Assembly (NCBI GenBank): GCA_017303905.1
Contig: JAFLBH010000004.1
Location: 248,001-312,000 of the forward strand
DNA length: 64,000 nt
Origin: Bacteroidota bacterium
Lineage (GTDB): Bacteria; Bacteroidota; Bacteroidia; B-17B0; Aurantibacillaceae
Direction of reading: 5' to 3'
Shown: piece after piece, positions 1 through 64,000 of the stretch
Numbering within the stretch: the first letter of the stretch is position 1
How the letters are laid out: every line of letters starts with the position of its first letter
Notes under the pieces: generated by a model
Databases searched by the model: none
What the model saw: only the letters and a program-made list of their open reading frames with translations
Told to the model about the DNA's origin: nothing
Translations under genes and position numbers: made by a program

Positions 1-2
1 AT

Positions 3-80
3 AAAATTGCATTTGAAAAAGGTAAACCTTCAAAAAACATTGCAAAGACCATTGATGTAACAATGAAAATTGAATACTAA
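3..80 (+). CDS. C-terminal fragment of an unidentified protein
   Basis: An open frame enters from the left edge and stops with TAA at 78-80. It encodes about 25 residues ending in DVTMKIEY. The CoaB start follows 1 base later, so the two genes are probably cotranscribed. The fragment is too short for me to name a family. I see no clear match to the CoaC (PPC decarboxylase) domain that usually precedes CoaB. Confidence 0.5.
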   Translation, partial: KIAFEKGKPSKNIAKTIDVTMKIEY

Positions 81-81
81 A

Positions 82-744
82 ATGTTAAGCGGGAAACGGA
101 TATTAATTACAGCAGGGCCAACTAAAGAGTTTATTGATCCTGTAAGATTCATCTCAAATGCATCATCCGGAAAAATGGGTTATGCCATTGCTGAGGAGTT
201 AAACCACAAGGGTGCAGATGTAATTCTAGTTTCCGGCCCAACAAATTTAAAATGTAACTCTTCGCAAATTAAAATTGTTCAGGTAACAACAGCTTTAGAA
301 ATGTTACAAGCATGTCAGCACTATTTCGATAGTGTTGACATTGCTATTTTTACGGCTGCTGTAGCCGATTATAGACCTTTGATAATGGAGTCATCAAAAA
401 TCAAAAAGAATGATGAAACCATAACCATTCAGTTAACAAAGAATCCGGATATTGCTTATGAATTCGGCAAGGTAAAACGAGCAGATCAATTTTCGATCGG
501 CTTTGCTTTGGAAACCGATAATATTTTTGAGTATGGTAAAGGTAAAATGCAAAAAAAGAATTTGGACTTTATTGTACTGAACACCACTAATGAAAATGGG
601 GAAGGCTTCGGATTTGACACCAATAAAATCAGCCTTCTTTTTAGAGATAACTCAATAGAACATTTTCCTTTGAAATCTAAGACGGAAGTGGCAAGTGATA
701 TAATTGCTTCATTAGAAAAGCAATTGCAGCAATTATTTACATAA
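82..744 (+). CDS. coaB: phosphopantothenoylcysteine synthetase (stand-alone CoaB)
   Basis: This is the CoaB half of coenzyme A synthesis, which joins 4'-phosphopantothenate and cysteine using a nucleotide triphosphate in the cytoplasm. Family marks are ITAGPTKEFIDPVRFISN followed by SSGKMG (residues 8-33), AAVADYRP (92-99) with KIKK just after, and a C-terminal NTTN/GFGFDTN segment. At 220 residues it is only the synthetase domain; in most bacteria CoaB is fused behind the CoaC decarboxylase in one protein of about 400 residues. A TTG at 70 is in frame, but the ATG at 82 begins the usual L-S-G-K-R-I-L-I-T-A-G start and clears the upstream stop. CoaC must lie elsewhere or just upstream, outside this window. 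Confidence 0.88.
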   Translation: MLSGKRILITAGPTKEFIDPVRFISNASSGKMGYAIAEELNHKGADVILVSGPTNLKCNSSQIKIVQVTTALEMLQACQHYFDSVDIAIFTAAVADYRPLIMESSKIKKNDETITIQLTKNPDIAYEFGKVKRADQFSIGFALETDNIFEYGKGKMQKKNLDFIVLNTTNENGEGFGFDTNKISLLFRDNSIEHFPLKSKTEVASDIIASLEKQLQQLFT

Positions 745-885
745 CAATTGCCACTGTATTTAACTTAAATACAATAAGTTACCTTTTCTGTTAAAATATT
801 TCCGTTATTCCTGTAAGGAATTCAATTCATCTACTACTATCCCCTTAGAAGTAAAGCAATTATCATTTTCTAAACACTCGTGCAA

Positions 886-1437
886 ATGAAAAACATATTT
901 ATTTTATTGGGAGTATTAATCATCACTGCTTCGTTTACACCCAAAGCAAACGTGAATGAGGTAAATACATATCCTAAACCGGAAGGAGTAGACAATCTTC
1001 TTTTTTATGTTCAGCGTACTATTAATGCCAATACAATTGTTTATACGCTAAATGAAGATAAGGATGGTAATCTGAATGAAAAGGAACCGATTAAAGTTTA
1101 TTGGGTGAAGTATGCACAAGGAGGAAAAATTGACCCTTTAACATACATTCAAAGAAATTACGCTTATGGTGTTCAATCTAAAATGATTGATGCAGAGAAA
1201 AAGTCATTCTCATTTGAATTTGTTTCATACCATAAAAAGCAATTCTATCTATTGAAATCCGCTACGGATAAAAAATACCATGTATATGGCTATATCAATA
1301 ACAAACTGACTATTCTAAATAATATTCTTGTAAAAATTGAAGGTGGAACTTTTTGGGTTCCGAATGTAAAATACGTTGAAGTAAAAGCCTTTGATCCATC
1401 TGCTTCGGCAGAAGTAACCGAAATCATTAAGCCATAA
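886..1437 (+). CDS. secreted DUF4833-like protein
   Basis: A 183-residue protein with an N-terminal signal peptide (hydrophobic residues about 3-18, then a TPKAN stretch). The core NLLFYVQRTINANTIVYTLN, then KEPIKVYWVKYAQGG and YIQRNYAYGV, resembles the Bacteroidota domain I recall as DUF4833; that name is from memory. No catalytic motif is visible, and the predicted place is periplasm or outer-membrane face. A GTG at 880 is in frame, but the ATG at 886 starts directly at the K-N-I-F-I-L-L signal sequence. It is followed 18 bases later by the DinB gene on the same strand. Function unknown. Confidence 0.7.
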   Translation: MKNIFILLGVLIITASFTPKANVNEVNTYPKPEGVDNLLFYVQRTINANTIVYTLNEDKDGNLNEKEPIKVYWVKYAQGGKIDPLTYIQRNYAYGVQSKMIDAEKKSFSFEFVSYHKKQFYLLKSATDKKYHVYGYINNKLTILNNILVKIEGGTFWVPNVKYVEVKAFDPSASAEVTEIIKP

Positions 1438-1455
1438 CCCATTAAACATAAAATT

Positions 1456-1962
1456 ATGACCGGACACATCATCAACAACCTTGTGGAAATAAATGATCTT
1501 TTAAAGGGTTTATCACAAGAACAGTACAACCGACAACTCGAAATTTTAAGCAATGCTTCAATTGGTCAGCATGTGCGTCATATTTTAGAGTTTTACCAAT
1601 GCTTATTCAAAGGTGAGCAAAGTAAAGAAGTAAACTACGATGCTCGTCAGCGTGATTTAAAATTGGAGTCAGACGTGCATTTCGCATCAAAGACCATTGA
1701 TGATATTATCAATGCCTTACTTGACATAAAAGCCGATTTTCCGGTAACCTTTGTTGCAGATTATTCAACTGTAGAAGATCAGAAACCAACTTTAATTCAA
1801 TCATCCTTTTACAGAGAACTTGCTTATAATCTTGAGCATAGCATCCACCATCAGGCATTAATTAAAGTGGCTATCACTGAAATGCAGTTGACATCGTTAG
1901 TAAAAAACACATTCGGCTACGCACCATCAACCATCAGACATATAAAAATATGTGCACAGTAA
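1456..1962 (+). CDS. DinB-like metal-binding four-helix protein
   Basis: A 168-residue all-helical protein of the DinB/YfiT kind. The conserved histidines that would hold a divalent metal are visible in IGQHVRHILEF (His39, His42) and LEHSIHHQALIK (His128, His131, His132). Members act as metal-dependent thiol transferases or are uncharacterised, and the substrate cannot be read from sequence. The last 13 bases overlap the start of the next gene (ATG at 1950), indicating a coupled pair. The same DinB-NRDE pairing is, as far as I recall, common in Bacteroidota. Confidence 0.75.
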   Translation: MTGHIINNLVEINDLLKGLSQEQYNRQLEILSNASIGQHVRHILEFYQCLFKGEQSKEVNYDARQRDLKLESDVHFASKTIDDIINALLDIKADFPVTFVADYSTVEDQKPTLIQSSFYRELAYNLEHSIHHQALIKVAITEMQLTSLVKNTFGYAPSTIRHIKICAQ

Positions 1963-2687
1963 CATACATACCAACTCCCGCAGGATTTTATTTCACCTCA
2001 AGCAGAGATGAGAAAGCGAGTCGTGATACATTGAGTCCTGCATTATATGTGAATGATGGAATTCAACTTGTTTATCCGAAAGATGCATTGGCAGGTGGAA
2101 CCTGGATTGCCTCATCATTAGATGGAAAGACAACCTGTTTGTTAAACGGAGCTTTTGTAAATCATGTAAAGAAGGAGAGTTATAGTCGAAGCAGAGGATT
2201 GATTCTTTTAGAAAGCTTTAAATACAGTGATGCAAATGATTTGTACAATTCTATTGATTTAGAAAATGTTGAACCATTTACACTACTGTTATTAGACTAC
2301 ACTTCCGGAGATCTTAAAGCCTTTGACGAGTTTCGTTGGGATGGAGAAAATAAACATTTAAAAAAAATAGATACAGCCACTCCTCAAATATGGTCTTCTG
2401 CCACTTTATACAATCCAACAGTACAGCAAAAAAGAGAAGGACTTTTTAAACAGTGGATTAATAAACATATTGATTTTGTTGATGCAATGATATTAGACTT
2501 CCATAATAGAAAACATGGTTTAGCAAGTTCGGAAGATTTATTAATGAAGGGAGAAGGTGATTTAATGACTTTGAGTATTTCGCAAATTCATTTTAATGAA
2601 GGTGAAGCTCTATTTAATTATCATGACATCATTCAAAACAAGTTGCACACAGTTAAACTCAATCAAAAGGAGGTAGTACATGTATAG
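1950..2687 (+). CDS. NRDE (TANGO2-like) family protein
   Basis: A 245-residue protein beginning MCTVTY, with SSRDE (residues 17-21) in the place of the family's Asn-Arg-Asp-Glu signature. AGGTWIASSLDG and CLLNGAF follow. The N-terminal Cys2 after Met removal fits an Ntn-hydrolase-like arrangement, which is family knowledge rather than something proven here. Bacterial NRDE proteins are of unknown role; the eukaryotic relative TANGO2 is linked to heme handling and membrane traffic. It overlaps the DinB gene by 13 bases at its start and the next gene by 8 bases at its end, so it sits inside a translationally coupled operon. Confidence 0.8.
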   Translation: MCTVTYIPTPAGFYFTSSRDEKASRDTLSPALYVNDGIQLVYPKDALAGGTWIASSLDGKTTCLLNGAFVNHVKKESYSRSRGLILLESFKYSDANDLYNSIDLENVEPFTLLLLDYTSGDLKAFDEFRWDGENKHLKKIDTATPQIWSSATLYNPTVQQKREGLFKQWINKHIDFVDAMILDFHNRKHGLASSEDLLMKGEGDLMTLSISQIHFNEGEALFNYHDIIQNKLHTVKLNQKEVVHV

Positions 2688-3357
2688 CGGAATAGCAATA
2701 GCACTGGCATGGCCTGAAACTTTATGTAAACAAGCCGGGGCTTGGTACGACAAGCCTTTAAAATGGTTCGGCATTAATAAATCGAACTATTACAAAGTTG
2801 GACATGCAGCAGTTGTTCTAATTGAAAAGGAATCCGGAAACTGCCACTATTTCGATTTTGGTCGTTACCATGCACCCTATCAATATGGACGAGTTAGAAG
2901 TGCTTATTCCGACCATGATCTCGAAATAAAAAGCAAAGCGCTTTTTGATAAAAATGGCAGACTAACAAATTATAATGAGATATTATGGGAACTTTACAAA
3001 AACGAATCTTGTCATGGCAATGGAAACTTGCATGCTTCGTATTGCGATGTTGATTTCAATAAAGCATTTAATAAAGCAAATCAAATGCAATTAGCATCAC
3101 CAATTCCTTACGGGCCATTTTTACCAAATGGAACTAACTGCTCCCGATTCGTAAATACAGTTATTGTAAGTGGTTCTCCAAAGTGGTATCATAAGTTAGT
3201 GTTGAATTATCCAAAAACATTAAGTCCAACACCCATCGGAAATGTAAAGACATTATCGAATTATGCAATCATTGGTGTTACATGTAATTCACCTGTTCTG
3301 AAACCAAAATACATTCCCATCCCATTCTCAAATGAAGCAAGCAGAAGTATATCATAA
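2680..3357 (+). CDS. putative papain-like (permuted NlpC/P60-type) protein, DUF6695-like
   Basis: A 225-residue cytoplasmic-looking protein with no signal peptide. It resembles a Bacteroidota family I recall as DUF6695; the name is uncertain. Two segments stand out. KVGHAAVVLIEK carries His42 at the start of a beta-rich stretch that runs to YFDFGRYHAP, and NGTNCSRFVNT carries Cys154. A His-first, Cys-later order with N-C-x-x-F is what circularly permuted papain-like (NlpC/P60, YiiX) enzymes show, so hydrolase activity is a reasonable inference. It overlaps the NRDE gene by 8 bases and the next ORF by 26 bases in a different frame. Confidence 0.6.
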   Translation: MYSGIAIALAWPETLCKQAGAWYDKPLKWFGINKSNYYKVGHAAVVLIEKESGNCHYFDFGRYHAPYQYGRVRSAYSDHDLEIKSKALFDKNGRLTNYNEILWELYKNESCHGNGNLHASYCDVDFNKAFNKANQMQLASPIPYGPFLPNGTNCSRFVNTVIVSGSPKWYHKLVLNYPKTLSPTPIGNVKTLSNYAIIGVTCNSPVLKPKYIPIPFSNEASRSIS

Positions 3358-3649
3358 AATCGTACCAAGTCCAAGTAAACCAATTCATTTGCCGGAAAGT
3401 ATTAAATGGCTGAGCGGTGAAGGTTGTGGATCGTGGTTTAATATAGAAAGTAATGGGGATGACTTTTTAATAGCTAGATATAGTCCTGAAGGGAAATTGG
3501 AATGTTCGGGAATCTTCCAACAAGTTTCAGGAGAAACCATCAATCTTAATCTTGATTATGAATATACCTACCTGAGTCATTGTGCAGAAGTGAATATTAT
3601 TCAGAATGAACAAAAAGTAAAATTTAAACTAATATCAAAGAATATATGA
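3332..3649 (+). CDS. small protein, possible detached C-terminal domain of the preceding gene
   Basis: A 105-residue protein in another frame that overlaps the end of the papain-like gene by 26 bases. It has the sequence PESIKWLSGEGCGSWFNI, then beta-rich segments with FLIARYSPEGKLECSGIF and YLSHCAEVNII. No signal peptide or membrane segment is visible. The large overlap suggests it was once fused to the preceding gene and is now expressed by coupling, or that a frameshift separates the two halves. Its stop overlaps the next ATG (3646-3649, ATGA). Function unknown. Confidence 0.6.
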   Translation: MKQAEVYHKIVPSPSKPIHLPESIKWLSGEGCGSWFNIESNGDDFLIARYSPEGKLECSGIFQQVSGETINLNLDYEYTYLSHCAEVNIIQNEQKVKFKLISKNI

Positions 3650-4095
3650 AGACAATAGCATTTACAACAATTTCACTTGCCATACTTCTTTTTGTTTCCG
3701 GATTTAAATACAGAAAAAGTGAAGTAAAAGTTGAAGGAGGAATCCAATTTTTTACCGGAACATGGCAACAAGCTTTGGATAAAGCTAAAAAAGAAAATAA
3801 ATACATTTTTCTTGATGCCTATGCTAGTTGGTGTGGGCCATGCAAAATGATGAAAAATAAAACCTTTGCAGATAAAGCTGTGGGAGATTTTTACAATAAG
3901 AATTTTGTTTGCATTGCAATCGACATGGAAAAATCCGGAGATGGATCTGCATTAGCGGAAAAATACTCCGTAGAAGCTTATCCTACTTTAATCTATTTAC
4001 AACCTGACGGTAAATTCATAGGAAAAGCAATGGGCTTTCGTAAGTCAAAAGAATTTTTAGAAATGGGCGAACAAGTTGTTGCAAAAGCAAAATAA
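3646..4095 (+). CDS. exported thioredoxin-fold protein (WCGPC)
   Basis: A 149-residue protein with a signal peptide (hydrophobic residues 5-20), then a thioredoxin domain. The active site WCGPC is at residues 62-66 and the cis-proline loop AYPTL is around Pro113. The two cysteines and the cis-Pro are intact, so a dithiol/disulfide role in the periplasm is likely, as in DsbD-gamma or thioredoxin-like reductases. It starts on an ATGA overlap with the gene before it. It is followed after 1 base by a second thioredoxin-fold gene without a signal peptide, giving a periplasmic/cytoplasmic pair. Confidence 0.85.
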   Translation: MKTIAFTTISLAILLFVSGFKYRKSEVKVEGGIQFFTGTWQQALDKAKKENKYIFLDAYASWCGPCKMMKNKTFADKAVGDFYNKNFVCIAIDMEKSGDGSALAEKYSVEAYPTLIYLQPDGKFIGKAMGFRKSKEFLEMGEQVVAKAK

Positions 4096-4096
4096 T

Positions 4097-4720
4097 ATGG
4101 AATTAGAAAAAATATTTAAATCTGCTTTAAGTTACGCAGAGTACAGAGAATTAGTAGATAACCTGATTGCAGGTGGTAAAACAACAGGTAACACTCAAAG
4201 CGAAAAGTTGCTTGAGTTTACCAAGTTGAATGTTCAGCGAATGAATCGACTTGATAAAACAGTTCAATTGAGTTCAGATGCTATTAATAAATTTAAGTCG
4301 CAATCTCACCCCGTGAATATGCTTTTAATTGGCGATGCGTGGTGTGGTGATTGCGCACAAATAATCCCCGTAATTAATAAAATTGCCGAGAGTTCAGAGG
4401 GCAAGTATAACTTTAAAATAATATCAAGAGATGCTTATCCCGGATTGATTGATAAATATCATTCAAATGGAGCGAAAGCTATTCCCAAGCTTTTAGTACT
4501 ATGTAATGAAACAGGTGAATTGTTGTGTACATGGGGGCCACGACCAACCCCGGCACAACAAATTATGTTGAACTGGAAAGAAAATAAGGATACTATAACT
4601 TGGGAAGATTTTGAGAAAGAATTGCATTTATGGTATGCTCGAGATAAAGGACAAACAATAATAAATGAGTTTACCCAGTTAATGGCACAATGCGAAAGGA
4701 AAACTATTTTACAGCCTTAA
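4097..4720 (+). CDS. cytoplasmic thioredoxin-fold protein (WCGDC)
   Basis: A 207-residue protein without a signal peptide. NMLLIGDAWCGDCAQIIPVI holds a CxxC at residues 83-86, followed by the cis-proline region AKAIPKLLVL and the phrase TWGPRPTPAQ, typical of a Bacteroidota/Firmicutes thioredoxin family with C-G-D-C. A long helical N-terminal extension of about 70 residues precedes the fold. An in-frame TTG at 4076 lies inside the preceding gene; the ATG at 4097 is preferred. The substrate is unknown. The 3' end overlaps the small membrane-protein gene by 31 bases. Confidence 0.82.
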   Translation: MELEKIFKSALSYAEYRELVDNLIAGGKTTGNTQSEKLLEFTKLNVQRMNRLDKTVQLSSDAINKFKSQSHPVNMLLIGDAWCGDCAQIIPVINKIAESSEGKYNFKIISRDAYPGLIDKYHSNGAKAIPKLLVLCNETGELLCTWGPRPTPAQQIMLNWKENKDTITWEDFEKELHLWYARDKGQTIINEFTQLMAQCERKTILQP

Positions 4721-4878
4721 AAGTGGCATTGCTCATCGGTACAGTTTTAAACTTGATTAATAGTTATGATTCTATTTTCAATGGCGAATGGTCAATAAAA
4801 TTATTATTTAAGGTTTTATTGACCTATTGTGTACCATTTGGTGTATCACTTTATTCATCATGGAAAGCAATTAAATAA
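4690..4878 (+). CDS. small membrane protein resembling NrtS nitrate/nitrite transporter
   Basis: A 62-residue protein with two predicted membrane segments (about residues 8-28 and 37-56). The pattern ALKVALLIGTVLNLIN, a short polar loop with D-S-I-F, then LLKVLLTYCVPFGVSLYSSW-like sequence resembles the small NrtS family that I recall as two-helix nitrate/nitrite transporters. No search could be run. It begins inside the 3' end of the thioredoxin-fold gene, overlapping by 31 bases, and is followed after 10 bases by a secreted protein gene. No nitrate-assimilation genes are nearby, so the substrate is not supported by context. Confidence 0.58.
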   Translation: MRKENYFTALKVALLIGTVLNLINSYDSIFNGEWSIKLLFKVLLTYCVPFGVSLYSSWKAIK

Positions 4879-4888
4879 AAACCACAAA

Positions 4889-5500
4889 ATGAGAAAACGT
4901 GTTTGGCTACTATTTATGAATATGTTTCTGCTTTTCGGTTTTATTTCCGTTAAAGCGCAGCATGTGAATTTGTCAAATTTTTATTTGATCCCAAACAATA
5001 AAGAGGTTTTGCTGTACTGGACAATAGATAGTGGCCCAACTTGCAATGGCATAACTGTATGGCATTCTTCCGACAGTGTAAATTATGAGGAAATTGGAAA
5101 TATTGGTGGAGTTTGCGGGAGTAGCAGCTCGGCAACACCTTATAATTTCACAGATAAGAGCCCACTTTTAAATTCAGTTAATTATTACAAGTTAAGACTT
5201 GGATATGCTCAGTTTACAGAAGTTAAAACTATTACAATTAAATATACTGAGCCGGGTAAACTTTATGTATACCCTAATCCATCCATTAATCAAGCAAAGA
5301 TTGAATTTAACAACGATCGCAATAAACAATTTTCCTTAACTGTAACAAATAGCATTGGAAATGTCATTTATAAAAAAGAGGGCGTAGTTGAGAGTGAAAT
5401 ATTTTTAGATACATCAAGTTGGAATAACGGATCATATTACATCACGCTAACAGATGATTCAGGAAATATTTTAAAGGAGAAATTAATCATTACAAAGTAG
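4889..5500 (+). CDS. small secreted protein with T9SS type A sorting domain
   Basis: A 203-residue protein: signal peptide (about residues 3-21, ending V-K-A-Q), then a beta-sandwich segment, then a C-terminal sorting domain. The domain begins YVYPNPSINQAKIEF and ends with GSYYITLTDDSG and LIITK. This is the classic type IX secretion tail, so export across the outer membrane and surface attachment or release is expected. The middle segment (LLYWTIDSG, DSVNYEEIG, YYKLRLG) matches the fibronectin-like module that often precedes the tail. The ATG at 4889 is chosen because an upstream in-frame start lies inside the previous gene and would bury the signal peptide. Confidence 0.83.
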   Translation: MRKRVWLLFMNMFLLFGFISVKAQHVNLSNFYLIPNNKEVLLYWTIDSGPTCNGITVWHSSDSVNYEEIGNIGGVCGSSSSATPYNFTDKSPLLNSVNYYKLRLGYAQFTEVKTITIKYTEPGKLYVYPNPSINQAKIEFNNDRNKQFSLTVTNSIGNVIYKKEGVVESEIFLDTSSWNNGSYYITLTDDSGNILKEKLIITK

Positions 5501-5501
5501 T

Positions 5502-6059
5502 ATGCCGCATATTAAAGTAATAGAGCATAATGAAGCTGAAGGCGATTTAAAAGTTATCTATGATGACTTAGTAGCAAAGAGGGGGAAATTGGCAGAAGTC
5601 CATAAAATACAAAGCCTAAATCCGGATTCCATTGTGAAGCATATGGATTTTTACATGACCATCATGTACTCTAAATCTCCCTTAAGCAGGGCTCAGCGTG
5701 AAATGATAGCTGTGGTGGTAAGTGCAGCAAACAACTGCAAGTATTGTCAGATACATCATGCTGAAGCCTTAAATCATTATTGGAAGGATCAAAAGAAGAT
5801 AGACCAATTGAAAAGGGATTTTAGCAAATTAGATATTACTGGTGTTGACATGCTATTATGCGATATGGCATGGCAATTAACCAGACTTCCAAGTTTACCT
5901 ACAGAAACATTTATTTCAAAACTGAAGGCACTTGGATTAGAGGACAGAGCCATCTTAGATGCAAACTTGGTTATAGCCTATTTTAATTTTGTGAATAGAA
6001 TGGTGCTTGGGCTTGGTGTTGAACTTGAGCAAGACAAAGGCACTGGGTATAAATATTAA
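5502..6059 (+). CDS. peroxidase-related carboxymuconolactone decarboxylase (AhpD-like) family protein
   Basis: A 185-residue helical protein. The redox motif NNCKYCQIHH gives Cys79, Cys82 and His86, and QREMIAVVVS holds Glu68; these are the AhpD-like proton-relay and CxxC residues. The family reduces peroxides or acts in oxidative stress, in the cytoplasm. The ATG follows the previous stop by one base, so the gene is probably read through from the T9SS gene. It is followed 10 bases later by a membrane-protein gene of the metal-related cluster. Confidence 0.85.
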   Translation: MPHIKVIEHNEAEGDLKVIYDDLVAKRGKLAEVHKIQSLNPDSIVKHMDFYMTIMYSKSPLSRAQREMIAVVVSAANNCKYCQIHHAEALNHYWKDQKKIDQLKRDFSKLDITGVDMLLCDMAWQLTRLPSLPTETFISKLKALGLEDRAILDANLVIAYFNFVNRMVLGLGVELEQDKGTGYKY

Positions 6060-6069
6060 AAGTAATACC

Positions 6070-6279
6070 ATGATTAAAATAATTGAAAAATACGGATTCT
6101 TTAGGTTAACCTTAATACCATTAGGTGTGGTGATTATTATATCTGCGATTATTAACGGCATTTGGGGAATGGGAGTAGTTGGTTTAATTGTCCTGATATT
6201 TGGCTTAATGAACAAATGCTTACTTTTGGGTAATTGTGAAATTCCCATTAGGAAAAATAAAAACAGTAGTGAACAATAA
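6070..6279 (+). CDS. small DUF2892/YgaP-like membrane protein
   Basis: A 69-residue protein with two membrane helices (about 14-30 and 35-50), ending NKCLLLGNCEIPIRK. The order R-L-x-L-I-P-x-G, two helices, then C-x-L-x-x-x-x-G-x-C fits small DUF2892 proteins (R-x-x-R at the N-end, C-P-L at the C-end). Homologues are often found beside rhodanese or metal-transport genes. A frame extending upstream to 6007 lies inside the previous gene; ATG 6070 is used. It overlaps the MerC gene by 11 bases if that starts at 6269. Confidence 0.65.
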   Translation: MIKIIEKYGFFRLTLIPLGVVIIISAIINGIWGMGVVGLIVLIFGLMNKCLLLGNCEIPIRKNKNSSEQ

Positions 6280-6859
6280 GCTAGCAATAGAAAAAATCGG
6301 GTTAATAGGAATTGCATTAACTGCAATCACCTCACCTTGTTGTTTTCCTCTCTTTGGAGTGGTAATTTCAAGTCTTGGGTATAGTTCATTTGAGTTATTC
6401 GGAAATTCTACAATGTATGTTTTCCTTGGCTTTTCATTTCTTGCATTTATTGGAAGCGTGTTCTCTTTTCTTTATCATAGAAAGATAACTGCACTTATTA
6501 TTGCTGTTGTATCCGTTGGGTTGGTGTTCTACAATTATTTTAGTTCTTATGAGGGTAATGAATTTACTAACCTTGGAATGATTGGATTAATGATTTCCGG
6601 ATTGATGAATTATTATGAAACAAAAATATTTAATCTTATGAAAAACAAAAGTGTAATTCTCCAGTCAACCATTACATGCCCCAACTGCGGACATAAAAAA
6701 GAAGAAACAATGCCTACAGATGCCTGTCAATATTTTTATGAATGTGAGAACTGCAAAGCTCAGTTAAAACCAAAGCAAGGAGATTGCTGTGTGTATTGCA
6801 GCTATGGATCGGTTCCGTGTCCACCTATTCAAGAAACTGGAAAATCTTGTTGTGCTTGA
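6269..6859 (+). CDS. MerC-type membrane protein fused to a GDCCVxC metal-binding domain
   Basis: A 196-residue protein. The N-terminal part has about four membrane helices with the paired cysteines TSPCCFPLFG (Cys24-Cys25) of MerC mercury transporters. The soluble C-terminal part has a zinc-ribbon-like set (CPNCG at 137-141, CENC at 159-162) followed by GDCCVYCSYGS (171-181) and VPCPPIQ, ending in CC-A. That tail is otherwise known as a small stand-alone GDCCVxC protein. All positions are Cys codons, with no in-frame TGA, so this is not the selenoprotein form. Likely role: uptake or handling of Hg(II) or another soft metal. The start is uncertain; GTG 6269 gives an 11-base overlap, and a GTG at 6236 is also open. 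Confidence 0.75.
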   Translation: MNNKLAIEKIGLIGIALTAITSPCCFPLFGVVISSLGYSSFELFGNSTMYVFLGFSFLAFIGSVFSFLYHRKITALIIAVVSVGLVFYNYFSSYEGNEFTNLGMIGLMISGLMNYYETKIFNLMKNKSVILQSTITCPNCGHKKEETMPTDACQYFYECENCKAQLKPKQGDCCVYCSYGSVPCPPIQETGKSCCA

Positions 6860-6890
6860 TTCGATTAAGTAAAAAGAATTAAATTAGCGC

Positions 6891-7244
6891 ATGGCATTTG
6901 ATGAAAAATTAGTTGATCGCATACGAGAAACGTTAGTCGATTTACCAAAAGTTGAAGAAAAGTACATGTTCGGTGGTGTTTGTTTTATGGTTAACGGGAA
7001 AATGTGCATTGGCGTAGTTAAAGATGAAATGATGTGCAGAATTAATCCGGCAATGGATGAAGTTGTTCTTGAAAAGACAGGATGCCGACCAATGGATTTT
7101 ACAGGAAAAAGAATGAAAGGGTACGTTTTTATTAGTGATGAAGGAATGAAAACCAAAAAGGCATTTGAATATTGGGTGGATTTATGCATCGAATTTAACT
7201 CTTTGGCAAAAGCAAGTAAAAAGAAGACGAAGAAGGTGAAATAA
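6891..7244 (+). CDS. TfoX N-terminal domain protein
   Basis: A 117-residue protein consisting of the TfoX/Sxy N-terminal domain alone: VEEKYMFGGVCFMVNGKMCIGVVKDEMMCRI, shown here only as its span at about residues 20-50. The second half has GRPMDF-like and KGYVFI segments and a Lys-rich C-terminus. The helical C-terminal domain of competence regulator Sxy is absent, which is common in stand-alone members of unknown function. It lies 31 bases after the MerC gene and 20 bases before the Crp/Fnr gene on the same strand. Confidence 0.8.
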   Translation: MAFDEKLVDRIRETLVDLPKVEEKYMFGGVCFMVNGKMCIGVVKDEMMCRINPAMDEVVLEKTGCRPMDFTGKRMKGYVFISDEGMKTKKAFEYWVDLCIEFNSLAKASKKKTKKVK

Positions 7245-7264
7245 TTAATTATTAATGATGTTAA

Positions 7265-7828
7265 ATGACTTCTCTATTTCATTATTTCAAAAAATATAAT
7301 TCGCTTTCTAAAGAGGCAGAGAAAGCTATTGCTGAAATTTGTAAAGTAATTGCAATTAAAAAGAATCACGAACTTCAATCAATCGGTCACACGTGCAAAA
7401 CAATTTACTTTTTGAAAAAAGGGGTAGCAAGAATCTATTATTTTAAAGAAGATATTGATATCACCGAGAGTTTTTCTTTTGAAAACAACATGGTTGTTAG
7501 GTTTGAGAGTTTATTTACCGGAAGACCTTCTAAAAAAGCAATTCAGGTGCTTGAGGACTCAGAATTGATTGCTATTAATTCAAGTGAACTTTTTAAACTC
7601 TACGATAAGCACCATGATGTCGAAAGTCTGTTCAGGAAAATATTTGAAGCAGCTTTGGTTGATACAGTTAACAGAGTTGAAAGCATACAATTTCACACAG
7701 CAGAGGAACGCTATAATTCCTTAATAAAAGAAGCACCGGACGTACTTAAGCGAGTTCCGTTAAAGTATATTGCATCCTATCTTGGCATCACTCCTGTAAG
7801 CCTTAGCCGAATTCGAGGACAAAAGTAA
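7265..7828 (+). CDS. Crp/Fnr family transcriptional regulator
   Basis: A 187-residue regulator. Residues about 20-115 form the cyclic-nucleotide-binding-type beta-roll (KKNHELQSIGHTCKTIYFL, then KGVARIYYF). The long helix carries EERYNSLIKEAPDVLKRVP, and the C-terminal helix-turn-helix is KYIASYLGITPVSLSRIRGQ. No Fnr-type cysteine cluster is seen, and the phosphate-binding cassette arginine of true CRP is not obvious, so the signal is unknown. It precedes an MFS transporter and a rhodanese, which it could plausibly regulate; a short inverted repeat TATTG-N-CAATA lies in the promoter between them. Confidence 0.85.
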   Translation: MTSLFHYFKKYNSLSKEAEKAIAEICKVIAIKKNHELQSIGHTCKTIYFLKKGVARIYYFKEDIDITESFSFENNMVVRFESLFTGRPSKKAIQVLEDSELIAINSSELFKLYDKHHDVESLFRKIFEAALVDTVNRVESIQFHTAEERYNSLIKEAPDVLKRVPLKYIASYLGITPVSLSRIRGQK

Positions 7829-7868
7829 TTTCTTATCATATGTAAAGTGTTTTCAGATTTCATCAAGG

Positions 7869-7887
7869 TAATTTTGTATTGTCAATA
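7869..7887 (+). promoter_or_regulatory. candidate Bacteroidota promoter for the MFS gene, with inverted repeat
   Basis: TAATTTTGT at 7869-7877 fits the TAnnTTTGY -7 box, 19 bases before the ATG at 7896. Overlapping its end is TATTG-T-CAATA (7877-7887), a small inverted repeat close to the expected start of transcription. No clear -33 TTG is seen. Confidence 0.4.
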
Positions 7888-7895
7888 TGCCCTAA

Positions 7896-9179
7896 ATGGA
7901 AAATGTAAAACTTGGTCTTAAAGAAAATTGGAAGCAGTTTACCCTGCTTGTAATTATAAATGCGTTTGTTGGAGGTATGGTAGGTCTTGAAAGATCAATA
8001 CTCCCAAAAATTGCAGAGGGTGAATTTCATATTGCCGCTAAAACTGCAATTCTATCCTTTATAATTGTATTTGGATTAGTAAAAGCAATAACAAACTACT
8101 ATACAGGTGCGCTTGCAAATAAAATTGGCAGAAAAAATCTTCTTGTTATTGGATGGCTATTTGCTCTTCCTGTCCCTCTTATTTTAATGTATGCGCCAAA
8201 TTGGAATTGGATCATTGCTGCGAATATATTGTTAGGTATCAATCAGGGATTAACTTGGAGTAGCACAGTTGTGATGAAGATTGATCTTGTTGGAGAAAAG
8301 CAACGTGGTTTCGCAATGGGATTAAATGAGTTTGCAGGATATCTATCAGTCGCAATTGTAGCCTTTCTTACTGGATGGGTTGCCGGGCAATATGGGGTGA
8401 GACCATACCCATTTTTTATTGGAATAGCGTTATCATTGCTTGGGTTTTTCGGAAGTTGGTTATTTATAAAAGACACTAAACATCATGTTGCCAAAGAAAG
8501 TACATCAAGCAATGTTCCTTTACTAAAAAATATATTTTGGGATACTACATGGAAAGATAAAAATCTTGGGTCAGTAACGCAGGCAGGGCTAATCAATAAT
8601 TTAAATGATGGAATGGTATGGGGAATATTCCCAATATTATTGGCTCATAAGAATTTTAGTCTTGAACAAATTGGAATCATAACAGCAACCTATCCTGCCG
8701 TTTGGGGACTGGGACAATTAGTAACAGGAAAGATGGCGGATCATTTTTGTAAGAAGGATATGTTGTTCACCGGAATGTTTTTACAAGGACTGGCTTTATT
8801 AATAATGCCTTGGGCTCAAACAATGACTCATTACATTATTCTTTCGGTTGTTTTGGGCTGGGGAACAGCAATGGTTTACCCGACATTTCTTGCTACAATT
8901 GCAGAGAACACCAATCCACACGACAGGGCAAAAAGTTTGGGAATATTCAGATTATGGAGAGATTCTGGTTACGCCATTGGCGCAATTTTAACGGGTATAA
9001 TTGCGGATGCATTAGGCATTAACGCTTCAATAATTGTAATCGGCTTATTAACAGTTGCGTCATCAGTTATTATTCTTTACCGCATGAAGTGTAAAAATGA
9101 TAATTCAATTAAGTTTTTGAATTGGTTTAAAAATAAGACAAATGGAGAATGTACCACCCAACAATTGCATTGCTCTTAA
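7896..9179 (+). CDS. MFS transporter
   Basis: A 427-residue inner-membrane transporter with about 12 helices in two halves. Between helices 2 and 3, YYTGALANKIGRKNLLVIGW contains the A-N-K-x-G-R-K form of the major-facilitator loop motif, and a matching GKMADHFCKKD loop is in the second half. The substrate cannot be read from sequence. The start is the ATG at 7896, matched by the nearby -7 box. The 3' end overlaps the rhodanese gene by 38 bases, and the Crp/Fnr gene is upstream, so the three probably act together, perhaps in export of a thiol- or metal-related compound. Confidence 0.85.
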   Translation: MENVKLGLKENWKQFTLLVIINAFVGGMVGLERSILPKIAEGEFHIAAKTAILSFIIVFGLVKAITNYYTGALANKIGRKNLLVIGWLFALPVPLILMYAPNWNWIIAANILLGINQGLTWSSTVVMKIDLVGEKQRGFAMGLNEFAGYLSVAIVAFLTGWVAGQYGVRPYPFFIGIALSLLGFFGSWLFIKDTKHHVAKESTSSNVPLLKNIFWDTTWKDKNLGSVTQAGLINNLNDGMVWGIFPILLAHKNFSLEQIGIITATYPAVWGLGQLVTGKMADHFCKKDMLFTGMFLQGLALLIMPWAQTMTHYIILSVVLGWGTAMVYPTFLATIAENTNPHDRAKSLGIFRLWRDSGYAIGAILTGIIADALGINASIIVIGLLTVASSVIILYRMKCKNDNSIKFLNWFKNKTNGECTTQQLHCS

Positions 9180-9459
9180 AGAGTTAAAGCATTTAATAGA
9201 AACAAGACAGCAGCAAGTCAAAATACTTGATGTGCGAAGCAAAGAAGAGTTTGAGGAATCTCATATACCTGGTGCGATTAATATTGCTATTTTAGAAATA
9301 GAATTGGCAAGTAAATTATTTGATAAAAGTGATTTTGTAATTACGGCTTGTGGAAAAGGCGGAGGGCGTTCGACACAAGCAGCAGAGAAACTGCAAGAGT
9401 TAGGATTTAAAAATTCTACTTGGCTTTGCGGTGGAACTTTTGGGTGGCTTGAAAACTAA
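9142..9459 (+). CDS. rhodanese-like domain protein
   Basis: A 105-residue single rhodanese domain: KILDVRSKEEFEESHIPGAI at residues 27-46 and the active-site loop ITACGKGGGRSTQAA with Cys70 as the sulfur-accepting residue. The loop is six residues after Cys with G-K-G-G-G-R, within the range of sulfurtransferases. It would carry persulfide sulfur or sense redox state in the cytoplasm. The ATG at 9142 sits inside the MFS gene (38-base overlap), indicating coupled expression. It is the last gene before a long non-coding stretch. Confidence 0.85.
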   Translation: MENVPPNNCIALKELKHLIETRQQQVKILDVRSKEEFEESHIPGAINIAILEIELASKLFDKSDFVITACGKGGGRSTQAAEKLQELGFKNSTWLCGGTFGWLEN

Positions 9460-9792
9460 AAACAATTTATCAAGGGACAGAATGGAGCGGAATGAAAAGA
9501 ATTAACGGAATGGATAGTAGACAGCGATAGGGGTAATAAATTAATTAAATAGTCCGTGTTATTCCTTACCTAACCAAATCTGTATAAACCAAACACCCTT
9601 AATTTTTAGCGTAAATTTACCGTAAAATACGATAACTGCCTTTATTTCTGACCAACTCTAAATACCTTGCAGAAGTGATTTATTGCCCGTAAATCGGCTA
9701 AAAACCTCTGAATTTGAGCTTCTTTCTTTTCTTCGGGGTTTTCTTTGGTTATTTGGTTCGAACAGGGTAAATTTGAGCCCGCTGATAAATGT

Positions 9793-9817
9793 AAAAAGCG
9801 CCTTTGGGCGCTTTTTT
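9793..9817. terminator. strong symmetrical terminator hairpin
   Basis: AAAAAGCGCC, loop TTTG, GGCGCTTTTTT. The stem is perfect, with an A-run before it and a T-run after, so it can act on either strand. It is about 330 bases after the rhodanese stop, with no other gene closer on the plus strand. Confidence 0.8.
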
Positions 9818-9857
9818 ATTTGAGCGAATCAACCGAAAGTTTACTTTCGAGTTGATG

Positions 9858-9943
9858 AGCGAAAATAAAAAAGACCGTATGCGCAGCAGACGGCTTTTTA
9901 CATTATGACTCACGGAGTAAAAGGGATCATCGCAGATAATCCT
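9858..9943. repeat. 86-bp tandem duplication, copy 1
   Basis: It begins AGCGAAAATAAAAAAGACCGT and contains a bidirectional terminator-like hairpin (stem arms at 9868-9878 and 9890-9899), ending CGCAGATAATCCT. It matches copy 2 at 9961-10046 along its length with scattered substitutions; the offset is 103 bases. Confidence 0.75.
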
Positions 9944-9960
9944 GAATAGCAAGACAATCT

Positions 9961-10046
9961 AGCGAAAATAAAGAAGACTGTATGCGCGGCAGACTTCTTT
10001 TTGTATTGTGATTCAGGGCGTAAAAGGGGTCACCGCAGATAAACCC
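9961..10046. repeat. 86-bp tandem duplication, copy 2
   Basis: It begins AGCGAAAATAAAGAAGACTGT and keeps the hairpin in altered form: stem AAAGAAG (9970-9976) with CTTCTTT (9994-10000). The stem bases changed on both sides relative to copy 1 and still pair, which suggests the structure matters. Confidence 0.72.
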
Positions 10047-10133
10047 TATTCACATAAAAAATCATACCGGAATCCCTGTTGATTTCTAGGGATAATTATT
10101 CTTTTCCTTTTTATCATATTTTATAGGTTTATC

Positions 10134-10142
10134 TACCTTTGT
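10134..10142 (+). promoter_or_regulatory. candidate purL promoter (-7 box)
   Basis: TACCTTTGT fits TAnnTTTGY and lies 34 bases before the purL ATG. The -33 element is not clear; a T-rich run stands there. Confidence 0.5.
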
Positions 10143-10176
10143 GCCACTGATTTTTAAAGCTTAAATCTATTATAAA

Positions 10177-13100
10177 ATGATTCATTTCTTTGGTAATACT
10201 TCCAACACGGTTTACGCCGTTCAAACGAACAATGAACTTTCTGCTGCTGACATCCAAAAGCTAAACTGGCTTTTCGGAAACGCATCAAAAATTGAAAAAT
10301 CTGTTTTAAGCGAAACTTTTGTTGGTCCGCGCGCTACCATGGTCACTCCGTGGAGTACCAATGCCGTTGAAATCACTCAAAACATGGGCATTGCAGGAAT
10401 TATCCGAATTGAAGAATTTGAAAAAGTAAACTCGGATTATACTGAATTTGATCCGATGCTTTCTCAAAAATACAAAGAGCTTAATCAGGAGATTTTCACC
10501 ATCAACATAAAACCGGAACCAATTCTTGAAATCAGTGATATTGATGCTTACAATAAATCAGAAGGATTAGCGCTTAGTCCGGAAGAGGTTGAATACCTCA
10601 ATAAACTTTCCATTAAGATAGGAAGAAAATTAACTGACTCCGAAATTTTCGCATTCTCTCAAGCTAACTCAGAACACTGCCGCCATAAAATATTTAACGG
10701 AACATTTGTAATTGACGGGGAAGAAAAACCAACCTCCCTTTTCAAACTCATTAAAAAAACTTCCGAGACAAATCCCAACGAAATAGTTTCTGCGTATAAG
10801 GATAATGTAGCATTTATTAAAGGCCCGAAAGTAACCCAGTTTTCACCTAAGACCGCTGATAAGCCGGATTATTATGAAGAAAAAGAATTTGAATCGGTTA
10901 TTTCTTTAAAAGCAGAAACACATAACTTCCCTACCACCGTAGAGCCTTTTAACGGTGCTGCAACAGGTTCGGGTGGAGAAATCCGTGACCGTTTAGCCGG
11001 AGGGCAGGGCTCCTTACCGTTAGCAGGTACTGCTGTATATATGACTTCTTATTCGCGGTTAGAAAAAGATCGTGAATGGGAAAAAGGGATGCAAGAACGT
11101 AAGTGGTTGTACCAAACTCCAATGGATATTCTTATCAAAGCTTCCAATGGCGCTTCTGATTTCGGGAATAAATTCGGACAACCTTTAATTACAGGATCTG
11201 TATTAACGTTTGAGCATGAACAAACCGATAAACTAAAAAACACAAAACGTAAATTAGGTTTCGATAAAGTAATTATGCTCGCTGGCGGTATTGGATACGG
11301 AAAAGTAAACCAAGCTCTCAAATTAAAACCAAAAGCAGGCGATAAAATTGTGATTCTTGGCGGAGAAAATTACCGGATCGGAATGGGTGGCGCTGCAGTT
11401 TCATCAGCGGATACCGGTGCTTTTGGTTCGGGTATTGAATTAAACGCCATTCAGCGTTCTAATCCTGAAATGCAAAAACGCGCAGCGAATGCAATTCGCG
11501 GTTTAGTGGAAAGTGATAACAATCCTATTATCTCAATACATGATCACGGTGCAGGCGGACATTTAAACTGCTTATCAGAATTAGTGGAAGCTACCGGAGG
11601 ATTAATTGATTTAGATAAACTTCCTATAGGCGATCCGACATTATCCGCCAAAGAAATTATCGGAAATGAATCGCAAGAAAGAATGGGATTAGTGATTGGA
11701 GAAAAAGATATTGATACTTTAAAACGTATTGCTGAACGCGAACGCTCACCTATGTATCAGGTAGGTGATGTAACCAACGATCATCGTTTTACTTTCGTTT
11801 CCAAAACAACAGGATTAAAACCGATGGATTATGATTTGGCAGATTTCTTCGGAAGCTCGCCAAAAACCATCATGAATGATAAAATTGTTAAGCGAGATTT
11901 TTCTAACCTGGAGTATAACCCTTCTCAAATCCACACTTATTTAAATCAGGTTTTACAATTAGAGGCTGTTGCTTGTAAAGATTGGTTAACCAACAAAGTT
12001 GACCGTTGTGTTGGCGGAAGAGTAGCTAAACAGCAATGTGCAGGTCCGTTACAGTTACCATTAAACAATGTTGGTGTAATGGCACTTGATTATAAGGGAA
12101 AAGAAGGCGTTGCTACTTCCATCGGACATTCGCCTGTATCTGCCATTGTAGATCCGGTTGCCGGTTCACGCAATTCCATTGGAGAAGCTTTATCCAATAT
12201 TGTTTGGGCTCCATTAAAGGATGGTATGAAATCCGTTTCTTTATCTGCTAATTGGATGTGGCCATGTAAAAACGAAGGAGAAGATGCACGTTTATATGAA
12301 GCCGTAAAAGGTTGCTCTGATTTTGCACTTGAATTGGGAATTAATATTCCTACCGGCAAAGATTCACTGTCGATGAAACAAAAATACCCGAATGATGAAG
12401 TAATTTCTCCGGGTACTGTTATTATTTCGGCAGCTGCTAACTGTTCAGATATTACGAAAGTGGTAGAACCGGTATTCAAAAGGAACGGTGGAAATATTTA
12501 TTACATAAATCTTTCTCAGGATAATTTCAAACTTGGCGGCTCCTCGTTTGCACAAATTCTCAATCAAATTGGAAATGAAGTTCCGACTATTAAAGACGCC
12601 GCGTATTTTAAAAACGCATTCAATACATTGCAAAATTTAATTAAGGAAGGAAAAATTACCGCAGGACATGATGTTGGAAGTGGCGGATTAATCACATCCT
12701 TGCTTGAATTGTGTTTCTCAAATGTAAACATTGGAGCTGAAATTGATTTAACGGCCTTGAATGAGAAAGATTCGGTAAAAGCATTATTTAATGAAAATAT
12801 AAGCGTTGTTATTCAAGGAGATTCAGCTATTGAAAGTGTATTTGCTCAAAACAACATTCAGTTATTCAAAATTGGTAAGGTTGTGGAAGGAAATAATTTG
12901 ACTGTAAAAAATAATTCTGACTCCTTTACATTCAATATCTCTGAAACAAGAGATACCTGGTATAAAACCTCTTTCTTACTTGATTCTAAACAATCAAGAA
13001 ACGGAATGGCGAATGAGCGTTACTCCAATTATAAAAATCAACCATTACAATTTGAATTTCCAAGTAATTTTAATGGAACACTCGAAAATATCTCGACTAC

Positions 13101-13866
13101 GCTCGATATGACAAAGCGACCAAAAGCTGCTATCATTCGTGAAAAAGGAAGTAATTCTGAAAGAGAAATGGCAAATGCTATGTATTTAGCGGGCTTTGAT
13201 GTGAAAGATGTACATATGACGGATTTAATTTCCGGAAGAGAAAATTTAAAAGACATTCAGTTCATTGGTGCAGTTGGTGGATTTTCTAATTCGGATGTAT
13301 TAGGTTCGGCCAAAGGTTGGGCAGGTGCGTTTTTATACAATGAGAAAGCGAATACAGCACTTAAAAATTTCTTTAAGCGTGAGGACACTTTATCTATCGG
13401 TATTTGCAATGGTTGTCAGCTCTTCATGGAATTAGAATTAATTAATCCTGAGCATGAAGTACATGGAAAAATGCATCACAACACCTCTCAAAAACATGAA
13501 AGCGGGTTTACTTCAGTAAAAATCCAAAAGAATAATTCGGTAATGCTTTCAAGTTTAGAAGGTGCTACTTTAGGCGTTTGGATTTCGCATGGTGAAGGGA
13601 AATTTAAATTACCTTATACAGAAGACAAATACAACATTGTTGGAAAATACGGTTACCAGACCTACCCCGCCAATCCAAATGGCTCCGACTTTAATACAGC
13701 GATGATGTGTGATAAAACAGGAAGACATTTAGTGATGATGCCGCATATAGAACGTTCGATTTTTCCTTGGAACTGGGCGCATTATCCGGAAGGAAGAAAT
13801 AACGATAAAGTATCACCTTGGATTGAAGCGTTTGTGAACGCAAGAAAATGGTTGAATAAAAAGTAA
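10177..13866 (+). CDS. purL: phosphoribosylformylglycinamidine synthase
   Basis: A 1229-residue large-type PurL that converts FGAR, glutamine and ATP to FGAM in purine synthesis (cytoplasm). In order it has the PurS-like N-terminus, the linker with SQANSEHCRHKIFNG, the first AIRS-like half (AETHNFPTTVEPFNGAATGS, then GGEIRD), the second half (GGRVAKQQCAGPLQLP, then PTGKDSLSMKQ) and a C-terminal class I glutaminase. The nucleophile is Cys1077 in IGICNGCQLFMELE, and the His/Glu pair is in MMPHIERSIFPW. Length and motifs are complete. It stands alone between a non-coding block and a secreted-protein gene. A TAnnTTTG promoter lies 34 bases upstream. Confidence 0.96.
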   Translation: MIHFFGNTSNTVYAVQTNNELSAADIQKLNWLFGNASKIEKSVLSETFVGPRATMVTPWSTNAVEITQNMGIAGIIRIEEFEKVNSDYTEFDPMLSQKYKELNQEIFTINIKPEPILEISDIDAYNKSEGLALSPEEVEYLNKLSIKIGRKLTDSEIFAFSQANSEHCRHKIFNGTFVIDGEEKPTSLFKLIKKTSETNPNEIVSAYKDNVAFIKGPKVTQFSPKTADKPDYYEEKEFESVISLKAETHNFPTTVEPFNGAATGSGGEIRDRLAGGQGSLPLAGTAVYMTSYSRLEKDREWEKGMQERKWLYQTPMDILIKASNGASDFGNKFGQPLITGSVLTFEHEQTDKLKNTKRKLGFDKVIMLAGGIGYGKVNQALKLKPKAGDKIVILGGENYRIGMGGAAVSSADTGAFGSGIELNAIQRSNPEMQKRAANAIRGLVESDNNPIISIHDHGAGGHLNCLSELVEATGGLIDLDKLPIGDPTLSAKEIIGNESQERMGLVIGEKDIDTLKRIAERERSPMYQVGDVTNDHRFTFVSKTTGLKPMDYDLADFFGSSPKTIMNDKIVKRDFSNLEYNPSQIHTYLNQVLQLEAVACKDWLTNKVDRCVGGRVAKQQCAGPLQLPLNNVGVMALDYKGKEGVATSIGHSPVSAIVDPVAGSRNSIGEALSNIVWAPLKDGMKSVSLSANWMWPCKNEGEDARLYEAVKGCSDFALELGINIPTGKDSLSMKQKYPNDEVISPGTVIISAAANCSDITKVVEPVFKRNGGNIYYINLSQDNFKLGGSSFAQILNQIGNEVPTIKDAAYFKNAFNTLQNLIKEGKITAGHDVGSGGLITSLLELCFSNVNIGAEIDLTALNEKDSVKALFNENISVVIQGDSAIESVFAQNNIQLFKIGKVVEGNNLTVKNNSDSFTFNISETRDTWYKTSFLLDSKQSRNGMANERYSNYKNQPLQFEFPSNFNGTLENISTTLDMTKRPKAAIIREKGSNSEREMANAMYLAGFDVKDVHMTDLISGRENLKDIQFIGAVGGFSNSDVLGSAKGWAGAFLYNEKANTALKNFFKREDTLSIGICNGCQLFMELELINPEHEVHGKMHHNTSQKHESGFTSVKIQKNNSVMLSSLEGATLGVWISHGEGKFKLPYTEDKYNIVGKYGYQTYPANPNGSDFNTAMMCDKTGRHLVMMPHIERSIFPWNWAHYPEGRNNDKVSPWIEAFVNARKWLNKK

Positions 13867-14008
13867 TTTGGCGCTTCTCTAGCTCGTAGCATTTTCTACG
13901 AATAATTGTCTTTTATCGGTTAATAAACATTATTTATCTAACAAAAACGCTCTTTTTAACATTATTATGACAGAATGTATTCATATCTTCGTATAAAATT
14001 TATATAAA

Positions 14009-15433
14009 ATGAAAAAACAATTACTTAAAAAATCTCTTTTGTCGGTATTGGCACTCGCTTTTACAACAACTACAATTAACGCGCAAGTTCCTACCCCAGA
14101 CTTATTACATTATAAATTTGATGGTGCAGGAGCAACCGTAACAAATTACGCAACCTCTCCACCACCAAGCGCAACAGTTGGAACAATTGTTGGCGCACAA
14201 ACACAAACCGGTGTTATTGGATGTATGCCTGCTTTAGTAGGTACAGGAGCAAGTAGCGGAACTGATTACGTTAACACAGGTTGGACTCCCAGTTTAACAG
14301 GTTCTTGGTCTATTTCATTTTGGACTTCTAACATTCAACCTAGCTCAACCTTATGGTATATCTTTGGTGAATCAGGAACTTCATTTCGTTGTTTTACAAA
14401 TGGTGTAGCTGGTCCAAATAACTGGATTTTACGCGGAACAGGTATTACCGATGTATTAATAAGCAACGCAGCAACAACTACCTCTAACATGGTTACTTAT
14501 GTTTACGACCAAACTGCAGGAAATATTGTTGGGTATAAAGACGGTGTTGCAACTGTAACTGTTGTTCAAGCAGGAAGCATTACATTAAATGGTACTACTC
14601 CTTTTAAAGTAGGTGCCTATGCAAGCAGCACAGGTTTAAGTCCGCTTGGTTTAATGGGTGATTTCCGTATTTATACCAGCGCATTAACTCCTGCTCAAGT
14701 TTTAGCATTATACAACGCTACCAATCCTGTAACTCCTACTTTATCGGTATTAGGAACCAGTACTATTTGTGCTGGAAATTCAGCTGTATTAACAGGATCA
14801 GGGGCTGTAACTTATACTTGGAGCACTGGTTCTAACTCAGTAAGTATATCAACTTCTCCAAGTGTTACTACAACCTACACATTAATGGGTGCTAATACAT
14901 CTTGTAGCGCTACACCGGTTACTTTTACCGTAAACGTAAATGCGTTACCAACAGTATCATTAACAGCTTCTATGTACACAACCTGTGTTAATGCAGGTAC
15001 TATTTCTTTAACAGGTTCTCCTGCAGGTGGTGTGTATACTGGAACTAACGTAGCCGGTAACGTATTTACTCCCGGAACTAACGCAGGAACTTATACTGCC
15101 GTTTATTCTTATACAGATTCTTCTACCGGTTGTACTAATTCAACTTCAACTAACATTGTTGTAGACTTATGTACAGGAATAACAAACTACTTAGCTGAAA
15201 CTAACGGTATTCAAATTACTCCAAATCCTAACGCCGGTAATTTTACAATTGAATTCAGAAACGAATCAGAAAAATCTATTGAAATTGTAAATATTTTAGG
15301 TCAATCCGTTAAAACAGTAACTACATCGGAGAAAGCTGTTCGTTTTGACATTAATAATCTTCCTTCAGGAACTTATTATGCCATTATTAAAATGAACAAC
15401 AATGTAACGACTACGAAATTAATTAAACAATAA
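14009..15433 (+). CDS. LamG-like secreted protein with T9SS sorting domain
   Basis: A 474-residue secreted protein. A signal peptide (about residues 5-26, ending I-N-A-Q) is followed by a LamG/concanavalin-like domain (about 30-240: LLHYKFDGAG, then WSISFWTSN and GLMGDFRIYTSALTPAQVLA). Next come two Ig/PKD-like repeats beginning ICAGNSAVLTGSGAVTYTWS and a T9SS type A tail (ITPNPNAGNFTIEF to TTKLIKQ). It is likely exported through the outer membrane and may bind carbohydrate. A strong bidirectional terminator follows 18 bases after the stop. The sequence TATCTTCGT before the start is a -7 box with one mismatch. Confidence 0.85.
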   Translation: MKKQLLKKSLLSVLALAFTTTTINAQVPTPDLLHYKFDGAGATVTNYATSPPPSATVGTIVGAQTQTGVIGCMPALVGTGASSGTDYVNTGWTPSLTGSWSISFWTSNIQPSSTLWYIFGESGTSFRCFTNGVAGPNNWILRGTGITDVLISNAATTTSNMVTYVYDQTAGNIVGYKDGVATVTVVQAGSITLNGTTPFKVGAYASSTGLSPLGLMGDFRIYTSALTPAQVLALYNATNPVTPTLSVLGTSTICAGNSAVLTGSGAVTYTWSTGSNSVSISTSPSVTTTYTLMGANTSCSATPVTFTVNVNALPTVSLTASMYTTCVNAGTISLTGSPAGGVYTGTNVAGNVFTPGTNAGTYTAVYSYTDSSTGCTNSTSTNIVVDLCTGITNYLAETNGIQITPNPNAGNFTIEFRNESEKSIEIVNILGQSVKTVTTSEKAVRFDINNLPSGTYYAIIKMNNNVTTTKLIKQ

Positions 15434-15450
15434 TCAACTGATCTAATCAT

Positions 15451-15482
15451 AAAAAAGGCGGAGAAAAATCTCCGCCTTTTTT
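15451..15482. terminator. bidirectional terminator
   Basis: AAAAAAGGCGGAGA, loop AAAA, TCTCCGCCTTTTTT: a perfect 14-bp stem between two converging genes (the LamG protein on plus, the membrane protein on minus). It can serve both. Confidence 0.9.
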
Positions 15483-15489
15483 GTTGCTT

Positions 15490-15885
15490 TTATTTATGGA
15501 GTCTCCTTATTAAATAACCTGTCACAATCAGCAATACACCTGTTGTAAACATCACATAATGCAAAGTCAATAATTGCTTTATCATTACAATCTGAATTAC
15601 TATCCATCCACACAAAACAACACCCTCTGCCATCACAAATAAATAATTTTTCTTTTGATTGAATAAAACCGTAAGCAGTGCAAAGAAACTTCCCAGACCA
15701 TTTACAATAAATAAAACAATCCCCGGAATCAAAAAATCACTGAAAGGAGATGATTTTAAAATTTCGAGCGGCATTTGTAATCCGCTCCCATCGGGATGAA
15801 GAATTAAACTTCCTCCTCCATAGAAAGCACCTACTCCATTAAACAAAAGTAAAACGACAGAAACTATTTTTATTGTAAGTTTCAC
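15490..15885 (-). CDS. four-helix membrane protein of unknown function
   Basis: A 131-residue membrane protein with about four hydrophobic helices (residues 4-22, 48-70, 80-101 and 107-125). The loop after the first helix reads GGGSLILHPDGSGLQMPLEIL, quoted here as its positions 23-43. No family comes to mind. It is the last gene of a minus-strand series, 12 bases after rsmG, and is closed by the shared terminator. Confidence 0.65.
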   Translation of the reverse strand: MKLTIKIVSVVLLLFNGVGAFYGGGSLILHPDGSGLQMPLEILKSSPFSDFLIPGIVLFIVNGLGSFFALLTVLFNQKKNYLFVMAEGVVLCGWIVIQIVMIKQLLTLHYVMFTTGVLLIVTGYLIRRLHK

Positions 15886-15897
15886 TAAACAAAAAAA

Positions 15898-16527
15898 TTA
15901 CTTCCACTGATAGTACACCACTTTTTTAGTATCAAAAAATTCTTCTTCAAAATAGTTTTTCAAATCAAAAAACTGACAAGAATTATAGAATCTTCCGAAC
16001 TCTTCTTTTAAATCGCCTCCTTTTAAATACAGAATTCCATTAGGCATATCATTAAAACTCTTCATGGAAAATTTACCTTTCAACCAACTGTAAAAAACCG
16101 GAAATTCAGTAACAGCCCTGCTCACAATAAAATCAAACTTACCATCCACCTTCTCTGCCCTCTCATGCTGCGTAGTGAGATTTGTTAAGCCTATGCCGGC
16201 ACTTACTTCATTAATCACTTTCAGTTTTTTTCCAATCGAGTCTACACAATTAAAATGCGAATCCGGAAACATAATCGCTAATGGTAATCCCGGAAATCCT
16301 CCTCCTGTTCCAATATCCATCACTTTGGTTCCCGGTTTAAACTGAATCACCTTTGCGATACCTAGAGAATGTAAAACATGACGCTCATATAACAAATCAA
16401 TATCCTTTCGGGATATTACATTTATTTGAGAATTCCAATGAACATACAAATCGAACAAAGCTTCGAACTGTTGCCTTTGTTTTGAACTTAAATCCGGAAA
16501 ATATTTAAAGATAATATCAGGCTTCAT
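15898..16527 (-). CDS. rsmG: 16S rRNA (guanine-527-N7)-methyltransferase
   Basis: A 209-residue RsmG (GidB), which methylates G527 of 16S rRNA using S-adenosylmethionine. The cofactor loop VMDIGTGGGFPGLPLAI is at residues 69-85. The family segment WNSQINVISRKDIDLLYERHVLHSL precedes it (residues 31-55) and FIVSRAVTEF (around 134) follows. The length fits the family. It starts 1 base after the sigma factor gene ends, so it belongs to the same operon. Confidence 0.94.
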   Translation of the reverse strand: MKPDIIFKYFPDLSSKQRQQFEALFDLYVHWNSQINVISRKDIDLLYERHVLHSLGIAKVIQFKPGTKVMDIGTGGGFPGLPLAIMFPDSHFNCVDSIGKKLKVINEVSAGIGLTNLTTQHERAEKVDGKFDFIVSRAVTEFPVFYSWLKGKFSMKSFNDMPNGILYLKGGDLKEEFGRFYNSCQFFDLKNYFEEEFFDTKKVVYYQWK

Positions 16528-16528
16528 A

Positions 16529-17149
16529 TTACATGTTGTGGCCCGAGTTTTTTAAGATGTTGAATAAAAATTCACGCGCTCTGAATAATTGAGCCTTTAT
16601 AGTTCCAATTGGTAAATTCAGTTTTTGAGAAATCTCTTCATGACTCATTTCCTGGTAATAAAACATCACCACTAATTCTTTATACTTTGGCTTTAATTTA
16701 TCTACCACTTCATTCAGCATTTTAATCTTTTGCTTTTTCATGAAGTTTTCTTCGGGATCCAAAGTACCGGCCTTAATATTTTGCGACAACTGCTGACCTT
16801 CTTCGTTTACATATTTCGTATCTAAAGAAAACGCTTCCCCTTGTTTCTTTTTACGCAAGTGATCAATGGCATTATTACTGGCAATTTTAAACAACCAGGT
16901 ACTGAAGGCGAAATTAGGTGTGTATTGATGTAATCTTTTAAATGCTCTGCCGAAAGCTTCAATGGTCAAATCATCTGCATCATCTTTATTCCCCACCATT
17001 TTCAACATCATAAAATAAACGGATTCCCTATACCGATGTAACAACTCCGCATAGGCTTTCTGATCGCCCTGATTGAGCGCAGCCTGAACCAGTTTATAAT
17101 CATAAACGGCTTTGGTTGTTAGTTTATCGGTATTTTCTAATTCGTCCAT
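16529..17149 (-). CDS. ECF-type RNA polymerase sigma factor
   Basis: A 206-residue sigma70-family factor. Region 2 lies at about residues 30-100 (YRESVYFMMLKMVGNKDDADDL, then FSTWLFKIASNNAIDHLRK) and region 4 at about 150-200 (LKPKYKELVVMFYYQEMSHE, then LPIGTIKAQLFRAREFL). Region 3 is missing, as in ECF factors. No anti-sigma gene sits beside it: the neighbours are a glycosyltransferase, overlapping by 13 bases, and rsmG, 1 base away. This operon form suggests housekeeping or growth-linked expression rather than classic anti-sigma control. Target promoters are unknown. Confidence 0.88.
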   Translation of the reverse strand: MDELENTDKLTTKAVYDYKLVQAALNQGDQKAYAELLHRYRESVYFMMLKMVGNKDDADDLTIEAFGRAFKRLHQYTPNFAFSTWLFKIASNNAIDHLRKKKQGEAFSLDTKYVNEEGQQLSQNIKAGTLDPEENFMKKQKIKMLNEVVDKLKPKYKELVVMFYYQEMSHEEISQKLNLPIGTIKAQLFRAREFLFNILKNSGHNM

Positions 17150-18279
17150 TTATTTGGCTTGTGAAACATTTTTGAAATGTGAAAAACAGGATACGTTGCT
17201 AAAAGAACGATTTCGTAGAAGAATGACAAAGCCCAAAGGTCGGGTTCATTAAACTTCTTTGCGGCTTTATTAAAGATAATCATTTGAAACATTATTTTCA
17301 ATAAAAAAAGACCAAGCCCTACCAAAACGGTGCCCTTAAAGCAAAAAAGAACGACCAATGTGGCATAAAACAAGTACTTTAAAGCAAATGAGGCTCCAAT
17401 TTTTGCCCTTGAAGAAGAAGTATAATGCGGCGCAGTGGTTAAATGACGCATCTTCTGACGTCGCCAATCACCAAAATTTGTTTTTGCTTTTGAATAGGTG
17501 ATGGAATGATGACTAATACACACATTGGTGTTTTCAGGAGTTGCCGCTTCATTCACAAATAAATCATCATCACCGGATGTAATGTGGTAATGACTTGAAA
17601 ATCCTTTATGCTTGAAAAATAAAGATTTTTTATAAGCCAGATTCCTGCCCACTCCCATGTAAGCCTTTCCTTTCATGGCGGCTGTCATGTATTCAAGCGC
17701 AATTAAAAAAGAATCGAAACGAATGAGTGTATTTAAAAAACCCTTTGTTTTGATGTATGCTCCATATCCTAGTACAATTTCTTTTTTGGTTGTGAATCCT
17801 GCAGCCATTTCGCTCAACCAATTGTCGGAGGAAGGATAACAATCCGCATCGGTAAATAACATGTTTTCATATTTCGCACCTTTAATCCCAACCATTACAG
17901 CGAATTTTTTACCATGCTTATAATACGCATCCTCTTTAATATTTACTTTACGAAGGTTTGGGAAAATCTTCGCGAACTCATCTATAACGGTCTCCGTATT
18001 ATCCCACGAGCAATCATTCACCACAATTACTTCATATTCGGGATACTCTTGCGTTAATATTTTAGGTAAAAATTCTGTGAGATTTTCATCCTCATTACGG
18101 GCACAAATAATCACCGAAACAGGCTCTCTTCCGTCAGATCCACCACTATGTGTTGTTTTTAAAGCCGCCACCGGCCAGTAAGCCATAAAGTAATAAATGA
18201 TAAGGGCCAAAAACACCAAAAATCCGGCAATGGCCAATATTTCTTCCAACCCAAATTGTTTAAATTCCGGATACCACAT
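17137..18279 (-). CDS. membrane-anchored family 2 glycosyltransferase
   Basis: A 380-residue membrane glycosyltransferase. It has one N-terminal helix (about residues 14-34), then a GT-A domain with VSVIICARNEDENL, VIVVNDCSWDNTE, MLFTDADCYPSS (the D-A-D metal site) and SGDDDLFVNE, then the R-Q-K/R-H region. Two or three C-terminal helices (about 300-365) follow. Such enzymes add sugars to lipids or polymers at the inner membrane; the acceptor is unknown. It is the first gene of the minus-strand operon, 87 bases from the divergent HAD gene, and overlaps the sigma factor gene by 13 bases. Confidence 0.87.
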   Translation of the reverse strand: MWYPEFKQFGLEEILAIAGFLVFLALIIYYFMAYWPVAALKTTHSGGSDGREPVSVIICARNEDENLTEFLPKILTQEYPEYEVIVVNDCSWDNTETVIDEFAKIFPNLRKVNIKEDAYYKHGKKFAVMVGIKGAKYENMLFTDADCYPSSDNWLSEMAAGFTTKKEIVLGYGAYIKTKGFLNTLIRFDSFLIALEYMTAAMKGKAYMGVGRNLAYKKSLFFKHKGFSSHYHITSGDDDLFVNEAATPENTNVCISHHSITYSKAKTNFGDWRRQKMRHLTTAPHYTSSSRAKIGASFALKYLFYATLVVLFCFKGTVLVGLGLFLLKIMFQMIIFNKAAKKFNEPDLWALSFFYEIVLLATYPVFHISKMFHKPNKWTN

Positions 18280-18319
18280 ATCTCACAAATTTACCTGCAC
18301 AGCCAAAGCCAAATAAAGA

Positions 18320-18328
18320 TATCTTTGC
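18320..18328 (+). promoter_or_regulatory. candidate promoter (-7 box) for the HAD gene
   Basis: TATCTTTGC fits TAnnTTTGY, 38 bases before the ATG at 18367, in the divergent spacer. No good -33 TTG is seen. Confidence 0.45.
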
Positions 18329-18366
18329 ATTTATTAAACAAAGAAATTAACAATTATCCCTTCCAA

Positions 18367-19014
18367 ATGCAGAACATAAAAGCTGTAATATTTGACATGG
18401 ATGGTGTGCTGATTGATTCAGAACCACTTTGGCGCCTAGCTATGATAAAGGGGTTTAATGATATTGGTATAGATTTTACCGATGAAGACTGCCGGAAAAC
18501 AACCGGGATGCGATTCAAAGAAGTAGTAAAACATTGGTTTTTTCACCATAATATCCGTCACATTGAGCCGGAGGAACTCGATAAAAATGTAATTAATCAT
18601 CTCATAGAACTCATTCACGCAAAGGGAATGCCAATTGATGGTGCTCCACAATTATTAGAGCATTTAAAAAAACTCCATTTACCTATAGGATTAGCTACTT
18701 CCTCTTCGCATGCACTGATGGACGCTGTTCTAACAAAAATTCAATCGCGACACTATTTTAAATCGGTAGTTTCTGCTGAGTTTTTGAAATACGGAAAGCC
18801 ACATCCTGAAGTCTTTTTAAAATGCGCTGAGGAATTAAGCATTGACCCGCAAAACTGCTTAGTGATTGAGGATTCGGTGAACGGTGTTATTTCAGCTAAA
18901 GCGGCGCATATGAAAGTTGTAGCTGTGCCTGATAAAGAGCATTTTGATGACCCGCGCTTTGTATTGGCCGATTATAAACTCAATAGCTTGAAAGATATTA
19001 TTAAATTATTCTAA
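18367..19014 (+). CDS. HAD-family sugar-phosphate phosphatase (HxpB/beta-PGM-like)
   Basis: A 215-residue HAD subfamily I enzyme. Motif I is FDMDGVLIDSEPLW with nucleophile Asp10 and acid Asp12. The cap contains TTGMRFKEVV, motif II is LATSSSHALMD, and motifs III/IV are KYGKPHPEVF and VIEDSVNGVISAKAA. The S-E-P-L-W stretch is typical of hexitol/2-deoxyglucose-6-phosphate phosphatases and beta-phosphoglucomutases; I favour phosphatase. A longer frame reaches back to 18256 but overlaps the divergent gene, and ATG 18367 gives the standard N-terminus. tgt follows after 41 bases. Confidence 0.87.
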   Translation: MQNIKAVIFDMDGVLIDSEPLWRLAMIKGFNDIGIDFTDEDCRKTTGMRFKEVVKHWFFHHNIRHIEPEELDKNVINHLIELIHAKGMPIDGAPQLLEHLKKLHLPIGLATSSSHALMDAVLTKIQSRHYFKSVVSAEFLKYGKPHPEVFLKCAEELSIDPQNCLVIEDSVNGVISAKAAHMKVVAVPDKEHFDDPRFVLADYKLNSLKDIIKLF

Positions 19015-19042
19015 ATTCCCTTTAAATAGAGCCTTATAGCTT

Positions 19043-19050
19043 ACATTTGT
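19043..19050 (+). promoter_or_regulatory. -7 box touching the tgt start
   Basis: TACATTTG at 19043-19050 (with a following T) fits TAnnTTTGY and ends about 6 bases before the preferred TTG start at 19056. Transcription would begin about at the start codon, giving a leaderless or nearly leaderless mRNA. Confidence 0.45.
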
Positions 19051-19055
19051 ATACC

Positions 19056-20186
19056 TTGAAATTTACTGTCCAAAATACCGACCCCAACAGCAAAGCCCGT
19101 GCCGGTTTGTTGGAAACTGATCACGGTCCGATTCAAACTCCCATTTTTATGCCGGTTGGTACAGCAGGAACCGTTAAGGCGGTACACCAACGTGAATTGA
19201 AAGAGGATATTCATGCTCAAATTATTTTAGGAAATACCTATCATTTGTATTTACGTCCTGGATTGCAGGTACTGGAAAATGCGGGTGGATTACACAAATT
19301 TAACGGATGGGATAAACCAATTTTAACCGACAGTGGAGGTTACCAGATATTTTCTTTAGCACATAAACGAAAACTGACCGAAGAAGGTGCGGCTTTTACT
19401 TCGCACATTGATGGAAGTAAGCATTTTTTTACGCCGGAAAGTGTAATGGATATTGAACGCACCATTGGTGCGGATATCATTATGGCTTTTGACGAATGTA
19501 CGCCCTACCCTTGCGAATTCAAATACGCAAAAGACTCGATGGGCATGACACATCGTTGGCTCGACAGATGTGTGAAGCAATTCAGAAGTACAGAACCAAA
19601 ATACGGTTACAATCAGGAATTATTTCCAATTGTGCAGGGAAGTGTATATAAAGATTTACGGATACAAAGTGCAGAATACATTGCGAGTAAAGATTGTTTT
19701 GGAAATGCGATTGGCGGATTAAGTGTGGGAGAACCTGCTGAAGATATGTACGCCATGACTGAAGTTGTGTGTAATATTTTACCTTGGGAAAAACCGCGTT
19801 ATTTAATGGGTGTAGGAACGCCAGTCAATATTTTGGAAAGCATTGCACTTGGCATTGATATGTTTGATTGCGTGATGCCAACGCGCAATGCCCGTCACGG
19901 TTTGTTATTTACTAAAAATGGCATCATCAATATTAAAAACGAAAAATGGAAAAATGATTTTTCACCTATTGATGACAGCAGCGAATGTTTTACCGATCAA
20001 CAATACACCAAAGCTTATTTAAGACATTTATTGCAATGCGGTGAAATATTGGCATCGCAAATTGCAAGTGTGCATAATTTACATTTCTATTTGTGGTTAG
20101 TGGGCGAAGCAAGAAAACGAATTATTGATGGTACTTTTTACGAATGGAAAAACAAAATGGTAATTCAATTAAATCAACGCTTATAA
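19056..20186 (+). CDS. tgt: tRNA-guanine transglycosylase
   Basis: A 376-residue Tgt that swaps guanine-34 of GUN-anticodon tRNAs for a queuosine precursor. Visible are FMPVGTAGTVKAV, LTDSGGYQIF with Asp92 as general acid/base, GGLSVGE, RYLMGVGTP and FDCVMPTRNARHG with the nucleophile Asp. The usual C-x-C-x-x-C zinc ligands near the C-end are not present: only one Cys remains in DSSECFTDQQYTKAYLRH. No ATG is available. The TTG at 19056 gives the family N-terminus M-K-F-T; a TTG at 19047 would add three residues. It is followed 1 base later by the LptG-like gene. Confidence 0.94.
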   Translation: MKFTVQNTDPNSKARAGLLETDHGPIQTPIFMPVGTAGTVKAVHQRELKEDIHAQIILGNTYHLYLRPGLQVLENAGGLHKFNGWDKPILTDSGGYQIFSLAHKRKLTEEGAAFTSHIDGSKHFFTPESVMDIERTIGADIIMAFDECTPYPCEFKYAKDSMGMTHRWLDRCVKQFRSTEPKYGYNQELFPIVQGSVYKDLRIQSAEYIASKDCFGNAIGGLSVGEPAEDMYAMTEVVCNILPWEKPRYLMGVGTPVNILESIALGIDMFDCVMPTRNARHGLLFTKNGIINIKNEKWKNDFSPIDDSSECFTDQQYTKAYLRHLLQCGEILASQIASVHNLHFYLWLVGEARKRIIDGTFYEWKNKMVIQLNQRL

Positions 20187-20187
20187 A

Positions 20188-21306
20188 TTGCTGACGATAA
20201 TAGATAAATATATCTTAAAGAAGTTTTTGGGAACCTTCGTGTTCTCAATCTCACTTATTCTCGCCATATTTATTGTTTTCGATATCAAGGAAAAGATTCA
20301 AACATTCGTTACTGATAATATTCCTTTAAAGGAAATTATTGTGGATTATTATTGCATGTTTATTCCTGTGTATGGGAATATGTTTAGTCCGCTTTTTACA
20401 TTTATCTCCATCATTTTCTTCACTTCAAAAATGGCGCACCGCACCGAATTTGTTGCCATTTTAAGTTCCGGTGCAGGCTTTAACCGAATTTTAAAACCGT
20501 ATTTAATTGGAGCTTTCATCATTGGATTTAGTTCTCTCTTGCTTAATCATTTCATCATCCCCTTAGCTCAAAAAAAGAAAATTGGTTTTGAAGACAAATG
20601 GATAAATAAAAATTACATCTCAGATGATAAAAATGTACATAAAATAATTGGTCCAAATAAAGTTCTGTATCTCGAATCGTATCAAATTAAAAGCAACACT
20701 GCTTTTAAAGTTTCCATTGAGCAATTTGTGAATAATCGCCAAACATACATACTTAAAGCTGAAAAAATGAGTTGGGATACCATTGGCAAACAATGGATAT
20801 TAATAAATGCGTTTGAGCGACAAGTAACACAACAAGAACGTTTAGATACGTTGACTTTCCAGAAACCAATTCATAAAGAAATTCATCAAACCTACGACAC
20901 CTTGCGAATAAAAATAGATTTTACGCCGGCCGATATGTGGCGATACGAAAGTAAGATTGAAGTGATGCCCTATTTTGAATTAAAAAATTACATTATCAAA
21001 GAGAAACAAAAAGGCTCTAATCTAATCGAGTTTTTTGAAGTGGAACAATACAGGAGAACTTCTTTTCCATTCGCGACTTTTATTCTCACCATTATTGGTG
21101 TGGCTATTTCCTCTCGTAAAGTGCGCGGTGGTGTAGGTATTCAAATTGCTTTGGGATTATTTTTAAGTTGTATTTATATCATGTTGATGTACATCTTCAC
21201 CACCATAGCAACAACAGGATTTGCATCGCCTATGCTGGCAGTATGGACGCCCAATATTATTTTCTCATTTGTCGCTTTCTATTTTTATAAAACGGCACAA
21301 CAATAA
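20188..21306 (+). CDS. LptF/LptG-family permease (YjgP/YjgQ)
   Basis: A 372-residue inner-membrane protein: three N-terminal helices (about 12-32, 55-78, 98-120), a periplasmic beta-jellyroll (about 130-270) and three C-terminal helices. This is the LptF/LptG layout of the lipopolysaccharide export complex. It begins TIIDKYILKKFLGTF after a TTG start at 20188, matching the usual M-x-x-I-D-x-Y-I-x-K-x-F start. One copy is seen here and its partner should be elsewhere. It sits 1 base after tgt and 11 bases before pyrC, a pairing with tgt that recurs in Bacteroidota. Confidence 0.88.
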   Translation: MLTIIDKYILKKFLGTFVFSISLILAIFIVFDIKEKIQTFVTDNIPLKEIIVDYYCMFIPVYGNMFSPLFTFISIIFFTSKMAHRTEFVAILSSGAGFNRILKPYLIGAFIIGFSSLLLNHFIIPLAQKKKIGFEDKWINKNYISDDKNVHKIIGPNKVLYLESYQIKSNTAFKVSIEQFVNNRQTYILKAEKMSWDTIGKQWILINAFERQVTQQERLDTLTFQKPIHKEIHQTYDTLRIKIDFTPADMWRYESKIEVMPYFELKNYIIKEKQKGSNLIEFFEVEQYRRTSFPFATFILTIIGVAISSRKVRGGVGIQIALGLFLSCIYIMLMYIFTTIATTGFASPMLAVWTPNIIFSFVAFYFYKTAQQ

Positions 21307-21317
21307 AATTAAATACC

Positions 21318-22649
21318 ATGAAAAAAACACTTATTAAAAATGCAACAGTAGTCAACGAAGGCATTATTGGTAATTACGATATTTTAATTGAAAACAACAT
21401 CATCGCCCGTATAGAACCGGAGATTGATGAGCAAGGTGCAAAGGAAATTAATGCGGAAGGATTGCATTTATTTCCCGGTATAATCGATGATCAGGTGCAT
21501 TTTCGTGAACCCGGATTAACACATAAGGGCGAAATTTACACCGAAGCGAAAGCTGCAGTAGCCGGAGGCGTTACCAGTTTCATGGAACAACCCAATACCA
21601 AACCACCGGCCATTACCATTGAGGAATTAGAAAAAAAATACGCACGTGCAGCCGAGTGTTCTTTAGCCAACTATTCCTTTTTAATGGGGACAACCAATGA
21701 CAACATTGAGGAATTAAAAAAATGTGATTACAGCAAAGTAGCCGGTGTGAAAATCTTCATGGGCTCCTCAACCGGAAATATGTTGGTAGATAATGTTAAG
21801 ACCTTAGAAAATGTGTTCTCGCAAGTAAATGCCATTATTGTTACGCATTGCGAAGATGATGTGATGATAAAGGAAAAACAAAAACAAATGATTGAGGAGT
21901 ATGGTGAAGATTTACCGGCTTACTTCCACCCTATCATTCGTAATGATGAGGCTTGTTACCGCTCTTCTTCTTTCGCGGTTGAGTTAGCGAAAAAACACAA
22001 CACGCGCTTACATGTGTTTCATATTTCAAGCGCAAAGGAATTAAGCCTGTTTACTAACAAAATCCCATTAAAAGAAAAACGTATTACCTCTGAAGTTTGC
22101 ATTCATCATTTATGGTTCAGTGATGAAGATTATAAAACCAAAGGTAATTTCATCAAATGGAATCCTTCAGTAAAAACAGCTTACGACCGCGATAAATTAT
22201 TTGCCGCGATGCTGGATGGCACCATTGATGTTGTAGCAACCGATCATGCGCCTCATACCATCGAAGAAAAAAGTTTACCATATTTGCAAGCACCAAGTGG
22301 CGGACCATTAGTACAACACAGTTTGCAGGCTATGATTCAATTTCATAAGCAAGGAAAAATTAGCCTGGAGAAAATCGCTGAGAAGATGTGTCATAACGTA
22401 GCCGATTTATTTAAAATCAAAAATCGCGGTTATATACGTGAAGGTTATTATGCCGATTTGGCTTTGGTGAATCTTAACAAATCCCAAACCGTTGATAAAT
22501 CAAACATTTTATATAAATGTGGTTGGAGTCCATTAGAAGGTACTACTTTTAATTCGGTGGTTGAGAAAACTTTTGTAAATGGAAACCTGGTTTACGATAA
22601 CGGAAAATTTGATGAAAGTCAGAAGGGTGACAGATTACTATTTGGCTAA
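21318..22649 (+). CDS. pyrC: dihydroorotase (type I)
   Basis: A 443-residue amidohydrolase that closes N-carbamoyl-aspartate to dihydroorotate in pyrimidine synthesis. The metal-site segment reads IIDDQVHFREPG (Asp58, Gln59, His61), so the first His of the usual H-x-H is Gln. Also seen are EQPNTKPP, VKIFMGSSTGN, HCEDD, FHISSAKE and DVVATDHAPH with the catalytic Asp. The D-Q-V-H form is, from memory, standard in Bacteroidota, so the gene is probably the functional PyrC rather than a decayed copy. It stands at the end of the HAD-tgt-permease series. Confidence 0.93.
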   Translation: MKKTLIKNATVVNEGIIGNYDILIENNIIARIEPEIDEQGAKEINAEGLHLFPGIIDDQVHFREPGLTHKGEIYTEAKAAVAGGVTSFMEQPNTKPPAITIEELEKKYARAAECSLANYSFLMGTTNDNIEELKKCDYSKVAGVKIFMGSSTGNMLVDNVKTLENVFSQVNAIIVTHCEDDVMIKEKQKQMIEEYGEDLPAYFHPIIRNDEACYRSSSFAVELAKKHNTRLHVFHISSAKELSLFTNKIPLKEKRITSEVCIHHLWFSDEDYKTKGNFIKWNPSVKTAYDRDKLFAAMLDGTIDVVATDHAPHTIEEKSLPYLQAPSGGPLVQHSLQAMIQFHKQGKISLEKIAEKMCHNVADLFKIKNRGYIREGYYADLALVNLNKSQTVDKSNILYKCGWSPLEGTTFNSVVEKTFVNGNLVYDNGKFDESQKGDRLLFG

Positions 22650-22717
22650 TTAGCGGTTGTATTTAACCCTAACTTAATCATAAAGCTCTAAGTAAAAGAT
22701 ATAACCCACATCTTCAT

Positions 22718-22729
22718 CTAAACGTTTAG
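22718..22729. promoter_or_regulatory. 12-bp palindrome with half-site repeat
   Basis: CTAAACGTTTAG is a perfect palindrome, followed at once by a second half ATAAACGTT. It sits about 110 bases upstream of the promoter of the 22881 gene and may be an operator. The evidence is the symmetry only. Confidence 0.35.
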
Positions 22730-22826
22730 ATAAACGTTCCGCTCATTTATTTTTTTGCTTTACTCAGCAAAATTTTAGATTTCAATAATCAATAAGTTAT
22801 TGTTAACGATTCCTCTCAATAAATAC

Positions 22827-22856
22827 TTGACATACAGTATAATTTGTTATTTTTGT
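22827..22856 (+). promoter_or_regulatory. Bacteroidota-type promoter (-33 TTG / -7 TAnnTTTG)
   Basis: TTG at 22827-22829, then 18 bases, then TATTTTTGT at 22848-22856. Both elements and the spacing fit the phylum's primary sigma factor. The leader to the ATG at 22881 is about 17 bases. It probably drives the 22881 and 23155 genes. Confidence 0.7.
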
Positions 22857-22880
22857 ATATACATAAGAAAGAAATTTAAA

Positions 22881-23153
22881 ATGGCAAAATATGCTTTTAT
22901 AACTTTTAGTCTATTTTCTTCAACTATTTGCTTTAGTCAGAATATAGATAATAACGTTAAAGAAATTTCAAAGAAGCCTCTTAAATCCGAAACAGAAGAA
23001 AAAGTGAAGCCTTCATTGAAAGAAGAGTATACAGGAACTAAACCTAATCCAATTAATCCGGATTCTTTGCAAGTGATTATGTACAATCCATCCAACGAAA
23101 CAACAGATAAAAAATCATCTTCTTCAGATAAAAATTCTTCCAAACCTCATTAA
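22881..23153 (+). CDS. small secreted Lys/Ser-rich protein
   Basis: A 90-residue protein: signal peptide (about residues 1-19, ending C-F-S-Q), then a charged, low-complexity region rich in Lys, Glu, Pro and Ser and ending KSSSSDKNSSKPH. No domain is recognised, and it is probably disordered in the periplasm or outside. A longer frame from 22800 would extend upstream of the promoter, so ATG 22881 is used. It is followed after 1 base by a T9SS cargo gene and shares its promoter. Confidence 0.6.
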   Translation: MAKYAFITFSLFSSTICFSQNIDNNVKEISKKPLKSETEEKVKPSLKEEYTGTKPNPINPDSLQVIMYNPSNETTDKKSSSSDKNSSKPH

Positions 23154-23154
23154 A

Positions 23155-24771
23155 ATGAAAAGACTATTAACTTATTTAATTATCCTTTCATCTTTCAGAA
23201 TTATTGCGCAACCTGCAAATAATAACTGTGCCAGCGCTACGAATTTAACGGTAAACGGATCTCTTTTATGCGCGCAAAACATGGCCTCTTCTAATCTGCA
23301 GGCTAGCGAGTGTACAGTAAGTTATGGAGGCGGTACATCCGGTGCATCAGTTTGGTATAGTTTTACGGCAAGTCAAACTTCCATGGTTCTAAATTTTCTA
23401 CTTACAAATACTCCGGGATGTTACCCAATTATTTCCGTATTTGGGCCATTTGCAAGCGTTGCAGGAGGATGTTCAACAGCAGGGGTTTTTGGTGCTCCTT
23501 GCGGTGGAGCCCCGGCATATAATTGGACTACCAATAATAATTATCAAGGGGCTGAAACTTCTTTTTATTTATTATCGAATGGTGATTCGGGAAACCATCC
23601 ACTCTTAACAGGCTTAACTGTTGGGGGCGTTTATTTAATCCGAATTCAAAGTGCTAGTGGTGGTGGATGTGGTGCTACTTTACCTAACTTTTGTATAAGT
23701 GTAGCCACTCCTGCGGCGAATTCCAGCCCACCTACTGCTTCTGCTATTAACGCTTGTGGCGTTACTTTCACAGGTACAACTAATGGTGGATATTATAATA
23801 ACGGTGCAGAAAACGGTGGAGGATTTGGTCAGTTAGATAATAATGCCGGTACCACTTGTCCTTCATGTGTAACTCCCGGTGATGATGTAAATTTTGTTAT
23901 TAATAACATTTCATGGTACACATTCTGCGCCTCTTCGGCAGGCACATGGAATGTACAATTCTCAGTGAGTAATTGTGTGTTAGCTGCTCCGAATAATGGT
24001 GCTCAAATTGCAGTGTTTACAGGAACAACAACCGCACTAACACAAGTATGGCAAAGTACTCCTTCTTGTGGAGGATTAGGAAATGGTCAGGTACCAAATG
24101 GCTGTTCGGTTACTTCTTCTAACTTTAATGTAGCTGCGGGCCAATGTGCTTACATGGCTGTAGATGGATTTGCCGGAGATGCTTGTAATTATTCCATTGT
24201 ACTAACAAACGTACTGGGTGGATGTAATGTATTACCTGTAGAATTGAATGGTTTCACCGCTAAATGCGAGAAAGGTAAAATAGTTTGCGAATGGGAAACT
24301 GCTACTGAAATTAATTCTGATTATTTTACGATTGAAAAAAGTATGGACGGAATTAATTTTTATCCGGTTGGTCAGGTAAAAGCTGCCGGAAAAAGCTACA
24401 ATGCTAAAAAATATTATTATGTAATTAAGGATGCGTTTGATGATATTGCTTATTACCGCCTTTCGGAAACTGATTTAAATGGAACATCAAAAACATTTAA
24501 TACTGAAGCTGTAAAAGGTTGTGAAGATCAAAGTTTTGTTGCTTGGGCTTCAGGAAATCAAATTAATATTTCCATAGCATCAAAATTTGCAGGTAAATAT
24601 AATTTCGAAGTTTATAATACCTCCGGTAATGTGATTATCTCTGGAGAACAATTTTATCAATCTGGTAATTCAACGGCAGTAATTCCTGTTGATGCTGAAA
24701 CTGGCATTTATTTCCTTAGAATAATTAGTGAGCAAGATACGCAAAGCAAAAAGATATTCATTCAAAAATAA
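23155..24771 (+). CDS. large secreted Cys/Gly-rich protein with T9SS tail
   Basis: A 538-residue secreted protein. The signal peptide (residues about 1-18, ending I-I-A-Q) is followed by two related Cys- and Asn/Gly-rich beta domains (about 20-180 and 190-355) with ASVWYSFTASQ and ISWYTFCASSAGTW. Next is the pre-tail module LPVELNGFTAKCEKGKIVCE with WETATEINSDYFTIEKS and YYRLSETDLNG, typical just before Bacteroidota sorting domains, and then the tail ending YFLRIISEQDTQSKKIFIQK. The domain pairs resemble bacterial pre-peptidase C-type or adhesin modules. Ligand unknown. Confidence 0.83.
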   Translation: MKRLLTYLIILSSFRIIAQPANNNCASATNLTVNGSLLCAQNMASSNLQASECTVSYGGGTSGASVWYSFTASQTSMVLNFLLTNTPGCYPIISVFGPFASVAGGCSTAGVFGAPCGGAPAYNWTTNNNYQGAETSFYLLSNGDSGNHPLLTGLTVGGVYLIRIQSASGGGCGATLPNFCISVATPAANSSPPTASAINACGVTFTGTTNGGYYNNGAENGGGFGQLDNNAGTTCPSCVTPGDDVNFVINNISWYTFCASSAGTWNVQFSVSNCVLAAPNNGAQIAVFTGTTTALTQVWQSTPSCGGLGNGQVPNGCSVTSSNFNVAAGQCAYMAVDGFAGDACNYSIVLTNVLGGCNVLPVELNGFTAKCEKGKIVCEWETATEINSDYFTIEKSMDGINFYPVGQVKAAGKSYNAKKYYYVIKDAFDDIAYYRLSETDLNGTSKTFNTEAVKGCEDQSFVAWASGNQINISIASKFAGKYNFEVYNTSGNVIISGEQFYQSGNSTAVIPVDAETGIYFLRIISEQDTQSKKIFIQK

Positions 24772-24786
24772 TCCAATACAAAACAT

Positions 24787-24795
24787 TACTTTTGT
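24787..24795 (+). promoter_or_regulatory. candidate suhB promoter (-7 box) within a repeated 19-mer
   Basis: TACTTTTGT fits TAnnTTTGY, 45 bases before the suhB ATG. It lies in AAACATTACTTTTGTAAAG (24781-24799), which recurs exactly at 28738-28756 before another gene. Confidence 0.5.
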
Positions 24796-24820
24796 AAAGC
24801 CTCTTAATTGAGGCTTTTTT
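24796..24820 (+). terminator. terminator after the T9SS cargo gene
   Basis: AAAGCCTC, loop TTAATT, GAGGCTTTTTT. The stem has 8 pairs and a T-run, 24 bases after the stop at 24771. It directly follows, and overlaps by transcript, the suhB promoter. Confidence 0.75.
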
Positions 24821-24839
24821 ATTTCTAATACTTAAATCC

Positions 24840-25637
24840 ATGATAATAGTAAGTTTAAATTCCATTTTACCGCATGTAGTAAAAACAGCAAAAAAAGCCG
24901 GTGCGTTCATTAAGAAAGAACGTGAAACTTTCAATAACTCAAAAGTTGAAGTAAAAGGATTAAACGATTTGGTGAGTTATGTTGACAAAACCGCTGAGGA
25001 AATGATCGTGAACGATCTTAATGAAATTATTCCTGGTTGTGGATTTATCGTTGAGGAAAATTCTGCCGCCGGAAAAAAAGAATACAACTGGATAGTTGAC
25101 CCTTTAGACGGTACCACTAATTTTGTGCATGGGATTCCTTGCTATGCAGTGAGCATTGCATTAGAACATAATGGTGAAATTGTATTAGGTGTAGTGTATG
25201 AGATTACGCGTAACGAATGTTTTACCGCAGTTAAAGGACGTGGTGCTTATTTAAATAACAATCCTATTAAAGTATCAGAGAACAAAAGATTAAAAGACAG
25301 TTTAATTGCAACAGGCTTCCCAATTTATAATTTTTCGAAATTGGACGGTTATATGAAAGCTTTAAAACATTTGATGCAAAACACACATGGTGTTCGCCGT
25401 ATAGGTGCTGCGGCTCCTGACTTATGTTACTTAGCTTGCGGACGTGTTGATGGTTTTTTTGAATATAATTTGAGTCCGTGGGATGTGGCTGCTGCTGCAC
25501 TCATTGTAGAAGAAGCCGGTGGTACCATTACCGATTTTAAAGACGGTGATAATTGGTTATACGGAAAAGAAATCATCGGCAGTAACGGACTCATTAAAGA
25601 CGAACTTAATGATGTTGTGATTGGGAATTTGATGTAG
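24840..25637 (+). CDS. suhB: inositol-1-monophosphatase family protein
   Basis: A 265-residue Mg-dependent phosphatase of the IMPase/SuhB family. Metal and catalytic motifs are complete: GFIVEENSA (Glu), WIVDPLDGTTNFVHG (Asp-x-x-Asp) and SPWDVAAAALIVEEAGG (Asp). It would release phosphate from inositol phosphates or related sugar phosphates in the cytoplasm; which substrate is not visible. It is a single gene with its own promoter and a strong bidirectional terminator after it. Confidence 0.92.
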   Translation: MIIVSLNSILPHVVKTAKKAGAFIKKERETFNNSKVEVKGLNDLVSYVDKTAEEMIVNDLNEIIPGCGFIVEENSAAGKKEYNWIVDPLDGTTNFVHGIPCYAVSIALEHNGEIVLGVVYEITRNECFTAVKGRGAYLNNNPIKVSENKRLKDSLIATGFPIYNFSKLDGYMKALKHLMQNTHGVRRIGAAAPDLCYLACGRVDGFFEYNLSPWDVAAAALIVEEAGGTITDFKDGDNWLYGKEIIGSNGLIKDELNDVVIGNLM

Positions 25638-25694
25638 GGTTTATTTACCTTTCAGGAACAGAGGATTGAAAATCCATAGAGTATTAATCTATCA

Positions 25695-25726
25695 CAAAAA
25701 AGCCAATCGAATTGATTGGCTTTTTT
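25695..25726. terminator. bidirectional terminator
   Basis: AAAAAAGCCAATC, loop GAATT (near-symmetric), GATTGGCTTTTTT: a 13-bp perfect stem between suhB and the converging serine hydrolase gene. Confidence 0.9.
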
Positions 25727-25742
25727 GTTTATGTTTTATGCT

Positions 25743-27272
25743 TTATTTTTTAAAAGGAAAATACGTATTGCTCTCCTTTACAAACAAGTAATGATCCATG
25801 TCTACAAAATCATTCACTTTAACATCTAAGATTTGTTTACCATCCTTTTCAAAATATCGCAATACCTGATAGCCTGCAATGTGTTCATTAAACTCACAAA
25901 CCAATCGCTCCGCGCCTATCCACTGCATCACCGCTTTGTATTGAGGATGGTGTTGAAAATACATTTCTGCATTATTAGCATTCGCTTTTACAGTTACCAT
26001 ACCATAAACAGGATGTTTGTATGTACCTTCAAGCTTTTTATAAGCATCTTTTGCGGGTTTAATTTTTGCAGCTTCAGCTTTCCATTTCTTTACCGAATCT
26101 AATTCTAATTTCACATTCTCGTTGTTGTTCTTAAGAAAAAAAGAACTGTAATCGAAGTAGTTTTGTCCGGTTGCGTCTTTTATCAAGATTTCGCTCAAGG
26201 CTTCAAATAAACTTTGATTATCGCTGTTAGTTAGAATAACAAAACCAAACTTCTCTTGTGGAATAATTACCGTTTTACTTAAAAATCCGTTTGCTCCTCC
26301 CCCATGCGAAATAACTTTCCTTCCATTCTCGTCTTTCATAAACCATCCTAATCCATAAGTAGAAAAATGATTCAAATTACCTCGTCCATTTCCGGTTATG
26401 CTTAATGATTTTCTGGTTTTTTGGATCACTTGTGCAGGAACTACTTGCTTGCCTTCAAACATCCCATTATCAATTTGCATACGAATCCATTTGCTGATAT
26501 CGATTACACTGGATGATATAGAAGCAGCTGGACCAATATTATCAATATTTGCAGGCATAATCTCCACCAACTTTTCATTAATGACTGCATAGGCCTTTGA
26601 ACTGTTCGGGTTTTTCATAAAATCAGAAAAGTATGTGCTGCTATTTGTCATACCCAGTGGTGTAAAATAGTGATGCTTCACATATTCATCCCAGGTTGTA
26701 TCACTAACGGCCTTTAGCACTTCCCCTGCTACTACAAATCCAATATTACAATAGCCATATTGTTCTCTGAAACCATAAGGCAGGTCTACATTCTCCATAT
26801 TTCTTACCAAATATTCGCGGCTTGGAATTCCCGCCCAGTTTAATAAATCGGTTTGAAAAGTGGCATATCCCATACGGTGTGATAATACATCATTAATGTT
26901 CACATGCTCGGTTAAATACGCATCTTTCATTTTGAAATAAGGTAAATACTTTTTTACAGGATCTGTTAATTTCAATTTACCATAATGCTCCAATAAGGCT
27001 AATGAAGTTCCTGTAAAAGCTTTACTGTTGGATGCAATTTGAAACACCGTATTTTCAGTAGCGGGGATTTTTTTAGCTACATCGGCATAACCATAGCCCT
27101 TCGCCACAATTACTTTTCCATCTTTCACAATAGCAATCGCCATACCCGGCATATTCCAACGCTTCATTTCACGGTTCACAAACACATCTAAACTGTCTTT
27201 GATAAAATTCCCCTGTGCGAATAAGCTCATTGATACTAAACTCAAGGATAGTGCTAATACATTTTTTTTCAT
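25743..27272 (-). CDS. exported serine hydrolase (class C beta-lactamase/AmpH-like)
   Basis: A 509-residue periplasmic protein with a signal peptide (residues about 1-20, ending L-F-A-Q). The beta-lactamase/transpeptidase-like fold shows SNSK (Ser81, Lys84), YGYCNIG (the Tyr-x-Asn motif) and HGGG (about 322-325) in place of K-T-G. A C-terminal beta domain of about 100 residues with YKHPVYGMVTV and MYFQHHPQ resembles the DUF3471 domain often attached to such enzymes. It may act as a peptidase or esterase on peptidoglycan or short peptides. It lies 1 base after the S41 protease gene on the same strand. Confidence 0.88.
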   Translation of the reverse strand: MKKNVLALSLSLVSMSLFAQGNFIKDSLDVFVNREMKRWNMPGMAIAIVKDGKVIVAKGYGYADVAKKIPATENTVFQIASNSKAFTGTSLALLEHYGKLKLTDPVKKYLPYFKMKDAYLTEHVNINDVLSHRMGYATFQTDLLNWAGIPSREYLVRNMENVDLPYGFREQYGYCNIGFVVAGEVLKAVSDTTWDEYVKHHYFTPLGMTNSSTYFSDFMKNPNSSKAYAVINEKLVEIMPANIDNIGPAASISSSVIDISKWIRMQIDNGMFEGKQVVPAQVIQKTRKSLSITGNGRGNLNHFSTYGLGWFMKDENGRKVISHGGGANGFLSKTVIIPQEKFGFVILTNSDNQSLFEALSEILIKDATGQNYFDYSSFFLKNNNENVKLELDSVKKWKAEAAKIKPAKDAYKKLEGTYKHPVYGMVTVKANANNAEMYFQHHPQYKAVMQWIGAERLVCEFNEHIAGYQVLRYFEKDGKQILDVKVNDFVDMDHYLFVKESNTYFPFKK

Positions 27273-27273
27273 T

Positions 27274-28743
27274 TTATTGTTTTATTAGTTCTTTAACTTT
27301 TTTAAACTCTAAGTCTTTACGGCTTAAAAAATCAATCAGCGAATAATTGACTTCATAATCCGGACTTATTCCCTTACCTGTAATGGAAGGATTAATATCG
27401 TGAATTATTCTGAATGCAGGAACTCTTACTTTAATTTTTGTATTTGGAAGAGTGTAATAAGGTGTCACCCCTGCATTGCATCCTTCACGCGCGCCTCCTG
27501 TTTCAGAACCAATCAAAATGGCTTTATTGCTTTGCTTCAAATAAGCAGCCACAATACAAGAGGCGGAGAAAGTTCCTCCGTTTGTAAGCACATACACTTT
27601 ATTATTATAATGATTTTTTTTACGTGGTTTTATAGTGTGCGTATAATACACTGTATCGCCTTTTATTATTTTTTTACCTTCTATCCCAAGTACCCAGCGT
27701 GTAAATTTAAATCCGAAATTACCGCGTGTGTATTTTTTATTCGGATAGGAGCTTATGTGTGTTTTCAATGTTACTGTCTCCGGCTTGTCTAAAAAATAAG
27801 AGAGTAATCGATAACTATTCATTAAGTTTCCGCCACCATTATAACGCAAATCAATCACCAGATGCTGAATGTTTTCATTCTTGATTTTTTTAAAATAACG
27901 GCGATACACTTTTTTATACTTAATAGACTTGAATGACTTAATTTTAAGTACGGCAACACTTTTGTCATCCGATAAATAACCTGAACTTATATTTGATTTT
28001 CGGTATTTTTTAAATGTTGAATCAGTTTTAGGCTGAAAACTTTGTGAAGGCAAATCCTTTAAGTTAATAGCCCGAACGCAATGTGTTTGTATTTGGTCTT
28101 TATACTTTGTTTCAACAATAAACGAATCAGGCCGACCAAACAAACTGGGATAAGAATAATTTAACCCCGTACGTAAGTACAATTGTTTGCCGGTTGTATT
28201 GTAACCATCCCCACTAATGAAATGCATACTGTAATTCAGAATTGAATCGACCGGAATATCATTTATCTTTAAAATTTCGGTACCTAGTTTTAATAATGAA
28301 TCTCTCTTAGGATTAATTGATGTAGCAACGTATAATTTTTTATCCAATGCCACCATGTAATATGGAACAAAATTTAACTTAATTGGTTTTACAAGTTTGA
28401 TATAAGCTTTAGAGTTCCATATTTCGGTATGTCCGCAATGCAATTCATCAAAAGCCAACTTCAATTTGAGTCGGAATTGCTTCTCGGTTAAACTATCTGT
28501 TATCGATTGTTTGAGTCTATTAAAAACAGATTCGTAATACGACTTCGGATAATAAATTCCGATAACCGGATGCATTTTTAAAACGGCATCTGTAATAATA
28601 GTCGCATCTTCCAGTAATTGAGCAGGCGCGTACTTTTTAGTAAGTGTAAAGTTTTTTTGCGCCGGTATACTCAGGCAAAACAGCATCATAACAATAGCTG
28701 TTATTAATGCTTTGAATCTGTTTTTAATACCGCTTTTAAACAT
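27274..28743 (-). CDS. S41-family exported peptidase
   Basis: A 489-residue protein with a signal peptide (about residues 8-27), a helical/PDZ-like middle region (LKINDIPVDSI) and a tail-specific-protease catalytic domain. HLVIDLRYNGGGNLMN, TNGGTFSASCIVAAYLK (nucleophile Ser) and LIGSETGGAREGC lie in the order of S41 enzymes. The Lys of the CtpA-type dyad is not clear; the Ser/Glu type seems likelier. A frame open to 28839 overlaps the divergent gene, so the ATG at 28743 is used. It is 1 base from the following serine hydrolase gene, forming a two-gene operon of periplasmic hydrolases. Confidence 0.86.
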   Translation of the reverse strand: MFKSGIKNRFKALITAIVMMLFCLSIPAQKNFTLTKKYAPAQLLEDATIITDAVLKMHPVIGIYYPKSYYESVFNRLKQSITDSLTEKQFRLKLKLAFDELHCGHTEIWNSKAYIKLVKPIKLNFVPYYMVALDKKLYVATSINPKRDSLLKLGTEILKINDIPVDSILNYSMHFISGDGYNTTGKQLYLRTGLNYSYPSLFGRPDSFIVETKYKDQIQTHCVRAINLKDLPSQSFQPKTDSTFKKYRKSNISSGYLSDDKSVAVLKIKSFKSIKYKKVYRRYFKKIKNENIQHLVIDLRYNGGGNLMNSYRLLSYFLDKPETVTLKTHISSYPNKKYTRGNFGFKFTRWVLGIEGKKIIKGDTVYYTHTIKPRKKNHYNNKVYVLTNGGTFSASCIVAAYLKQSNKAILIGSETGGAREGCNAGVTPYYTLPNTKIKVRVPAFRIIHDINPSITGKGISPDYEVNYSLIDFLSRKDLEFKKVKELIKQ

Positions 28744-28752
28744 TACTTTTGT
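28744..28752 (+). promoter_or_regulatory. candidate promoter (-7 box) within the repeated 19-mer
   Basis: TACTTTTGT fits TAnnTTTGY, 20 bases before the ATG at 28772. It sits inside the second copy of AAACATTACTTTTGTAAAG (28738-28756), which overlaps the start of the divergent S41 gene. Confidence 0.5.
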
Positions 28753-28771
28753 AAAGTTAATCAAGAATGTT

Positions 28772-29977
28772 ATGCAAAAAATCAAAATAGGCGTTTTACG
28801 TGAAGAAAAAAGTCCGCCGGATAAGCGCGTTCCGCTCACCCCCCTAATTTGTTCTGAGTTGGTGCGTAAATACCCGCATGTGGAGATTGTTGTTCAGCCA
28901 AGTAAAATTCGCTGTTACAGTGACGATGAGTACACTTCCTTTGGTGTCACCTTGCAAGAAGACTTGAATGATTGTGATATACTAATGGGTGTAAAAGAAG
29001 TGCCAACGGATAAGTTAATTCCAAATAAAAAGTACTTTTTCTTTTCGCATACCATCAAAAAACAGCCTCACAATAAGAAATTGATGAAGGCTTTGATTGA
29101 AAAGAAAATTCAAATGATTGATTACGAAACCCTCACCGATAAAAACCACAACCGTATTATTGGCTTTGGTCGTTATGCCGGTGTAGTAGGCGCATATAAT
29201 GGGATTTTAGGATATGGGTTGAAATATGACTTATTCCGGATAAAACCTGCCAATTTATGCCGCGACCGTGCCGAAATGGAAGAAGAATTAAAGCGTGTGA
29301 AGCTTCCGAATATTAAAATTTGTTTAACCGGTGGTGGTCGTGTTGCCAATGGTGTAATTGAAACTTTAAGTGCTTTACGTATTCGTAAAGTAACGCCCGA
29401 AGAATTTTTGATGGCGTCTTTCCGTGAGCCTGTTTATTGTCAGTTGAACCCTCGTGATTATGTGGAAAGGCCCGATGACCATAACTTTGACTTGAACGAC
29501 TTTTTTAAGCACCCGGAGCACTTTGTATCTAAATTTGTGCCTTTTACTAAAGTCACTGATTTATTCATTTCGGCTCATTATTGGGATCCCCGTTCACCAA
29601 AAATGTTTACCAAAGAAGATATGAAAGCCACTGATTTTCATATTAGTGTTATTGCCGATGTAACCTGCGATATCGACGGTTCGGTACCAACCACTATGCG
29701 TGCCAGTACGATTTCACAGCCTTTTTACGGTTATAACATTAAAAATGACACCGAAGATTTGCCTTTTAATAAGGATACAGTTTGTATTATGGCTGTAGAT
29801 AATTTGCCATGCGAATTACCACGTGATGCCAGCGACGACTTCGGTAAGGATTTAACGGAACGCGTTTTACCTAATATTATTGGGGAAGACAACGATTCGG
29901 TGATTGAAAGAGCAAGTATTTGTAAGGATGGCAAACTCTGCCCTGCCTTCGAATATTTAGCCGATTACGCTAAATAA
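28772..29977 (+). CDS. NAD(P)-dependent dehydrogenase of the alanine/saccharopine dehydrogenase type
   Basis: A 401-residue cytoplasmic enzyme with an AlaDH/PNT N-terminal domain (IGVLREEKSPPDKRVPLTP, then ILMGVKEVP and FFFSHTIKKQ) and a Rossmann region (ICLTGGGRVANGVIETL, in place of G-x-G-x-x-G). The later ISVIADVTCDIDGSVPTT is the segment seen in lysine-forming saccharopine dehydrogenases. It could use an amino or imino acid pair as substrate. The start at ATG 28772 matches M-x-K-I-K-I-G-V-L-R-E. It has its own promoter, and the cold-shock gene follows by 62 bases. Confidence 0.8.
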   Translation: MQKIKIGVLREEKSPPDKRVPLTPLICSELVRKYPHVEIVVQPSKIRCYSDDEYTSFGVTLQEDLNDCDILMGVKEVPTDKLIPNKKYFFFSHTIKKQPHNKKLMKALIEKKIQMIDYETLTDKNHNRIIGFGRYAGVVGAYNGILGYGLKYDLFRIKPANLCRDRAEMEEELKRVKLPNIKICLTGGGRVANGVIETLSALRIRKVTPEEFLMASFREPVYCQLNPRDYVERPDDHNFDLNDFFKHPEHFVSKFVPFTKVTDLFISAHYWDPRSPKMFTKEDMKATDFHISVIADVTCDIDGSVPTTMRASTISQPFYGYNIKNDTEDLPFNKDTVCIMAVDNLPCELPRDASDDFGKDLTERVLPNIIGEDNDSVIERASICKDGKLCPAFEYLADYAK

Positions 29978-30012
29978 TGTTAGAAAAATGGATTTCATGT
30001 TAATTAATTTGT

Positions 30013-30020
30013 AAATTTGG
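30013..30020 (+). promoter_or_regulatory. candidate promoter (-7 box) for the cold-shock gene
   Basis: TAAATTTG followed by G (one mismatch to the final Y), 19 bases before the ATG at 30040. The -33 element is unclear. Confidence 0.4.
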
Positions 30021-30039
30021 CTAATTAATAACTAACAAA

Positions 30040-30231
30040 ATGAATAAAGGAACAGTAAAATTCTTTAACACAGCCAAAGGATTTGGTTTTATTAAAGATG
30101 ACGAATCAAAAAACGAGTATTTTGTACACGTAACAAACATTCTTGAACCGATTAAAGAAAACGACGTAGTTACTTACGAGTTACAAGAAGGTAAAAAAGG
30201 AATTAATGCAGTAAAAGTAAAACTTGCCTAA
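30040..30231 (+). CDS. cold-shock domain protein
   Basis: A 63-residue single-stranded nucleic-acid-binding protein. RNP-1 is KGFGFIKDD and RNP-2 is EYFVHVTNI, where Thr replaces the usual Ser after FVHx. NKGTVKFFNTAKG is the standard start. It probably melts RNA structure or prevents it, as in the CspA family. It is a monocistron with a short leader and a perfect GAAA-loop terminator right after it. Confidence 0.94.
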   Translation: MNKGTVKFFNTAKGFGFIKDDESKNEYFVHVTNILEPIKENDVVTYELQEGKKGINAVKVKLA

Positions 30232-30249
30232 TATATAATCCCTTTTAAC

Positions 30250-30281
30250 AAAAAACCCCGAATGAAAATTCGGGGTTTTTT
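30250..30281. terminator. bidirectional terminator
   Basis: AAAAAACCCCGAAT, loop GAAA, ATTCGGGGTTTTTT: a perfect 14-bp stem with a tetraloop, between the cold-shock gene and the converging ettA. Confidence 0.92.
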
Positions 30282-30287
30282 GTTGGA

Positions 30288-31976
30288 TTAAACTGTGAGT
30301 TTTTTGTATCTCGGGCGCTTAGGCTCTACATTACCTAAACGTTTCTTGCGGTTTTCTTCATACTCGCTATACCCGCCTTCAAAATAATAAACGCTGCTAT
30401 CTCCTTCGAATGCTAAAATATGCGTACAAACACGATCTAAAAACCAACGGTCGTGGCTGATGATTACGGCACATCCTGCAAAATCCTCTAACGCTTCTTC
30501 TAAAGCACGGAGTGTATTTACATCTAAATCGTTGGTAGGCTCATCTAATAACAACACGTTGCCACCTTCTTTTAAAGCTAAAGCTAAATGCAATCGGTTT
30601 CTTTCTCCACCCGATAACACAGAGCATTTTTTACCCTGGTCGGAGCCGCTAAAGTTAAAGCGGGAGATATAAGCTCTTGAGTTGATAGCTTTACCTTCAA
30701 ATAATAAGTTATCTAAACCGCCACTAATCACATCATAAACCGTTTTATTCGGATCAATATCTTTATGCGTTTGATCTACATAAGATATCTTAACTGTTGG
30801 GCCAACTTTAAACTCACCGGAAGTTGGTTTCTCCTGACCCATAATCATTTTAAACAAAGTTGTTTTACCGGCACCATTCGGACCAATAATACCAACGATA
30901 CCTGCAGGAGGTAGTTTAAAATTTAAATGCTCGTATAATAATCGGTCGCCAAACGCTTTTGACACATCTACCGCTTCAATTACTTCTGTACCAAGGCGCG
31001 GACCGTTAGGAATAAAAATTTCCAATTTCTCTTCTTTTGCTTTTACATCCTCACCAAGCATCTTTTCATAGTTCGCTAAACGGGCTTTTTGCTTAACACC
31101 GCGTCCTTTTACACCTTTACGCACCCAGTCTAATTCTCGTGCTAAGTTTTTCTGACGCTTACTTTCTGTTTTCTCTTCCTGTTTTAAACGCTCTCCTTTT
31201 TGTTCTAACCAACTGCTGTAATTTCCTTTCCAAGGAATACCTTCTCCTCTATCCAATTCTAAAATCCATCCTGCTACATTATCGAGGAAGTAACGGTCGT
31301 GGGTAACGGCAATAATAGTTCCTTTGTAACTCTTTAAATGTTGCTCTAACCAGTCAACAGATTCAGCATCCAAGTGGTTGGTAGGCTCATCTAACAATAA
31401 AATATCAGGTTCCTGTATTAACAAACGACATAAAGCCACGCGACGACGCTCACCACCCGACAATACTTTTACAGGTGTATCACTCTCCGGACAACGTAAC
31501 GCATCCATAGCGCGCTCTAAACGATTATCCAAATTCCACAGGTCATTTTGATCTATCAACTCCTGTAATTGCGCTTGACGATTAATTAATTTCTCCATTT
31601 TATCCGGATCATTAATTATCTCTTCATCCATGAACTTATTATTTACTTCCTCAAATTCAGCAAGAATATCCACATGCTTTTTTGCGCCTTCACGTACAAT
31701 CTCAATTACTGTTTTGTTTTCATCTAATTTTGGCTCCTGCTCTAACATGCCAATTGAATAACCCGGAGATTGGTGAATTTCTCCAAGATAATCCTTATCC
31801 AAACCAGCCATAATTCGGAGTAAAGTAGATTTACCCGAACCGTTTAAACCTAATACGCCAATTTTAGCGCCATAATAAAATGAGATGTAAATATCTTTTA
31901 AAACCTGTTTTTGTGGTGGGTGAATTTTCGACACCTTCACCATGCTGAATATTATTTGTCTTCCTTCTTCTGCCAT
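30288..31976 (-). CDS. ettA: energy-dependent translational throttle protein EttA (ABC-F)
   Basis: A 562-residue soluble ABC-F ATPase that acts on the ribosomal E site. Two nucleotide-binding domains are seen: Walker A GLNGSGKST (43-51) with LSGGERRRV, and Walker A GPNGAGKTT with LSGGERNRL. Walker B LLLDEPTNHLDAES and LLLDEPTNDLDVNT match. The EttA-specific linker with KGERLKQEEKTESKRQK and RELDWVRKGVKGRGVKQKAR lies between them. No membrane segments are present. The length and the start M-A-E-E are standard. Upstream is a possible -7 box, TACATTCGT (31997-32005, minus), with one mismatch. Confidence 0.95.
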   Translation of the reverse strand: MAEEGRQIIFSMVKVSKIHPPQKQVLKDIYISFYYGAKIGVLGLNGSGKSTLLRIMAGLDKDYLGEIHQSPGYSIGMLEQEPKLDENKTVIEIVREGAKKHVDILAEFEEVNNKFMDEEIINDPDKMEKLINRQAQLQELIDQNDLWNLDNRLERAMDALRCPESDTPVKVLSGGERRRVALCRLLIQEPDILLLDEPTNHLDAESVDWLEQHLKSYKGTIIAVTHDRYFLDNVAGWILELDRGEGIPWKGNYSSWLEQKGERLKQEEKTESKRQKNLARELDWVRKGVKGRGVKQKARLANYEKMLGEDVKAKEEKLEIFIPNGPRLGTEVIEAVDVSKAFGDRLLYEHLNFKLPPAGIVGIIGPNGAGKTTLFKMIMGQEKPTSGEFKVGPTVKISYVDQTHKDIDPNKTVYDVISGGLDNLLFEGKAINSRAYISRFNFSGSDQGKKCSVLSGGERNRLHLALALKEGGNVLLLDEPTNDLDVNTLRALEEALEDFAGCAVIISHDRWFLDRVCTHILAFEGDSSVYYFEGGYSEYEENRKKRLGNVEPKRPRYKKLTV

Positions 31977-32016
31977 AGTAATTAAAAATTAGAGAGACGA
32001 ATGTACAAAAAAAAGA

Positions 32017-32655
32017 TTAATTGCGGGGAAAGTAAATAGGGTGTTTTTCGTTGTATTTACGAATGTAACGTGAGGCCTGTTCCTTCTTTTGTTTTTTAGA
32101 TAAAGTGCTGTAGGCTTTTAGTATTTCCTCATCCTTTTTCAGATAGTTTTCGAGTAAATCAGAATTAAATTCTTTTAGCTCACCGGTATAAAAATCGAGT
32201 AAAAATTCACGCATTTCAGTGGCATTGGAGCCTCCGGAAGTATTGATAAACACATTGTATCCGGGCGATGTATTAACAGGAACAGCTGCCACAAAATAGC
32301 TTATCGCGCCAAAAACCGGAACACGAAAAAAAACACGGTTAATGTTTATATAAATGACATTATTCTGACAGAATCCCCAAACATTACCTGAGTTTACTTT
32401 AGCGGGTTTCCCATCGCGCTCCATATACTCTACATCTTCACTTTCGATTAGTTTCGTGTAAAAATCCAGTTGTTTTTTATCAATGCTAGTGTTTATTTTT
32501 TCTTTAGGAATGGGCCAGTTATGTTTTAAATCGGAATAATTGAGGTAAAGTCCCTCATACAACACAAAACTATTCGAAAAAGCCACCGAATCACCCTGCG
32601 AAACACCCTTTAGTAGAAAAAAAGTGGTGAAAAGTATGAATAGCGAAGGCTTCAT
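32017..32655 (-). CDS. secreted protein of unknown function
   Basis: A 212-residue protein with a signal peptide (residues about 1-20, MKPSLFILFTTFFLLKGVSQ). The stretch FVLYEGLYLNYSDLKHNWPI, then SGNVWGFCQNNVIYININRV and later EMREFLLDFYTGELKEF, recurs as I recall in Bacteroidota secreted proteins, possibly the family called DUF6563. The C-terminus is basic and helical. An ATG at 32664 would add three residues ahead of this start. It lies upstream of ettA by 40 bases on the same strand and may share its transcript. Confidence 0.6.
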   Translation of the reverse strand: MKPSLFILFTTFFLLKGVSQGDSVAFSNSFVLYEGLYLNYSDLKHNWPIPKEKINTSIDKKQLDFYTKLIESEDVEYMERDGKPAKVNSGNVWGFCQNNVIYININRVFFRVPVFGAISYFVAAVPVNTSPGYNVFINTSGGSNATEMREFLLDFYTGELKEFNSDLLENYLKKDEEILKAYSTLSKKQKKEQASRYIRKYNEKHPIYFPRN

Positions 32656-32709
32656 GATTGGCAAAGATGATTATTTTTTTTATTTTTATACGACACAACC
32701 AATCTTACG

Positions 32710-34824
32710 ATGCGTTATTTTACCATTATTTTAAGTTTATTGATAAGTGCTTCCTTGTTTTCTCAGAAAAACATCAGCACCTCATTAAAAAGCCGAATAC
32801 ACAACAATACCCTTCCGGGAAATACCTTTGATGTATTGATTGATGGTGATATTGAAAAATTAGTGGCTGCCGAAAAAACCCTGGGTATAAAAGTAAAATA
32901 CCACGCGGGAACGATAGCCTGTGTTAATTTAGGTGTTAACGCTCTGGCTCCATTAATCGAAAGCAAAGCCGCTAAATACATAGAGTTAATTGAGAACAGA
33001 AAGAGACCATTGAATGATACGATGCGTGTGCGTAACCGAATCAATCCGGTAAAAGCGGGAACAACACCTTTAACTGCTGCATACGAAGGAACTAATGTTA
33101 TTGTAGGGATTATTGATACCGGTATCGATTTTAATCATCCTGATTTTAAAGATGCCATGGGGAATACCCGCATCAGTTTTATTTGGGATCAAACCGTTAA
33201 TACACCAACCAATTCACCTATGCCTTTTAATTATGGTGAAGAATGGACTGCGGCACAAATTAACGCATCAGTTTGTACACATAATGATTTGCCGTATTGG
33301 GGACATGGTACACACGTAAGTGGAATTGCCGCAGGAAATGGTTTAGCAAACGGAAAACATGCCGGCGTTGCTTCTAAAGCAAATATCATTGTTGTGGCTG
33401 TTGATTTTAATAAGCCGGCTCCGATTATTGCCGATGGTGTTCAGTATATCGTAAATAAAGCCACTGCGGCAGGAAAACCTTTTGTGATTAATGCCAGTTT
33501 AGGTGACTATTATGGTAGTCACGATGCAACCGATACTGAAGCTAAAATGATTGAAGCTCTTATTTCAAATATTCCGGGACGCGCTTTAGTTGCTGCAGCA
33601 GGAAATGCCGGTACTGTAAAATTCCACACGAAAAATATGGTGAATGCTACCGATACTAATTTCACCTGGTTACAAAAACCAAGCGGTAATGTTTACTATT
33701 GGTTGTATGCAGATACCGCGAATATTAAAAACGTAAAATATTCGGTGGGTGCAAATAGTCCGAATTTTACTGATTTAGGCAGAATAGGATTTAAAAATTA
33801 CAATTACGGATTTACTTTAAAAACGGATACTTTAAAGAATGGCACCAACCGCATTGGTATTGTAAAAAGTTTAGCGAGTGTAAATGCTTATGGCGTTTAT
33901 GAATTGTTTTTAGAAATTGTTCCGGATAGCGCTAATTATTTTTGGAGAATAGAAAGCAACGGAACCGGAGTATTTGATGCCTGGAATTTTGATTTTGTTT
34001 CAACAGGATTACCATCGGCAACAACCTATCCTAAAATCGTAAAATACACCATGCCTGATACGGTTTCTTCCATGGTGAGTGGATTTCAATGCAGCAATCA
34101 AGTAATTACTGTAGGGAATTACATAAACTTAAACAGTTATTATGATGTAACTAATACTTTAATCACCAATACAGATGTTACCGGACAGTTAGCCAGCTCC
34201 AGCAGCTGCGGACCAACTCGAAACAATTTAATTAAACCGGATGTTGCAGCTTCAGGCGCAGGAATTTTCTCATGTCTCGTTTTATCCATGCAAGCTAATT
34301 TAATTACGAATGCACCAACGGCAGTTTCACAAGGAAGTTTTCATGTGGCAGGAGGAGGAACTTCAGCCGCTTCGCCGGTTGTGGCTGGTTTAGCCGCGCT
34401 ATTTTTAGAAGCCTTTCCTGCTTCTACTAACATACAGGTAAAGCAAGCCATCACTAATTGTACCTACAAAGACGGATTTACCGGAACTGCTCTTCCTAAC
34501 AACAAATGGGGTTATGGTAAACTGGATGGCTTCAGTACATTTACTTGTGTAGTGACTGCAGGATTAAACGAAAACACGTCTTTGGAAAACCAAGGTGATG
34601 TTTATCCGAATCCATTTAACGAGAAAATACTCATCAAATTAAAACAAGAATATAACGGCACAGTGAAGATTTTTAATTCAATAGGCGAATTAATTTACGA
34701 AGAGAAAATTAAATCGGATGAATACACTGTTGAACGCAGAAATTTAAAAGCAGCCGGAGTTTACATGGTTCAATTCACGGAAGGTGGAAAAAACCAAAAC
34801 TATAAAATTATTGCCATTGACTAA
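32710..34824 (+). CDS. S8 (subtilisin-like) peptidase with T9SS tail
   Basis: A 704-residue secreted protease. The signal peptide is at about 1-19 (ending L-F-S-Q), a prodomain at about 25-115 and a subtilase domain at about 125-620. The triad is complete: Asp136 in GIIDTGIDFNH, His199 in WGHGTHVSGIA and Ser552 in GGTSAASPVVAG. A long insert lies between the His and Ser blocks (about 300-470). The C-terminal sorting domain starts DVYPNPFNEKILIKL and ends FTEGGKNQNYKIIAID. Expected at the cell surface or released through T9SS. It is followed after 2 bases by prmC. Confidence 0.93.
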   Translation: MRYFTIILSLLISASLFSQKNISTSLKSRIHNNTLPGNTFDVLIDGDIEKLVAAEKTLGIKVKYHAGTIACVNLGVNALAPLIESKAAKYIELIENRKRPLNDTMRVRNRINPVKAGTTPLTAAYEGTNVIVGIIDTGIDFNHPDFKDAMGNTRISFIWDQTVNTPTNSPMPFNYGEEWTAAQINASVCTHNDLPYWGHGTHVSGIAAGNGLANGKHAGVASKANIIVVAVDFNKPAPIIADGVQYIVNKATAAGKPFVINASLGDYYGSHDATDTEAKMIEALISNIPGRALVAAAGNAGTVKFHTKNMVNATDTNFTWLQKPSGNVYYWLYADTANIKNVKYSVGANSPNFTDLGRIGFKNYNYGFTLKTDTLKNGTNRIGIVKSLASVNAYGVYELFLEIVPDSANYFWRIESNGTGVFDAWNFDFVSTGLPSATTYPKIVKYTMPDTVSSMVSGFQCSNQVITVGNYINLNSYYDVTNTLITNTDVTGQLASSSSCGPTRNNLIKPDVAASGAGIFSCLVLSMQANLITNAPTAVSQGSFHVAGGGTSAASPVVAGLAALFLEAFPASTNIQVKQAITNCTYKDGFTGTALPNNKWGYGKLDGFSTFTCVVTAGLNENTSLENQGDVYPNPFNEKILIKLKQEYNGTVKIFNSIGELIYEEKIKSDEYTVERRNLKAAGVYMVQFTEGGKNQNYKIIAID

Positions 34825-34826
34825 AC

Positions 34827-35708
34827 ATGCGCATTGCCTCTAATAAACTGGGTGACTTAATTGATTTTTTCTATTCAGAACTTGCTTCTGTTTATTCGCC
34901 TGAAGAAATCAAATTATTAACGCAATATGCTTGCAAACACTATTTAAATTATTCTCCCTCTGATCTTCTAACCGGAAAGAATGAAAACATCAATCAGAGC
35001 GACGTAATAAAACTATATGATTGTGTACTTGCTTTAAAACAAAACAAACCTATCCAATATATTTTAGGAGAAACCGAGTTTTATCATTTAAAATTTAAAG
35101 TCAATCCGGATGTATTGATTCCTCGTCCGGAGACGGAAGAATTAGTCGAATTAATTATAAAAGATTGCAAAAACGCAGGATTTGAAGATCCGGATATATT
35201 GGATATTGGTACAGGCAGCGGATGTATTCCCATTACACTTAAAAAAAATCTGGAGGATGCAAATGTATCGGCGGTGGATGTTTCGCAAGAAGCTTTAATT
35301 ACCGCGCAACAAAATGCTATTCTGAATAATGTGACCATTATGTTTAATAAGGTAAACATTTTAACTGAGGAGGCAGATTACAGTTTAGAGAATTACGACA
35401 TCATAGTTAGCAATCCTCCCTATATTGCAAAGAAAGAAGCCGACAGCATGCATGCACGTGTAAAAGATTTTGAACCGCAAATTGCTTTATTTGTAGATAA
35501 TGAGGATGCATTACTTTTTTACCGACGCATCATCACACTGTGTAAAAAACATTTGAATGCAGGCGGTAATTTATATTTTGAATTAAATCCGATTTATGCC
35601 CAGGAGATTAAGCAACTTGCCATTGGATGCGGAGAATTTAAATCAGTTAACCTATTAAAGGATTTATCAGGTAATATTCGTTTTTTAAAAGCAGAAAGAA
35701 ATGATTAG
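34827..35708 (+). CDS. prmC: peptide chain release factor N5-glutamine methyltransferase
   Basis: A 293-residue PrmC (HemK), which methylates the Gln of the GGQ motif in release factors using S-adenosylmethionine. The helical N-terminal domain contains KPIQYILGETEFYHLKFKV and LIPRPETEELVELI. The cofactor loop is ILDIGTGSGCIPI and the catalytic motif is IIVSNPPYIA. Full length and complete. It overlaps the next gene by 8 bases (35701-35708). Confidence 0.94.
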   Translation: MRIASNKLGDLIDFFYSELASVYSPEEIKLLTQYACKHYLNYSPSDLLTGKNENINQSDVIKLYDCVLALKQNKPIQYILGETEFYHLKFKVNPDVLIPRPETEELVELIIKDCKNAGFEDPDILDIGTGSGCIPITLKKNLEDANVSAVDVSQEALITAQQNAILNNVTIMFNKVNILTEEADYSLENYDIIVSNPPYIAKKEADSMHARVKDFEPQIALFVDNEDALLFYRRIITLCKKHLNAGGNLYFELNPIYAQEIKQLAIGCGEFKSVNLLKDLSGNIRFLKAERND

Positions 35709-36486
35709 AACATTTTTACAATTGAATCTTTTATTTGCCCTGTTTACCATGAAGGCGCAAATAAAAATAGAAACTAACCCGGAAACTCCACCAATAAACA
35801 TTGGAGGTAAAACACAATTAGAACATGTGGTTAGAACCCAACAATATATTGCACCAACTTTTATTTGGCGAGAGGAAAAAAACGTAACTATTTTTTTCAC
35901 TGTTACAAAAGATGGTGAAGTTGTTGACCCGTTTTTTAAAGAAAAACACGAGGGTTTCTACGAAGTAGAATCAAAACGTTTATTAAAACACTTTCAATTC
36001 GAACCTGCCCGCATAGGAGGAAAAAGTGTAGACGCCTATGGTTCTTTAATTTTTAATTTCAGCGGCCCAAAATATGATGCATCAGTAAAAGAAAGAAAGA
36101 AATACAAAAAAAATATTACGTTACCGCAAGACAGCAGCTTTGTAATTTACGAAGTAGCGGATAAATCTCCTGAATTTTACAAAGGTGATGAAGAACTTCC
36201 CAACTTTATTTTAGAAAACATCGAATACCCTAATGTTGCCAAACTTCAAAACATCGAAGGTACAGTGCAATTAAGTTTTATTGTAGAGACCAATGGTTTT
36301 GTCAGTAATGTTAAGTCGACACGAGGTGTAAATGGCGGCTGTACCGAAGAAGCCATCCGAGTTGCTTTACTAACAAAATGGAAACCTGCTGTGAAAAATG
36401 GCAAACATGTTCGCTACAAAATGACTTTACCCATTACGTTTAATTTAAAAAACGTGAATAGAGACAACTCCTCGAGCGGACAATAA
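35701..36486 (+). CDS. secreted protein with two TonB C-terminal-like modules
   Basis: A 261-residue protein. The short hydrophobic N-terminus (about 1-20, ending M-K-A-Q) reads as a signal peptide rather than the TonB anchor, and the Pro-rich spacer of classic TonB is absent. Two modules follow: the first at about 40-125 (NVTIFFTVTKDGEVVDPFF, then HFQFEPARIGG) and the second at about 165-255 (IEYPNVAKLQNIEGTVQLSF, then EAIRVALLTKWKPAVKNG). Both are TonB_C-like. It may bind TonB boxes or peptidoglycan in the periplasm. It overlaps prmC by 8 bases. Confidence 0.7.
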   Translation: MIRTFLQLNLLFALFTMKAQIKIETNPETPPINIGGKTQLEHVVRTQQYIAPTFIWREEKNVTIFFTVTKDGEVVDPFFKEKHEGFYEVESKRLLKHFQFEPARIGGKSVDAYGSLIFNFSGPKYDASVKERKKYKKNITLPQDSSFVIYEVADKSPEFYKGDEELPNFILENIEYPNVAKLQNIEGTVQLSFIVETNGFVSNVKSTRGVNGGCTEEAIRVALLTKWKPAVKNGKHVRYKMTLPITFNLKNVNRDNSSSGQ

Positions 36487-36490
36487 ACGT

Positions 36491-36967
36491 TTACTCTTCG
36501 TAAAAATCAATGATAATTCCGTCGAGCGGACTAATGGAAACTGTGCGTCTTTCTGTGCCGAAATTAAACAATACAGAATCACTTAAATAAGTGCTGCTTC
36601 CTTCTTTTGTAATTTGAATACTATCTAATTTGAGGCCCTCTACATCTTTCCACATTTTGGTAGGAGTAGCATTAATGGCAAATAATTTTATTTTATCGCC
36701 AAACTCTTTTGCCAATTCAGCTTTTTCCTGCTCAAAATTATAATCCACTACCTCCAAACCATTATTGTCCTGATTACTTCCTAGAGTTAATTTATACCCA
36801 TCTGTAAAAACAAACTGAACATGGTCGATTAATTCAACCACATCATTCTTATTGATGCTGTTCTGCCATAAAATACAAATCACACCTTTCAGATGTTTTC
36901 CCTCCGCAGCAATTAGTTTCTTTAATGATTCTCCGTTAAAATAGGCTTTTTCCTGTTGTTCTGACAT
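36491..36967 (-). CDS. hypothetical cytoplasmic protein
   Basis: A 158-residue protein without signal peptide or membrane helix. It has beta-rich segments VICILWQNSINKNDVVELI, HVQFVFTDGYKLTLGSNQ and SPLDGIIIDFYEE. No family is recognised. The strand order with acidic loops looks like a small beta-sandwich. It converges on the TonB_C gene with 4 bases between. It has a -7 box very close to its start. Confidence 0.6.
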   Translation of the reverse strand: MSEQQEKAYFNGESLKKLIAAEGKHLKGVICILWQNSINKNDVVELIDHVQFVFTDGYKLTLGSNQDNNGLEVVDYNFEQEKAELAKEFGDKIKLFAINATPTKMWKDVEGLKLDSIQITKEGSSTYLSDSVLFNFGTERRTVSISPLDGIIIDFYEE

Positions 36968-36970
36968 AGT

Positions 36971-36979
36971 ACAAAATTA
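36971..36979 (-). promoter_or_regulatory. -7 box 3 bases from a start codon
   Basis: On the minus strand TAATTTTGT (read from 36979 to 36971) fits TAnnTTTGY. The ATG of the 36491-36967 gene begins 3 bases further on. Transcription about 6-7 bases after the box would begin within or at the start codon, so the mRNA would be leaderless. Confidence 0.45.
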
Positions 36980-37004
36980 CAGATTAAATAAAGGCTTAAC
37001 AAGT

Positions 37005-37511
37005 TTAGTTAACAGAAGCTCGCGGTCCCAACTCAATCACTTCCAAATTCTTCATTTCCTTACCATCAATTTGCAATCGAATGGCGGTTTTTACTTTATG
37101 AAATCCATGCACCCCAGCGGCTCCCGGATTTATGTGCAATAAATTAAACTCCTTATCAAACATCACTTTTAAAATGTGTGAATGTCCGCATATGAAAAGA
37201 TTCGGATTTTCCTGTTTTATAAACGCTTTGGCTTTGGGATTATATTTGCCGGGATAACCGCCAATGTGAGTGATGTACACTTTTACATCCTCACACATAA
37301 AAACTAAATGTTCTTCGTACTCTGAACGGAACTCAGCGCCGTCAATGTTTCCCCAAACAGCCTTTAGTGGTTTTATAGATTCAATCTTACGACAAAGCTC
37401 GATGTCGCCAATATCGCCTCCATGCCACACTTCATCAGCTTCCTCTATGTATTTCATCAGTTTTTCATCGAGACGACTATGTGTATCGGAAATGATAAGG
37501 ATTCTTTTCAT
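37005..37511 (-). CDS. YfcE/MJ0936-type metallophosphoesterase
   Basis: A 168-residue phosphodiesterase. All motifs are present: ISDTHSR, WHGGDIGD, VWGNIDG, ITHIGGYPG and CGHSH with INPGAAG. The family hydrolyses phosphodiesters with a two-metal centre; the natural substrate is often unknown. The length fits. It is transcribed on minus just upstream of the hypothetical gene at 36491-36967. Confidence 0.9.
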   Translation of the reverse strand: MKRILIISDTHSRLDEKLMKYIEEADEVWHGGDIGDIELCRKIESIKPLKAVWGNIDGAEFRSEYEEHLVFMCEDVKVYITHIGGYPGKYNPKAKAFIKQENPNLFICGHSHILKVMFDKEFNLLHINPGAAGVHGFHKVKTAIRLQIDGKEMKNLEVIELGPRASVN

Positions 37512-37579
37512 TTAACTTTCAAGAAAATTGATTTAATCATTTCGATGTTGCAACGGTACATTCAATTTAGAGAATCATG

Positions 37580-39061
37580 TCACAGTCTGGTTTCGTTCTC
37601 GAAAATGGATTCTGTAATGCTTGCATCATCACGGTAACAAGCAATTCCTCCCCAGTTAAATATTTTTTTCTGATATACCCATGCGTCCCCTTCCTTTACC
37701 AACACTCTTTTTACGATAACAACTCCATTGCCTGTAATTATTTCTTCAGTTAAGCCTAACGGGTATTTTGCAAGGATAGCTTTTATATGCTCTGCATTTT
37801 TCGTAGGCGATTCCGTAGTTTTCTTTTTTAAATAAGCGGCGTCACTCTCATAGGTAAGAGCATCTTCATAGCTCTTTTTTATTGCATAAATATACTCCGG
37901 TTCCAGGTTTACAGCTCTTGTTATCGCGTCATTATATTTTTTATCATTTCCCGGAAACTCTCTGCTTACAAATTTATTGATGGCAACAATTTGTGTTTTA
38001 GGCAATTTCTCATTTGGGAAAAGTTTTAAAGCATCATAATATACCTCCTCTGCTTCAGTCCATAATTTTTTCGCCATCAAGCCTTCGGCCAGTTTTAGTA
38101 AGTCTGAATATTTTTTCGTTAACTCATCCATCTTAGCAATTTCTTTTTTCTGTTCCTCATCCTCTACAATGGCTTTTTCAATTGCGATAAGTTTATATTT
38201 TGGATATTGCTCATCTTGCTTCAACGCCGAAGCTTCTGTGTAACTTTCCTTTGCGATCGACCAATTTTGTGCTTTAAATGCCTCATCACCCTTTCTTAAA
38301 AGTTCAGAATAATTTTCTTCTAAAGCTTTTGCAGCAAGTACCTCTTCAGCTTTTTTCGCTAACTCTTCCCTCTTCTTAAAACAATCGCCAACTTTCTCCA
38401 TTTGCGTTACAGGATATTTCTCCGCCGGGAGCATAGCCATTGCACTTTCATACATTTTCTTTGCAAGAGAGCAATCTCCATTTTTCACAGCTTCATCACC
38501 CTCTTTATTGGCTTGGCAAAAATTATTAATCAATTCCATTTCATTCGCCTCTATTCTTGCAACAAGCGCTAAACCTTCCTTTGTATACATTTCTTCATCA
38601 CCGAAGTTTCTATCTTTTGGTATATAAACAATTTTCGCTAATGTTTGCTCCAAAGCTGAATAATCAACTCCGGGTAAAGGCTTCGATAATATAAACCCTT
38701 CTATGCTAATATTTGGTTTGAAATTATCCTTTTGAATTTCTTCAGGAACATTATTCGTGTTAATAAATATGCGTTTAGTAACGCATCCCGGAGAGGCCAC
38801 TGTTAAAATAAATTCACCGTTTCCGGGAATAAAAATGCTAAAGTAGCCGTCACCATCACTCATAGCTTGATCGATAACGGAATTTCCCTTATAAAGCTTA
38901 ATAGCGGCACCTGATAAAAGTACTTCGTCTTTAACAGCCTTCGTGTCAACAATGTATTTGCGGTAACCGATATGACTGGTGATTTTTAACGACCATTTTT
39001 GGGCGCTAGCTAAATAAACGCTTAACAAAAGCAGGCTTAATAATAAATTACGACTTTTCAT
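37580..39061 (-). CDS. secreted repeat protein, short paralog (4 TPR-like units)
   Basis: A 493-residue protein. The signal peptide (1-20, ending A-S-A-Q) is followed by a carboxypeptidase-regulatory-like beta domain (about 40-115: AIKLYKGNSVIDQAMSDGDG), the motif PGVDYSALEQ, and four TPR-like units of about 48 residues. Unit 2 reads RKGDEAFKAQNWSIAKESY, then KQDEQYPKYKLIAIEK. The C-terminal domain contains GVVIVKRVLVKEGDAWVYQK and ends WGGIACYRDDASITESIFEN. The same three-part plan occurs in the 42684-46472 gene, so the two are paralogs. An in-frame TTG at 39067 is rejected in favour of ATG 39061. Function unknown; expected in periplasm or at the outer membrane. Confidence 0.8.
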   Translation of the reverse strand: MKSRNLLLSLLLLSVYLASAQKWSLKITSHIGYRKYIVDTKAVKDEVLLSGAAIKLYKGNSVIDQAMSDGDGYFSIFIPGNGEFILTVASPGCVTKRIFINTNNVPEEIQKDNFKPNISIEGFILSKPLPGVDYSALEQTLAKIVYIPKDRNFGDEEMYTKEGLALVARIEANEMELINNFCQANKEGDEAVKNGDCSLAKKMYESAMAMLPAEKYPVTQMEKVGDCFKKREELAKKAEEVLAAKALEENYSELLRKGDEAFKAQNWSIAKESYTEASALKQDEQYPKYKLIAIEKAIVEDEEQKKEIAKMDELTKKYSDLLKLAEGLMAKKLWTEAEEVYYDALKLFPNEKLPKTQIVAINKFVSREFPGNDKKYNDAITRAVNLEPEYIYAIKKSYEDALTYESDAAYLKKKTTESPTKNAEHIKAILAKYPLGLTEEIITGNGVVIVKRVLVKEGDAWVYQKKIFNWGGIACYRDDASITESIFENETRL

Positions 39062-39176
39062 TTTCAATATAAAGGAAGTGAATAGTACAATGTCTTCATG
39101 TTATTAAAAAACAACTTCTAAACCACTGACTGTTAATTGTCCGTACAGTTAACATTGATAGACTATGACCAATCTT

Positions 39177-40541
39177 TTAAAGCTGAAGTGACGTAGCTAA
39201 AGCTTTGAAATCAACACCATCAAAATTACCCGAGCTCATCATTAACAATACAGCGTTATTCCATTTTTTTTCTTGTAAGTACTTCACAACAGAAGCGCTA
39301 TCTGTAAAAACTTTCAAATCCTTGCGGTCAAAGGCTTTTAATACTTGTTCTTCGGTAATAGGTTTTAGCTTTTTATGGGCAATTGTGTGAGGATTGTAAT
39401 ACACAATGGCTTCATCGGCAGTATTCATCGCTCCCTTATACTCATTCAGAAACTCTTCAGTTAAACTACTAAAAGTATGCAATTCCATACAAGCCACAAT
39501 ATAACGTCCGGCGAATTGCTGCTTTACCGCCGCTGTGGTTGCTTTTAACTTTGAGGGTGAATGCGCAAAATCTTTGTAGAAATTAAAATGTTCTTGTTTA
39601 TGCACTAATTCCAAGCGCTTGGCTGCTCCTTTAAAGCTTTGAATAGCATTATAAAATTGATCATCCGAAATGCCAACCTGATTACACACCATGCGTGCAC
39701 CATTTAAATTCATCAAGTTATGATCACCAAAAATCAAAAGTGGAATTTCCTTACCGTTTACCGGCAGATAAGTTGTTCCATCTACAATTTTATTGGGAGG
39801 AACACTATAAGGGAACTTCTTTATTTGGTTAGCAGTACCTGCCTTTTCTGCCACCTTCACTAATTCTTTATCCTCGTGGCAATACACAAGCGAGCCGTTC
39901 GGTTCTATTAAATTAACGAACTGTGTAAACTGGTCGACATAAATATCAAAAGTGGGAAACACATTAATATGATCCCAGGCTATTCCGCTTAATAAAGCAA
40001 TGTTAGGGTGATACAAATGGAATTTTGGTCGGCGATCGATGGGTGAAGCGAGATACTCATCACCTTCAATCACTGCTACTTTTGCTTCTTTGGTTAATTT
40101 CACCATGGTTTCAAAACCTTCCAATTGTGCACCTACCATGAAATCAGTATCCATTTTATTGTAATTAAGTACATGCAAAATCATTGCCGTAATCGTTGTT
40201 TTACCATGACTACCACCAATTACAATTCGTGTTTTATCTTTTGTTGCTTCGTAAATATATTCGGGATAGGAGTATATTTTCAATCCCAATTCTTTGGCGC
40301 GTATTAATTCAGGATTATCAGCACGTGCATGCATACCAAGGATTACTGCATCAATATCGGCTGTAATTTTCTCGGGGAACCAACCAATTTGAGAAGGCAA
40401 CAAGCCCTTTTTAGCCAAACGACTTTTAGAAGGTTCGTTGATTTCATCATCGCTGCCTGAAACAATAAAACCTTTTTCATAAAGAGCTAAAGCCATGTTG
40501 TGCATGGCGCTTCCTCCAATGGCAATTAAGTGTACGCGCAT
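39177..40541 (-). CDS. mpl: UDP-N-acetylmuramate:tripeptide ligase (Mpl)-like
   Basis: A 454-residue Mur ligase that reattaches recycled tripeptide to UDP-MurNAc. It opens with a Rossmann-like HLIAIGGSAMHNMAL, as in MurC/Mpl. The ATP loop is IGGSHGKTTITAM (residues 108-120), followed by VIEGDEYLASPIDRRPKF and the Mpl-type FYKDFAHSPSKLKATTAAV. Together with anmK at 50436 it points to peptidoglycan recycling. MurC itself is less likely because the DFAHSPSK and EGDEYLAS segments fit Mpl better. Monocistronic on minus, between the two repeat-protein genes. Confidence 0.88.
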   Translation of the reverse strand: MRVHLIAIGGSAMHNMALALYEKGFIVSGSDDEINEPSKSRLAKKGLLPSQIGWFPEKITADIDAVILGMHARADNPELIRAKELGLKIYSYPEYIYEATKDKTRIVIGGSHGKTTITAMILHVLNYNKMDTDFMVGAQLEGFETMVKLTKEAKVAVIEGDEYLASPIDRRPKFHLYHPNIALLSGIAWDHINVFPTFDIYVDQFTQFVNLIEPNGSLVYCHEDKELVKVAEKAGTANQIKKFPYSVPPNKIVDGTTYLPVNGKEIPLLIFGDHNLMNLNGARMVCNQVGISDDQFYNAIQSFKGAAKRLELVHKQEHFNFYKDFAHSPSKLKATTAAVKQQFAGRYIVACMELHTFSSLTEEFLNEYKGAMNTADEAIVYYNPHTIAHKKLKPITEEQVLKAFDRKDLKVFTDSASVVKYLQEKKWNNAVLLMMSSGNFDGVDFKALATSLQL

Positions 40542-40574
40542 AAAATTTATTTACGCTAAGTAAAGCTAAAAGCA

Positions 40575-40601
40575 TAAAAAAAGGGAGCAATAGCTCCCCT
40601 T
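40575..40601 (-). terminator. terminator for the lectin-like gene
   Basis: On the minus strand, AAGGGGAGC, loop TATT, GCTCCCTT followed by a T-run. It stands 26 bases after the stop of the gene ending at 40627. Confidence 0.75.
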
Positions 40602-40626
40602 ATTTTACACAGTAAAATGTTTATAG

Positions 40627-41643
40627 TTACTTCACGATTTTAACGGTATAAGAGCCTGTATTAGCCGCGTTATAAACCGTTTCGTAAATTGAAATATATA
40701 ACATGCCGCTTGATTTGGCAGTACCGCTGAATTTAGCGCCTGCTTTTAACGTTTCAGTACTGGCATCGCCAATATGATAAACAACATTTCCATAGGAAGG
40801 ATAAGTAGTTCCGGTTCCTTCTTCAGAAGCAGTAGCAGGATAAGACGTACCATTGGTTGCTACATAACTTCCATCTGGTTTGTATTTTTGATTGCTTAAA
40901 CTTGCCAATGTAACTTCTCCGGTAGCAATAATGGTGAATTTTTGTCCCTGCTTTAATGTAACACCTGTTTTTAACCAACCTCCATTTTGATTGGAACTAA
41001 TATGTTTTGTGGCCATCAATTTAAAAGTTAACTCCCCTGCTCCGCCGGCACTGATAACAGAAACATCCACGCTTTTAATTTTCTCTTTTGGTACACTTAA
41101 ATTTCCATATTCGGTTTTTACATCCAATTTAGTAAAAGCAAAAGTACCTCCCATGGTGTATTGTCCGTCGATGGTAACAATATCATCCACCTCAGCGCCT
41201 TCTTCTATATTAGCGGAAGAGTGTAATTCGGATAATAAATTATCGATAGTAAATTCACCTGTATACGATGAATTTTCATTGTAATTTTTCGGATCGCTAT
41301 TGAAATCGGAAACTGCTGAAATCGCTTTTGCACCTAATTTTACGATGTCATTATAAGCAGCTTTGCGGGCATCATCGTTAGTGGAAGTATTCAACACTTT
41401 TAAAAACCCTAGAGCTTTATCGGCTACCGCTTTATCACGACCTATTCCGACTTTAATCGTGCTCACATTAGCTACCGGAATAATTAATTTTCCGTATGAT
41501 GTGTTCAGTTCTACATCACCCATCATGGATGTTCCTGTTATCACATTTCCATCCAATAAATTTAATTTTACCTCAACCGATTTTTGTTGGGCTGTTAAAT
41601 CAAGGCTTAATAATAAACCCGTTAAAACAATAAGCTTTTTCAT
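40627..41643 (-). CDS. secreted protein with PA-IL (LecA)-like C-terminal domain
   Basis: A 338-residue protein. The signal peptide (about 1-18, ending L-T-A-Q) is followed by two similar about 45-residue modules: first LDGNVITGTSMMGDVELNT with SYGKLIIPVANVSTIKVG, later IDGQYTMGGTFAFTKLDVKT with EYGNLSVPKEKIKSVDV. A C-terminal domain follows at about 220-338 (GWLKTGVTLKQGQKFTIIA, then NVVYHIGD, AKFSGTAKSSGMLYISIYE and NTGSYTVKIV). The last part matches the PA-IL-like galactose-binding lectin fold in motif order; the calcium ligands were not checked. It may bind sugars in the periplasm. It lies between Mpl and the methyltransferase gene. Confidence 0.7.
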   Translation of the reverse strand: MKKLIVLTGLLLSLDLTAQQKSVEVKLNLLDGNVITGTSMMGDVELNTSYGKLIIPVANVSTIKVGIGRDKAVADKALGFLKVLNTSTNDDARKAAYNDIVKLGAKAISAVSDFNSDPKNYNENSSYTGEFTIDNLLSELHSSANIEEGAEVDDIVTIDGQYTMGGTFAFTKLDVKTEYGNLSVPKEKIKSVDVSVISAGGAGELTFKLMATKHISSNQNGGWLKTGVTLKQGQKFTIIATGEVTLASLSNQKYKPDGSYVATNGTSYPATASEEGTGTTYPSYGNVVYHIGDASTETLKAGAKFSGTAKSSGMLYISIYETVYNAANTGSYTVKIVK

Positions 41644-41710
41644 ATAATTTAATTTTGTTTTTTAATTAAGATGCCTGCGGAACTAAAATTCCATATCTAA
41701 ATTAAATAAA

Positions 41711-42676
41711 TTACTTCACTTTGCGGGCAACTACCATCATCTCTTCGCCAATATTGAAGAATGACAATAAGTTATAGATGATATTGTGGATAAAAACGAA
41801 GAGTTTTAATTGCCACATTGGTCGGGAAGTAAATTTATTAAAGTAATTCTGGCGTTCTGAGGCTTTGATTTCATAATTGGCCTCTTGCGTTGTTTTAGCC
41901 TTTGAAGTGCCCTTTATCCGTTTTAATAAAGGTAAAATGGTATACATGATAAACAACTTTAATTCAAATGAGGATTTAATTTTTTCCACCTTGAAACCAT
42001 ATTTCTCTAATAGTATGGTAATGGTATCCTTACCGAAATAATTGACGTGATCGAGTCCCATCATTTTCCAGTTGTCTTTATGCTTCTTGGCGAAATAACT
42101 ATCGATTTGAGGAACCTGTAATACAAGTATTCCGTCTTTCTTTGTGATACGTGCAATTTTCTCGACAAACTTATCGGCCTCATCAATGTGTTCCAATACA
42201 TCCCAAAGTGTAACGATGTCGTATTGCTTATCTTCCTTCATCGCGAAGAAATCGATATGATCAACCGGTAATTTTAAATCGTTTTTCGAATACAAATACG
42301 GTTGCTCTGAAATCTCGATGCCATACACGTTATATCCCAACTCTTTTCCGGCCAACATGAAGTGTCCCCAACCAGCTCCTAAATCAAATAAATCACCGGA
42401 AGATTTATACTTCTTAATAAAATCAAAACGTAATTTGTGTCGTTGCACCTTCACCCAGTTATTACCCTGACGAACAGCTTCCGTTACTTTTTCATCCTTA
42501 TAATTTCCGTAATTGATTTTTTTACGGTAATAAGGTGGAATGAAATGCAAATTGCAGGAATTACAAGTAACGACCGCAAAATTTGATTTTTGGTATTTAA
42601 CAGTAAATGCTTTTTTATCGGTATTGCCACACACGCAACAACGTATGTCCTCAAAAATATTTTCGCTCACTTGCAT
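41711..42676 (-). CDS. zinc-ribbon class I SAM methyltransferase
   Basis: A 321-residue enzyme. The N-terminal zinc ribbon (CCVCG, then CNSCNLHFIPPYY) is of the type fused to sugar or surface-polysaccharide methyltransferases. The cofactor motif is LFDLGAGWGHFMLAG, then VYGIEIS and IVTLWDVLEHID. A C-terminal hydrophobic stretch (YTILPLLKRI, then IIYNLLSFF) may associate with the membrane. The substrate is unknown. Two ATGs are possible, 42706 and 42676. The second clears the preceding stop (42684) by 7 bases, so it is used. Confidence 0.82.
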   Translation of the reverse strand: MQVSENIFEDIRCCVCGNTDKKAFTVKYQKSNFAVVTCNSCNLHFIPPYYRKKINYGNYKDEKVTEAVRQGNNWVKVQRHKLRFDFIKKYKSSGDLFDLGAGWGHFMLAGKELGYNVYGIEISEQPYLYSKNDLKLPVDHIDFFAMKEDKQYDIVTLWDVLEHIDEADKFVEKIARITKKDGILVLQVPQIDSYFAKKHKDNWKMMGLDHVNYFGKDTITILLEKYGFKVEKIKSSFELKLFIMYTILPLLKRIKGTSKAKTTQEANYEIKASERQNYFNKFTSRPMWQLKLFVFIHNIIYNLLSFFNIGEEMMVVARKVK

Positions 42677-42683
42677 AGGCCCA

Positions 42684-45600
42684 TTAAGGCTTCGTTTCGT
42701 TTTCAAAAATTAATTCGGTAATTGGATTTCCATCACGGAAGTAGGAAATACCACCCCATGAAAACACTTTCTTCTGGTAAATCCAAACATCACCATCTTT
42801 AACAACCGCTCTTTGGATAATGGTAACACCTTGTCCGTTTATGACTTCTTCAGTTACACCCGGAGGATATTTTGCTAAAAGTTCCTTCTTACGGTCGGCA
42901 GTTTTCACTTGTGAATCAGAGTTCAATAATTTTTCTATTTCTAACAAGCGTCCTTTTGCATAAGCATCACCGCCTTTATAGGTAAGTGCCTCTTCATAAT
43001 GTGTTTTTGCTTCTTTGTATTGTTTGCCGTTAAAATTATTATCTGCTTTTGCAATCGCATCCTTGTATTTTTGCTCATTTGGATCGTTAGCGCCGCTCAT
43101 GGCTTTATTGATAGCACCAATTTGCATCTTAGGATATTTTTCATCCGGCAAATACTGTAATGCCTCGTAATAAGCTGCTTTAGCTTCTACCCAACTCTTC
43201 TTTGCAAATAAACCATCTGCTTTTTTAACGATGGCATCATACTTTGCCCTTAATTCAGCAAGCGCTTTTGCTTCACCTTCTTTTGCAATTTCAGCTTCAA
43301 TGGCAGCTAATCGAACTTTTGGATATTGTTCTTCCGGTTTTAAGCCGGATGCTTCGATGTAACCTTCTTTTGCTGTTACCCATTCTTTCTTCGTGAATGC
43401 ATCATCACCCTTTTTAATGGCTGCCGCGTATTTTGCATCCTTCTCTGCTTTCGCTTTTGCATCACCTTCCGCTTTTGATTTATTCGCTAACTCATCTGCA
43501 ATCGCTTTTTCAATTTCTGCTAATTTATCTTTAGGATATTGTTCTTCCGACTTTACAGTTAATGCTTCATTATATCCGGCCTTCGCATTTGTCCAATCTT
43601 TCTTCGCGAAAGCCGCATCACCCTTTTTAATAGCGGCGGTGTATTTAGCATCGAGTTCAGCTTTTGATTTATTGGCATTGTCTGCCGCAATAGCTTTTTC
43701 GATTTCTACTAATTTATCTTTTGGATATTGTTCTCCCGGTTTTACACCAAGCGCATCATTATATCCTGCTTTGGAAGTGGCCCAATCTTTCTTCGCAAAA
43801 GCATCATCACCCTTTTTGATGGCTGCATTGTATTTTGCGTCCAACTCTGCTTTTGATTTATTCGCGTTCTCATCTGCAATGGCTTTATCAATAGCTGCGA
43901 GTCTGTCTTTAGGATATTGTTCATCCGGTTTGATACCTAAAGCTTCATTGAAACCGGCTTTTGCATTCGTCCAGTTTTTCGCGTTAAATCCGTCATCTCC
44001 CTTCTTAATGGCAGCTGCGTACTTCGCTTCCTTCTCTGCTTTTGATTTTGCATCTGCATCGGCTTTTGCTTTGGCTGCCGCTTCATCCGCTAACGTTTTA
44101 TCAATAGCTGCAATTTGATCTTTAGGATATTTTTCAGCTGGCTTAAACCCTAATGCTTTATTGTAAGCTGCTTTTGCATTTGCCCAATCTTTACTTGCAA
44201 ATCCGGCATCACCTTGCTTAATCGCCTCTTCGTACTTCGCATTTAATTCTGCCTCCGCCTTTGCTTTAGCAGCAGCATCCATATTTGCTTTTTCATCCGC
44301 AATCGCTTTATCTATTGCGGCTAATTGCGATTTTGGATAAGCTTCGTTTGGTTTGAAACCTAAGGCTTCATTGTAACCCGTGCGAGCTGTTGGCCAATTT
44401 TTTGCAGCGAATGCTTCATCGCCTTTTTTAATAGCCGCTGCGTATTTCGCTTCTAATTCTGCTTTCGCCTTCGCATCCGCCTCTGCTTTTGCTTTATCTG
44501 CTTCTGCTTTAGCTTTTGCGGCGGCTTCATCAGCTAAGGCTTTATCGATGGCTGCAATTTGATCCTTTGGATATTTTTCTGCCGACTTATAACCTAATGC
44601 TTCGTTGTATGCTGACTTTGCATTTGCCCAATCTTTCTTCGCAAATCCTTCATCGCCCTTTTTGATAGCAGCTGCATACTTCGCTTCCAATTCCGCTTTT
44701 GCCTTTGCATCACCTTCCGCTTTTGCTTTAGCGGCAGCTTCATCTGCAATCGCTTTATCAATAGCGGCTAATTTATCTTTAGGATATTGCTCATTTGCTT
44801 TAATTGTGAGAGCTTCATTGTATCCGCCTTTAGCGTTTGTCCAATCTTTTTGTGCGAAGGCATCATCACCTTTTTTAATCGCGGCGGCGTATTTAGCGTC
44901 GAGTTCAGCTTTTGATTTAGCAGCGTTTTCATCAGCAATAGCTTTATCGATAGCGGCTAGTTTATCTTTAGGATATTGTTCATTTGCCTTAATTGTTAAT
45001 GCTTCATTATAGCCACCTTTCGCAGTTGCCCAATCTTTTTTTGCGAAAGCATCATCACCTTTTTTGATAGCTGCTGCGTATTTTGCTTCTAATTCTGCTT
45101 TTGCTTTCGCGTCGGCATCAGCTTTTGCTTTAGCAGCAGCTTCATCAGCCATTGCTTTATCAATGGCAGCCAGTTGTGTTTTTGGATACTGCTCTGCTGA
45201 TTTTAATCCGCTTGCTTCTGTATAAGCGGCTTTTGCGTTCGCCCAATCCTTTTTCGCGAAACCTTCGTCGCCTCGCTTAATAGCTGCGGCATACTTCGCT
45301 TCTAACTCCGCTTTATTTTTTGCTTCGGCATCTGCTTTAGCTTTGGCGGCGGCTTCATCGGCAATCGCTTTATCGATGGCTGCAATTTTATCTTTTGGAT
45401 ATTGTTCAGCAGGTTTAAAACCTAATGCTTCATTATATCCGGCTTTTGCTGCTGTCCAGTTTTTCGCATTGAAAGCGTCATCGCCTTTTTTTACTGCAGC
45501 TGCGTATTTAGCATCAAGTTCAGCTTTACTTTTATTCGCTGCTTCATCAGCAATCGCTTTATCAATCGCTGCTAATTTATCTTTCGGATATTGCTCGCCC

Positions 45601-46472
45601 GGTTTATAACCTATTGCTTCATTATATCCCAATTTCGCGGCCGCCCAATTTTTTGCATTGAAAGCATCATCTCCCTTTTTGATAGCTGCCGCATATTTAG
45701 CATTCAGTTCAGCTTCCGCTTTTGCTTTAGCAGCTTCTTCCGCTGCCTTCTTAGCATCTTCTTCTTTCTTTTTGTTTAATGCTTCTTGCTCCTTGATGAT
45801 TTTATCAATTTGAGTCATCTGATCCTTTGGCCAGGTTTCATTTGGCTTTAAACCCAATGCTTGTGTATAAGCAGCTTTTGCTCCTGCCCAATCATTTTTC
45901 TGGAAGGCTTTATCACCGGCTTTGATCGCTGCTTGGTAATTTCTCTCGAGTTGTTTAGCGCGTTCAATGGCTGCTGCCTGTTGTGCCATAATATTCTGCA
46001 ATGAAGCAATCATTGCATTCAGATAATTCGCATCGTATTCAAAATTTTCTTTATTGGCGTTGTAGGAATATTTATTCATTGGCTGATTAAGCGCAGAATA
46101 ATCAATCCCTTCCATTTTTTCGAATAAACTTAAACTAGCTTCAACGGTTCCGAATTTAGACGTTGCTCTATCAGGAGGAACACCCTTCGTACTAACCGTA
46201 AATTTTTTTGATACATGCCCGGGTTTGGTAACCGTTACCACATAATCAGCATTAAGCGGTAAATCGAATTGATAACTTCCGGAACCATCTGTGGTAATGT
46301 TTTTAATCACTTGTCCGTTTTGAGAAACCTGAATGATAGCACCAGGCATCGGTGTATCTTCCAGATTTGTAATAGTACCCTCTACATGCAAGGGAAAAGT
46401 AGGCGCATCCTGAGCATAGGCAATAGAAATTAAGACCCAGAAGGTAACTATTAAAAATTGCCTAAATTTCAT
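42684..46472 (-). CDS. secreted giant TPR-repeat protein, long paralog (15 units)
   Basis: A 1262-residue protein. Signal peptide at 1-20 (ending A-Y-A-Q); carboxypeptidase-regulatory-like domain at about 30-110 (EGTITNLEDTPMPGAIIQVS); motif EGIDYSALNQ at 121-130; Gln/Ala-rich helix at about 150-176. Fifteen TPR-like units of about 48 residues follow at about 177-1181, of the form KYAAAIKKGDDAFAKKDW, A-x-A-x-x-x-Y-x-E-A, then EQYPKDKLAAIDK, spaced by Ala/Lys-rich coiled-coil linkers of varied length. The C-terminal domain is about 55 residues (GVTIIQRAVVKDGDVWIYQK and ISYFRDGNPITELIFENE). The repeat region has a base and residue use unlike its neighbours. Role unknown, perhaps a periplasmic scaffold. 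Confidence 0.85.
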   Translation of the reverse strand: MKFRQFLIVTFWVLISIAYAQDAPTFPLHVEGTITNLEDTPMPGAIIQVSQNGQVIKNITTDGSGSYQFDLPLNADYVVTVTKPGHVSKKFTVSTKGVPPDRATSKFGTVEASLSLFEKMEGIDYSALNQPMNKYSYNANKENFEYDANYLNAMIASLQNIMAQQAAAIERAKQLERNYQAAIKAGDKAFQKNDWAGAKAAYTQALGLKPNETWPKDQMTQIDKIIKEQEALNKKKEEDAKKAAEEAAKAKAEAELNAKYAAAIKKGDDAFNAKNWAAAKLGYNEAIGYKPGEQYPKDKLAAIDKAIADEAANKSKAELDAKYAAAVKKGDDAFNAKNWTAAKAGYNEALGFKPAEQYPKDKIAAIDKAIADEAAAKAKADAEAKNKAELEAKYAAAIKRGDEGFAKKDWANAKAAYTEASGLKSAEQYPKTQLAAIDKAMADEAAAKAKADADAKAKAELEAKYAAAIKKGDDAFAKKDWATAKGGYNEALTIKANEQYPKDKLAAIDKAIADENAAKSKAELDAKYAAAIKKGDDAFAQKDWTNAKGGYNEALTIKANEQYPKDKLAAIDKAIADEAAAKAKAEGDAKAKAELEAKYAAAIKKGDEGFAKKDWANAKSAYNEALGYKSAEKYPKDQIAAIDKALADEAAAKAKAEADKAKAEADAKAKAELEAKYAAAIKKGDEAFAAKNWPTARTGYNEALGFKPNEAYPKSQLAAIDKAIADEKANMDAAAKAKAEAELNAKYEEAIKQGDAGFASKDWANAKAAYNKALGFKPAEKYPKDQIAAIDKTLADEAAAKAKADADAKSKAEKEAKYAAAIKKGDDGFNAKNWTNAKAGFNEALGIKPDEQYPKDRLAAIDKAIADENANKSKAELDAKYNAAIKKGDDAFAKKDWATSKAGYNDALGVKPGEQYPKDKLVEIEKAIAADNANKSKAELDAKYTAAIKKGDAAFAKKDWTNAKAGYNEALTVKSEEQYPKDKLAEIEKAIADELANKSKAEGDAKAKAEKDAKYAAAIKKGDDAFTKKEWVTAKEGYIEASGLKPEEQYPKVRLAAIEAEIAKEGEAKALAELRAKYDAIVKKADGLFAKKSWVEAKAAYYEALQYLPDEKYPKMQIGAINKAMSGANDPNEQKYKDAIAKADNNFNGKQYKEAKTHYEEALTYKGGDAYAKGRLLEIEKLLNSDSQVKTADRKKELLAKYPPGVTEEVINGQGVTIIQRAVVKDGDVWIYQKKVFSWGGISYFRDGNPITELIFENETKP
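42930..45944 (-). repeat. 15-unit coding repeat array
   Basis: The DNA that encodes the TPR-like units of the 42684-46472 protein. Units are 48-49 codons plus linkers of 0 to about 25 codons. They differ in many silent and coding positions, so this is an old expansion with continuing change, not a recent perfect tandem array. Units 5 and 6 are nearly identical in protein (GGYNEALTIKANEQYPKDK in both) and mark the youngest visible duplication. Confidence 0.85.
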
Positions 46473-46528
46473 ACAATAACAAGTATCCTAAAAACATCTT
46501 AAATTTACAAAATAATCTACCCTTTTTT

Positions 46529-47683
46529 ATGACAATTCCGACAAGTAATTCAAACCTTTCTGTTAATATAAGTTATTGGGAGTTGAAACATTACTTTTCA
46601 TTAGCTGATTTAATTGTCGTAGGGGCGGGAATCGTTGGGTTAACTGCTGCTATTGAGTATAAACGCAAACACAAAAAAGCAAAAGTTTTTGTTTTGGAAA
46701 GCGGCATTATACCAATGGGTGCCAGCACTAAAAATGCGGGATTTGCCTGCTTTGGCAGTCCGAGCGAATTACTCGCTGATTTAAAGAAAATGCCGGAAGA
46801 TAGTGTATGGGAAACCGTTCAAATGCGTTGGAACGGACTTCAGCTTCTGAGAAAAAATTTGGGCGATAAAAACATCGATTTTCATAACTGGGGCGGATAT
46901 GAGCTTTTCAATACAAACAAGAGTTTTGAGTTATGCTCTGAAAAGCTAAATTATTTGAATAAAAAATCGAAGGAATACATCGGCAAAAGCAATTGTTATT
47001 CGATCGCCAACAAAAGCATTAATAAGTTTGGATTCAACGATTTAAGTGGTGTTATTTTAAATAAACATGAAGGTCAGATTGACACCTCAAAACTATTCAC
47101 TCAACTTGCGGAATTAGCTCAAAAAACGGGCATTGAAATCATTTCAGGTGTACATGTAAATGAGTTGAAAGATTTAAAATCCGGCGTCGAACTCAACACC
47201 GGATTTGGTGTGTTTAAATGCAAAAAATGTATAGTTGCCATCAACGGATTTGCAAAAGAACTGCTGAAGATAAAAGACGTTGCTCCTGCCCGTGCGCAGG
47301 TTTTAATCACAAAGCCTATTAAAAATTTAAAGATTAAGGGGACTTTTCATTACGACGAAGGATTTTATTATTTCCGGAATATTGATGGTCGATTATTATT
47401 TGGGGGCGGACGAAACCTTGATTTTGAGGGTGAAACCACGACTGAGCTTAAGGTGACGCCAAAAATTCAAAATCAATTGGAACAACTTTTAAAAACGGTT
47501 ATTCTTCCAAAACAAAAATTTGAAATTGAACACCGTTGGGCCGGAATTATGGGTGTTGGCAGCGAAAAACGACCAATTATAAAAAACTACAGCGCAAACA
47601 TTGTTTGCGCTGTAAGAATGGGTGGTATGGGTGTTGCCATTGGCAGCTTAGTAGGAAAAGAAGCTGCTCAACTTGTTTCTTAG
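46529..47683 (+). CDS. FAD-dependent oxidoreductase (DAO family)
   Basis: A 384-residue flavoprotein of the D-amino-acid/glycine oxidase fold. The dinucleotide loop is IVVGAGIVGLTAAIEY (29-44) and the FAD segment is VLESGIIPMGASTKNAGFACFG. It ends MGGMGVAIGSLVGKEAAQ. Substrates of close relatives are amines or amino acids. The N-terminus has about 25 residues before the loop, so a later start cannot be excluded; ATG 46529 gives the longest frame. Its stop overlaps the convergent CBS gene stop by 4 bases. An 11-bp perfect inverted repeat lies inside its 3' end. Confidence 0.84.
   Translation: MTIPTSNSNLSVNISYWELKHYFSLADLIVVGAGIVGLTAAIEYKRKHKKAKVFVLESGIIPMGASTKNAGFACFGSPSELLADLKKMPEDSVWETVQMRWNGLQLLRKNLGDKNIDFHNWGGYELFNTNKSFELCSEKLNYLNKKSKEYIGKSNCYSIANKSINKFGFNDLSGVILNKHEGQIDTSKLFTQLAELAQKTGIEIISGVHVNELKDLKSGVELNTGFGVFKCKKCIVAINGFAKELLKIKDVAPARAQVLITKPIKNLKIKGTFHYDEGFYYFRNIDGRLLFGGGRNLDFEGETTTELKVTPKIQNQLEQLLKTVILPKQKFEIEHRWAGIMGVGSEKRPIIKNYSANIVCAVRMGGMGVAIGSLVGKEAAQLVS
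47589..47613. repeat. perfect 11-bp inverted repeat inside the FAD oxidoreductase gene
   Basis: ACAGCGCAAAC, loop ATT, GTTTGCGCTGT. It is fully symmetrical, with high stability for an AT-rich coding region, about 70 bases before the stop codon. It lacks a T-run, so it is not a standard terminator. Confidence 0.75.
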
Positions 47684-49053
47684 TTCGACATTTTTGCTAC
47701 CGCCTGAATAACGTCATGTTTAGTAATGATGTGGGCATTTCCACCTAAATCTTTCATTAAAACCGCATTGTTATCCTTTGTAATTAGTTTTGAAATTTCA
47801 TCGATAGGTGTTTGTGCATCTACCATTGGGAAAGCGGGCTGCATAACTGATTCAATGGTTTTGTTTTTTGAATCATTGCTTTCAATCAATTTAGCGAATA
47901 AATAACTATCATTTAACGACCCAACAAACTCTGCACCTTTAGTAACAGGGATTTGAGAAATTCCGTATTTATTCATTAAAGTTAATGCATCATTCACCGT
48001 AGCGTTAGCTTCTACCGTTACCAATTTTTGATTTTTGTGGGAAGAGATTAAATCCAAAGCTTTTGGTTTATTCACTTGTAAGAAACCTCTCTCTCGCATC
48101 CAATCATCATTAAACATTTTACCAAGGTAACGCGTGCCGTGATCGTGGAAAATAACAACAACCACATCTCCCTTTTTAAACATGCCGCTCATTTGCAACA
48201 AACCTGCTAAAGCTGATCCTGCACTATTACCTACGAAAATCGCTTCTTCACGGGTAATACGGCGCGTCATAATTGCTGCATCTTTATCCGTAACCTTTTC
48301 GAAATGATCGATGATGTTGAAGTCAACGTTCTCCGGTAAAAAATCTTCTCCGATACCTTCAGTGATGTATGGGTAAATTTCATTCTTATCGAAAATACCT
48401 GTCTCTTTATATTTTTTAAATACAGAACCGTAAGTATCGATACCTAGCACTTTAATATTAGGATTCTTTTCTTTCAAATATTTTCCGGTACCGCAAATCG
48501 TTCCTCCTGTTCCAACTCCTACAACTAAATGCGTTACTTTTCCATCCGTTTGATCCCAAATTTCAGGACCGGTTTGCTCATAATGAGCAACGGCATTACT
48601 TGGATTATCGTATTGGTTCGGTTTCCATGAATTAGGAATTTCGTTCACTAATCTCGATGAAACAGAATAATACGAACGCGGATCTTCAGGATCTACATCC
48701 GTAGGACAAACCACAACTTCAGCGCCAAAAGCACGAAGAGCATCCACTTTTTCTTTACTTTGTTTATCGGTAGTTGTAAAAATACATTTGTAACCTTTAA
48801 TAACTGCACCAATTGCCAACCCCATTCCGGTGTTACCGCTGGTTCCTTCAATGATGGTTCCGCCCGGTTTTAAACGACCATCTTTCTCCGCATCTTCTAT
48901 CATTTTAATGGCCATGCGGTCTTTAATGGAGTTACCCGGATTAAAAGTTTCCACCTTTGCATATACTTCGCAAGGTAAATCTTTCGTGATTTTGTTGAGA
49001 CGAACCAATGGTGTATTACCAATGGCTTCGATGATATTTTTACAAACTTTCAT
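47680..49053 (-). CDS. cystathionine beta-synthase
   Basis: A 457-residue PLP enzyme joining serine and homocysteine. The catalytic domain has NPGNSIKDRMA with Lys44 (Schiff base), GTSGNTGMGLAIGA and GVGTGGTICGTG. The C-terminal pair of CBS domains (about 335-457: VEANATVNDALTLMNKYGIS and PIDEISKLITKDNNAVLMK) would regulate activity. The layout is the same as eukaryotic CBS without the heme segment. It converges on the FAD oxidoreductase gene with a 4-base stop overlap. O-acetylserine sulfhydrylase would lack the CBS pair, so CBS is preferred. Confidence 0.93.
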   Translation of the reverse strand: MKVCKNIIEAIGNTPLVRLNKITKDLPCEVYAKVETFNPGNSIKDRMAIKMIEDAEKDGRLKPGGTIIEGTSGNTGMGLAIGAVIKGYKCIFTTTDKQSKEKVDALRAFGAEVVVCPTDVDPEDPRSYYSVSSRLVNEIPNSWKPNQYDNPSNAVAHYEQTGPEIWDQTDGKVTHLVVGVGTGGTICGTGKYLKEKNPNIKVLGIDTYGSVFKKYKETGIFDKNEIYPYITEGIGEDFLPENVDFNIIDHFEKVTDKDAAIMTRRITREEAIFVGNSAGSALAGLLQMSGMFKKGDVVVVIFHDHGTRYLGKMFNDDWMRERGFLQVNKPKALDLISSHKNQKLVTVEANATVNDALTLMNKYGISQIPVTKGAEFVGSLNDSYLFAKLIESNDSKNKTIESVMQPAFPMVDAQTPIDEISKLITKDNNAVLMKDLGGNAHIITKHDVIQAVAKMSN

Positions 49054-49125
49054 GATTTTATTACTGCTTACGAAATTAAAAAATAGCCTTAAGAAATGAG
49101 AATTTTATTTTGACGTGTTGTAAAC

Positions 49126-49161
49126 AAAAAGCCCCGCTTAAGGATTCACCAAAAGCGGGGC
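49126..49161 (-). terminator. terminator for acyl-CoA dehydrogenase
   Basis: On the minus strand, GCCCCGCTT, loop of about 13 bases, AAGCGGGGC, followed by TTTTT. It lies 20 bases after the stop at 49181. Confidence 0.8.
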
Positions 49162-49180
49162 GTTAATTATCTTAATTGAA

Positions 49181-50320
49181 TTATGCTAAGAGCGCACGGG
49201 AAATAACAATGCGCTGAACTTCGCTTGTTCCTTCGTAAATCTGTGTAATCTTTGCATCACGCATTAAACGTTCTACATGGTACTCCTTTACATATCCGTA
49301 ACCACCATGAATCTGAACCGCTTCAGTAGTTACCCACATTGCCGTTTCAGAAGCATATACTTTAGCCATCGCACTTTCTTTATCCATTGGTAAATGGCGA
49401 TCTTTTAACCAAGCAGCGCGGAAAATCATTAAGCGAGCAGCTTCAATACGAGTCGCCATATCCGCTAATTTAAACTGAATAGCCTGATGTTTGCTGATTT
49501 CTTTTCCAAATGCTTTTCGTTCTTTTGAGTAAGCCAAAGCTAATTCATAAGCACCACTTGCAATTCCTAAAGCTTGTGAAGCAATTCCGATTCGTCCGCC
49601 ACCCAAAGTTTTCATCGCAAACTTAAATCCAAAACCTTCCTCACCAATTCGATTCGCTTTCGGAACTTTTACGTTGTCGAACATTAAGGAATGTGTATCG
49701 CTGGCACGGATTCCCATTTTATTTTCTTTTGGGCCTACAGTAAATCCAGGCATGCCTTTTTCTACAATTAAACAGTTAATTCCACGATGCCCGGCTTCCA
49801 CATTGGTTTGCGCCATCACTAAATAAACTGAAGCACTGTTTCCGTTAGTAATCCAGTTTTTTGTTCCATTTAATAAATAATGGTCGCCCATATCAATCGC
49901 AGTTGTTTTTTGAGAAGTAGCATCACTGCCTGCTTCCGGTTCTGATAAACAGAATGCCCCGATTTTCTCACCTTTTGCTAAAGGCACCAAATATTTTTGT
50001 TTTTGCTCTTCTGTACCAAAACTTTCAAGTCCCCAGCACACTAAAGAGTTATTTACACTCATAATTACGCTACAAGACGCATCCACTTTAGAAATTTCTT
50101 CCATTGCTAAAACGTAAGAAATAGCATCCATACCGCCTCCACCGTATTTCGGATCAACCATCATACCTAAAAACCCTAACTCAGCCATTTTTTTCACTTG
50201 CTCAGTAGGGAATTTTTGTTGTTCATCGCGCTCAATCACACCCGGTTTTAATTCGTTCTGTGCAAATTCACGAGCTGCTTTTTGGATCATTAAATGCTCT
50301 TCGGTAAGTTCAAAATGCAT
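49181..50320 (-). CDS. acyl-CoA dehydrogenase
   Basis: A 379-residue flavoenzyme oxidising acyl-CoA thioesters, passing electrons to ETF. Motifs are AFCLSEPEAGSDATS, NGTKNWITNG, HRGINCLIVEKG, QIYEGTSEVQ with the catalytic Glu, and the C-terminal VISRALLA. It is the short-chain/butyryl type by family length. An in-frame frame reaches back to 50389, but ATG 50320 gives the standard M-x-F-E-L-T-E-E-H. A strong phylum-type promoter lies 41 bases upstream. Confidence 0.94.
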   Translation of the reverse strand: MHFELTEEHLMIQKAAREFAQNELKPGVIERDEQQKFPTEQVKKMAELGFLGMMVDPKYGGGGMDAISYVLAMEEISKVDASCSVIMSVNNSLVCWGLESFGTEEQKQKYLVPLAKGEKIGAFCLSEPEAGSDATSQKTTAIDMGDHYLLNGTKNWITNGNSASVYLVMAQTNVEAGHRGINCLIVEKGMPGFTVGPKENKMGIRASDTHSLMFDNVKVPKANRIGEEGFGFKFAMKTLGGGRIGIASQALGIASGAYELALAYSKERKAFGKEISKHQAIQFKLADMATRIEAARLMIFRAAWLKDRHLPMDKESAMAKVYASETAMWVTTEAVQIHGGYGYVKEYHVERLMRDAKITQIYEGTSEVQRIVISRALLA

Positions 50321-50360
50321 GGTATAATAATTTAAGTTTGACTTATTTTTTGTAACCTTG

Positions 50361-50392
50361 CAAATATAACTGAATGTGACTATCCGCACAAT
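50361..50392 (-). promoter_or_regulatory. Bacteroidota-type promoter for acyl-CoA dehydrogenase
   Basis: On the minus strand, TTG (50392-50390), then 20 bases, then TATATTTGC (50369-50361). Both elements fit the -33 TTG and -7 TAnnTTTGY boxes. The leader to the ATG at 50320 is about 35 bases. Confidence 0.7.
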
Positions 50393-50435
50393 TTTTAAAG
50401 ACTTTTATTGTAATTTTTTCTCCAACTAAAAAACA

Positions 50436-51509
50436 GTGTCAGAATCAGATAAATACATAGTAGCGGGGGTAATGAGCGGAACCTCATTAGATGGACTTGA
50501 TGTTGCAATTTGTGAGTTCAGCAAAAATCAATCGGGATATAATTATAAGATATTGGATGCTACAACGGTAGCTTATGATCGTCCACAAAAAAACAAATTG
50601 CAAGCCGCGCCATACCTAAATGTTGAGAATTACTTTTTACTTCATCATCAATTTGGAAAGTTTATAGGAAAACAAGTAGCTAAGCTGTCTCAAAACGCAC
50701 AAATAAAACCAAGTTCAATTGCCAGTCATGGACATACGATTTTTCATCAACCCGCTAAAGGATTTACCACACAACTGGGCTGTGGCGCTACCATTGCTGC
50801 AGTTTCCAACCTAACTACGGTGTGTGATTTTAGAAGTTTGGATGTTGCTTTAAACGGACAAGGTGCGCCATTGGTACCCATTGGCGATAAATTATTGTTT
50901 GGCGATTATCAAAGTTGTTTAAACATTGGCGGTATTGCTAATATTTCATTCGAAAGAGAAGGAAAACGAATTGCTTTTGATATTGGTGTAGCCAATATGG
51001 CACTTAATTTTTTTGCGCAAAAAGAAGGAAAAGAATATGACAAAGATGGTGAAATGGCGGCCTCCGGCAGCATTCACGAAGCACTGTTTAATGAATTAAA
51101 TCAATTAGAATTTTACTCGCGTCATTCGGCCAAATCTCTAGGAAGAGAATGGTTTGAGATTGATTTTCTTAGAGTGGTAGAAAAGTACGTGATTCCGGTT
51201 AATGATTTGATGTGTACTATTGCTGAACATTGCGCTTTTCAAATCGCGGAAGTACTTAATGCTAATAAATTAAAAAACGTATTTGTGACAGGAGGAGGCG
51301 CTAAAAATACGTTTTTGATTAAATCTCTAAAGAAATTTTACAAAGGTGAGGTAATTATACCGGATGAAAAAGTAATTGACTTTAAAGAAGCTTTGATTTT
51401 CGCTTTTTTAGGCTATTTACGTTTAACCAACCAGATTAACACACTTTGTTCGGTAACCGGTGCAAAAAAAGATTCTGTTGGTGGCGCTGTTTATTTCGTT
51501 AATTCATAA
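50436..51509 (+). CDS. anmK: anhydro-N-acetylmuramic acid kinase
   Basis: A 357-residue enzyme that opens and phosphorylates 1,6-anhydro-MurNAc from cell-wall turnover. Motifs are VAGVMSGTSLDGLDVAI, SHGHTIFHQP, CDFRSLDVALNGQGAPLVP, LNIGGIANIS, FDIGVANMALN and FVTGGGAKN. The usual D-T-G-P-x-N is I-G-V-A-N here. The start is GTG at 50436 (no ATG fits), giving M-S-E-S-D-K-Y. crcB follows after 8 bases. With mpl in the same window it supports peptidoglycan recycling. Confidence 0.93.
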   Translation: MSESDKYIVAGVMSGTSLDGLDVAICEFSKNQSGYNYKILDATTVAYDRPQKNKLQAAPYLNVENYFLLHHQFGKFIGKQVAKLSQNAQIKPSSIASHGHTIFHQPAKGFTTQLGCGATIAAVSNLTTVCDFRSLDVALNGQGAPLVPIGDKLLFGDYQSCLNIGGIANISFEREGKRIAFDIGVANMALNFFAQKEGKEYDKDGEMAASGSIHEALFNELNQLEFYSRHSAKSLGREWFEIDFLRVVEKYVIPVNDLMCTIAEHCAFQIAEVLNANKLKNVFVTGGGAKNTFLIKSLKKFYKGEVIIPDEKVIDFKEALIFAFLGYLRLTNQINTLCSVTGAKKDSVGGAVYFVNS

Positions 51510-51517
51510 ATTTAACC

Positions 51518-51874
51518 ATGGCTTATTTATGGGTATTTATAGGAGGAGGTTTAGGCAGCAGCTTACGATATTTGCTAGGAAATTTATTATCTAAATCAAG
51601 TTTAAGCTTACCAATTGCTACACTCACCGCCAACTTAATTAGTTGCATCATTTTCGCGCTAACATTAAGTTTTTATAACGAAAAACTTCAGCAAACACCC
51701 ACTTTAAAATTGTTCCTTTTAACCGGAATTTGTGGCGGACTCAGTACATTTTCGACTTTTAGTTTTGAAACCTACGAATTGTTAAAACAAGGTCAAATCA
51801 TGTGGGCTTCGTCAAATATTTTGATAAGTGTCTTGTTATGCCTTGTGATTTTTTTTACTTTTATAGGTAAATAA
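51518..51874 (+). CDS. crcB: fluoride channel CrcB/Fluc
   Basis: A 118-residue four-helix membrane protein. GGGLGSSLRYLLGN is at 9-22, Asn is in TLTANLISC and the key loop is GICGGLSTFSTFSFE. Such proteins form dual-topology dimers exporting fluoride. Its length and motifs are standard. No fluoride riboswitch was recognised; it follows anmK by 8 bases and probably shares its transcript. The PorE-like gene starts 7 bases later. Confidence 0.93.
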   Translation: MAYLWVFIGGGLGSSLRYLLGNLLSKSSLSLPIATLTANLISCIIFALTLSFYNEKLQQTPTLKLFLLTGICGGLSTFSTFSFETYELLKQGQIMWASSNILISVLLCLVIFFTFIGK

Positions 51875-51881
51875 TTATTAC

Positions 51882-53930
51882 ATGCGTCAGTTTATATGTT
51901 TCCTTATTGTTCTATCATTTTGTTTTAGCACGGTGTCGGCGCAAACCAATCGTTTTTTACGTAAAGCGGCTCGCTCAACCGAAAACGGCTATTTAGAAAA
52001 AGCGAAGGAGTATTATTTAAAAATACTTTCTACAGATAAAGATAACTATAAAGCGAATGTAGGCTTAGGCATTACATTATCTGAGTTTCAGGATCAATAC
52101 GAAGAAGCCTTACCTTATTTGGAAAAAGCTTATGCACACACACCAACAGATACTTTACCGGATTTATTATATGCTTTGGCAAAATGTTATCAGCATGCCG
52201 GTCAATTCGAAAAAGCAATTGGGTTTCTGGAAAAATTAAACGGAGCAGTCGCTCTCGATGAAGAGGATAAATACTTTCAATTAGACTTAAGCAAAAGAAA
52301 ACAAGATTGTGCCTATGCCATGGCGAACAACTCTGTTACCTCTCAAAAGGAATGGTATGTGATAAATTTGGGCTCGAGTATTAATTCAAAAATGCCGGAA
52401 TATGTTCCTGTAATCACACCCGATAATGAATTACTTTTTACTTCCCGTCGTAAAGATCATGAAAAAGAAAAAATAAACGATCTGGATGGAAAATATTTTG
52501 AAAGCATGTACATCAGTAAAATCGATAATGGAAAATTTGAAACGCCTCGTCGTTATACCATTCCCGATTTATTCATGAGCTCTAAATTCCGTAAGCACCA
52601 CGAATCGGTAATTTCTATGTCACCTGATGGAAAAAAATTATTTGTTTACCGTGATAATAAAATTTATGAAATTGAAATTTCCGAAGTGAAAAAAGCGGAA
52701 CCAAGAAAACTTTCTAAAAACATCAACTTCGACTCCTATCAAAATCATGCCTATTTGAGTAAGGACGAAAAACAATTGTTCTTTACCAGTGAAGCAAAAG
52801 GCGGATACGGCGGACTTGACATTTATTGCTCGGTTAAGGGAAGCGATGGCGTTTGGGGTACACCAGAGAATTTAGGTCCCAATGTAAATACTCCTTACGA
52901 TGAAGACGCTCCATTTTTAAGTAACGATGGAAAAACCTTATTCTTCGCTTCCAGAGGATTACCGGGTTATGGTAATTTCGATTTATATCAATCTGAATTA
53001 GGTGCCGATGGTAAATGGGGTCCTCCACAAAATTTAGGCATGCCTATTAATTCGCAAGCGCATGATATTTTCATGGTGCAGAATAAAGATGGAAATATTG
53101 GCTACTTCTCCTCTGCTCGTCCGGGCGGAAAAGGTGATATGGACATCTACAAAATCAATTATTTAAAAGATTACAACAAACGTTGTGAAACGGATGAAAA
53201 TCCTTTGTTAAGCATCAAAACAGAAACCATTTCCTCAGCTGATAACCGTTATGCCTTTACTGCAACAGTACCGGATTATTTAAAAGTTTTAAAATATGAG
53301 TGGAAGGTTAATAACAGCGACACGAAAGACACGGAAAATTATGCTGAAGCAGTTTTTTCAGGTGGAAGCGATAATAACGTAAAGCTACGCGCCTTCGCCT
53401 ATTGCGATACTTGTTTTGAACCGATCGTATTGTGTAATATTGTGCGTGTTAATGTTGTGGCAACACAATCTGTTGATGTGTTAGCAAACAATAATGGTGG
53501 AAACACCGGTGGCATTCTTAACGAACTCAAAAACTTTAAAGGTAAATTAAGTAAAGAGCAATTAGCCGCTTTAGGATTTAATGTAACTCCTGTGCGCTTC
53601 AACTTCAACGCTTCTGACGTGCGTGAGGATGCAAAAACGATTCTCGATAAAAACATTGAAGTTTTAAAAGCCAACCCCGATTTGAAAGTGGAAGTATATG
53701 GTTACGCCGATACGCAAGGTCGTCCGGGATATAACAAAAATTTATCCGACAAGCGCGCGCGCAACATTAAAGATTACATGGTACAAAACGGCGTGAACAA
53801 AAAACAGATTATTGTTGTTATCGGTAAAGGAGCAACCAATTTGGTGAATGATTGTGTACGTGGTGAAGAATGTGATAAAGAGCACAATGAAATGAACCGT
53901 CGTGTTGAATTTACCGTAATTAAAAAATAA
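51882..53930 (+). CDS. TPR/PD40/OmpA outer-membrane protein, PorE-like
   Basis: A 682-residue protein. The signal peptide (about 1-20, ending V-S-A-Q) is followed by TPR-type repeats (about 25-125) and a PD40 propeller (about 150-430) with ISMSPDGKKLFVY, GGLDIYCSV, APFLSNDGKTLFFASRG and FDLYQSE. A beta-sandwich follows at about 440-530. The OmpA domain is at about 565-682: VYGYADTQGRPGYNKNLSDK, quoted at its core, and MNRRVEFTVI, a peptidoglycan-binding fold. This is the domain order of T9SS accessory PorE and its relatives. It probably anchors a secretion or motility complex to the cell wall. No lipobox Cys is seen, unlike PorE. Confidence 0.84.
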   Translation: MRQFICFLIVLSFCFSTVSAQTNRFLRKAARSTENGYLEKAKEYYLKILSTDKDNYKANVGLGITLSEFQDQYEEALPYLEKAYAHTPTDTLPDLLYALAKCYQHAGQFEKAIGFLEKLNGAVALDEEDKYFQLDLSKRKQDCAYAMANNSVTSQKEWYVINLGSSINSKMPEYVPVITPDNELLFTSRRKDHEKEKINDLDGKYFESMYISKIDNGKFETPRRYTIPDLFMSSKFRKHHESVISMSPDGKKLFVYRDNKIYEIEISEVKKAEPRKLSKNINFDSYQNHAYLSKDEKQLFFTSEAKGGYGGLDIYCSVKGSDGVWGTPENLGPNVNTPYDEDAPFLSNDGKTLFFASRGLPGYGNFDLYQSELGADGKWGPPQNLGMPINSQAHDIFMVQNKDGNIGYFSSARPGGKGDMDIYKINYLKDYNKRCETDENPLLSIKTETISSADNRYAFTATVPDYLKVLKYEWKVNNSDTKDTENYAEAVFSGGSDNNVKLRAFAYCDTCFEPIVLCNIVRVNVVATQSVDVLANNNGGNTGGILNELKNFKGKLSKEQLAALGFNVTPVRFNFNASDVREDAKTILDKNIEVLKANPDLKVEVYGYADTQGRPGYNKNLSDKRARNIKDYMVQNGVNKKQIIVVIGKGATNLVNDCVRGEECDKEHNEMNRRVEFTVIKK

Positions 53931-53933
53931 TGT

Positions 53934-54620
53934 ATGGACTTTAGAAACCGGAAAGACCTCGTATTTATTATACTCGCCGGTTTTTTTGTTACCAATGCTA
54001 TTGTTGCCGAATTAATCGGTGGAAAGCTGGTTCAGTTCTTCGGCATCTTTACACAAAGTATCGGCATTATTTTATGGCCGGTTGTTTTCATCCTTACCGA
54101 TTTAATCAATGAATATTATGGAAGAAGTGGTGTTCGAAAACTCACTTTCATAACCATTGGGTTAATAATATATACTTACATTCTGATTACTGTAGCCATT
54201 AACTTAAAAGCTGTTGATTTTTCACCGGTTAACGACTCCGTATTTCTAACGGTGTTCGGACAAAGTCAGTGGATAATTGTTGGGAGCATTGTAGCCTTTT
54301 TAAGTTCGCAATTAGTAGATGTATATATATTCTGGAAATTGCGTAATGTTACAGGCAAACGTTTAATCTGGTTACGCGCAACAGGCAGTACATTAGTGAG
54401 TCAGTTAATCGACACTTTCGTTGTTCAGTTCATTGCTTTTGTTTTACCCGGTAAATGGGCTTTCGGAGAATTTATAATTAACGCAAGCTATGGCTATGTG
54501 TTTAAATTATTGGTAGCGGTTGCGCTGATACCGTTAATTTATTTAGGGCATTTTGCAATTGAAAGATTTTTAGGAACCGCCGAATCGGAGAAAGCAACCG
54601 AAGAGGCCGTGAAAGAATAA
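53934..54620 (+). CDS. yhhQ: YhhQ-type queuosine precursor transporter
   Basis: A 228-residue inner-membrane protein with about six helices. DUF165-type motifs are GGKLVQFF, WPVVFILTDLINEYYGRSGVR and LVSQLIDTFVVQF. The family imports preQ0/preQ1 for queuosine synthesis. The tgt gene at 19056 in the same window would use the product. It follows the PorE-like gene by 3 bases and precedes the rhomboid by 3 bases. Confidence 0.92.
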   Translation: MDFRNRKDLVFIILAGFFVTNAIVAELIGGKLVQFFGIFTQSIGIILWPVVFILTDLINEYYGRSGVRKLTFITIGLIIYTYILITVAINLKAVDFSPVNDSVFLTVFGQSQWIIVGSIVAFLSSQLVDVYIFWKLRNVTGKRLIWLRATGSTLVSQLIDTFVVQFIAFVLPGKWAFGEFIINASYGYVFKLLVAVALIPLIYLGHFAIERFLGTAESEKATEEAVKE

Positions 54621-54623
54621 ACT

Positions 54624-55274
54624 ATGGTTACTACTACACTCATTTTTGTTATACTGGCTTTCTCGGTATATGCCTTTTACGACCGGAGTTTGATGAACAA
54701 ATATTTATTTCATCCCTACTCCATCAGTCGTTTTAATGAACATTATCGATTCTTAACACATGCCTTCATTCATGGCGATACTTTGCATTTATTCTTAAAT
54801 GTATTCTCGTTATGGATGTTTGGTTACCAGGTAGAGGAAAGAGATTTTGTGGATTTATTTACCGACAAGTTTGGCGAGGAGCAAGCATTTAAGTTTGCGA
54901 AATTGGCCTATATAGGATTATTTACCGGAGGTATTTACGCGGCTTCAATAACCGAATATTATAGAAACAGAAATAATTCTTCTTACTCTTCGCTTGGAGC
55001 GAGCGGCGCCATAGAAGCCATTATATTTAGTTTCATCATAATAAATCCCTTTCAAACATTGTACTTATTTATTTTACCAATGCCGGCATGGTTATTGGGA
55101 ATTTTATTTTTAGGCGTAAGTTATTATTTAAGTAAACGAAAAACCGGAGATCCTGAAACCGATAGAGTTGGTCATGAGGCCCATTTTTGGGGTGCAATTT
55201 TTGGCGTGGTGTATACCATTGCTTTAAAACCCGAGTTGTTCACGATTTTTTTTAGGACTATATTTAATCATTAG
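54624..55274 (+). CDS. rhomboid-family intramembrane protease
   Basis: A 216-residue protein with about six helices. HAFIHGDTLHLFLNVFSLW gives the conserved Asn59, SLGASGAIEA gives the nucleophile Ser127, and GHEAHFWGAIFG gives His187. A loop of about 30 residues between helices 1 and 2 is charged. The catalytic pair is intact, so activity on a membrane substrate is likely; the substrate is unknown. It is 3 bases after yhhQ and 6 bases before the MBL gene. Confidence 0.88.
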   Translation: MVTTTLIFVILAFSVYAFYDRSLMNKYLFHPYSISRFNEHYRFLTHAFIHGDTLHLFLNVFSLWMFGYQVEERDFVDLFTDKFGEEQAFKFAKLAYIGLFTGGIYAASITEYYRNRNNSSYSSLGASGAIEAIIFSFIIINPFQTLYLFILPMPAWLLGILFLGVSYYLSKRKTGDPETDRVGHEAHFWGAIFGVVYTIALKPELFTIFFRTIFNH

Positions 55275-55280
55275 ATTATT

Positions 55281-56042
55281 TTGAAAGTAACGTTTTTAGG
55301 CACCGGCACCTCTCAGGGAATCCCATTAATTGGTTGTGATTGCCGCGTGTGTACTTCTCAAGATGCCAAAGACAAACGTTTACGTACCTCTGTTTTTATA
55401 GAGCACAACGACACCAACATTGTGATTGATACGGGGCCGGACTTCAGACAACAAATGTTGAGAGAGAATATCAGAAAAGTAGATGCTGTACTTTTTACAC
55501 ACGAACACAAGGATCACATAGCAGGATTAGACGAAGTGCGCGCGTTTAATTTCATCAATCAAATGATAATGCCCGTTTATGCAACAGAGCGTGTGCAGAG
55601 TGCCATTAAGCGTGAATTTGCTTACATTTTTGCGGAAGAAAAATATCCGGGAATTCCGCAAATAGAATTAAAAAGTATCGTTGACCAAACATTTGATGTA
55701 AATGGCATTAAGGTTGTACCCATTGAAGTTATGCATCACAAGATGAGTGTGAAAGCTTTCAGGATACACAACTTCACATATATTACCGATGCAAATTATA
55801 TTAGTGAAGCAGAAAAAGAAAAAATAAAAGGGTCTGAAGTTATTGTTGTGAATGCCTTAAGAAGAAATCATCATATTTCTCATTTTACTTTTGAAGAAGC
55901 CATTGAATTAATGGAAGAGTTAAAACCAAAACGCGCTTATTTTACACACATTTCTCATCAGCTTGGTACGCATAAAGACGTTAGCTTAGAATTACCTGAA
56001 TACATTCAATTAGCCTATGATGGTTTGAAGATTGAGCTTTAA
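55281..56042 (+). CDS. PhnP-like MBL-fold hydrolase
   Basis: A 253-residue beta-lactamase-fold enzyme. It has VTFLGTGTSQGIPLIGCDC, then CRVC (the structural-zinc cysteines of PhnP-like members), the metal motif FTHEHKDHIAGLDE, and VEVMHHK-like, ITDANYIS and THISHQLG segments holding further ligands. Related enzymes cleave cyclic ribosyl phosphates, tRNA 3' trailers or other phosphodiesters. The only start is TTG at 55281, giving M-K-V-T-F-L-G-T-G-T. It ends the yhhQ-rhomboid series. Confidence 0.88.
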   Translation: MKVTFLGTGTSQGIPLIGCDCRVCTSQDAKDKRLRTSVFIEHNDTNIVIDTGPDFRQQMLRENIRKVDAVLFTHEHKDHIAGLDEVRAFNFINQMIMPVYATERVQSAIKREFAYIFAEEKYPGIPQIELKSIVDQTFDVNGIKVVPIEVMHHKMSVKAFRIHNFTYITDANYISEAEKEKIKGSEVIVVNALRRNHHISHFTFEEAIELMEELKPKRAYFTHISHQLGTHKDVSLELPEYIQLAYDGLKIEL

Positions 56043-56149
56043 AGCTAGTTTTCCGGGGCTTTTTATAGCTCCCTTGTTAATTTTCGATAAAAACAAGCCG
56101 GAATCCTAAAAAATGGCTTTACTTTGCATAAACTTTGTTAGAGCTCTTC

Positions 56150-56533
56150 ATGAGAAAAAACACCATAATAATACTTATTCTCGTTTTTTTATTCAGGACT
56201 GTCCTTGTTGCTCTCAATTCTATTTCTTACGATTTTAACCAGAAGCATATTTCACTTTCCAACGCAAACGCTTCGACAACCGTTAAAAATCCTACCTTTT
56301 CAGATGCAAACTCAAACAAATTTTTGAAGGTTTTTCAATTTGTAGAACTAACAGAAGAAGAAACTGAAAACGAAGAAAATCACATAAAAAGTGATACTCC
56401 GATTATTTTATTTTTCGTTCTTAGTATTGCTTTCATAGCGTCACTTATCCAAAAAGTAATAGCTTCGTTTGATGTCATCAAATGTCACTTATTTCCTAAA
56501 AAGTATCTTTCACTCTCTATCTTGAGATTGTGA
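56150..56533 (+). CDS. small membrane protein before an RND operon, unknown
   Basis: A 127-residue protein: N-terminal helix (about 4-24), soluble acidic middle (ELTEEETENEENHIKSD), C-terminal helix (about 88-108) and a basic tail. No family is recognised. TTG 56135 is in frame but ATG 56150 starts M-R-K-N-T-I-I-I-L at the helix. It lies 212 bases ahead of the efflux adaptor gene on the same strand and may be a regulatory or accessory small protein of the pump. Confidence 0.5.
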   Translation: MRKNTIIILILVFLFRTVLVALNSISYDFNQKHISLSNANASTTVKNPTFSDANSNKFLKVFQFVELTEEETENEENHIKSDTPIILFFVLSIAFIASLIQKVIASFDVIKCHLFPKKYLSLSILRL

Positions 56534-56745
56534 TAACCGGAGGCCAGAGCCTTTTCTCTACAATTACAATTATGTATTTCATATCAAGCACTTATTCAAG
56601 GTGAGTGTTTAGTATGCAATTGCGGCATGAAGCCCTCTGGAAAATTTCATCGTCTATCATTATTGTAATGAACCGTGGCTAGCATCTGTCGACACAGCCA
56701 CCGCGTTAAGCATCCTTTAACACCTATTAATTAACAGAAATAATC
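56534..56745 (+). promoter_or_regulatory. structured leader candidate upstream of the RND operon
   Basis: A 212-base spacer with several stems. CCAGAG (56544-56549) pairs with CTCTGG (56635-56640). AAGCACTTA pairs with TGAGTGTTT across a short loop (about 56586-56610). GCAATTGC forms a small palindrome near 56617. GTGGCT (56675-56680) pairs with AGCCAC (56696-56701), with TGTCGACA between. There is no known riboswitch match and no open frame. Confidence 0.4.
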
Positions 56746-57828
56746 ATGAAAAAAATATTTTTATTACTAAGCGCATACATCCTATTACATACTACCGGTT
56801 GCCACACGAATCACGAACAAAACGAAGAAGCCATTCGCTTTATCGCAACAAGTCCGTTAAAAAAAGACACTGTAATAACACGCAATTATGTATGTCAAAT
56901 TCACGCTATACAACACATCGAAATGAGAGCACTTGAAAAAGGGTATTTAGAAAAGATATTCGTGGATGAAGGAGAGTTTGTAAAAAAGGGTCAACTCATG
57001 TTTAAGATTATGCCCCTTATTTACAATGCTGAATTACAAAAAGCGCAAGCTGAAAAAGATTTCGCGGAAATTGAATATCAAAACACAAAGCAACTTTCGG
57101 AAAAAAATGTAGTTTCTACCAATGAACTTGCCTTAGCGAAAGCTAAATTGGATAAAGCAAAAGCCGAATTAAGTTTAGCGCAAACTCATTTACAATTTAC
57201 TGACATTAAAGCTCCCTTTGACGGAATCATGGATCATTTTCAGGTGAGATTAGGCAGCTTAGTAGATGATGGCGACTTACTCACCACATTATCCGATAAC
57301 AGTGAAATGTGGGTTTACTTTAATGTTCCGGAGGCTGAATATCTCAATTACAAAATGCATTCGACTGAAGAAAATCTTAATAAAGTAAGTTTATTATTGG
57401 CAAATAATACGATGTTTGATCAGCCAGGAGAAGTAAAAACTATTGAAGCTGATTTCAATAACGAAACAGGTAATATTGCTTTTAGAGCTACTTTTCCAAA
57501 TCCTAACAAATTACTTCGTCACGGGGAAACCGGAAACATCAGAATGTCTATTCCCGTTAAAAACGCAATTATCATCCCCCAGAAAGCCACATTCGAAGTG
57601 TTAGAAAAAAAATATGTTTATGTAATTGACAAAAATAATTGCGTTCATGCAAAGGAAATCACTATTGCCGAGGAAATTCCGGACTTGTATTTTATTAAAG
57701 GTGGCTTAAATGAAAACGATAAAATACTTCTTGAAGGCATTCGAAAAGTAAAAGACAATGATAAAATAACTTTTACGTATGAAAAGCCTGAAAACGTAAT
57801 TCCGAAACTAAGTGTTTATGTAGAATAA
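56746..57828 (+). CDS. RND efflux periplasmic adaptor (lipoprotein)
   Basis: A 360-residue membrane-fusion protein. The signal ends in TTGCHTN, with the lipid-modified Cys19. The biotinyl-lipoyl halves are at about 50-80 and about 145-180 (FVDEGEFVKKGQLMFKI and DIKAPFDGIMDHFQVRLGSL), flanking a helical hairpin (KAQAEKDFAEIEYQNTKQLS, then LAKAKLDKAKAELSL). A beta-barrel and membrane-proximal domain follow. It links inner- and outer-membrane parts of the pump. The permease starts 15 bases later. Confidence 0.93.
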   Translation: MKKIFLLLSAYILLHTTGCHTNHEQNEEAIRFIATSPLKKDTVITRNYVCQIHAIQHIEMRALEKGYLEKIFVDEGEFVKKGQLMFKIMPLIYNAELQKAQAEKDFAEIEYQNTKQLSEKNVVSTNELALAKAKLDKAKAELSLAQTHLQFTDIKAPFDGIMDHFQVRLGSLVDDGDLLTTLSDNSEMWVYFNVPEAEYLNYKMHSTEENLNKVSLLLANNTMFDQPGEVKTIEADFNNETGNIAFRATFPNPNKLLRHGETGNIRMSIPVKNAIIIPQKATFEVLEKKYVYVIDKNNCVHAKEITIAEEIPDLYFIKGGLNENDKILLEGIRKVKDNDKITFTYEKPENVIPKLSVYVE

Positions 57829-57843
57829 AAAAAAATTAATGTT

Positions 57844-60800
57844 ATGTTTAATAAATTCATTCAACGGCCTGTACTTGCCATCGTAATTTCTTTGGTAATT
57901 TTATTTATTGGGGTACTGGCCATAAAAACTTTGCCTACTTCTCAATTTCCTGAAGTAGCACCTCCTGTTGTGATGGTTAGTGCTTCTTATCCCGGTGCCA
58001 GCGCAAAATCATTAGCCGAATCTGTAATTATTCCTCTCGAACAATCCATAAACGGAGCATGGGGCATGCGTTACATGACCTCTGATGCTACGAGTGCCGG
58101 GGAAGCAAATATACAAGTTGTATTTGAGCCGGGCACCGATATCAACCAAGCCTTGGTTCAGGTTTCCAATCGTGTACAACAAGTAACAAACAGATTGCCT
58201 ACACTGGTACAAAGGGAAGGCGTTGTTATAACGCCTGTTATTCCAAGCATGTTGATGTATGTTAATCTTTACAGTAAAGATAAAAACGCCGACATGAAAT
58301 TCTTATTTAATTACGCCGGCGTTAACATGGTACCTGAATTACAGCGTATCAATGGCATTGGTCAGGTACGCATTTTAGGGAGTCGTCAATACGCGATGCG
58401 AGTTTGGCTTAATCCGGATCGTATGCGCGCTTATAGTGTGTCTCCCGACGAGGTCATGGAAGCATTAAATGAACAAAGCATCATTGGAAAAGCAGGAAGG
58501 ATAGGACGAGGTGATAGTAAACAAGCCGAAGCCCTGGAATATGTTCTCACCTATTCTGATCGTTATAATGATCCTAAACAATACGAAGATGTAATTATCC
58601 GCTCTAATTCCAATGGAGAAAATCTTCGCTTAAAAGATGTTGCTACTGTTTCCCTTGGTAGCGAATATTATGATATCTATTCCAATCTTAATGGCCATCC
58701 TTCGGCAGCTATGGTACTCAAACAAACTTATGGCAGCAACGCCAGTGAAGTAATTAGTAAAGTAAAAGAAAAGCTGGAGGATTTAAAAAAGACGTTCCCA
58801 CCCGGAATGGATTACGAAATAAGTTATGATGTTTCCAATTTCCTTGATGCTTCTATCGAAAATGTTATTCATACATTACGCGATGCATTCATACTTGTTG
58901 CATTAGTTGTATTTATATTTTTAGGCGACTGGCGTTCAACACTTATTCCAACTCTTGCTGTACCCATATCATTGATTGGTGCATTTTTCTTCATGCAACT
59001 TTTCGGATTAACCATTAACATGGTAACATTATTCGCGCTAGTATTAGCGATAGGTATTGTGGTCGACGATGCCATCGTCGTCGTAGAAGCCGTTCATGCG
59101 AAAATGGAAGAAGAAAATCTTTCTCCTTACAATGCCGTTCGTAAAGTTATTGGAGAAATCAGTGGTGCCGTTATTGCCATTACTTTATTAATGGTTTCTG
59201 TATTTATTCCTGTTTCTTTCATGAGCGGTCCGGTTGGTACTTTCTACCGACAATTTTCCATCACCATGGCATCATCCATTGTTTTATCCGGAATTGTGGC
59301 TTTAACAGTTACGCCTGTTTTATGCGCTATGATTTTAAAAAACAATCATGGAAAACCAAGAAAAAAAACATGGATGAATCGCTTTATCGACGGTTTCAAT
59401 AACGGCTTTAATAAATTAACCGGAAAATATGTAGGTTTATTAAAACTAATTGCGCATCGAAAACTAATAACAGTTGGCTTATTTGTAATATTCGCCTTAG
59501 GAATATTTACAATCAGCAGTAGTTTACCTACCGGATTCATTCCCAGTGAAGATCAGGGAATGATTTACGCTATCATTCAAACTCCTCCGGGTTCAACTCT
59601 TGAAAGAACCAATGATTTGTCAAATAAATTAGTTGGTTTAATAAATACCGTTGATGGTGTGCAATCTGTTTCTTCAATTGCAGGATACGAAGTATTAACG
59701 GAAGGTCGCGGTTCCAATGCAGGAACTTGCTTAATAAACCTTAAACCGTGGTCGGAACGAAAACATGGCGTAAGTGAAATCATTCACGAACTGGAAGAAA
59801 AAGCGAAGGAAATTCCGGGCGCAACTATCGAATTTTTTGATCCTCCTGCTGTACCCGGATTTGGTGCTGCCGGTGGTTTTGCCCTTCAATTGTTGGATAA
59901 AACAAATTCCGGCGATTATAAGCAATTGGAAAAAGTAACAAACGACTTTATGAATGAGCTTAAGAAACGAAAAGAGATTACCGGCTTGTTTACATTCTTC
60001 AGTGCAAATTATCCGCAATATGAAATTGAATTCGACAATCAAGCAGCCATGCAAAAAGGAGTTACGATTGGAAACGCCATGAATACACTTTCCATATTTG
60101 TTGGAAGTACTTATGAATTAGGTTTCATTAAATATCAGCGGTTTTTTAAAGTATTTGTTCAGGCCTCTCCTGAGTTTAGAAAATTACCAACTGATATCAT
60201 GAATTTATACGTCAAGAATGATAAGGGTAATATGGTTCCTTTTTCTGCTTTTATGAAAATTCATAAGAAACAAGGCGCTAATGAAATCAACAGATACAAC
60301 ATGTATAACACTGCCGCAATAAGAGGGGGGCCTGCCGACGGTTATAGCAGTGGTGAAGCCATTGCTGCAGTGAAAGAAGTAGCAGCAAAAACACTGCCTG
60401 TGGGTTATGATATTGATTGGGCTGCTTTATCCTACGATGAAACCCGTCGTGGTAATGAGGCCATATATATATTCATTATAGTACTTGTATTTGTATACTT
60501 TGTATTAGCCGCGCAATACGAAAGTTTTATCATCCCGCTTTCAGTTGTATTCTCGTTACCTGCTGGTGTATTCGGCTCATTTCTTTTAATAAAAGGTATG
60601 GGACTTGCCAATGATATTTATGCCCAAGTGGGTTTAGTAATGTTGGTTGGCTTACTCGGAAAAAATGCCGTCTTAATTGTAGAGTTTGCCGTTCAAAATC
60701 AAAGAGAAGGTGCCCCTGTATTGGAAGCTGCTATCAATGGCGCTAAGGTTCGTTTACGTCCCATCTTAATGACCTCCTTCGCGTTTATTGCCGGTTTGAT

Positions 60801-61047
60801 TCCGCTTGTTGTAGCCCACGGTGCCGGTGCTATTGGTAATAAAACTATTGGAGCTTCTGCTCTCGGCGGTATGTTATTTGGAACCATCTTCGGGATAATT
60901 ATTGTACCCGGGCTTTACTACATATTTGGTTCAATGGCTAAGAATAGAAAACTGATAAAGAATGAAGATGATAGTTCCTTATCGGAAGACTTTGTACATC
61001 ATATTGATAATTTTCCACAAACTCAAGACAATGAAAACAACAACTAA
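57844..61047 (+). CDS. RND multidrug efflux permease (HAE1/AcrB type)
   Basis: A 1067-residue inner-membrane pump. It has the family start FIQRPVLAIVISLVILFIGV, two periplasmic domains, and helix 4 with GIVVDDAIVVVEAVHAKMEE. The proton-relay Asp pair in VVDDAIV is present. The second half carries VGLLGKNAVLIVEFA and RLRPILMTSFAFIAGLIPLV. The substrate is unknown, with hydrophobic drugs or bile-like compounds typical for HAE1. It overlaps the outer-membrane gene by 17 bases. Confidence 0.95.
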   Translation: MFNKFIQRPVLAIVISLVILFIGVLAIKTLPTSQFPEVAPPVVMVSASYPGASAKSLAESVIIPLEQSINGAWGMRYMTSDATSAGEANIQVVFEPGTDINQALVQVSNRVQQVTNRLPTLVQREGVVITPVIPSMLMYVNLYSKDKNADMKFLFNYAGVNMVPELQRINGIGQVRILGSRQYAMRVWLNPDRMRAYSVSPDEVMEALNEQSIIGKAGRIGRGDSKQAEALEYVLTYSDRYNDPKQYEDVIIRSNSNGENLRLKDVATVSLGSEYYDIYSNLNGHPSAAMVLKQTYGSNASEVISKVKEKLEDLKKTFPPGMDYEISYDVSNFLDASIENVIHTLRDAFILVALVVFIFLGDWRSTLIPTLAVPISLIGAFFFMQLFGLTINMVTLFALVLAIGIVVDDAIVVVEAVHAKMEEENLSPYNAVRKVIGEISGAVIAITLLMVSVFIPVSFMSGPVGTFYRQFSITMASSIVLSGIVALTVTPVLCAMILKNNHGKPRKKTWMNRFIDGFNNGFNKLTGKYVGLLKLIAHRKLITVGLFVIFALGIFTISSSLPTGFIPSEDQGMIYAIIQTPPGSTLERTNDLSNKLVGLINTVDGVQSVSSIAGYEVLTEGRGSNAGTCLINLKPWSERKHGVSEIIHELEEKAKEIPGATIEFFDPPAVPGFGAAGGFALQLLDKTNSGDYKQLEKVTNDFMNELKKRKEITGLFTFFSANYPQYEIEFDNQAAMQKGVTIGNAMNTLSIFVGSTYELGFIKYQRFFKVFVQASPEFRKLPTDIMNLYVKNDKGNMVPFSAFMKIHKKQGANEINRYNMYNTAAIRGGPADGYSSGEAIAAVKEVAAKTLPVGYDIDWAALSYDETRRGNEAIYIFIIVLVFVYFVLAAQYESFIIPLSVVFSLPAGVFGSFLLIKGMGLANDIYAQVGLVMLVGLLGKNAVLIVEFAVQNQREGAPVLEAAINGAKVRLRPILMTSFAFIAGLIPLVVAHGAGAIGNKTIGASALGGMLFGTIFGIIIVPGLYYIFGSMAKNRKLIKNEDDSSLSEDFVHHIDNFPQTQDNENNN

Positions 61048-62473
61048 ATTCAAGCTTCTCAATTATCTTTTTGTGCTATTTGCCTCACTACTTTATGTTG
61101 AATGTAGTGGTCCATCATTGATAAAAAGAACTGAGAATAAACAAACACCTCAGTACTTTTCCACTTCACAGGACACACTATCATCAGCCAAAATCAGATG
61201 GAGAGATTATTTTTCTGATAATGATTTATCGGCATTAATTGATACCGCCTTAAGTAAGAATCAGGAACTAAATATCCTGCTTCAGGAAATAAACATTGCT
61301 AAAAACGAAGTACGGGCACGTAAAGGTGTTTATTTACCTTTTGTAGGACTTGGTGTTGGAGCAGGAACCGATAAAACAGGACTTTATACCAGTAAAGGTG
61401 TAAGCGATGAAGCGCATGAAATTATACCCGGAAATAAAACGCCAAATCCTTTATCTGATTTTATGGTAAGATTGAATACAAATTGGGAAATTGATATATG
61501 GAAAAAGTTACGTAATTCAAAAAAGTCGGCCATTCATTCATATCTCTCAACAATTGAAGGTAAAAATTTTATGGTGACTAATTTGATAGCAGAGATTGCC
61601 AATTCTTATTATGAATTACTTGCTTTAGATAATCAGTTAGAAATTCTTAATAAGAATATAGAGATTCAAAAAAATGCGCTTGAAATCATAAAATTCGAAA
61701 AACAATCGGCCAGGGTAACCGAATTAGCAGTAAAAAAGTTCGAAGCAGAAGTTTTCAAAAATCAGAGCCAACAATTTTACATAAAACAAAAAATCACAGA
61801 AACAGAAAACAAATTAAATTTCCTGGCAGGTAGATTTCCGCAACCAATAAAAAGAAAATCGTCAGATTTTATGCTTATTTCTATTGACTCCATTCACAGC
61901 GGTATTCCGTCTCAATTATTAGAAAACCGACCGGATATCAGACAAGCTGAGCAACAGCTAACAGCAGCTAAATTAAATGTAAAAGTAGCAAAGGCCGAAT
62001 TTTATCCTTCTTTGGGAATCAGAGGCGGAATAGGTTATCAGGCTTTTAACGTCAAATATCCTCTTCAAACACCACAATCATTAATTTATTCGGTAGCCGG
62101 AGACTTAGTAGCTCCACTGATAAACCGCAATGCAATTAAAGCTAATTATTACTCTGCCAATTTCAAGCAAATTCAAGCGATGTATAATTATGAACGTAGT
62201 ATTTTGAACGCTTATATTGAAGTAGCAAATCAACTTTCCAATCTTAATAATTTAAAAAGCAGCTTCGAGTTGAAGCAAAAGCAAGTTGAAGCACTAACTC
62301 AATCCATCGATATATCAACCATACTTTTTAAATCGGCCCGAGCCGACTACATGGAAGTTTTAATGACGCAAAGAGATGCTCTGGAATCGAAGTTTGAATT
62401 GGTAGAAACAAAAATGTTGCAAATGCACTCGAAAGTAAATATTTATAAAGCTTTAGGCGGAGGGTGGAAGTAG
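61031..62473 (+). CDS. RND outer-membrane channel (OprM/NodT-like lipoprotein)
   Basis: A 480-residue TolC-type factor. The signal peptide ends in YVECSG, with a possible lipobox Cys (Glu before Cys is unusual). Two long helical repeats follow, with IRWRDYFSDNDLSALIDTAL, SYYELLALDNQLEIL, LLENRPDIRQAEQQLTAAKL, AEFYPSLGIRGGIG and the mirrored YSVAGDLVAPLINR. An in-frame start at 60962 lies inside the permease; ATG 61031 is chosen. It completes a three-gene RND operon with the two preceding genes, followed by a terminator. Confidence 0.92.
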   Translation: MKTTTKFKLLNYLFVLFASLLYVECSGPSLIKRTENKQTPQYFSTSQDTLSSAKIRWRDYFSDNDLSALIDTALSKNQELNILLQEINIAKNEVRARKGVYLPFVGLGVGAGTDKTGLYTSKGVSDEAHEIIPGNKTPNPLSDFMVRLNTNWEIDIWKKLRNSKKSAIHSYLSTIEGKNFMVTNLIAEIANSYYELLALDNQLEILNKNIEIQKNALEIIKFEKQSARVTELAVKKFEAEVFKNQSQQFYIKQKITETENKLNFLAGRFPQPIKRKSSDFMLISIDSIHSGIPSQLLENRPDIRQAEQQLTAAKLNVKVAKAEFYPSLGIRGGIGYQAFNVKYPLQTPQSLIYSVAGDLVAPLINRNAIKANYYSANFKQIQAMYNYERSILNAYIEVANQLSNLNNLKSSFELKQKQVEALTQSIDISTILFKSARADYMEVLMTQRDALESKFELVETKMLQMHSKVNIYKALGGGWK

Positions 62474-62491
62474 GTTTGTTTTGTTTAAGTA

Positions 62492-62516
62492 AAAAGCCGT
62501 GAATACTCACGGCTTT
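62492..62516 (+). terminator. terminator after the RND operon
   Basis: AAAAGCCGTGA, loop ATAC (inexact), TCACGGCTTTT: an 11-bp perfect stem, 18 bases after the last stop. Confidence 0.85.
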
Positions 62517-62524
62517 TATTCGTT

Positions 62525-62557
62525 CAACTCCGATTTTTGGAGTTGTACCCTACGGGT
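62525..62557. other. two adjacent hairpins in the spacer between RND systems
   Basis: CAACTCC (62525-62531) pairs with GGAGTTG (62539-62545), and ACCC (62547-62550) pairs with GGGT (62554-62557) straight after. The remainder to 62666 holds no frame or recognised site. Confidence 0.4.
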
Positions 62558-62666
62558 TGGATTTATCGAACTTTTTGGATGATTTTCAAGCAATTAGGCT
62601 TCTGACGAGCACTCACCTTCGGATACCCTAAGCGGCAAAATTTCCAACTTTTGACTTAATACATCT

Positions 62667-63116
62667 TTAAAGGTAAATGATTTTAATGCTGATTTTTTTA
62701 TCTCTATCTAACGTGAAACTTGCTTTTGAAAAGTTGGGTCGGTTTGTTAAACCAATTGATTGGTAATTCGAAAAACCAACCCCTTCGATTGGCAAAATAA
62801 ACCCTTTGTCTATTTCGCCATTCTCATTTTCATCGTGAAGTATATTAACAGCGTATTTGCCTAAAGGAAGATTGTTGAAGGTTACTTTAGACGATCCATT
62901 TTGTATTTTTTCTTTTAATATCTTACAACACTTTTTGTAATCTTCATCAGGGATTGTCCCATCCTTATTATATAATGCAAACTGAACAACACCTTTCGAA
63001 TTTTGCAGATCCTTTACTTCCACAGTTAAAGAATAGGTTTCTCCCTTTTGGTCATTAAATGAAGATAAGGTCAATAATGATATACTGACTAGTGCGAATA
63101 AGAGTAGTTGTTTCAT
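62667..63116 (-). CDS. secreted DUF2141 protein
   Basis: A 149-residue secreted protein. The signal peptide (about 1-19) is followed by a beta-sandwich with SLTVEVKDLQNSKGVVQFAL, YNKDGTIPD, FNNLPLGKYAVNILHDENEN and GEIDKGFILPIEGVGFSNY: the DUF2141 pattern, with the D-x-N-x-N-G calcium-like loop. ATG 63116 is preferred to 63140, which overlaps the pump gene. It starts 1 base after the RND permease stop and so is the last gene of that operon. Confidence 0.85.
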   Translation of the reverse strand: MKQLLLFALVSISLLTLSSFNDQKGETYSLTVEVKDLQNSKGVVQFALYNKDGTIPDEDYKKCCKILKEKIQNGSSKVTFNNLPLGKYAVNILHDENENGEIDKGFILPIEGVGFSNYQSIGLTNRPNFSKASFTLDRDKKISIKIIYL

Positions 63117-63117
63117 T

Positions 63118-64000
63118 TTAATTCGTTTTTCTATTTGCAATTTTTTCTTTCAATCTGTCTACTAAATAATAAACCATTGGCACTAAATAAACAGTTAATA
63201 TCAATGATGAAAAAAGCCCACCAATAATTACCCAAGCCAATCCGTTCTTCCATTCACTTGCTGTTCCTTTGCCAAGGGCAATTGGCAACATTCCTATAAT
63301 CATAGCTATGGTTGTCATTAAGATTGGACGCATACGACCTTTTCCTGCAATGATTAATGCTTCTTTGAAATGTTTTCCCTCCGCCTTCAATTGATTTGTA
63401 AAGTCTACAATTAAAATGGCGTTTTTTACTACTAATCCCATGAGCATAATCAATCCAAGCAAAGCAAATAAACTAAGATTGTTTAATGATAAATTCAATG
63501 CCAAAAACGCACCAATAGCAGCCACAGGAATTGAAAACAATACCACAAATGGATAAACGAAACTATCATATAAAGCCACCATGATTAAATAAATCAATAG
63601 AAATGAGATCAATAGAACAGAACCTAATGCTCCAAAACTATCATTTTGTCTTTTGATATCACTACCCCAAGTCATTTGAATTCCATCGGGTAATGGGTTA
63701 TTTTTAAGGTAAGCAACTACATCATCAGCAACTGTTCCCGAAGGTCTACCAAGTGCGTCAGATGTAAGCGTTACCGCTGGCTGACGATCTTTTCTTTCCA
63801 ATAAGGATGGTGAATTATCTCGTTCTACCGTTGCAAACTGCGATACTTCTACTGGTAACCCCATTGGATTAACAATTGAGAGGCGCTGTACATCTTCATA
63901 ATTTTGCCTACTGTAACCGTCAAGCCAAATTCTTACAGGATATTCTGTTCCGTTTTCTGTTAATGTTGCATCGTCATTGCCAGTAAAAGCTGTTCTTAAA
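63118..64000 (-). CDS. RND efflux permease, C-terminal part (runs off the window)
   Basis: An open frame enters from the right edge and stops at 63118; at least 293 residues of the C-terminal half are visible. It shows ENGTEYPVRIWLDGYSRQ at the edge, then GQMTWGSD-like PDGIQMTWGSDIKRQNDS, FLLIYLIMVALYDSFVYP, GLVVKNAILIVDFTNQLK and RMRPILMTTIAMIIGMLPIA. This is the second half of an HAE1-family pump. The pump resembles MexF/CusA-type relatives but differs clearly from the 57844 permease. An internal Met at 63864 is not the real start. Confidence 0.9.
   Translation of the reverse strand, partial: LRTAFTGNDDATLTENGTEYPVRIWLDGYSRQNYEDVQRLSIVNPMGLPVEVSQFATVERDNSPSLLERKDRQPAVTLTSDALGRPSGTVADDVVAYLKNNPLPDGIQMTWGSDIKRQNDSFGALGSVLLISFLLIYLIMVALYDSFVYPFVVLFSIPVAAIGAFLALNLSLNNLSLFALLGLIMLMGLVVKNAILIVDFTNQLKAEGKHFKEALIIAGKGRMRPILMTTIAMIIGMLPIALGKGTASEWKNGLAWVIIGGLFSSLILTVYLVPMVYYLVDRLKEKIANRKTN

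Follow-up and report, generated by a model that had tools for sequence, protein, structure and literature searches.

The window, a stretch of 64,000 nucleotides from a Bacteroidota bacterium, holds two genes on its minus strand, both intact open reading frames and separated by 3616 bp, that encode proteins of one plan. The larger (42684..46472; 1262 residues), delineated by its open reading frame, profiles and a structural model, begins with a signal peptide (residues 1-20; 46413..46472) that, as read from the sequence, ends in AYA before Q and has no lipobox. This is followed by a carboxypeptidase regulatory-like domain (CRD; residues 30-92; 46197..46385; PF13620 E 1.4e-10, above cut-off), the motif GxDYSALxQ (residues 122-130; 46083..46109), an array of 15 TPR-like units located with a unit profile (residues 179 to about 1185; 42918..45938) and a C-terminal domain, CT, for which alignment, profile and AlphaFold2 agree (residues 1199-1262; 42687..42878). 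The small paralog (37580..39067; 495 residues), delineated in the same way, has a cleavage-like ASA before Q in its signal peptide, again with no lipobox cysteine, a CRD-like domain (residues 50-99; 38771..38920) that scores below the PF13620 cut-off (E 0.014) and has fold matches including carboxypeptidase D domain II, the same G-x-DYSAL-x-Q motif, four TPR-like units placed by model and unit profile (residues 183 to about 420; 37808..38521), the fourth degenerate, and a CT domain identified by alignment and model (residues 432-494; 37586..37774). The two CT domains are 63% identical over the last 64 residues. The common plan proposed in the initial annotation, from signal peptide to C-terminal domain, is thus confirmed by the open reading frames, Pfam and alignment, and it is far beyond chance, since many other genomes have proteins built alike. 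Two antisense open reading frames on the plus strand (43393-44118 and 44605-45012) simply mirror the reading frame of the repeat.

Between the two rod genes, all on the minus strand, lie a MurC/Mpl-like Mur ligase (39177..40541), which scores below the cut-offs for both murC and mpl, a secreted protein of 338 residues in the same co-directional run (40627..41643), and a SAM methyltransferase (41711..42706; PF13489). The large gene is flanked on its other side by a divergent FAD oxidoreductase of the DAO type (46529..47683, plus strand). The order of FAD oxidoreductase, CT gene and methyltransferase is kept in the family to which the window belongs.

Repeat units and the spacing between them

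Counting units by profile upheld the numbers first proposed, 15 in the large protein and four in the small, where three units are found at E 0.02 and the degenerate fourth at E 0.05. The unit length originally given, about 48 residues, fits the TPR core of about 46 residues and not the repeat period, which runs from 58 to 81 residues and is mostly 63 or 71; the successive spacings in the large protein are 81, 63, 71, 71, 63, 71, 78, 70, 71, 63, 63, 71, 63 and 58 residues. The DNA contains true tandem repeats with periods of 189 and 213 bases, in agreement with the protein period. Unit 1 is a distinct cap and units 14-15 are distinct as well, with units 2-13 being interchangeable interior copies, some of which look recent (the adjacent units 5-6 are 93% identical in protein and 85% in DNA). 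Identities of 78% and 63% connect units 1 and 15 with the terminal units of a relative (L013). The closest relative of unit 3 of the small paralog within the large protein is unit 14, so that the small protein resembles a rod in which the two ends enclose a single interior unit where the large one has twelve, and we infer that it serves as a short version of the large rod.

AlphaFold2 models of the two proteins have mean pLDDT values of 79 and 90, and neighbouring units are predicted to share a helix, the last of one continuing into the first of the following unit. These inter-unit helices measure 48 and 45 residues in the small paralog, and those of the large protein 50 and 42, alternating with helices of 14 residues; in the model a short loop interrupts the final junction of the large array, between units 14 and 15. 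The CT domain is modelled as one helix plus five strands and follows a joint of low confidence. The angle between units is not fixed by these models, which have pTM values of 0.45 and 0.39 from alignments of 9 and 14 sequences. Taken singly, the units resemble three-helix folds of the TPR and MIT/Fis1 type (Z 9-10; 1.5-2.4 Å across 55-65 residues), and the TPR assignment also agrees with weak, consistent Pfam TPR matches below cut-offs, whereas the whole array gives an rmsd of about 25-40 Å. The architecture shares with the canonical TPR superhelix the TPR helix pair in each unit and differs from it in having one TPR per unit and, in the model, helices of 42-50 residues that separate the TPR pairs in place of stacking. 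Spectrin-type repeats are three-helix units with continuous helices between them. The rods resemble them in this architecture and differ in that their units are TPR-like and mostly 56-81 residues long.

We collected 617 unit-to-unit distances across the family and found that they cluster at 56/57, 60, 63/64, 67 and 70/71 residues, with smaller groups at 53, 76-79, 81 and 92. The best period is 3.55-3.65 residues (R = 0.71, n=617), which is one turn of an alpha-helix, and when each length is counted once per family the signal persists (86 pairs, R = 0.46, permutation p = 2e-4). The phase is nearly the same in all 15 families compared. The distance from the head to the first unit has the same periodicity, and the distance from the last unit to CT has none (R 0.05-0.14) and therefore serves as an internal negative control. 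The linkers, which were originally described as Ala/Lys-rich coil of varying length, do vary, but mostly in whole alpha-helical turns and not as loose coil. Read together with the structure prediction, these distances suggest that linkers lengthen or shorten by whole helical turns; a change of this kind would give every unit the same rotation and leave the rod rigid from the head to the last unit. The earlier proposal of an extendable rod is therefore supported by the quantised spacing and by the predicted continuous helices. Such a rule is a sign of rigidity at the level of sequence, for which no structure is needed.

Arrays of this kind might also grow by replication slippage with no mechanical role, and the tandem, in part recent-looking interior copies are what such drift would leave behind. 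However, slippage predicts neither a nearly constant phase in 15 families nor the loss of the period between the last unit and CT, and the gene is a core gene of the window's family (CT is present in 59 of 62 near-complete genomes, covering all 10 genera), which makes this reading very improbable.

A replaceable middle between constant ends

At the conserved locus, TPR arrays of 12-15 units occur in one genus (the window, L012, L013 and L014), and in other genera one to four TPR units are combined with coil rich in Ala, Lys and Glu (L019, L020, L080, L083, L084 and L087). The head and CT are retained with either kind of middle. At other loci (L022-L025) the middle is nearly absent and the whole proteins are about 290-330 residues long. 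Because a TPR array in one genus takes the place of coil in others at one locus, the middle appears to act as a spacer. If the units were instead a docking platform, with their number setting the capacity for many copies of a ligand, their match to TPR and MIT/Fis1-type folds would be readily explained. The replacement of units by coil at an orthologous locus, with the ends kept, speaks against this, as does the maintenance of phase between units, which is more than binding alone needs, and we consider such a platform improbable.

In a comparison using one genome per species, 15 units with identical spacing are found in one genome of the same genus that is nearly identical in sequence, and related species carry 12 or 13. 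As interior units are interchangeable and the ends distinct, unit number changes when interior copies are gained or lost. With middles across the wider family ranging from about 70 to >1800 residues, the initial suggestion that repeat number is tuned is not supported. Periscope proteins of Gram-positive bacteria are made of all-beta domains and are anchored at the surface. In these, the number of near-identical repeats between fixed ends sets the length of the rod (PMC8201768), and the present proteins are alike in this; they are unlike them in having helical units and an equal number in one same-genus pair, where Periscope length varies within a species.

The constant C-terminal end has a distribution of its own. 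A search with a CT profile detects the domain in 170 of 395 Bacteroidia genomes and 70 of 197 genera, and in only 3 of 247 genomes of a second, phylum-wide sample, so the family is lineage-restricted and not phylum-wide; in both samples many Bacteroidia are entirely without it. We collected 112 CT proteins from 24 families. CT ends every one of them, with at most 17 residues after it, which together with the identity between the two paralogs bears out the conserved C-terminal end that had been noted at the outset. The head, CRD with the DYS motif, is found in 90 of the 112, and of the remaining 22 most are truncated where their contig ends, with a few beginning differently, for example with MORN repeats (L109) or plain coil (L106). 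The MORN example is a secreted protein of 997 residues that combines MORN repeats, coil and CT. The genome of the window has two clear CT proteins, and these, being secreted, with a CRD head and a C-terminal CT, belong to the family.

That no named family has this plan was also correct as far as we could establish: profile searches found no counterpart of CT in Pfam or NCBIfam, even using 27 diverse members, and a sequence search found no relative in the PDB; the searches by fold were taken up by matches to the TPR part of the proteins. None of the 112 proteins has CT fused to an enzyme, a check that had been proposed with the original description, and a literature search returned no paper on the CT rod family. 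The parts (CRD, TPR and helical spacer) are known; to judge from these searches, what is undescribed is CT itself, the family that it marks and the helix-turn rule of the linkers. CT is thus an unnamed domain marking a widespread family that current libraries miss and that is nearly universal in some environmental Bacteroidota families.

Several other identities were considered and set aside. A match of the large protein to myxococcal TraC (NF040658, 132 bits, cut-off 500) is one of low-complexity coil. A phage origin was rejected, with the small paralog having no match in phage records and the large protein none in PHROGs. Membership in TolA is excluded by a cleavable-looking signal peptide and by the lack of any TolA family match in Pfam or NCBIfam. 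Like TolA domain II and comparable periplasmic helices, the rods have two end domains held apart by a long helical stretch that is rich in Ala, Lys and Glu and varies in length; they differ in having TPR units and neither a membrane helix nor the TolA C-terminal domain. Membership in PorE/CHU_0125 was likewise dismissed, with NF052230 matching the CRD only (16.6 bits, cut-off 600) and no OmpA or PD40 match.

Possible place in the cell envelope

The neighbourhoods of CT genes offer two kinds of candidate partner. The first is the 338-residue protein encoded between the two rod genes, proposed on co-occurrence and adjacency: CT is present in 28 of the 29 genomes that have this protein, compared to 170/395 overall (Fisher p = 2.6e-10, without correction for kinship). 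In three further families its gene comes next after the CT gene, no more than about 150 bp downstream. A PA-IL/LecA-like nature of its C-terminal part is hinted at by Pfam in one of six members (E 0.16), with no support from the PDB, and we treat it as a lead only. The protein also contains two similar short segments. The second kind is found in two families, where CT genes stand in tight co-directional runs with OmpA-PD40 genes of the PorE/CHU_0125 type (L064, L068 and L070), these being 5-70 bp from neighbours in the run or overlapping them. PorE-type genes accompany CT in these two families only, and most other neighbours of CT genes are unrelated housekeeping genes. The window itself also encodes a PorE/CHU_0125-like OmpA-PD40-TPR protein (51882-53930; 252 bits, cut-off 620), at a distance of about 5 kb from the gene for the large rod.

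PorE binds peptidoglycan (PMC7192894), and CHU_0125 is required for outer-membrane integrity (PMC5891637). Like the rods, proteins of this type are secreted and contain TPR and CRD domains, and in two families they are encoded beside a CT gene; the rods have no beta-propeller, OmpA domain or lipobox, and PorE has neither a long array nor CT. The combination of PorE-type neighbours with a CT that is not a T9SS tail favours a periplasmic or outer-membrane-associated rod. In the arrangement that we favour, and to which we give about even weight, the proteins would form an undescribed Bacteroidota family of secreted, stiff rods of variable length, with a CRD head leading into a chain of TPR-like three-helix units and a CT, tethered by a flexible joint, that probably attaches to a fixed envelope partner, for which the 338-residue protein and, in two other families, the PorE/CHU_0125-like proteins are candidates. 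The rod would most likely be a spacer or scaffold on the periplasmic side, tied to the outer membrane or to peptidoglycan. The longest members, with a middle of >1800 residues, would if fully extended exceed the width of the periplasm, and so a simple strut from membrane to membrane cannot fit all of them.

The main rival is a surface stalk, in which the rod would cross the outer membrane by another export route and project the CRD head or CT from the cell, in the manner of Gram-positive Periscope proteins, with CT acting as a new anchor or sorting domain. The invariably extreme C-terminal position of CT, also behind other heads such as MORN repeats or plain coil, speaks for this, the rods are long and of variable length, and variable-length rods are known as surface devices (PMC8201768). 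SprA is present in 168 of the 170 genomes with CT, but as it is found in 385/395 genomes anyway, its co-occurrence with CT is uninformative. CT is, moreover, unrelated to the type A and B tails of T9SS (hhalign 1.7% and 1.0%, compared to 73% for an A versus B control), and the two CT proteins of the window's genome stand against at least 197 matches to such tails (at least 150 of type A and 47 of type B), a very large set of secreted cargo. Export as T9SS cargo by a type A or B tail can itself be discarded, given these hhalign values, the absence of any TIGR04183 or TIGR04131 match in NCBIfam and the fact that CT proteins are not among the tails listed. On this evidence a surface stalk by a different route seems comparatively unlikely.

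A more specific version of the periplasmic spacer, which we put forward with considerable doubt, is that CT rods, the 338-residue partner and PorE-type proteins together make up a hitherto undescribed envelope scaffold of Bacteroidota that spaces or braces the outer membrane and the peptidoglycan, its length being determined by phase-locked helical units. One recent study reports that tol-pal loci could not be identified in Bacteroidetes and suggests PorE as the tether between outer membrane and peptidoglycan (PMC12204202). If the rods do brace the envelope, they would help to explain how Bacteroidota retain their outer membrane without Tol-Pal.

Further proteins with the same head, and a recurrent neighbour

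Elsewhere in the window's genome (C1, L009 4546-8423) a second pair of proteins, of 817 and 432 residues, has the same head and motif and ends in a long coil and TPR instead of CT; a short NlpC/P60-looking protein (4048-4524) is encoded within 22 bp after this pair. Another short protein of this genome (L011) has the same head and one unit, and a secreted protein of 309 residues (C3, L010 2359-3288) has a CRD followed by a segment with the look of a TonB-receptor plug and no barrel. In other genomes, a DUF4846 protein is encoded near the CT gene in three families (L056 5018-6046, L060 6022-6921 and L075 4496-5482), the scan for this domain (PF16138) having been made in L056.
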